Shown here piece by piece: positions 1 to 23,863 of a DNA stretch of 23,863 nt. Positions within the stretch are counted from its first letter, which is position 1, and each line of letters opens with the position of its first letter. The notes beneath the pieces were generated by a model, which had not been told where the DNA came from, ran no database searches, and worked only from the letters and a program-made list of their open reading frames with translations. The stretch comes from a virus. The stretch lies in IMG/VR virus record IMGVR_UViG_3300043570_001015, positions 1 to 23,863 of that record. One strand, written 5' to 3'. Made by a program: the position numbers and the translations under genes.

Positions 1-137
1 TATGCTCCACCACTAATGACACCATTAAGACCATTAGCGATACTTGAGAAGTCTAAAGAGTCTGGCTCTGACTGGTCCAATGAAGCAATGGTACCGCCTG
101 CATAATCGGTTGCATTAGGAACTGTAAAGCCAGGCAT
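1..137 (-). CDS. Partial gene, N-terminus of an unknown protein
   Basis: The ATG at 135-137 is preceded by GAGGTAA, a good ribosome binding site, and reads 45 codons to the window edge without a stop (MPGFTVPNATDYAGGTIASL onward). It is too short to identify. Being downstream of the capsid and small capsid-adjacent gene, it is probably a head-tail connector or other structural protein. The C-terminus is missing. Confidence 0.7.
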   Translation of the reverse strand, partial: MPGFTVPNATDYAGGTIASLDQSEPDSLDFSSIANGLNGVISGGA

Positions 138-163
138 TGTTTACCTCATGTGTCTAGAGAGTA

Positions 164-195
164 CGTGCTCTAAGTATACTTATTTACAGAGCACG
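164..195. repeat. Inverted repeat in the gap before the partial gene
   Basis: CGTGCTCT (164-171) and AGAGCACG (188-195) are perfect 8-base arms around a 16-base loop that itself contains the palindrome AAGTATACTT (172-181). It lies in the 70-base gap between two genes. It could be a weak terminator, a processing hairpin, or an operator; TATACT inside the loop resembles a -10 element, without a convincing -35. Confidence 0.4.
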
Positions 196-207
196 CTGCC
201 CAATACT

Positions 208-453
208 TTAGAGTGTGTCGTAGATGTTGCCATTCTTCTTCAAGTAATCGTAAAGATCACGAGGAAGGTTGTAGCGCACACCATCTTTAAAGTCGTAACT
301 GTTTGAACCCCAGAACATGAGCCAAGTGCCTTTTACACGACCACTTACTTGGTCGGCTCGCACTTCAAGGGGTTGTACTTCTACGGCAGGAGTTTCTTCC
401 ACTACTTCGTCTACTTCCGCAAATTGACTTGCTTTGTCTTTTTTGGTTGCCAT
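208..453 (-). CDS. Small conserved phage protein after major capsid
   Basis: 81 residues from the ATG at 451-453 (a GTG directly before it is possible), with AGGAGA upstream. The N-terminus is acidic and probably disordered (about 10-30), followed by a compact domain with GTWLMFWGSNSYDFKDGVRY and LPRDLYDYLKKNGNIYDTL. The second part matches a recurring pattern of small phage proteins found near capsid genes. No function is known to me; a head-decoration or connector role is inferred from its place only. Confidence 0.72.
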   Translation of the reverse strand: MATKKDKASQFAEVDEVVEETPAVEVQPLEVRADQVSGRVKGTWLMFWGSNSYDFKDGVRYNLPRDLYDYLKKNGNIYDTL

Positions 454-487
454 CACTGTCTCCTAGTTGTTTGAGTTTACTTATGAA

Positions 488-513
488 TATGGGGCGGGTT
501 TCCCCGCCCCATA
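488..513 (-). terminator. GC-rich 11-bp hairpin behind the major capsid gene
   Basis: Perfect 11-bp stem (arms 488-498 and 503-513) with a GAAA tetraloop on the minus strand, lying 26 bases after the capsid stop codon. It is not followed by a clear U-run, so it is not a textbook intrinsic terminator. It may partly terminate, protect the capsid mRNA 3' end or mark a processing site. Confidence 0.5.
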
Positions 514-538
514 CTCTACTGCATTTTACTTCTAAAGA

Positions 539-1624
539 TTAGAAGTCAGCGTCAATAGCGCCACCCTTGGTGTTGATCAACACTCGGGATTCGTGCGTGA
601 TTACGCCGAAGCCCCAGATTGCGTACCAAGCAAGACCATGCTCACGACCGAAGTCAATGACGCCACCGTCACGGAGTTCAACTGGCAAGGCAATAGCCTG
701 ACCAAATGCGTTGTCTCCGATCATCATGGCTGAGTATGATGTCTCTGTTGGGTCGTTAACTGAACCACCTGGGGTTACGTCAACGATTCCAGTGCCACCC
801 TGAAGAACTTGCGTGGTCTCAATGAACACTACGTCGTAGATACGACCGATTTCACCGAGCATGAAGTTGCCAGGAGCAGCGTACTTTGTGACTTCAATGA
901 ATTCAGGCCAGTCACGGAGCGAGCGGCTCTGGGCTGGGTGAACGAAGCACACGTAGGTGTCGCCGAGGCGTGGGATGTTTTGACCAGCAAGGACCTGAAC
1001 TGCGTCTTTGATGGTTGCTGGTGAGAGGTAGCCAGGAGCCGAAGCCGAGCCTGCTGCCGAGTACTCGTATGGAGCAATGGAGCCACGAGTGCTGCCGTTG
1101 GTCTTGCGACCGAAGACAACGCTTGGTGCTACTGCTGAACCACCACCGAATGGAACGCCTGCACTGTACAGCGTGTTGCGTGCCTGAACGTCCATGGACT
1201 GTGCCATGTGACGACCGAGCAAGCGGCTGGACGATGCCATAACGTCATCAAACGATGCGTTCAAGAGCAACTCGGTTACTGCAACCGACTTGCCTTGTTC
1301 TTTCACGGTGATTTGAATCTGCGAAGCAGTCAAAGCCGATGGTTCCATGCGGACGCCTTCTACCAACTCCGAGCCGCCAGCATCAACCGTGAGGTTGTTG
1401 TAACGCATGAAGTTGACGGTGAGACCTGGCATGACTCCCAGTTCCGTCTTCTTGACAGCGAACTGTTCAAAACGAAGGACTGGCATTGCTTGGAACAAAA
1501 TCTCTTTTGACCAAATTTGCTGAATTGCTGGTGAAAGTGTTGCGTCTGAGGAGTAACCAGTAGTCGTGATTGACGACAGACCTGCTCCTGTTACCGCACC
1601 ACCTGTTGGGGCTGGGAAAGCCAT
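539..1624 (-). CDS. Major capsid protein, N4-gp56 family
   Basis: 361 residues. The sequence fits the N4-gp56 family, a variant of the HK97 fold: a Thr/Ser-rich N-terminus, PAIQQIWSKEILFQAMPVL, then VEGVRMEPSALTASQIQITV and ELLLNASFDDVMASSSRLLG with MAQSMDVQARNTLYSAGVP. There is no large N-terminal delta domain typical of proteins cleaved by prohead proteases, consistent with the separate scaffold gene. The start has a strong AGGAGGA, itself part of a small inverted repeat. The stop is followed by an 11-bp GC-rich hairpin. Relationship to phage N4 itself is not implied, because no N4-type virion RNA polymerase is present. Confidence 0.9.
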   Translation of the reverse strand: MAFPAPTGGAVTGAGLSSITTTGYSSDATLSPAIQQIWSKEILFQAMPVLRFEQFAVKKTELGVMPGLTVNFMRYNNLTVDAGGSELVEGVRMEPSALTASQIQITVKEQGKSVAVTELLLNASFDDVMASSSRLLGRHMAQSMDVQARNTLYSAGVPFGGGSAVAPSVVFGRKTNGSTRGSIAPYEYSAAGSASAPGYLSPATIKDAVQVLAGQNIPRLGDTYVCFVHPAQSRSLRDWPEFIEVTKYAAPGNFMLGEIGRIYDVVFIETTQVLQGGTGIVDVTPGGSVNDPTETSYSAMMIGDNAFGQAIALPVELRDGGVIDFGREHGLAWYAIWGFGVITHESRVLINTKGGAIDADF

Positions 1625-1629
1625 ATTAT

Positions 1630-1644
1630 AATCCTCCTAGGATT
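1630..1644 (-). promoter_or_regulatory. Inverted repeat enclosing the capsid ribosome binding site
   Basis: On the minus strand AATCCT-AGG-AGGATT forms a short 6-bp hairpin whose 3' arm contains part of the AGGAGGA ribosome binding site of the major capsid gene. It could modulate initiation, but it is short and may be chance. Confidence 0.35.
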
Positions 1645-1661
1645 AAGGTTGGGTATGTGGT

Positions 1662-2462
1662 TTAAAACCTGCCCCTATTAGGGCGGGCATTGAGTAGCCG
1701 ATCACGCATTTTTGCATACTGATCCATTGTCATGTTACGGATATCATCCGCATTCAACTGTTGGTATTCCGTCTGAGTTTCCATTGGCCCGACAGGAGGC
1801 GCCGTTACTGGTGCCCCCCTCAAGCGACCTTGCTGTTGCGCAGTCGCTTGTTGGATTGATTCAATAATAGCATTACTTCGGTCACGAAGTACACTAATAG
1901 ATGTTTCAATCTCATCTTCCGAACTACCCGCCACAAGATCAACGAGTTGAGGGATGATGTTCTCTTGCTCCTCGCCCAGACGACGCTGGCGGTAGGAGTT
2001 GAGTTCTTGGAGACGGCGCTCTTTTTCAATGATCGCCTCTTGGGACTGGCGCTGGGCTTCAATTTCCTCAAAGCGTCGCTTGTAGTCCCCGTCAATTTCT
2101 TGGAGTTTTAGGTTGAATTCGTCTTCTCGCTTGGCGATAAGTTCCTTGGCACTCAGTTCGTCTACTTCACGTTGGCGAAGGAGTTCTGATTCCTTGGACT
2201 TACGTTCTTCAGCCTCTTTACGGGCTGCCTCACGCTCTGAGGAGATTACGTTCATTTGGTCTTCCATGGACTTCACACGGGAATCCGCTTCCTCAATGCG
2301 CTTATACATTTTATCTTTTTCTTGCTTGCGGATGCTCTCAACTTCATCTTCAGTGAAGACTTTGCTGGGCTTACTCATAGCACTTTCTACGAAGCGTTCC
2401 ACCATCGGTGCGTCCGCAGGTACAGTAATAATGTCCCCTTCGGGACTGACGTTCTTAGCCAT
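1662..2462 (-). CDS. Capsid scaffolding protein
   Basis: 266 residues, dominated by a charged coiled coil from about 40 to 160 (heptads of Glu, Lys, Arg, for example KRIEEADSRVKSMEDQ), followed by a Gln/Pro-rich linker and a short helical C-terminus (MTMDQYAKMRDRLLNARPN). Lying between portal and major capsid genes with this composition is characteristic of scaffolds, which guide shell assembly and are then removed. The start has AAGGAA upstream. It is a candidate substrate for a maturation protease; which enzyme would do this is not known. A 7-bp hairpin spans its last codons and stop. Confidence 0.88.
   Translation of the reverse strand: MAKNVSPEGDIITVPADAPMVERFVESAMSKPSKVFTEDEVESIRKQEKDKMYKRIEEADSRVKSMEDQMNVISSEREAARKEAEERKSKESELLRQREVDELSAKELIAKREDEFNLKLQEIDGDYKRRFEEIEAQRQSQEAIIEKERRLQELNSYRQRRLGEEQENIIPQLVDLVAGSSEDEIETSISVLRDRSNAIIESIQQATAQQQGRLRGAPVTAPPVGPMETQTEYQQLNADDIRNMTMDQYAKMRDRLLNARPNRGRF
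1668..1687 (-). terminator. Possible hairpin at the scaffold stop codon
   Basis: A 7-bp stem including one G-T pair (arms 1668-1674 and 1681-1687) is followed on the minus strand by TTTT, overlapping the last codons and stop of the scaffold gene just before the capsid gene. It resembles a weak attenuator or terminator. Confidence 0.3.
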
Positions 2463-2514
2463 AATGTTTTCCTTACCTAGTTTGTTTGGCGGTTAATAAC
2501 AGTTTTTTTGAACC

Positions 2515-4203
2515 TTAATTGTCTTCGTCTGGGTTACGGCGCTGGGCGAACCTTGCTCCGTATGCCCGTGAAACTATCTTGTTTACTAACTCCTCTTCTA
2601 TTGGTGGCACTCCTGGTAAAGGAGCGTTACCGCTATCAGATGAAGCCACATTACCATCTCCAGAAGGTGTGGGTGCGGGAGCCGCCCCTCCGTCTGGGTT
2701 CGTAACCATTCCAGTAGCCAACATAATGGCTTGCTGAATTTGGGCACGCATCATATCAAGAGCGCCCTGATCCAAGGCGTCATCCTGAAGTTCTTCAAAG
2801 ATCTCAAGCATCTTCTCATTGGGGAACTCTTCGCCCAAGGTACGCAAAGCACCACGCTTAGATTCCAGACCCAATGCCATTTTGGCTTGAACCTCATTAA
2901 GTTTGATAAGCACATCTACAGGCAATGGCTCAGGCCAGTGCACCGTGGTCTTATAGATACTTGGATCCCGAGGGTCTAACTGAGGAAGTTGATCTGGTTC
3001 GGGTTCCGCAGAGAGAGAAGGGTTATAGGTAAGCCACTCAGGTTGAAAGATAGCCACGGTACGAATGATGAGTTCATTTACTCTCTCTAAACCTTTGGTG
3101 AAGTGAATCTTTTTCATCATGAAACGATTCATCATTGGCTGGTATTGGATAGCCAAAGCAACACCTGAAGTATTGGATACTGGTTGGAATTGACCGAGAG
3201 CAGTCTCAGGTACACCAGTGATCTCATGCATGGTGCGCTTTATGACACTGATGTATTCCAAAGCACCAGACATCTCACCACGAGATTCAAGGTTGAAAAC
3301 ATTGGCGTCTTTAGGAAGACCTGCCCAAACTTTCTTAGGACCACGCTCTAATTGTGAAGCCTTAGCGCCAGTAATAATCGTTACAGGAGCAGCGTGGTAG
3401 TTGATGATGTCAGATACTTCAACCATCTTCTCGTTAAGTTCACGGTTCAATGGAATGATGTCCCAGACATCTGATTGACCCCAAGGCGATGACGAGATGG
3501 TCGTATTTGGGATATGAACGATGGGGATAGTTCCTAACACATTGTCGTACTGATCAATGATTTCATCATTGATGAATTGTTGAACAGTGTCATCAGTAAG
3601 GATTTCAGTAAAGGTATATACCTGCCGAGTACCTTCAGGTGAAGTTCCCCAAAAGCGATACTTGAGTTTAAAACGAATCAAACGGTCACGGTCATGTGGG
3701 TGATACTCAGGGAAGCAGTGTGCTGGGTTCAAAGGAATAACCCGTACACGACCTGCATGCACAATTCCCACGGTGTCTTCGTAAGGTTCTTCGTACGCAA
3801 CTTTAACAAAGCAGTCACCAGTTACTGAAGCAAGTTGACCCATCTCCCACAACACATAGTGCTTGTTGTTATCTTGGTCCCATACACGGTGAAGCAGGTG
3901 TGGAATGATGGCGCCGTTCTGTTCAGGTGTTTTAAATTGAACACCCTTACCAAAACAAAAGTTAGTAATGTAATCCGACATAGTGCGGACGTAATTCAAG
4001 TAGAACTGTGACTCGCCCATCTCACGGCGGTAACTCCAGTGGTGACCTAGATACCAAGCCCATGCTGCGCTGTAACGATTTAAGCGTGGTCCATGGACCT
4101 CAAACTCTTCGTCTGCCAACTCCACCAAACCCAGAGGACTAATAGCAACGGTGAGGTCGCTTGAAGATGCACGGTAAGACGGGGACCAGAAATCAACTGC
4201 CAT
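2515..4203 (-). CDS. Portal protein, SPP1 gp6-like
   Basis: 562 residues. The clues are the long helical stem and crown region (RTMHEITGVPETALGQFQP, then a run of Met/Phe-rich helix), a WAWYLGHHWSYRR N-terminal element, the conserved sequence SDYITNFCFGKGVQF and the order portal, scaffold, major capsid. Together these fit the SPP1 gp6-like portal family, which forms the dodecameric ring at the packaging vertex and docks the terminase. The C-terminal 80 residues are Pro/Gly/Ala-rich and probably disordered. The start has AAGGTG upstream. An 81-base AT-rich gap before it (4204-4284) may hold a promoter, but no clear -35/-10 is visible. Confidence 0.88.
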   Translation of the reverse strand: MAVDFWSPSYRASSSDLTVAISPLGLVELADEEFEVHGPRLNRYSAAWAWYLGHHWSYRREMGESQFYLNYVRTMSDYITNFCFGKGVQFKTPEQNGAIIPHLLHRVWDQDNNKHYVLWEMGQLASVTGDCFVKVAYEEPYEDTVGIVHAGRVRVIPLNPAHCFPEYHPHDRDRLIRFKLKYRFWGTSPEGTRQVYTFTEILTDDTVQQFINDEIIDQYDNVLGTIPIVHIPNTTISSSPWGQSDVWDIIPLNRELNEKMVEVSDIINYHAAPVTIITGAKASQLERGPKKVWAGLPKDANVFNLESRGEMSGALEYISVIKRTMHEITGVPETALGQFQPVSNTSGVALAIQYQPMMNRFMMKKIHFTKGLERVNELIIRTVAIFQPEWLTYNPSLSAEPEPDQLPQLDPRDPSIYKTTVHWPEPLPVDVLIKLNEVQAKMALGLESKRGALRTLGEEFPNEKMLEIFEELQDDALDQGALDMMRAQIQQAIMLATGMVTNPDGGAAPAPTPSGDGNVASSDSGNAPLPGVPPIEEELVNKIVSRAYGARFAQRRNPDEDN

Positions 4204-4284
4204 CAGTTACACCTTATCAAAGTTTGTGGATGTATAAATTGTAGCCTGATATCTAAGGGAACGTTATTAATATAAGGCATTCCT

Positions 4285-4908
4285 CTATTGGTTAGGCTCA
4301 CCAGTCCAGACAATAGTTCCCTGACCTGTTCCTGCTTTACGCTTACCACGAGTTCCCTTATCTGGTGCTGTGCGGATTCCCGTAGTTACATGCAACCCAA
4401 CAGGAGATGTGCTTTTCAAGTAGTCATCACCTGCCCCTTCAGATAGTTCAATGTTCTTATCTTGCAAGTATTGTTGCTGAACTTTAGGAGCCGCTACATT
4501 TTGCTCGGTCAACTTTCGGTCAACGTTATAGATAGCAAACTGGTCGCCACGCATTGCGGCTGACCGTGCCGCCCGTGCTCCTCTTGTGGTATTGGGGTAC
4601 CTGCGGGATACATCAAGAAATACGTCTGTTCCAGTATTCCAAGTACCTAAATTGCTCTCTCTTTTAGTTAGCGCTCCCTTGTGCTCTTCAGATGTAGCAA
4701 AATCGGAAATATCATCAGATGTAATACTGGAAGTTGGGACAGTGTGCTCATGCCCAGGAATGGAGACCATTGTTCCTGTAGTAGGGGGTTTACCCGTCTG
4801 CAAGTTGACAGTGTACCCAGTGCCCGTTAACGTGTTGTGTAACACGGTATCTGGGTCTATTGGGTATGTCCAACCCTCAGCATTTGCGTGAGGTATTTTA
4901 CGAGCCAT
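4285..4908 (-). CDS. Hypothetical protein upstream of portal
   Basis: 207 residues. The N-terminal half is Thr/Gly-rich and beta-like (TYPIDPDTVLHNTLTGTGYT, MVSIPGHEHTVP). The middle has a well-ordered stretch (SNLGTWNTGTDVFLDVSRRY then RGDQFAIYNVDRKLTEQN). The C-terminus is basic and Gly-rich (APDKGTRGKRKAGTGQG). Translation probably re-initiates from the upstream stop at TAATG; no ribosome binding site is visible. It is not recognised. Its place directly before the portal suggests a head or virion component, or an ejected protein, but that is positional inference. Confidence 0.68.
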   Translation of the reverse strand: MARKIPHANAEGWTYPIDPDTVLHNTLTGTGYTVNLQTGKPPTTGTMVSIPGHEHTVPTSSITSDDISDFATSEEHKGALTKRESNLGTWNTGTDVFLDVSRRYPNTTRGARAARSAAMRGDQFAIYNVDRKLTEQNVAAPKVQQQYLQDKNIELSEGAGDDYLKSTSPVGLHVTTGIRTAPDKGTRGKRKAGTGQGTIVWTGEPNQ

Positions 4909-5174
4909 TACTTGGTTTTTTTAGCAGGTGTCTTTTTAGCAGGTGCTTTTGCAGCAGGGACAGCAGCAATTGCTTTTGTTGCAAGGTTCAGCAAGAGGGC
5001 AGTGTTCTTATCACCAATCTTGGTTGATACCACTGACAAACCAGCGGCTACTAGTGGGATTGCCACAGCGACTACTTCTGACGAGACATTGTACTTTGCA
5101 GCGACATAAGCCAAGAGACCAATAGCGGCACCTTTAATTGTTGCGTCTGCGTGTGTTTTCTTAAGATCAGCCAT
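4908..5174 (-). CDS. Small two-helix membrane protein with Lys-rich tail
   Basis: 88 residues from the ATG at 5172-5174, preceded by AAGGAGT; longer in-frame readings overlap the hydrolase gene and lack such a site. Two hydrophobic stretches, AAIGLLAYVAAKY (16-28) and VVAVAIPLVAAGLSVV (34-49), are followed by an Ala-rich helix and a basic tail (AKAPAKKTPAKKTK). Two membrane helices plus a positively charged C-terminus is a holin-like layout, and the basic tail could instead bind DNA or the procapsid. The stop overlaps the next start (TAATG). I cannot decide between these roles. Confidence 0.68.
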   Translation of the reverse strand: MADLKKTHADATIKGAAIGLLAYVAAKYNVSSEVVAVAIPLVAAGLSVVSTKIGDKNTALLLNLATKAIAAVPAAKAPAKKTPAKKTK

Positions 5175-5202
5175 GATGACTCCTTGAATAGGTTTAGATT
5201 GA

Positions 5203-5832
5203 TTATACCGTTTTACGGGTACGGGTGTTTTCTTGCTCTTGAACATACGTGTGATACGGAGCGCCTGTATGGGGATCAAAGCGAGCAGCAATAGTCAAAG
5301 CCTTAATAGCGTGGGTTTTAGCCTGCTGAACGGTTTGTTTCTTGTTATGTGTAAGTACTTGCATTGCCCCCAAAGCGTAGGCAGATCCTGAACCAATTGA
5401 GTAGAGACCATTGGCTTCTGACGCCCACGAGTAATCCCCATCCACAATGTAAATAACACCGTTTACAGCAATTAAAAGGGTAGACCCCTGCTCTGCCATA
5501 TGTTCTTTGTCTTCACGATCAGGGATGGAATAGCCTTGGGAATCAAAGCATTCCCGTAGAGCAGGAATGAACTTGGCAGTAAAGAACTGATCCAGTTTCT
5601 TTCCTTTGATATTTGGAGGAGGTGCGGGTGGCTGAAAGACGTGGTGCAAGATATTAATTGCACGAACATCTCCAGCCGCCCCTAGCAAGTATTTGCCATT
5701 TACTGCAACCTTGCTGGATCCCTCTCTCAAGGTACCTATCTGAGACAGCCCAGTAGAATCCATGGAAGAAATACGGGAATCAACGCACACGACAGCAAAG
5801 CCATCACCTTGTACGCCAATAACCGTGGTCAT
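5203..5832 (-). CDS. HslV/20S-proteasome-beta-like Ntn-hydrolase
   Basis: 209 residues from the ATG at 5830-5832, so the mature protein would start TTVIGVQGDG after Met removal. Counting from that Thr1, D17 falls in FAVVCVDSR exactly as in HslV and proteasome beta subunits. A lysine in SKVAVNGKYLLGAAGDVRA (K40, after a short insertion) matches the catalytic K33 region. LYSIGSGSAYALGAMQVL matches the HslV signature IGSGGPYALAAARAL. There is no propeptide, as in HslV. Known members form rings that degrade proteins with an ATPase partner (HslU or a proteasomal ATPase); no such ATPase is in the window. A Pro-rich insertion (FQPPAPPPN, about 75-83) is unusual. It lies between the metallophosphoesterase and head genes, so a virion-maturation role is possible (inference). 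Confidence 0.88.
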   Translation of the reverse strand: MTTVIGVQGDGFAVVCVDSRISSMDSTGLSQIGTLREGSSKVAVNGKYLLGAAGDVRAINILHHVFQPPAPPPNIKGKKLDQFFTAKFIPALRECFDSQGYSIPDREDKEHMAEQGSTLLIAVNGVIYIVDGDYSWASEANGLYSIGSGSAYALGAMQVLTHNKKQTVQQAKTHAIKALTIAARFDPHTGAPYHTYVQEQENTRTRKTV

Positions 5833-6986
5833 TAGTCTGCCTGGTATTCCTTGCCGTTGTACATTGCCCAACCGTCATAGATTGGAATGACATCGTAGGA
5901 GAAGCGATGTGCTCCTGAATCTTCGTACTGAACGATTCCAAGACCTTGTTGCCAGTTCTCATAACGAGTTAGCGGACGACCGTCTAGATCCACCCCACCA
6001 CGAGTAGAAGGGATAGCCCCGTCAATCCGAGCAAGGCAACCAGGAGAAGCAGCCATGATGGTTCTTGGTCCATCAAAGTCTTCACGAGTTTTAAATGCTG
6101 TTTCAATTCTGTGAATGTGCCCATAGATAACGCTCGTCTTTTCTTGATTGAGGTAAACGTGTGCTGTGGAGCCTGACGACTTCACACGATCACCGTGGAT
6201 AATACGGAGTTTCTCATTGACCCAGAAATCTGCTGCTGGATAACCTGGACGGTACTCCACGCCAAACTCGTCCATGCGACAGAGGTAAGGAACAGATAGT
6301 ACAGGCCATGATTCAGGAATGTTTCCCTTACGCAAACCATAAGCAACACCTGCGTTAACAAGAATGTACTTAGGCATACGCTCTTCGTGGTTTCCTGCCA
6401 ACCAAATGATCTTTGCATCAGGAGCCATCGCTCGCATCTGTGCACAGAAGAAAGTTGCACGATCAATGGATGCTTGTGTCGTTTGTGCGTACGCAGGATA
6501 CGTCAGGTACTTACCCATTTCAGGAAAGTCCAAGTTGTCTCCTACACATGCAATAACTTCAGGTTGCGTGTTCTTGATAACACTTAATGCAATGCTGATT
6601 GCTTTCTCATCATGAGTTGGCTCTAACTGACCATCACGACCACGGTAGTACCCAATCTGAATATCGGGAACAATTACACATGTTTTGAATGTTGTTGGTT
6701 TCTTTGTTTTGGCTGTTACTGGCGGCATCTTGACAGCAGGACCTTGCTTTACAACAGGCCATTCAGGACCAGTCTCCCATTTAGGGCTGAACTGGATTGC
6801 TGCAAGATCATGAATTTGTGCTTCACCATCAGCATCTTTTGTAAGTGACTGATACAACTTTACTTTTCTAACGTCACCAATTTCGTTGATGTCAATGTTT
6901 TTACGTTCTAACATTTCTACCAACTTGCCAAGAAGTTTGCTCTTGTCTTGTGGTGGGTTACTTAATGCGTCTGCCAGTTCACTCAT
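5832..6986 (-). CDS. Calcineurin-like metallophosphoesterase
   Basis: 384 residues from the ATG at 6984-6986, preceded by AAGGAGG; a longer reading without such a site is rejected. A 95-residue charged N-terminal extension precedes the phosphoesterase domain. Motifs in order are VPDIQIGY (D108, with Gln110 where most relatives have His), CVGDNLDF (D150), LAGNHEER (N199, H200), IIHGD (H264) and YGHIH (H290, H292). These bind two metal ions and hydrolyse phosphoesters. Phage members of this family act on DNA or nucleotides, but the substrate here is not evident. The stop overlaps the HslV-like gene start as TAATG, so the two are probably co-translated. The D-x-Q variant may alter metal binding. 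Confidence 0.9.
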   Translation of the reverse strand: MSELADALSNPPQDKSKLLGKLVEMLERKNIDINEIGDVRKVKLYQSLTKDADGEAQIHDLAAIQFSPKWETGPEWPVVKQGPAVKMPPVTAKTKKPTTFKTCVIVPDIQIGYYRGRDGQLEPTHDEKAISIALSVIKNTQPEVIACVGDNLDFPEMGKYLTYPAYAQTTQASIDRATFFCAQMRAMAPDAKIIWLAGNHEERMPKYILVNAGVAYGLRKGNIPESWPVLSVPYLCRMDEFGVEYRPGYPAADFWVNEKLRIIHGDRVKSSGSTAHVYLNQEKTSVIYGHIHRIETAFKTREDFDGPRTIMAASPGCLARIDGAIPSTRGGVDLDGRPLTRYENWQQGLGIVQYEDSGAHRFSYDVIPIYDGWAMYNGKEYQAD

Positions 6987-7282
6987 TGTGCGCCTCCTTG
7001 GTAACAACAGCAATCCTTATTGACATGCCGTTGGATGGTACTTATGCTTACGTTGTATCCATGTTGGCGCATGACTTTAGTAAGCCATGACGCACTGTAC
7101 GTTTTACTTTTGCCCAAACCGTTATCATCTCTGATGAGTTCAATGGCTCTATCTATAGCCTCTTGTTCATCAGGAGTCATCTTCATTTTGGTGCGAGTAA
7201 ACTTGCAAGTATCGGATGTTGCACTATCTTTTGGATTTAAGAGTGCATCCAATAAACTACTTTTATGGTCTTCTTGTTTCAC
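6983..7282 (-). CDS. Small protein with helix-turn-helix-like C-terminal half
   Basis: 99 residues starting at GTG 7280-7282 with AGGT close upstream; internal Met codons at residues 33 and 35 are alternative starts. Residues 35-55 form a charged helix (TPDEQEAIDRAIELIRDD). Residues 63-88 (SASWLTKVMRQHGYNVSISTIQRHV) have the spacing of a helix-turn-helix with recognition helix SISTIQRHV, as in winged-helix or resolvase-like DNA-binding modules. The C-terminus is a cysteine cluster (DCCCYQGGAQ), which is odd and could be a metal or redox site. The stop overlaps the phosphoesterase start as ATGA. It may regulate its own operon through the palindrome 16 bases upstream (inference). Confidence 0.68.
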   Translation of the reverse strand: MKQEDHKSSLLDALLNPKDSATSDTCKFTRTKMKMTPDEQEAIDRAIELIRDDNGLGKSKTYSASWLTKVMRQHGYNVSISTIQRHVNKDCCCYQGGAQ

Positions 7283-7298
7283 AAATACCTAACCTTTT

Positions 7299-7313
7299 GT
7301 AATTCAGAATTAC
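7299..7313. promoter_or_regulatory. Perfect palindrome upstream of HTH-like gene, operator candidate
   Basis: GTAATTC-A-GAATTAC is a perfect 7+1+7 palindrome in the 74-base gap 7283-7356. It ends 16 bases before the GTG start of the helix-turn-helix-like gene. A dimeric repressor encoded by that gene could bind it. Its short arms and lack of a T-run after it make a terminator unlikely. No convincing -35/-10 pair is visible beside it. Confidence 0.45.
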
Positions 7314-7356
7314 GGTCAGGAACATCCTAGCACCCTATTCACGGGCGTGTCTAGTA

Positions 7357-7590
7357 CTACTTCTTTGTGAGATGCCAATCCAAATGGTTGGTGAGGCGCT
7401 CGCCTACAGTGTCTAGTTTTTCGCTATTGGTCTCAATAGCACGTTTCACACCTTTTAAATGAAGCATGACCATGCCGTGATCCAAACGGTTCTCTTTACG
7501 CATGGCAATGAATTGCCTAATGGTAAAGCCAAGCGCTCCCGTTACAGAAGTAATAACGGTGGCAATAATGAGTGCCCATGCATCGGTCAT
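7357..7590 (-). CDS. Holin-like small membrane protein, DUF2746-like
   Basis: 77 residues with a GGAGA ribosome binding site. One N-terminal membrane segment (ALIIATVITSVTGALGFTI, residues 5-23) is followed by a charged stretch and an amphipathic helix (LKGVKRAIETNSEKLDTVG). This layout resembles the DUF2746-type proteins of mycobacteriophages that are often called holins. It could alternatively be a spanin-like or regulator membrane protein. It is the last gene of the terminase block; a 74-base spacer with a palindrome follows it. The M15 peptidase is 5 kb upstream in the same direction. Confidence 0.66.
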   Translation of the reverse strand: MTDAWALIIATVITSVTGALGFTIRQFIAMRKENRLDHGMVMLHLKGVKRAIETNSEKLDTVGERLTNHLDWHLTKK

Positions 7591-7602
7591 AACAAATCTC
7601 CG

Positions 7603-8967
7603 TTAACTTTTGAATTGATCCCAGTTAATGCTGGGGAAGGATTTAGGGGTGGCTTGACGCTTTTCTTTTTTAGGTTTTGCTTCTCTTTGAAGAGCATTAA
7701 AAGGTGCATCTGATCCTGCTTGACGGCGTTCCGCCGCCCACACACCTTCTTGAACCATCATTGCTGGAACTGTAAAGTCAAGCCCAAGATCACTTTGTAT
7801 CTCACGAGCAGCACGAGTTGTGGCTTCAGCACCAACTGCATGTTGTATACCCGCAGGAGTAATAGACTTATTGCCTACACCAACAGCCATTTGACGACCA
7901 CGTTTAGTCTTCATCTGCTTTGTAGAAAGGCTAACGTCCCCTGCTACTTTGCGGACTGCCTGTGGTTGTTGACGTTCATTAGCAAGCATCCATGAGTCAT
8001 TAGGGGTTTGAAGACGATTTGATAAAACACCTTCGTTACTAGAACGTAGCCCTTCAAAATCAAACATTCCTTGACCAGCGGCTTCTTGCCCACGACTTAC
8101 CCGTCCAACATGCCCAGCACGCAACTGGTACTCACGATGTTCTGGGCTATCTGGGACAGCCAATTCATGTCCTTTTCCATATGAGAACAGTTTTGGGTTG
8201 TCCATTGGTGACACCGTGCGTGTTCCTTGCATTGCCTCATGGGCATACTGAAGGTTTGAACGCATAGATGTTTTTGCCATGTTGGTAACATCCACACCTT
8301 TAGAATGTTTTTGAATTGTTTCACGAATTGAAGGTTCTGTAATACCTTGTACTACATGTCCTGGGATGTCTTTAAAAGGAACTTCTTTACCGTGTAACTC
8401 TTCAGGCACTGTTACTTTTTGGGAGCGCAGGGCATCAACGAGTTCAGGTTTAAAGTGCATTGACCCACCAGTATGAGCACTACTTAGTGCAGACAAAGCC
8501 GCTTTTTCACTTTCAGGTTTTGTTTGAATACTCAAACGGCTGGTTGCGTTAACAACTCGTTCAATAGGGATATTCCCACTACCAGTGGTTTCATCAAGTT
8601 CTTTGCGGTGCTTAAAATAGAATTCCTGACCAGCAATACTTTCTTCTGGTAAACGAACGTCACCTGTTGTAGCAGAATGAAATGCTTGTTTGCGGGCAGA
8701 AACCATATCATCCATAGACAATGATTTAGAAACCATTTGAGGAGCAGCGGTGGCATAACGCTTTCCTTTTGATTGCATTCCTGGTCTAGGTGACTTCAAA
8801 CCACGTTCTGCAAGTGTTGCCATTTGTTCTGGCATTGTCTCAGACACACGACTAACCATCCCTACAGCGTCTGATTGCTCTTTCTTAGGAAGGTCACCGA
8901 ATTCAAGTACTCGGTTAGATAAGTCTGGACCTGCTTTTTTGGCTTTGGCCTTTTTCTTAGCCGCCAT
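7603..8967 (-). CDS. Large conserved-looking hypothetical protein with Lys-rich N-terminus
   Basis: 454 residues. It begins with a basic tract (AAKKKAKAKKAGPD), suggesting nucleic acid or scaffold contact, and ends with another basic tract (REAKPKKEKRQATPKSF). The C-terminal part (about 320-430) has a pattern seen in several phage proteins: TPNDSWMLANERQQPQ, then GIQHAVGAEATTRAAREI and PAMMVQEGVWAAERR. That part may be an enzyme-like or DNA-binding fold, but I cannot name it with confidence. There is no signal peptide or membrane segment. Translation probably re-initiates at the TAATG overlap. Its position between terminase and head genes, and its size, make it a candidate virion or ejected protein. 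Confidence 0.72.
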   Translation of the reverse strand: MAAKKKAKAKKAGPDLSNRVLEFGDLPKKEQSDAVGMVSRVSETMPEQMATLAERGLKSPRPGMQSKGKRYATAAPQMVSKSLSMDDMVSARKQAFHSATTGDVRLPEESIAGQEFYFKHRKELDETTGSGNIPIERVVNATSRLSIQTKPESEKAALSALSSAHTGGSMHFKPELVDALRSQKVTVPEELHGKEVPFKDIPGHVVQGITEPSIRETIQKHSKGVDVTNMAKTSMRSNLQYAHEAMQGTRTVSPMDNPKLFSYGKGHELAVPDSPEHREYQLRAGHVGRVSRGQEAAGQGMFDFEGLRSSNEGVLSNRLQTPNDSWMLANERQQPQAVRKVAGDVSLSTKQMKTKRGRQMAVGVGNKSITPAGIQHAVGAEATTRAAREIQSDLGLDFTVPAMMVQEGVWAAERRQAGSDAPFNALQREAKPKKEKRQATPKSFPSINWDQFKS

Positions 8968-9425
8968 TACACGCCATCTTTGTTTTGAGGGTTGTTCTTG
9001 ATGTACGCACGGGTACCTGCTTCACGACGACGCATAGGGTCAATAGCACGGTATTGGCGTTTTACACCATTAGATTTCTTGTTGACAGAAGTGCCTTGTG
9101 GCTTAAACAAGTCAAGAGCGTCAACGTAACCCACACCCAGACCAGACATATTGCGCTTCATGTCAATGCCACCCTTAGGACCTGGAGTGTGTCCTAGAAT
9201 TGGGTTGCGGTCACCCGTCCCGTAATCAGGGCGTCGGTACTGCTGCTGAGTCTCATGGAAATGTTGCTTGCGGGTTTTAACCACACCAGCAAAGAATCCA
9301 GCCCCAGCGTACACCTGACCGATGGCTATCCCACTTTGGGTATTAGTAGGGGGAGTCGTTGGACTCCCCCCACCATTAACATCGCTGTCGGATGTGCTGG
9401 CGCCTGCGTCGGCGCCGCCTTCCAT
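8967..9425 (-). CDS. Hypothetical protein with a short hydrophobic stretch
   Basis: 152 residues. The N-terminus is low-complexity Gly/Ser/Asp/Thr/Pro (residues 1-30). A hydrophobic, glycine-rich segment SGIAIGQVYAGAGFFAGVV (31-49) follows, then a basic tail rich in Arg, Lys and Gln (QHFHETQQQYRRPDYG, IDPMRRREAGTRAYIKN). The hydrophobic stretch could insert in a membrane or be a virion assembly element. The start lies two bases after the previous stop and the end overlaps the next start as TAATG. A 9-bp perfect hairpin lies in its N-terminal codons. Not recognised. Confidence 0.66.
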   Translation of the reverse strand: MEGGADAGASTSDSDVNGGGSPTTPPTNTQSGIAIGQVYAGAGFFAGVVKTRKQHFHETQQQYRRPDYGTGDRNPILGHTPGPKGGIDMKRNMSGLGVGYVDALDLFKPQGTSVNKKSNGVKRQYRAIDPMRRREAGTRAYIKNNPQNKDGV

Positions 9426-9427
9426 AC

Positions 9428-9829
9428 TTAGTCGTTAACGACTGTTGGGTTCATGCGGTTCATATGACCGCCACTGTTGTACTCGTACTCAAATGCTGGC
9501 ATGCCGTCGCCTGACATTGATCCTTGAACGAACTCGCTCAAAACCGATGGGGCTTCAATCCATGAAGCGGAGCCAACGTGAGCACGCTCACGCATAGTCT
9601 CTTCTGGGTACTTGTAAAACATCTCAGGGTTGTTATGGTTCTGACGACCTGGAGCAGATGTCGGATCCATGTATGCGCCCTTGGCGAAGTCGTTTGGAAC
9701 GTCAGTGTCAGTTGCGACACCTTCTTCAAAACGCAACGGTCCTCGGTTGCCTGGGATGCTTGGCGCCATTGAACGTTCAAAAACGTTCGGTGAGCGCTCT
9801 GGGAATTGTGGTGCTGGTGCTACGTTCAC
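9428..9829 (-). CDS. Hypothetical Pro/Gly-rich protein after terminase
   Basis: 133 residues. The start is GTG at 9827-9829, supported by GGAGG five bases upstream. The composition is rich in Pro, Gly, Asn and Met with little predicted secondary structure (SMAPSIPGNRGPLRFEEG, EYNSGGHMNRMNPTVVND). No motif is recognised. It lies between the large terminase and two other unknown proteins. Disordered proteins at this place in phage genomes may be virion components, but that is inference. Confidence 0.68.
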   Translation of the reverse strand: MNVAPAPQFPERSPNVFERSMAPSIPGNRGPLRFEEGVATDTDVPNDFAKGAYMDPTSAPGRQNHNNPEMFYKYPEETMRERAHVGSASWIEAPSVLSEFVQGSMSGDGMPAFEYEYNSGGHMNRMNPTVVND

Positions 9830-9877
9830 GTAAGCCTCCGTGAGGTTGGATTAATTAATATCTAAGATTAGCACCAT

Positions 9878-11443
9878 TTAGCGACCGAAGAATGGAGATT
9901 CCGCTACTTGTATCTGTGGCATGGTATCCGTCATGGTCATAAAGCAAGCAATAGCAAGGGAATCGGGGTAGTCATCAAAAGCACCTTTTTCATTAGGAGC
10001 CTCTGCGAGCATGTAAGGACCACGGTAAGCCTTCTCTAGGTCACCCATTTGCTGGTTAAAGCGCTTCCAAGTACGGGTACGTTTAGCCTTAGAGTGACCT
10101 GGAATAATTAATTGCTCCCTCTGAATGAGTTCAGTTAGATGTACCCAGCGCTCGTGTTGTGCCTTAGAGTCCGAAGATATGGAAACTACTTCAATATCTG
10201 GCAAGAGAACTTTGAAACGTTCAGCCACAGCACCGCCCACACCCTGAGAATCAATACCAATTCTGAGAGGGTCGTAGTTGCGTAGGAAATCAATGATTTG
10301 GAAATACTGGGTTTCCCATTCTTCGTTGTTGATTTCCAACCAATTGAGGACACGGTGTTCATGGAAGCCAAAAGGGTCTGGATGGTCCCAGTCAACCCAG
10401 CAGACTGTCACTACGGTGGAGTCATTAGAGCGAGCAACGTCAATACCGACCACTACGGGAGTCCTCCACCATTGCTTTACAAGCCCCATAGAGGGGTCAT
10501 AGAGCCTCTCTAAGCGCTCATCCGTGACAAACATACCTCTATCAAGGACCCACTTATTCTCATAAGACATTTGGAACTCGTCAGAGTCTTCCCCGATACG
10601 TAGTTTTTCTTTAGCAATAAACTTGCCATAGTTGGCGTTGTACTTTGCAGCGACCTTCCAGTCATACTCAAAGTGTGAAGGGCGGGTCTTACGACCACCA
10701 TTAACCATTCGTCTTTTGTTGTACTGGATCATCTTGTAGAAGTAAGACTTGTTTCGGGTAGCCGTTCCTGTAAGGCAAATGCTTCCGTTGTTAAAAGCAA
10801 GCATTGGCTTAATTGATTTAGCAATCATGAACTCGTCGGCGCCTTGAGCCTCGTCAATCAAAATGAAGTGGTACGTCTTTGATTCAATCTTGGCTTTAGG
10901 GTTACACGTTTGCATACGGCAAAGGGAACCTGAATGCTTCAGAGTAATAATGCGTCCCTTACCTCGTGCTCCGCCTGATGTGGCTTTGTCATCAATCTCA
11001 GGGTCTAGGAGGAAGTCAAGAGCGTGCTCACTTGTTAACTTTCCAACGATACGACTAAAGACGGTATCGGCTTGGTCTTCTACAGGAGCAAACACTCCAC
11101 ACCAAAAACCTCGCTCAAACTTCTCTAACCATGTTGGATACACCTTTGCCAACTTAGGCAAGATAACCATCATGGAAGCCATGACGTTAGAGAGCACTTC
11201 GGACTTACCACTCTGACGTGTTGCGACAACAGTTATTTCTTCGCCGTCACCAAGGATGACAGACTCAATCAAGCGATAGGCAATAGGAACCTGGTATGGG
11301 AAAAGTTCAATATCGCAAAACTCTTCAGTAAAGATAATAATGCGTTTAACCAATTCGTCAAGAAACTCCGCCGAAGTCTCGTCTAACTCTTCGGCTACTT
11401 CTTCGGCTAAAAGGTTTTCGTCTAGTTCGTCGTCTGTAAGCAC
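9878..11443 (-). CDS. terL: Terminase large subunit
   Basis: 521 residues. The ATPase domain has Walker A ATRQSGKS (74-81), Walker B with catalytic acid FILIDEAQ (D197, E198) and the coupling motif TGTATRNK (225-232). The RNase H-like nuclease domain shows acidic metal ligands in VVVGIDVAR (D335), LRIGIDSQGVG (D398) and DDYPDSLA (D494). Both halves are intact and the length is normal, so it should cut concatemers and drive DNA into the procapsid through the portal. The start is GTG at 11441-11443; no in-frame alternative lies between it and the preceding stop. Its ribosome binding site is weak (TGATGGG). An acidic N-terminal tail (residues 3-30) is unusually rich in Asp/Glu. Confidence 0.95.
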   Translation of the reverse strand: MLTDDELDENLLAEEVAEELDETSAEFLDELVKRIIIFTEEFCDIELFPYQVPIAYRLIESVILGDGEEITVVATRQSGKSEVLSNVMASMMVILPKLAKVYPTWLEKFERGFWCGVFAPVEDQADTVFSRIVGKLTSEHALDFLLDPEIDDKATSGGARGKGRIITLKHSGSLCRMQTCNPKAKIESKTYHFILIDEAQGADEFMIAKSIKPMLAFNNGSICLTGTATRNKSYFYKMIQYNKRRMVNGGRKTRPSHFEYDWKVAAKYNANYGKFIAKEKLRIGEDSDEFQMSYENKWVLDRGMFVTDERLERLYDPSMGLVKQWWRTPVVVGIDVARSNDSTVVTVCWVDWDHPDPFGFHEHRVLNWLEINNEEWETQYFQIIDFLRNYDPLRIGIDSQGVGGAVAERFKVLLPDIEVVSISSDSKAQHERWVHLTELIQREQLIIPGHSKAKRTRTWKRFNQQMGDLEKAYRGPYMLAEAPNEKGAFDDYPDSLAIACFMTMTDTMPQIQVAESPFFGR

Positions 11444-11460
11444 AGACCCATCATAGACTA

Positions 11461-11745
11461 TTAATAGGCGTGGTTATCAAACTTCATCTGACCTTGGTCA
11501 GGGCTTGGTTGGCTAATTCTGGCTGGGCGAACTTCTGCAATGAGCGCAGCGGCATCTTCAAGGAGCATCGTGAGGTTTTTGATGTCTACAAGTGTGGCTT
11601 CTGCATCATCAGGGGATGTCGTAAATACCTTAGAGGCATACGATTCAGTAAGCATGAAAAGGTCACTAATAGCGTTAGTAAGGCGGCGCTTATCGCTTTT
11701 TTCTAGGTTGGTAATTACTGCTTTGGTTTCCGTGTTGTTTGTCAT
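11461..11745 (-). CDS. Small helical protein immediately before the large terminase
   Basis: 94 residues from the ATG at 11743-11745 (MTNNTETKAVITNLEKSD). A longer frame starting with TTG would overlap the previous gene by 56 bases and is less likely. It is mostly helical (RRLTNAISDLFMLTESYASK, ATLVDIKNLTMLLEDAAALI) with a Pro-rich tail ending DNHAY. The position just ahead of the large terminase is where a small terminase subunit is often encoded. This protein is short for one and shows no clear helix-turn-helix, so that assignment is only positional. Confidence 0.6.
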   Translation of the reverse strand: MTNNTETKAVITNLEKSDKRRLTNAISDLFMLTESYASKVFTTSPDDAEATLVDIKNLTMLLEDAAALIAEVRPARISQPSPDQGQMKFDNHAY

Positions 11746-11764
11746 ATGTGTGAGGGTAGCAGGC

Positions 11765-11998
11765 TTAATTGTGAGCGTCAACCCTTCCCTGTAATTCTTC
11801 CCAAATATTGTTGAGGGCAATAAGAGCGTCGTCTACTTCTCCGATAGGTCCATCGTGGTAACGCCATTTATCAAAACTGGCTCCAAGACTCATAATACTG
11901 TTATCAAACCACTGAAGCAATGACGCACGGTCCAAGTTACGGATCCTCTGTGGAATCTTTATCTCTTTTGGTTCTGTCTTCTTAACAAAAAAACCCAT
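11765..11998 (-). CDS. Small hypothetical protein
   Basis: 77 residues from the ATG at 11996-11998, which overlaps the previous stop as TGATG and has AGGG about eight bases upstream. Two GTG codons immediately before it are less likely starts. The sequence is charged and helical (RNLDRASLLQWFDNSIM, EVDDALIALNNIWEEL). It is acidic at the C-terminus and basic at the N-terminus, with no known motif. It lies two genes before the large terminase. Confidence 0.62.
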   Translation of the reverse strand: MGFFVKKTEPKEIKIPQRIRNLDRASLLQWFDNSIMSLGASFDKWRYHDGPIGEVDDALIALNNIWEELQGRVDAHN

Positions 11999-12264
11999 CA
12001 CCACATCCCTATCTCTCGTGCGGGCGTATCCATGTCACGCCCTCCTATGGCTTGTAATATACCGTCTGTTTCAGTGGTTACCTTAAGGCGCTTACACAAT
12101 CCTATTTGTAGAGTGTACTTAGATGTTCTAATTTGGACACCTTTACCATGGCGCCATGGGTAGTCAGTTTCTTTCATGAACCCCATACACATCAGAGGTG
12201 TACGCAAATCTACAAAATCTCTAATGATCCAATAGATGCGCCCATTACCATGGACCTTATTCAT
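11998..12264 (-). CDS. Small hypothetical protein
   Basis: 88 residues, basic and probably beta-rich (GRIYWIIRDFVDLRTP, VQIRTSKYTLQIGLC). There are two cysteines and no membrane segment. It starts two bases after the KTSC gene stop and ends in a TGATG overlap with the next gene, so it belongs to the same translationally coupled run. Small proteins of this style occur in many phages. No function can be given. Confidence 0.62.
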   Translation of the reverse strand: MNKVHGNGRIYWIIRDFVDLRTPLMCMGFMKETDYPWRHGKGVQIRTSKYTLQIGLCKRLKVTTETDGILQAIGGRDMDTPAREIGMW

Positions 12265-12266
12265 GA

Positions 12267-12722
12267 CTACATTTGAGATTGTACGAAAAACGTGCTCTCT
12301 TCATCGCCCGATGCCCTACTGTTTGGAAAGTTATTGAGTACCGAGTTAATATAGCGCCCTTTTGATTGAGCCGACGCAAATGATTGATAAATATGTGCAG
12401 GAACATTTAAGTATTTCCATGGGGTTCCATATTTAATAAAGCGAACAAAGAGGGTGCCACTAAATCCAACAGCCCCAGAAGCACCTTCCAAAGCAACATA
12501 ACGAAAGGCTTCTACACGACTACTTTCATCAGGTGGATGGTAGTACGTAGTATTTGGATCCCACGGAATGGGGGTTAGTGTGCTGGGTGTAAACGTTCTT
12601 TCGTTTGCACGAGTACGAGCACGCTCTTCTTGGATGAGACCTTGACCTGAGTAATAGTTTAAACCTTCAGCAAAGCGTTCCCTTGCCGACTTGTTTAATC
12701 CTGGTTTAGGTCGTGGTGCCAT
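12267..12722 (-). CDS. KTSC-domain protein
   Basis: 151 residues. The N-terminal 60 residues are basic and low-complexity. Residues 66-134 match the KTSC pattern: SSRVEAFRYV, a strand LFVRFIKYGTPWKYLNVP, then HIYQSFASAQSKGRYINSV. KTSC is a small domain named from the C-terminus of some lysyl-tRNA synthetases and common as a stand-alone phage protein of unknown role. Only nine bases separate it from the peptidase gene. Assignment is by eye from the conserved spacing of SS, Y-x-Y/L-x-VP and S-KG-Y. Confidence 0.72.
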   Translation of the reverse strand: MAPRPKPGLNKSARERFAEGLNYYSGQGLIQEERARTRANERTFTPSTLTPIPWDPNTTYYHPPDESSRVEAFRYVALEGASGAVGFSGTLFVRFIKYGTPWKYLNVPAHIYQSFASAQSKGRYINSVLNNFPNSRASGDEESTFFVQSQM

Positions 12723-12731
12723 ATGGCTATG

Positions 12732-13307
12732 TTATGCCTTTGGAGGGAGCGTTGCCTCATAGTCAAGGACGGGTTGTGGCATAGCCTGACCTTCGGTAAA
12801 ACGGATGTGCCAACTCTCAGCGCCTGGCATATCTACGACCTCATGACTAAAACCAAACTTCTGTTCGTTAGCCAAAAGCCAATCCATAACTTTCTTGTTA
12901 CCCGTATTAGCAATATCAATTGCAATGCCGAGCATGTGACGTGAACATTTCGCTGGATCATCTACGGGACTGGCAAGAACAGCCATGCCCTTCTTGAGAT
13001 ACCAAGTCTTGCCATCATAGGTGCGAGTCTGGGCACCTGGAATAACCTCTAGTTGAAATCTTTGTAGGAATCCAGCCTTTTGGGCGCCGATACTTCTAAA
13101 AGTGTCACCGACGCTAGTCGGAGCCAAGACAACACCATCAGTCTTAGCGGCTGCCTTCATTGCTTCAAAAGCACGAGCGGCGCAATGGTGCAGTTGACCG
13201 CCACACGACAGTTTGCGAAGCATTGCTGGAGTGATCTCTGAAGGCTTTTTGCCCTTAAGGTGCTCACAGTATTTGATTGGGACCACAGGCCAGGTCATTT
13301 TTGTCAT
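12732..13307 (-). CDS. M15-family D-Ala-D-Ala carboxypeptidase-like endolysin
   Basis: 191 residues. It carries the VanY/M15 zinc peptidase signatures: S122-R-H124-x6-D131 (SRHMLGIAIDIAN) and E164-S-W-H167 (AESWHIRF). H124, D131 and H167 are the expected zinc ligands and E164 the catalytic acid. The family cleaves peptide cross-links or termini of peptidoglycan. There is no signal peptide or cell-wall-binding domain, so it would need a holin for export. It could also be a virion-associated peptidase, since it sits between tail and packaging genes. The ATG at 13305-13307 has only a weak ribosome binding site, and an internal Met (residue 4) is an alternative start. Confidence 0.88.
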   Translation of the reverse strand: MTKMTWPVVPIKYCEHLKGKKPSEITPAMLRKLSCGGQLHHCAARAFEAMKAAAKTDGVVLAPTSVGDTFRSIGAQKAGFLQRFQLEVIPGAQTRTYDGKTWYLKKGMAVLASPVDDPAKCSRHMLGIAIDIANTGNKKVMDWLLANEQKFGFSHEVVDMPGAESWHIRFTEGQAMPQPVLDYEATLPPKA

Positions 13308-13325
13308 GGCACTAGTTTACACTAC

Positions 13326-14942
13326 CTATATCCCGTGTTTCCACTTTGCATCCTCAGTTGCGCCAACTCCATCGTATATACGGGCTTGCGCATTAACCCA
13401 TTGAGAGGTTGTGCTATTCCAAACCTTTGGGAGAACAGTTACCCACTGAGAGGTCGCACTATTCCAAATTTTGACTACGCCACCCATAGTCTTAACAGTG
13501 AGTGAAGCAGCCGTTCCCTCACCAGCGTCATTAGCAGCAGTTACAGTATACGAATAATCGGTGTACGGTGATAAACCAGTATGCACATATGAAGTAGCAC
13601 CCGTATTTTGCAATACAGTTGCGCCAGTCCTTAGAACATAAGAACTAACAGCATTACCTCCGTTAGAACTTGGTGCACTCCAAGACAAAGTGATTTGGCC
13701 AAAAGTCGTGTTATCACCTGCAAAAGATTGCGGTGCGCTAGGTACAGTTCTCGGAGTGCTGGTTGTGTTTCCTGGAGACCCAGCACCAGCAGCATTGATA
13801 GCACGAACATAGACGGTAAGAGCAGTTCCGTTTGTTCCAGCAACAGAAAATGGGTTGGATAGAACCGTAGCATAAGTAACATTATCTGTTGAATACTGAT
13901 AAGAACTAACAGCATTACCACCGTTATCAGACGGAGCGCCAAAACTTACAGATATTGAACCGTTAGCAGGTGTTGATGCCATGCTTGTTGGTGCGCCTGG
14001 AGTAGTTCGTGGAGTGCTTGTTGCATTGTTTTGTGCTCCAGCACCAGCGACGTTTACGGCACGAACATAAACAGTAATGGCGGTACCGTTTGGACCATTG
14101 ACATAAAATGGATTAGTTGGCGTTGTGGTCCAGTTAGCGTTATCCGTAGAGTGTTGATAAGAAGTAACTCCGCTTCCGCCATCAGATGATGGTGCAGTAA
14201 AACCAATGCTTACAGAACCATTACCAGGAGTTGAAGTAACGCTTGCTGGTGCACCAGGAACAGTCCTTGGAGTACTTGCAGCACTTGCCGATGCACCTGC
14301 ACCTACAGCATTAATCGCACGAACATAGACGGTGAGGGAAGTTCCGTTTGTACCAGAAACAGAGAATGGATTGGATGGAACTCCAACCCAACTAGCATTA
14401 TCTGTTGAATACTGATACGAAGTTGTTGCAGGGTCATTAGTTGATGGAGCGCCAAACGAGATAGAAACAGAACCATTACCAGGAGTTGAACTTACACTCG
14501 TTGGTGCAGAAGGGACACCACCTGGTCGTGCAGGAATAGGGATATCCCATGTGACAGAACACGGTCCACCAACATAGAAACCGATGACACCAGCCGCAGA
14601 GCCTAATCCTTGAATTGAACCTGTAAAGTTTGGTGGAGCAGTACCCCATGTACTGTAATTGTATGAGACAGTTCTTGCAGGACCAATGGTTCTGTCAGTT
14701 GCAACACTTTGTGTATTGGTAATTTCAACTTGAGCAGGAGCCGCAGTAATCACATTGTTGTAAACATGATTAAAAGTTTGTCTATCATTAATTACCGCAG
14801 CAGCGTTACGAACATAAAACTGAATTGTTCCTGAAGTACTCCCAGATCCGCTATCAACAGCAGTCCAGCCAGAGAATTCATAACCAACCCTAAAGTTCTG
14901 TGCACCACCACCAGTGGATGCGGCACCATATGTAATCGCCAT
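13326..14942 (-). CDS. Fibronectin type III domain tail protein
   Basis: 538 residues. After a 140-residue N-terminal domain (MAITYGAASTGGGAQNF onward) come four fibronectin type III domains at about 144-226, 229-311, 315-397 and 401-484. The first three are close copies with the shared core SSYQYSTDN ... LTVYVRAINAAGAG ... TSTPRTVPGAP; the fourth is divergent. A C-terminal duplicated motif (KIWNSATSQWVTV and KVWNSTTSQWVNA) follows. Fibronectin and Ig-like domains on phage tails are thought to bind cell-surface carbohydrate weakly. There is no signal peptide. It lies between a short fibre gene and the lysis peptidase. A virion surface role is the best explanation. Confidence 0.85.
   Translation of the reverse strand: MAITYGAASTGGGAQNFRVGYEFSGWTAVDSGSGSTSGTIQFYVRNAAAVINDRQTFNHVYNNVITAAPAQVEITNTQSVATDRTIGPARTVSYNYSTWGTAPPNFTGSIQGLGSAAGVIGFYVGGPCSVTWDIPIPARPGGVPSAPTSVSSTPGNGSVSISFGAPSTNDPATTSYQYSTDNASWVGVPSNPFSVSGTNGTSLTVYVRAINAVGAGASASAASTPRTVPGAPASVTSTPGNGSVSIGFTAPSSDGGSGVTSYQHSTDNANWTTTPTNPFYVNGPNGTAITVYVRAVNVAGAGAQNNATSTPRTTPGAPTSMASTPANGSISVSFGAPSDNGGNAVSSYQYSTDNVTYATVLSNPFSVAGTNGTALTVYVRAINAAGAGSPGNTTSTPRTVPSAPQSFAGDNTTFGQITLSWSAPSSNGGNAVSSYVLRTGATVLQNTGATSYVHTGLSPYTDYSYTVTAANDAGEGTAASLTVKTMGGVVKIWNSATSQWVTVLPKVWNSTTSQWVNAQARIYDGVGATEDAKWKHGI
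13491..14513 (-). repeat. Four tandem fibronectin type III coding repeats
   Basis: Period of roughly 255 bases (84-86 codons). Three units are close copies at protein level and the fourth is diverged. The lower third copy shares near-identical stretches with the first (for example the NPFSV then GTNGT then LTVYVRAIN run), which suggests unequal recombination within the gene. Confidence 0.75.
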
Positions 14943-14945
14943 AAA

Positions 14946-15356
14946 TTATGGAGTCTGGAACCAGATATCGTTGTTTGCAAGTGCGGTTGGTGTTCCGTTT
15001 TGAACAAACACGGTGCGAGTGCCAATCTTTGAAGCGTTAGAAGCAGTACCAGTCAAATCAGCAGTAATGGTTCCAGCAGCAAAGTTGCCACTGCCATCAC
15101 GGACAACAATTGTGTTGTTTCCAGCAGATGCCGATGCAGTAGTGGCACTATTAGAAACCTTGCCAGACGTAGCAATAGTTGAAAGTTTTGTATCAGCAAT
15201 AGAACCAGCAAGCATCGTGTTAGTGACCTCACCTGTAGAAATAGTATAAGAACTAGAGGTAACAAGGGTCCAAGCGGAGCCATTAAAGATCCACTTCTTT
15301 CCACCTGACGTGAAAGAGTCGCTTGTGGCTGGGGAGTTAGGAAAGTCAATAGCCAT
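14946..15356 (-). CDS. Short tail-fibre-like protein
   Basis: 136 residues with a TAGGTAA ribosome binding site. The N-terminus FPNSPATSDSFTSGGKKW then IFNGSAWTLV is the same fibre motif seen in the protein at 21790-22554. The middle contains SATTASASAGNNTIVVRDG and GNFAAGTITADLTGTASNAS, a repeat style very common in phage tail fibres. It ends NNDIWFQTP. It looks like a head-binding or connector fragment of a fibre without a receptor domain. Three bases separate it from the fibronectin-domain gene, so the two probably make neighbouring parts of one appendage. Confidence 0.78.
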   Translation of the reverse strand: MAIDFPNSPATSDSFTSGGKKWIFNGSAWTLVTSSSYTISTGEVTNTMLAGSIADTKLSTIATSGKVSNSATTASASAGNNTIVVRDGSGNFAAGTITADLTGTASNASKIGTRTVFVQNGTPTALANNDIWFQTP

Positions 15357-15389
15357 AGTTACCTAGTTTACCCTATGTGTTATTAGGGG

Positions 15390-15677
15390 TTAGAACCACC
15401 AGAAATGCTTGAGTATTGAAAGAGATGCCAGAATAACCCACAGGACATTAAAAAGAATGATTGTTGGTAATGTCTTCTTTGTAGATGTCCAAATAAGAGC
15501 AACGCTGGAGATGATGGCAAAGATGTAGAGCCACCAAAACTGCTTGCCAAGTAGTAAGCCAGGAAAGATGATTGCAATCTTCGTAGAAAATCCCCAAGCC
15601 TCTACGGTATTGACTCTTGTCCAATATTCCTTAGAGGACATAGTCTTAACGGCTGTGACAATCTTACTAAGAAACAT
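15390..15677 (-). CDS. Small membrane protein, holin-like candidate
   Basis: 95 residues with about three hydrophobic segments: near 32-44 (IAIIFPGLLLG), 47-63 (FWWLYIFAIISSVALIW) and 71-87 (TIILFNVLWVILASL). The C-terminus is aromatic (KHFWWF). It overlaps the end of the upstream gene by 11 bases. A later in-frame Met at 15641 exists but has no better ribosome binding site, so I keep the longer form. Small multi-pass proteins near fibre and lysis genes are often holins or superinfection-related membrane proteins. The M15 peptidase lies two genes downstream, which makes a holin role possible but unproven. Confidence 0.65.
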   Translation of the reverse strand: MFLSKIVTAVKTMSSKEYWTRVNTVEAWGFSTKIAIIFPGLLLGKQFWWLYIFAIISSVALIWTSTKKTLPTIILFNVLWVILASLSILKHFWWF

Positions 15678-16383
15678 TCTTACTTTCTAAAGCAATATTA
15701 AGTTTTTCCTCAAAAGTCAAGGTTGGGTACTTGTTAACCACAGTCACAATCCACTGTTTAAACTCAGCAGAGATAGTAGGATGTGCTGGAATCAACCTAT
15801 AGTTTGCTTGTCCTTTTAGGAACATTGCTAAAGGCATGTCTGGCATAGCATCAATCTCGTCTAAGACGGCTTGAGGAATTTCAAGCAGGTCAATTGCCAT
15901 TTTTGAGTAAATTGCCATTGGGTGATCACTATTAAATGGTTCTTCAACCATAAAAGACCATTCACGCATGTTTTTAAATAGTTGGTAGATGGTGCACCCA
16001 TACCACATAGCGCTTGGAGTAGGGCTTTTTTCCAAATCAGGAGTCCCTGGACTACCATCTTTACCTAGTGCTTTAACTTGAACGTAATCAATAAAGAAAT
16101 GAGGTACTACAGAAATAATGTGCCCCCATTTTTCAAATAAAGTCACTTTCATCTCAAAGTCATCAAAACCCGATTTGTGTGCTACGTCCCAAGTTTGGTT
16201 TTCATAAGGTGTTCCAAGAACAGGACTAAGGCTGCCATATGAAAGGTTTTCGCAGCGGTCTCCTCTGGGCGCATTACGCCCTTCTTCAGTAAACTCACAT
16301 TTCAAAAGAATAAAAAGTAATGGATTTTCTGATGGCACAGAGTCCAACAGTAGGTTATCCCAACCTAAGTCTTCTATTGTCAT
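15667..16383 (-). CDS. Hypothetical protein after the halogenase cassette
   Basis: 238 residues with a clear AAGGAGA ribosome binding site, coupled to the upstream small helical gene by an ATGA overlap. The N-terminal half is mixed, rich in Gly/Pro and aromatics (SYGSLSPVLGTPYENQTWD, VVPHFFIDYVQVKALGKDG). The C-terminal half is helical and ends in a motif resembling a short peptide-binding repeat (ISAEFKQWIVTVVNKYPTL). Four cysteines are scattered through it. I do not recognise it. It follows copy A in the same way that the 19445 gene follows copy B, so the pairs may be analogous modules, though these two partners do not obviously resemble each other. Confidence 0.7.
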   Translation of the reverse strand: MTIEDLGWDNLLLDSVPSENPLLFILLKCEFTEEGRNAPRGDRCENLSYGSLSPVLGTPYENQTWDVAHKSGFDDFEMKVTLFEKWGHIISVVPHFFIDYVQVKALGKDGSPGTPDLEKSPTPSAMWYGCTIYQLFKNMREWSFMVEEPFNSDHPMAIYSKMAIDLLEIPQAVLDEIDAMPDMPLAMFLKGQANYRLIPAHPTISAEFKQWIVTVVNKYPTLTFEEKLNIALESKNVS

Positions 16384-16586
16384 GTTGTCTCCTTGAGTTG
16401 TTTCTCTACTATTTGTAATTTATGGCAGTGGCTACTGAGGTTATTTTGAAAAACCATATTTGGTGCATCAACTGCAAATAAGTCTATATCAAGCGTATCT
16501 GGGTCCCGCCCTACCTCTACGCACATTCTATAAATCTCATTCAGGATAGAATGGCGAATTGCTTCTAATTCACTTCTTTTTGTCAC
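16380..16586 (-). CDS. Small helical protein, copy A of a paralogous pair
   Basis: 68 residues, starting with GTG at 16584-16586. An AGGTGG sequence eight bases upstream supports that start, which lies inside the end of the preceding gene (17-base overlap). It shares the pattern E-[IV]-Y-x-M-x6-G-x-DPDT-x-D with the 75-residue protein at 19840-20067, followed in both by a second helix ending in E-[KR]-x-L. The stop overlaps the next start as ATGA, the same coupling seen for copy B. No known family is recognised. Confidence 0.7.
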   Translation of the reverse strand: MTKRSELEAIRHSILNEIYRMCVEVGRDPDTLDIDLFAVDAPNMVFQNNLSSHCHKLQIVEKQLKETT

Positions 16587-17361
16587 GAGACCACCACCTA
16601 TGATTGCTTTCTTCTTTCAAACGAGCATCTACTCGTATTCTTTCTTTCCTATACGTGGCACCTGTTTCTTTAGGGGAAATAAACCCTGATCCAAACCCAG
16701 TATTTGAATAATACTTAAGATCGGACTCATCATTAAATGAAACTTTTGTAAAGTCCGAATCCCTCTTGAATGGGATAAGTTGTGCAATCGGTGTATTGTA
16801 CTTCAGCGTAAATGGCCTATCCCCCGTCAAGTTCAAAACAACATTTAATGTGTGGTAATAGTCCGTGTGTACAATTGCTGGCACCACAGTGTAATCTTCG
16901 CTAGGTTCCCAGTAGCAAGGAATTATTAGCGTTGACCATCCTGGAGCAGTCTCTAACCTCCACGGGTTAACCAACTTTGGATATTGCCCTGTTTCAATCT
17001 TTCGCACACTTGTCATGGGGCACTCACCAGTGGATTGGTAATTAAACCCTGATACCTGCCCAATAGGTGTGGGCTGTCCACCTGTCACCGCTGGGGGGTG
17101 GAAATCATCTGCGCCAGTTTCCCATGCACCATTACCATCTGGGCGAAAACGGTAGTTAGTCCACATTGGAAGAGTCACACCAGCCGCAAGAAGGTCAATG
17201 GTGCCAACGCATTTCCGTAAGGCTGCTCCCTCTTTACTAACCCGCTTGAACCAGTTTGGTAAATTTGCCGTACTATTTGCAAAAGGAGCAGACTCCATCA
17301 ACCTATTATCTGTTGGGGTAAACCGTATCTCTCCTGGTTTGACTTTGTGTTTCTTGCTCAT
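16570..17361 (-). CDS. Conserved beta-rich protein next to halogenase, DUF6065-like at best
   Basis: 263 residues. The order of motifs, NLPNWFKRV, then RKCVGTIDLLAAGVTLPMWTNYRF, NPWRLETAPGWSTLIIPCYW, VHTDYYHTLNVVLNL and IAQLIPFKRDSD, resembles a family often encoded near tryptophan-halogenase genes in phages and bacteria (DUF6065-like). It probably folds as a beta sandwich. I recognise it only by this pattern and cannot verify the assignment. The C-terminus is strongly basic (RWWSRDKKK). It starts one base after the halogenase stop (TAAAATG), and its own last 17 bases overlap the next gene. It may be a partner of the halogenase or a virion protein; no catalytic motif is evident. Confidence 0.72.
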   Translation of the reverse strand: MSKKHKVKPGEIRFTPTDNRLMESAPFANSTANLPNWFKRVSKEGAALRKCVGTIDLLAAGVTLPMWTNYRFRPDGNGAWETGADDFHPPAVTGGQPTPIGQVSGFNYQSTGECPMTSVRKIETGQYPKLVNPWRLETAPGWSTLIIPCYWEPSEDYTVVPAIVHTDYYHTLNVVLNLTGDRPFTLKYNTPIAQLIPFKRDSDFTKVSFNDESDLKYYSNTGFGSGFISPKETGATYRKERIRVDARLKEESNHRWWSRDKKK

Positions 17362-17362
17362 T

Positions 17363-18856
17363 TTAGTTCCATTCCTCGTCTACCAATTTGATTTCTTGTA
17401 ATGCTTGAGCATGGTCAACTAATACGTGGTCGTGTCTATCATGTTTGTAATCACTTAATTGTCTGTCTATAGGTTCACGCAAGTTGAGGGACTCAATTGC
17501 TCTTGTGCATGCATCTATGTTAATAATTCCCTGACCCTGCCCAACATGTATCAAATGAGGAGCATGAAACATCTCTCCGTGATTAGCGGTAAAATCGTAC
17601 CTACTAGGTGGACGTTCAGACCATAACTCAATTATCTCTTGCAATTCCGAATTAACTGGCATATGAGACATTTCCTGCCAAAACTTTGAATCTTGCCTAT
17701 CGCTGTAGTAGTGCATTCGTATCATTGTCAAGATATTACGCATCATCTCATGCGAACTCTTATTGTAGTGTTTTTGAGAAGCGGTGTGCGATGGAAGATA
17801 CGACGCAAGATACGGAATAGCATTTCGCACCTGTTGAATTGTAGAACCAATGCTGGTTGCTTCTAATGGTTCTACAAACGAAGAAGCCAAACCCACAGCA
17901 ATGCAATTCTTTTGCCAAGGCTCTTTAAGATGCCCAGCGTCAAACTTGATTACTCTTGGGTCATCAGGAAGTTTGTACCCTGACATTTGTTCTGCTTCCC
18001 GAACAGCCTCTTCTACCGAGATAAAGGCATCACAAAACACATAGCCGTTGCCTCTGCGTTCTTGTGTAGGTATTTCCCACATCCACCCAGAAGATGCTGC
18101 ACGAGCACGGGTGTACGGACGAATTTGTCCATTGGGGTCGCTTTCCGTTGGAAAGGGGATGGCTGAGTTGCAAAGCAAGAATTCACTAAAAGAATTCCAA
18201 TCGGTATTACCAACCTCACTTATTAGTGCCCTGTTAAAACCTGAAGCATCAAACCAGAAGTTGGCTTCTACGATATCGCCTTGCTTTGTGCGTACCAAAC
18301 TAATAAGCCCGTCTTCATCTTTTGTGACAGACTCAACTTCTCCATCAACAAACTTGATACTTCTTTTAAAAGCCAATTTTGTAAAGTACTCATTGAGTTT
18401 GTTTGTGTCAAAATGAAATTGATTAGTATTCTTGTGTAGGTTTTCTTTTCTTATTTTGTTCCGCACCATGCCAACCGTTGATGTCTGGCTTGTCAACATT
18501 TTCCCAGACTCAATAATTCCCATGTATCCTGCAAAAAGGCCGTGACAAAAAATGTCATCAACATGACCCACGCTATGAAAATAGTCCTTTGTATGTGTTG
18601 TCCAGTTTTCATAACGGATTCCGTACTTATGAGTAGCCAATGTCTCTACCAACATCTCCTCAAGGGGGATGTCAACTAGTTCCATAAATTGTTTCCAGTG
18701 CTCTGTAGAACCCTCGCCAACCCCAATGATGCCAATCTTAGAAGATGATACGACTGTTATTCCACAAGCAGGAAAAGCCCTACGCAAAATAAGGGCAGTT
18801 AGTAGTCCAGCAGTGCCAGAGCCTACTATGCCAAAGTTTTGTATACGGTTTTCCAT
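17363..18856 (-). CDS. Flavin-dependent tryptophan-halogenase-family protein
   Basis: 497 residues from the ATG at 18856, which has TAGGAGC just upstream; an in-frame start 15 codons earlier would overlap the oxygenase gene. The N-terminal Rossmann FAD motif is GIVGSGTAGL (residues 9-18), followed by GIIGVGEGST. The halogenase hallmark WxWxIP is present (GWMWEIP, W258 to P263). K77 in THKYGIRYENW aligns with the catalytic lysine of PrnA (K79), and E329 in SFVEPLEATS with its partner glutamate (E346). The key residues of a true halogenase are thus retained. Known members chlorinate or brominate tryptophan or other aromatic rings with FADH2, halide and O2, and need a flavin reductase, which is not seen here. 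The phage substrate is unknown. It lies directly behind the oxygenase in the same transcription unit. Confidence 0.9.
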   Translation of the reverse strand: MENRIQNFGIVGSGTAGLLTALILRRAFPACGITVVSSSKIGIIGVGEGSTEHWKQFMELVDIPLEEMLVETLATHKYGIRYENWTTHTKDYFHSVGHVDDIFCHGLFAGYMGIIESGKMLTSQTSTVGMVRNKIRKENLHKNTNQFHFDTNKLNEYFTKLAFKRSIKFVDGEVESVTKDEDGLISLVRTKQGDIVEANFWFDASGFNRALISEVGNTDWNSFSEFLLCNSAIPFPTESDPNGQIRPYTRARAASSGWMWEIPTQERRGNGYVFCDAFISVEEAVREAEQMSGYKLPDDPRVIKFDAGHLKEPWQKNCIAVGLASSFVEPLEATSIGSTIQQVRNAIPYLASYLPSHTASQKHYNKSSHEMMRNILTMIRMHYYSDRQDSKFWQEMSHMPVNSELQEIIELWSERPPSRYDFTANHGEMFHAPHLIHVGQGQGIINIDACTRAIESLNLREPIDRQLSDYKHDRHDHVLVDHAQALQEIKLVDEEWN

Positions 18857-18866
18857 TACGCTCCTA

Positions 18867-19448
18867 TCAGTGGTACCAGGTAACAAGTGAATGCTTAACA
18901 CCTTTAGTCACAGGGTGTGCGATATGTAGATACGGGAAGTTTGATGGGAACATCAGAACCCTTCCACATACTGCTTCAACAGTAACATCAAAATGTGGGA
19001 ACTCTAGTTGACCACCCTCTTCGGGGGTAGACAAAAATGACACCATACTGTAAACCCTACGGTTATCTGGACCGTGGTCAAAGTGGGGTTTATATTCAGA
19101 TTGTTCCATATACTTTAAAACAGAGTACGCTTCATGTATGGCAGTTGGTATTAAAAATTCATGCCTGTAGTCTTCTGAGACCTCTTCAATAGGATTACGA
19201 ATTGTTTCTGTAAAACGCTGCGACAATTCGGTTTCAGGGTATGGCTTCATCAATGGGATAAGGGTACAATTCAAGGAAGTTCTGTACGATGTTGATTTCC
19301 CAGACCCTACGGTAGAACCATCCCATGATAGTTCCGACCAGTCAGAGTTTGTTTCCTCTTCCAGTTTTTGCAAAAACTTGCTTGCGTTATCTTCGGTAAA
19401 AACATCTTCATAAAGGAAAATGCACGTCCCTAGTTTTGTAAGTTTCAT
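18867..19448 (-). CDS. 2-oxoglutarate/Fe(II)-dependent oxygenase, prolyl-4-hydroxylase-like
   Basis: 193 residues. The double-stranded beta-helix core is in the C-terminal half. The iron ligands are readable as H122-x-D124 (YKPHFDHGPD) and H178 (YLHIAHPVTKG), and the 2-oxoglutarate-binding basic residue is probably K185 in KGVKHSLVTWYH, where many relatives have Arg. The middle strand MVSFLSTPEEGGQLEFP is typical of the P4Hc/PKHD family, which hydroxylates protein side chains, classically proline, using O2 and 2-oxoglutarate. The length is normal for phage members. The start ATG overlaps the upstream stop (ATGA), with a GGGAGAG sequence somewhat far upstream. Such enzymes are common near structural genes of aquatic phages. 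The substrate is unknown; the collagen-like fibre two genes upstream is a candidate (inference). Confidence 0.88.
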   Translation of the reverse strand: MKLTKLGTCIFLYEDVFTEDNASKFLQKLEEETNSDWSELSWDGSTVGSGKSTSYRTSLNCTLIPLMKPYPETELSQRFTETIRNPIEEVSEDYRHEFLIPTAIHEAYSVLKYMEQSEYKPHFDHGPDNRRVYSMVSFLSTPEEGGQLEFPHFDVTVEAVCGRVLMFPSNFPYLHIAHPVTKGVKHSLVTWYH

Positions 19449-19843
19449 ATTACTATGAACTCTCCCTCATAATAAACCTCAGTAGTACTATCAACAATGC
19501 GAAACTGGTGCAAGCCTAGCGTACTGTAGCGTGAACGAAACATAAGTGAATTCTTTGTCCTTACCATTGGTTTTACAATTTGAGAAGAAAAGTTTAAGTC
19601 CGTTACTTCCATGTGGGTATCTTTTGGAAAGTCTATAAATTCATTAGTAACATCCACCTTGTGTATGTACCCTGCTTTTACTTTATCCATACAGTCAGAA
19701 AATTCATTTTCTGGAAAAGACTTTATACAGATTTTATCAATACCCTCTTCTATGCGAATTGATAATTGAGATTCTCTTGACAGTTTGGTTGCCTCATCTG
19801 GCACACAACCCATGCTAGATGGGACGCAAACAAAGCGTTTCAT
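19445..19843 (-). CDS. Hypothetical protein of the fibre-adjacent cassette
   Basis: 132 residues, unrecognised. It begins MKRFVCVPSSMGCVPDEATK and contains four cysteines (C6, C13, C39, C51), then alternating hydrophobic/charged stretches that look like beta structure (HQFRIVDSTTEVYYEGEFIVI at the C-terminus). There is no signal peptide or membrane segment. It is coupled to both neighbours by ATGA overlaps, upstream with the small helical protein and downstream with the 2-oxoglutarate oxygenase, so it is very likely co-translated with them. A small beta-rich virion or fibre-accessory protein is possible; function is unknown. Confidence 0.68.
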   Translation of the reverse strand: MKRFVCVPSSMGCVPDEATKLSRESQLSIRIEEGIDKICIKSFPENEFSDCMDKVKAGYIHKVDVTNEFIDFPKDTHMEVTDLNFSSQIVKPMVRTKNSLMFRSRYSTLGLHQFRIVDSTTEVYYEGEFIVI

Positions 19844-20067
19844 TCAATCTCGGCTAGTTTTCTTTCAATTAGCGTTATGCTATTGAGGAGGGTTTCTAGC
19901 CTCTGCTGCTCACCTATTAGAACTTCAGAAATAGTATAGTTTTCTGGGTCAAAGGTATCTGGATCAATACCTGAACGAAGAACCATGTGGTAGACCTCTG
20001 ACTTAACATTTGCCAAACTGCTTTGCAGTATGCCTTTTTTTTGTTGCGTATTTAGACCGTAGTCCAT
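19840..20067 (-). CDS. Small helical protein, copy B of a paralogous pair
   Basis: 75 residues, mostly helical by composition, with a central signature SEVYHMVLRSGIDPDTFD. The start is well supported by GAGGAGA eight bases upstream. The same signature (NEIYRMCVEVGRDPDTLD) and overall layout recur in the 68-residue protein at 16380-16586, so the two are paralogues lying on either side of the oxygenase/halogenase genes. The stop overlaps the next start as ATGA. I do not recognise a family. The size and helical character suggest an adaptor, chaperone or virion accessory protein, but nothing in the sequence proves it. Confidence 0.72.
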   Translation of the reverse strand: MDYGLNTQQKKGILQSSLANVKSEVYHMVLRSGIDPDTFDPENYTISEVLIGEQQRLETLLNSITLIERKLAEIE

Positions 20068-20078
20068 GTTAATCTCCT

Positions 20079-21788
20079 CTATGAGTTGATGAGTAAGTAT
20101 GCCGAGCCTGTGGTTGCACCTACAGTACCATATGACCCTGCTGTTGTATCGTATACAATTGTATTAGCAACGGCATCTGATACGACCAATATCGCACCTC
20201 CGCCTCCGCCTCCGCCAACGCCACCTGCTCCACCTGTAGATCCAGGAGAACCAGTTTCTCCAGTTCCACCAGTACCTCCAGTTCTTGCTGGTGCTCCTGC
20301 TCCTGTGTTTACACCGTCATTTACTCCACCAGCACCGCCTGGATAGGTAACCTGACCATCTGGGTTAGCGCTACTTGTACTGTGGTGATGGTAGTCAGCA
20401 TGGGAACTAGGATGAGTAGGTGCATGTGTATGTGTATGGCCTGGATGTCCATAGTGGGCATGGGTATGCCCATCATGCCCACCAACTGACCCGTGATAAT
20501 ACAAGTTATGGTGGTGACCGTTTCCTGATGGTTCAGCATGGCTGTGGTGACCGTTTGGTTTTTGATGTCCATGTATTGGGTAATGGGTCCAAGTCCAAAC
20601 AAAGTGGGGTCTCCACGCATGCCAATAGTGCCCGTCCCAGTGATGTGCGCCGCCATGTGGACCATCATTGTGTGGGTGATGAGCATGCCCTGAGTGATGC
20701 CAGTGTGCATCTTCATACACACCAATACCTTTTCCACCGTCTACCGTAGGTTTTGTTGCGTGAAAATGACCATCAGAATGTCTCGTCGTATGGTTATGGT
20801 GATTATGTGTTCTAGGGGCGTGGCTTACATGTGGGGCAACATGGTGGTGGTCTACACGGTTAGGTGCAGCCGCTCCGTTTGCACCGTTTGTTCCTTTGGG
20901 TACGTGTGTTCCAGCAGAACCAGGGCTTCCAGCAGAACCAGGGCTTCCAGCAGAACCAGCAGCACCATCAGAAGCGCCATGACTACCAACAGACATGACT
21001 GTTCCTGACCCTATAATTGTCTTAGCCACAACAAGAACTACTCCGCCACCATTTCCGCCTGTACCTCCTGCTCCACCAACACCTCCTGCTCCCCCTGCTC
21101 CACCAGTACCCCCTGCACCTCCTGGGGCGGTAGGGTTGGCTGAACCATCTGCTCCAGGATTGCCTTTCCCTCCAGGTGCATTGACTGTAGTTGCGCTAGG
21201 TGCATACCCACCATTAGCGCCCGCAGCGCCCGCTTTACCAGGCCATGACGCTGGGGTCGTACTTGGTGTTCCAGTAGCACCAGTAGCCCCTGGAGTACCA
21301 GCCGCACCAGTTGCACCTGTAGCGCCAGCGTTTCCTTTTGACCCACCACCGACAGGGATGATTGTCCCAGAAGGATCTACCATGATTCCAGAAAGCATCA
21401 TATTGATATTTTTATACAAGTATGAAGGCAGTTGTGGGATAGTAGGAGCCGTTGCTCCTCCGCCTTGACCACCTGCTCTGTACGTTATTGCTGACTGAGA
21501 GTGTCCTTTAACTGTCCCATCTGTAACAGTTGAGGCTGATGGGCTAATAACCCCAGAAGACACCGCACCTATGCCCATATGCCCATCTAGGGTCAGTGTG
21601 TTTCTTACAAATACTCTGTAGCCGTTAGTGAGTAGTACTCCTGATGAGGTGATTGTTAGCGAGTTATAAAACATGTCTGAAGTCAAAGTAACGGCTGAAG
21701 AAACGGTGACATCGCCATCAACGCCTGATCCATATACAGAATCATTTGCAATTCTTGCAACACTTTTTTCTACTCTTGAAATTGGCAT
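20079..21788 (-). CDS. Large adhesin with collagen-like, poly-Gly and His-rich domains
   Basis: 569 residues. Residues 19-75 match the paralogue upstream (VYGSGVDGDVTVSS ... NGYRVFVRNTLTLDG). Then come nine Gly-X-Y triplets at about 149-175 (GATGATGAAGTPGATGATG), a GGX-rich stretch at 222-249, a strand GGVVLVVAKTIIGSG at 248-262 and GSAGSPGSAGSPGSAG at 278-293. A histidine-rich region follows at 311-470 with 48 His in 160 residues and about a dozen H-x-H motifs, then a second Gly-rich stretch at 484-531 and a closing strand (GAILVVSDAV). HxH motifs bind iron in the T4 gp37 tip, and glycine-rich sandwiches occur in the S16 gp38 adhesin, so a metal-loaded receptor-binding tip is plausible. It could also be a structural shaft. 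Five or so prolines occupy the Y position of Gly-X-Y triplets. The downstream genes are a modification-like cassette. Confidence 0.82.
   Translation of the reverse strand: MPISRVEKSVARIANDSVYGSGVDGDVTVSSAVTLTSDMFYNSLTITSSGVLLTNGYRVFVRNTLTLDGHMGIGAVSSGVISPSASTVTDGTVKGHSQSAITYRAGGQGGGATAPTIPQLPSYLYKNINMMLSGIMVDPSGTIIPVGGGSKGNAGATGATGAAGTPGATGATGTPSTTPASWPGKAGAAGANGGYAPSATTVNAPGGKGNPGADGSANPTAPGGAGGTGGAGGAGGVGGAGGTGGNGGGVVLVVAKTIIGSGTVMSVGSHGASDGAAGSAGSPGSAGSPGSAGTHVPKGTNGANGAAAPNRVDHHHVAPHVSHAPRTHNHHNHTTRHSDGHFHATKPTVDGGKGIGVYEDAHWHHSGHAHHPHNDGPHGGAHHWDGHYWHAWRPHFVWTWTHYPIHGHQKPNGHHSHAEPSGNGHHHNLYYHGSVGGHDGHTHAHYGHPGHTHTHAPTHPSSHADYHHHSTSSANPDGQVTYPGGAGGVNDGVNTGAGAPARTGGTGGTGETGSPGSTGGAGGVGGGGGGGAILVVSDAVANTIVYDTTAGSYGTVGATTGSAYLLINS
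20911..20960. repeat. 18-base tandem repeat in the adhesin gene
   Basis: Two complete and one partial copy (14 bases) of an 18-base unit (ccagcagaaccagggctt on the plus strand) encode the Gly-Ser-Pro-Gly-Ser-Ala repeats at residues 278-293. Identical copies suggest recent slippage expansion. Confidence 0.75.
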
Positions 21789-21789
21789 T

Positions 21790-22554
21790 TCATACCTGTG
21801 ACATGTAGTGGACGGTTCCTGCGTTTTGACCAGTTACATCTGTAGAAATTCCAGATGGCAACGCTTCAGAAGATGATACAACAAGAATTACGCCACCTCC
21901 AGCAGGAGCAGTTCCTGGCGCTTTAATGTAGGCCGTACCTGTTGCTGGTCCAGAAATATAACGAGCAGCAATGATAACTACTCCGCCACCTGCTTGGCTA
22001 GCCCCACCTGCACCACCTCGTAGAAATGTAGGTCCACCAGATGCAGTAACTGAATAACCAGTTACTGCTTGACTTGGGATTTTAAAGTAGTTACTTCCAC
22101 CAAGAGTTGCTAATGGGGCAGTCGCTGCAAACCCAGTAGCAGAACCACCAAGGGAGTGTGATACCGCAGTAGATGCCGCTCCACCTTGCTTAATTGATCC
22201 ATCAGTAGCAAAACCTGTAATGTACCCAATTATGGAGTCGGCTCCCATGAACTTTAATGTGCCTTTAACAAATATCCTGTAGCCATTAGGTGCTAGACGA
22301 ACGCTCGCATTGATCGTCAAATCATTCAAATACAAATCTCGTGTCATGGAATAGACACTTGAAGATGGAGCCATGCTCAAAACGGTTGTAGTTCCGTCTA
22401 ATGTGGCATCACCATCAGCACCAGTTCCGTAGACAGAGTCAACGCCTTCGTTGTAATAGGCGTTCCATACAGAACCATCCCATTGCCAACTCTTAGAGCC
22501 AACAGTAAAGATTTGGTTTGTGTATGGAGAAGCAGGGAAAGTAATCGCTGCCAT
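21790..22554 (-). CDS. Glycine-rich tail fibre/adhesin protein, short paralogue
   Basis: 254 residues. The N-terminus carries the short fibre motif FPASPYTNQ...WQWDGSVWNAYY. A domain at about 41-110 (VYGTGADGDATLDG ... LYLNDLTINASVRLAPNGYR) is found in many phage fibres and surface proteins. The C-terminal half is glycine-rich with two hydrophobic beta strands (GGGVVIIAARYISG and GGGVILVVSSSEAL) separated by only a short linker. The following gene, 20079-21788, has the same order of elements with a very large insertion between the same two strands, so the two are paralogues. The start overlaps the stop of the upstream fibre gene (TAATG), and there is a one-base gap to the next gene. It probably forms part of the distal fibre or adhesin tip; this is inference from composition and neighbours. 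Confidence 0.8.
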   Translation of the reverse strand: MAAITFPASPYTNQIFTVGSKSWQWDGSVWNAYYNEGVDSVYGTGADGDATLDGTTTVLSMAPSSSVYSMTRDLYLNDLTINASVRLAPNGYRIFVKGTLKFMGADSIIGYITGFATDGSIKQGGAASTAVSHSLGGSATGFAATAPLATLGGSNYFKIPSQAVTGYSVTASGGPTFLRGGAGGASQAGGGVVIIAARYISGPATGTAYIKAPGTAPAGGGVILVVSSSEALPSGISTDVTGQNAGTVHYMSQV

Positions 22555-23863
22555 TATGCAGGTCCAATATCTTCAACAAACAATTGGTACTCTCCGAAAA
22601 TTGTTCCTGTACCTGATTGACATTTAGCCCGCACTTTTCTTGTGACTGACCCAGCGGTTTCGGTGGAAATGTATGTCAAATTTTGGAATGTATAGTTTCC
22701 GCCACCAGGAACATACAAATTCAAAGAGCCTGTTATGTTATTGGATGAGTCAGTGATGTATGTTTCAAGAGTTCCAGCAGCCGTTGCGTTGGAAGCATAA
22801 GCGTAAAAAGTATATTTGTATTGACGAGTGGCTATAGCAGTAAATGTTACGGAGGTTCCTATGTCGGCAAGTGTTGTGGTTAGACCTACTGTGGTGCCAG
22901 TTGCTTTGGCAATAATTCCCCACGGCATGTTCCACTGCTGTGACCACGCCGAACCATCCCAAGTTAATTCTTTTTTAGTATTTGTCTCATAGACATGTTG
23001 ACCAGTCCACGGAGAAGATGGGCGAGTAGAAGAGGTTGCTTGGTACGGCGACATTGTTCCACCGCCTAATTCAACCCATGCTGAGTTGTAATAGATGTAT
23101 GAAGCGCCAGTAGAAGTATCAAACCAAACTAAACCAGCAGTAGGTGATACTGGAGCAGTTGCAGAACTGACAACTACTGTGGCACCAGATACCGCCGTTG
23201 CAACAAAGGCTGTTGTGGCTACTGCTGTAGTGTTGTTTCCAGCAGTTTGCGTTGTGGCAATAGTGCCAGTTGGCAGAGTAGGCGTACCCGTAAATGTTGG
23301 TGAGGAAAGTGGAGCCTTAGCGTCAATCTGTGTTTGAATAGCAGAAGTTACACCATCTAAGTAACCAATTTCTGTGTCTGTTACGTTTGTAACTCGTGCT
23401 TGAATTACAGCCGTATCAACGGCAACAGTAGGTGTTGCACTTTCTCCAGAGTTATTTGTAAGGGTTACGCCTGTACCAGCGACTAGCGATTGAACATAGT
23501 TGCCAGTTGTGTCGGTACCGAGGTCAATTGCATCATTAACCCATGCTGTACCGTTGTACTTAAGGAAGTCTCCTGATGTTTTGTCAACAAGTGAAACATC
23601 GTGCATCCACTCAAGGTGGTTATTACCAGGAATAATTCTGATTGCAATTTGACCCGTGGAAGCATGACGAACGGTAATGAATGCAACAGCAAGGTCATGT
23701 TGTGGTCTTACATTTGTGAGTTTTCCATTAACGGTTGGGTGGGCAAAAAGGATGTCACCAGCAGCCCAGGTTTCGTCACCAACCGCAAGTGCACTGGCGG
23801 TGCTTCCTCGTGTGTCAAGACCAGTTAAGGTTCCAAAACTCATCACTTCGCCGTTGACGCCGT
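22554..23863 (-). CDS. Tail fibre protein, N-terminus cut by window edge
   Basis: The frame stays open to the right edge of the window, and the codons before the first ATG (23841-23843) read on as plausible protein (GVNGEV before MSFGTLTG) without a clear ribosome binding site. I therefore treat it as the C-terminal 436 or so residues of a longer fibre. It contains a segment typical of phage tail fibres (PTLPTGTIATTQTAGNN followed by TTAVATTAFV), preceded by a DAKAPLSSPTFTGTP stretch often seen in fibre shaft and head-binding regions. Further on are a short W-containing motif (LTWDGSAWSQQW) shared with two other proteins of this window, and a Thr/Ser-rich beta-type C-terminus. There are no catalytic motifs. 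Its stop overlaps the start of the next fibre gene as TAATG, so the two are probably translationally coupled. The fibre role is family knowledge; the receptor is unknown. Confidence 0.8.
   Translation of the reverse strand, partial: GVNGEVMSFGTLTGLDTRGSTASALAVGDETWAAGDILFAHPTVNGKLTNVRPQHDLAVAFITVRHASTGQIAIRIIPGNNHLEWMHDVSLVDKTSGDFLKYNGTAWVNDAIDLGTDTTGNYVQSLVAGTGVTLTNNSGESATPTVAVDTAVIQARVTNVTDTEIGYLDGVTSAIQTQIDAKAPLSSPTFTGTPTLPTGTIATTQTAGNNTTAVATTAFVATAVSGATVVVSSATAPVSPTAGLVWFDTSTGASYIYYNSAWVELGGGTMSPYQATSSTRPSSPWTGQHVYETNTKKELTWDGSAWSQQWNMPWGIIAKATGTTVGLTTTLADIGTSVTFTAIATRQYKYTFYAYASNATAAGTLETYITDSSNNITGSLNLYVPGGGNYTFQNLTYISTETAGSVTRKVRAKCQSGTGTIFGEYQLFVEDIGPA

Follow-up and report, generated by a model that had tools for sequence, protein, structure and literature searches.

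A glycine-rich phage tail adhesin with a histidine-dense head and its neighbouring halogenase and oxygenase genes

What is the role of a stretch of 160 residues, nearly one-third of them histidine, in a glycine-rich tail adhesin of a phage, and how is it related to a flavin-dependent halogenase and a 2OG-Fe(II) oxygenase encoded in the same tail gene block? The window, by which the whole analysed stretch of DNA is meant, is a virus record of 23,863 bases, probably a fragment, with genes for a major head protein, a portal, an HslV-type peptidase, a terminase, tail proteins and fibres. Terminase and capsid are closest to those of the Streptomyces phages BRock, GiJojo, LuckySocke and Alone3 (46-47% and about 60%), which suggests an actinobacterial host; the virus, a lake-type virus of bacteria, is an aquatic tailed phage, probably an actinophage.

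The adhesin and its gene neighbourhood

On the minus strand, the genes from fibre to halogenase succeed each other in an order which, according to synteny comparison, is kept in nearly all relatives:

22554-23861, minus strand: tail fibre protein, running off the window end (PHROG tail fibre families)
21790-22554, minus strand: shorter paralogous adhesin of 254 aa with the same N-terminal domain, without the histidine-rich head
20079-21788, minus strand: tail adhesin of 569 aa, glycine-rich and histidine-headed (open reading frame and translation, 33 viral relatives, alignments)
19840-20067, minus strand: conserved 75-aa protein between adhesin and enzymes (synteny)
19445-19843, minus strand: conserved 132-aa protein (synteny)
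18867-19448, minus strand: prolyl-4-hydroxylase-like 2OG-Fe(II) oxygenase of 193 aa (PF13640; phrog_61)
17363-18901, minus strand: flavin-dependent, tryptophan-type halogenase of 512 aa (PF04820, E 7e-106)

The short paralogue was the second match of the adhesin search, is related to the histidine-headed adhesin by hhalign (98.1%) and is syntenic in nearly all loci. Neither the 75-aa nor the 132-aa protein matched a family in Pfam or PHROGs. The two enzyme genes overlap (17363-19448, minus strand) within the tail gene block, and are found in dozens of viral contigs.

The adhesin can be divided into the following parts, with the boundaries of the four Gly-X-Y strands S1-S4 set by conserved anchors:

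21534-21737, minus strand: N-terminal beta-strand domain, residues 18-85 (AF2 pLDDT about 60-86)
21213-21347, minus strand: Gly-X-Y strand S1, residues 148-192 (length covariation; AF2 pLDDT mostly 76-91)
21051-21212, minus strand: Gly-X-Y strand S2, residues 193-246 (length covariation; AF2)
20868-20993, minus strand: Gly-X-Y strand S3, residues 266-307, leading into the head (length covariation; AF2)
20379-20858, minus strand: histidine-rich head, residues 311-470, 48 His of 160 (composition, conservation)
20208-20345, minus strand: Gly-X-Y strand S4, residues 482-527, returning from the head (length covariation; AF2)

The N-terminal domain, with the pattern YGxGxDGxVxI...DMYYNNLTV...TNGFRVFVKxTL, was found in viral scans to be common to many phage adhesins including that of the haloarchaeal virus HRTV-15 (hhalign 96.6%, E 6e-10, 43% over 56 columns). 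Among phage isolates, the adhesin had no relative beyond a weak match to HRTV-15, which prompted the hhalign comparison, and it is absent from the cultured phages of the collection searched. Viral loci with the adhesin numbered 33 in a first and 36, partly overlapping, in a second scan. A first alignment against bacterial genomes gave no relative, and an alignment of the N-terminal domain gave 16 records, two of which have a halogenase. These two (L211, L212), from one gammaproteobacterial MAG, show the adhesin-oxygenase-halogenase arrangement in bacterium-binned contigs and are possibly misbinned phage or prophage. Pfam and PHROGs yielded only a sub-threshold collagen match and a weak tail-fibre match. 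A Foldseek search with the scaffold model found no match in the PDB, gp38 included, and the matches to viral models were collagen-like with an rmsd of 35 Å or more and thus uninformative.

Among known systems, the glycine-rich gp38-type adhesins of T-even-like phages (S16, PP01; PDB 6F45) likewise adjoin tail-fibre genes, with a presumed distal tip position, and their beta-strand core with two long glycine-rich loop extensions would be in keeping with the predicted strand and loop order and AF2 confidence of the window adhesin. On the other hand, sequence searches and Foldseek detected no match to gp38, and the three-Trp N-terminal helical domain with which gp38 plugs into gp37 is absent, with neither a Trp nor a helix in residues 1-85. 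Equally, gp38 has ten short motifs and short hypervariable loops, whereas the window adhesin has four long Gly-X-Y strands whose lengths vary in step and a large conserved histidine-rich head replaced only between clades. Filing the protein as gp38 was rejected on these three grounds of missing similarity, attachment helices and short hypervariable loops; it is considered a new form within the known group of glycine-rich phage adhesins, with a surprising enzyme partnership. A homologous N-terminal domain and a glycine-rich body are shared with the adhesins of Hafunavirus, haloarchaeal tailed viruses, such as HRTV-15 gp33, and the Hafunavirus glycine-rich adhesin has been tied experimentally to host range (PMC8651126). 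Unlike the window, HRTV-15 has 0 His in any 60 residues, and the 8 kb of it that were inspected carry no annotated halogenase.

Histidine-rich head and Gly-X-Y stalk

The 48 His, six Trp and three HHH runs (at residues 314, 425 and 467) that an earlier note had read from the DNA letters for residues 311-470 are borne out on the minus strand, which the note had left unstated, as are the glycine-rich stretches on both sides, which are repetitive; the head holds 7 Tyr and 20 Gly besides. The remaining proteins of the window contain 2.0% His on average and a maximum of 13 His per 160 residues. The dozen or so H-x-H motifs claimed are indeed present, 15 if overlapping ones are counted, but do not exceed the 14.0 +/- 2.6 found in shuffled blocks (p=0.42). 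As the H-x-H count matches that of the shuffled block, the unusual feature of the head is its density of histidine and not the H-x-H motif. The His codons are mixed (28 CAT, 20 CAC), and Tandem Repeats Finder reported no array over the block except for a weak run of 27 bases. Plus-strand open reading frames over the block (20420-21008), rich in Met, Val and Cys from CAT and CAC read as ATG and GTG, were rejected as genes; they are a composition shadow of the His codons and a trap for gene callers.

Conservation was assessed with 23 homologues aligned over the head and the window sequence as reference. The window histidines are kept at 85% compared to 56% for the other residues of the block, and 21 His are invariant. 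Conserved stretches include HHPHNDGPHGG and HHWDGHYWHAW, conservation extends to Trp, Pro and Asp, and several H-x-H motifs reach at least 90% conservation among near homologues. In near relatives, dN/dS of the His codons is about 0-0.05 where measurable versus up to 0.4 for the rest of the head, and within the clade the head belongs to the best-conserved parts of the adhesin, its conservation being equal to or above that of the scaffold. Judged from these alignments, the head is a conserved unit under purifying selection within its clade. The statement of the earlier note that it is no frameshift artefact holds, since the frame is open and conserved, the codons are mixed and the His codons are under strong purifying selection; nor is the block a product of repeats, for which the tandem-repeat signal is too slight.

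Distant heads cannot be aligned with the window head yet contain 11-27 His per 60 aa, accompanied in some by pairs of Cys, in patterns such as PHPAGHNPHVAGN, TTPHHH, HSATIHEPHTCCGGH and SNHHFHQQ. The earlier note had named retained length with lost histidines as the outcome speaking against its reading; the distant homologues present the reverse, with His retained and neither length nor sequence retained. Across these heads composition is kept and sequence is not; composition would seem to be selected where sequence can change, a pattern more in line with multivalent binding of metal than with a single exact binding surface. In L028, L030, L117, L118, L120, L124 and L140, short heads mix Cys or Cys-Cys pairs with the histidines, and both the 2OG oxygenase and the 132-aa gene are missing from L028 and L030.

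The elongated part of the adhesin is the Gly-X-Y stalk and not the histidine-rich block. In the 23 homologues, the lengths of S1/S2/S3/S4 range from shorter sets (30/40/26/30, 33/40/26/31, 39/52/38/38, 45/54/42/46) to longer ones (48/60/47/47, 54/66/59/53, 60/72/59/59), with pairwise Spearman coefficients of 0.96-0.99, the p-values of which are inflated by kinship; the length of the head is unrelated to that of the strands (rho about -0.3). In L058, compared to its near relatives L057 and L060, all four strands differ by exactly 12 residues (48/60/47/47 to 60/72/59/59). L054 departs from this coupling, a single strand being longer by 18 residues; the adhesins of L053 and L054 are near-identical apart from this glycine-rich duplication in S2, which reflects either an assembly repeat collapse or real variation. 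Glycine is concentrated in one of the three phases (0.72 versus 0.47 in shuffled sequence), and AF2 assigns a pLDDT of 76-91 to most of the four strands. As the four strand lengths change together, the strands are suggested to lie alongside one another in a stalk that bears the head at its end, the simplest reading of lengths and sequence being an antiparallel Gly-X-Y bundle with the head at the turn from S3 to S4. This proposed bundle can be likened to the polyglycine sandwich of gp38 (PMC6851490, PMC12892980); as Foldseek found no match to the scaffold, polyglycine II (PGII) packing is argued from sequence and strand lengths.

In the AF2 model of the full protein the head has a pLDDT of 23-31, and modelling of the head alone with 24 homologues produced no fold (pLDDT below 50), so that by these predictions the head could be plain disorder.

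Downstream enzymes and their association with the head

Catalytic residues and motifs of both downstream enzymes are, as far as can be read from their sequences, intact. In the oxygenase, the iron triad H122-x-D124...H175 is invariant and K185 is conserved at 99% in 94 sequences, and the nearest solved structures are prolyl 4-hydroxylases. Collagen prolyl 4-hydroxylases act on proline at the Y position, in X-Pro-Gly context; in the Gly-X-Y runs of the stalks, proline occupies the Y position 118 times and the X position 13 times. The halogenase, aligned to solved tryptophan halogenases of the PDB, possesses the GxGxxG motif, the Lys of THKYG (K92), GWMWEIP and the Glu of PLEAT (E347). K92 and E347, which we take to be the catalytic pair by the known mechanism of PrnA and RebH, are invariant in 12 relatives, and the second W of GWMWEIP is F in L028. 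PrnA and RebH, the phage enzyme VirX1 and the RiPP brominase SrpI likewise belong to PF04820 with the conserved Lys, Glu and WxWxIP; unlike them, the window halogenase is located in a phage tail block beside a histidine-headed adhesin. SrpI demonstrates that peptides can be substrates of flavin halogenases, and tryptophan within peptides can be brominated by these enzymes, with disordered regions acting as the guide (PMC10858898).

When the halogenase is taken as the starting point, a Gly/His-rich adhesin lies 2-4 kb upstream in most loci whose upstream sequence is long enough, and this holds down to a halogenase identity of 44%. Starting from the scaffold, all histidine-headed close relatives with enough flank (49/49) have the halogenase and none is without it, while six relatives have neither and in two a halogenase accompanies an adhesin of 6-8 His per 60 aa. 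From a His-poor scaffold as seed, a second viral sample gave 24 loci with both and 34 with neither, no His-poor adhesin with a halogenase, and as exceptions one histidine-headed adhesin (9 per 60) without halogenase, one intermediate with and two intermediates without it. The two samples overlap in part and cover at most 80 relatives per scan out of 425 scaffold relatives; in both, the halogenase is missing from every adhesin with fewer than 6 His per 60 aa. Once near-duplicates are removed, 85 adhesins with the common N-terminal domain remain, of which 44 have both features, 37 neither, three only the halogenase and one only the histidine, the His counts of these four mixed cases being borderline, near the threshold. 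His content amounts to 8.5% in halogenase-positive adhesins versus 1.0%, and in 22 records lacking a halogenase beside the adhesin none was found elsewhere in the record.

Three adhesins with 8-9 His per 60 have no halogenase. The main exceptions to the pairing, L281, L291 and L303, have heads moderately rich in His, Tyr and Trp (HYHYNHWHP repeats) and no halogenase in their records. With regard to potential target residues, His is present in all and Tyr in 50/50 scored heads, and tryptophan was rejected as a universal halogenase target with 17/50 heads being devoid of it.

The tree shows two or more changes in the halogenase and offers 1-2 independent contrasts only. As independent events are that few, repeated joint gain of head and halogenase was rejected as a claim; the long-standing association would represent one old, long-kept partnership. 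Halogenases of cultured cyanophages and a pelagiphage (25-38% identical) have no adjoining His-rich adhesin in the regions inspected, so the link is specific to the clade of the window halogenase. Adhesins of about 230 aa with the same N-terminal domain, without halogenase and without histidine-rich head (L234, L240, L244, L260, L270 and similar), are followed, about 2-3 kb downstream, by a distant 2OG oxygenase (25-39%), so that the tie to the oxygenase may go further back, or reach more widely, than the tie to the halogenase. Furthermore, in L067 (Synechococcus phage S-H38), at about 18694, a small protein (PQC14_gp124) with a signal-like N-terminus and 25 His in 60 residues was observed; it is located about 5 kb from a halogenase and is unrelated to the adhesin.

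Proposed tail tip and competing explanations

We propose a stalked tail-tip adhesin whose head binds metal and which the phage's own enzymes probably mature, a reading which as a whole we hold to be rather probable. The beta-strand core would send out four Gly-X-Y strands, up, down, up and down, that would pack as an antiparallel polyglycine/polyproline-II bundle, with the 160-residue histidine-rich head sitting where strand 3 turns, at the far end, into strand 4. The head, for which no fold is predicted, would most likely fold or stiffen through transition metals (Zn, Cu, Ni or Fe) held by its dense imidazoles, a metal-binding role being its most natural reading and plausible from composition, and the metal-crosslinked tip would contact the host surface. 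Oxygenase and halogenase would most likely act on the virion and not on host metabolites, the oxygenase hydroxylating Gly-X-Pro of the stalk and/or the halogenase adding halogen to Tyr, Trp or His in the head. That head and halogenase go together so consistently suggests such a chemical finishing or hardening of the tip following its synthesis. Confidence is highest for the distal head on a bundle and falls through the metal-bound head and the virion-directed oxygenase to the virion-directed halogenase.

The earlier note had considered that the block could be a long multi-metal needle or a metal-dependent receptor-binding tip. The fibre-tip adhesin, the in-frame domain and a natural role for metal persist from this suggestion, while a needle of the T4 gp37 type, in which successive H-x-H motifs of three chains would coordinate a row of iron ions, appears improbable. 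It is true that T4 gp37 is reported to hold iron at H-x-H sites and that such sites have been proposed for other phages (PMC11705849), the fibre of Alteromonas phage R22Y belonging to the tail-fibre proteins with histidine-based metal sites reported or proposed, and that several of the 15 motifs are conserved at 90% or more. However, gp37 and R22Y have 6-7 H-x-H pairs, whereas the 48 His of the window head include H-x-H at the level of chance, are not demonstrably part of a trimeric needle and follow no regular unit, distant heads differing entirely. Equally, neither sequence nor fold comparison with the PDB gives a match to gp37, and the four antiparallel strands point away from a parallel trimer, towards a head placed between two strands of the same chain. 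That the head is functionless compositional drift of a disordered low-complexity linker, as the missing predicted fold and the repetitive glycine-rich neighbours might indicate, is hardly credible, being contradicted by purifying selection on the His codons, the invariant histidines and the conserved Trp, Pro and Asp as well as by mixed codons with little tandem-repeat signature.

An ordinary receptor-recognition region, His-rich on account of an acidic or metal-bearing receptor and with neither structural metal nor modification, is an unlikely but more serious option, since the scaffold resembles the gp38-type adhesins whose distal loops bind receptors (PMC6851490, PMC12892980) and the head is completely turned over between clades. 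A hypervariable tip, though, fits poorly with a head conserved within the clade at least as well as the scaffold, and one would not expect a receptor loop to stay rich in histidine through heads that cannot be aligned. The live rival, which falls short of being probable but carries real weight, is that nothing but the common descent of one phage structural module links head and halogenase, with the enzymes acting on host metabolites. The link could be of this kind, since the tree offers only 1-2 independent contrasts; the whole gene block is syntenic, and the halogenases of cyanophages usually figure in discussion as auxiliary metabolic genes (PMC10452541). Against it stand the persistence of both genes in the structural block while the head is rewritten, the absence of the halogenase from adhesins below 6 His per 60 aa and a proline position bias that fits the oxygenase type.

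Going one step beyond the stalked adhesin with a metal-binding head, a phage-encoded maturation line of the tail tip can be envisaged, in which the oxygenase would hydroxylate the collagen-like stalk and the flavin halogenase would modify Tyr, His or Trp of the head to give a metal-crosslinked halogenated tip; this remains a tentative and rather doubtful scenario. The Nereis jaw proteins Nvjp-1 and Nai11527 are His/Gly-rich, zinc-bearing, metal-hardened and reported as halogenated (PMC13120676), with a likeness to the window head in glycine- and histidine-rich composition that is an analogy only. With peptide-acting flavin halogenases and such polychaete jaw proteins known, modification of the virion is chemically reasonable. 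If true, the maturation line would parallel, on the nanoscale, the hardening of polychaete jaws, and at least one clade of phage halogenases would have a natural substrate. Through the matched strand lengths, Gly-X-Y bundle adhesins can be approached from sequence alone, and the heads form a ready stock of natural histidine-dense sequences for metal-binding materials. The near-perfect, long-kept pairing of head and halogenase within a structural block offers a concrete, testable substrate for phage flavin halogenases.
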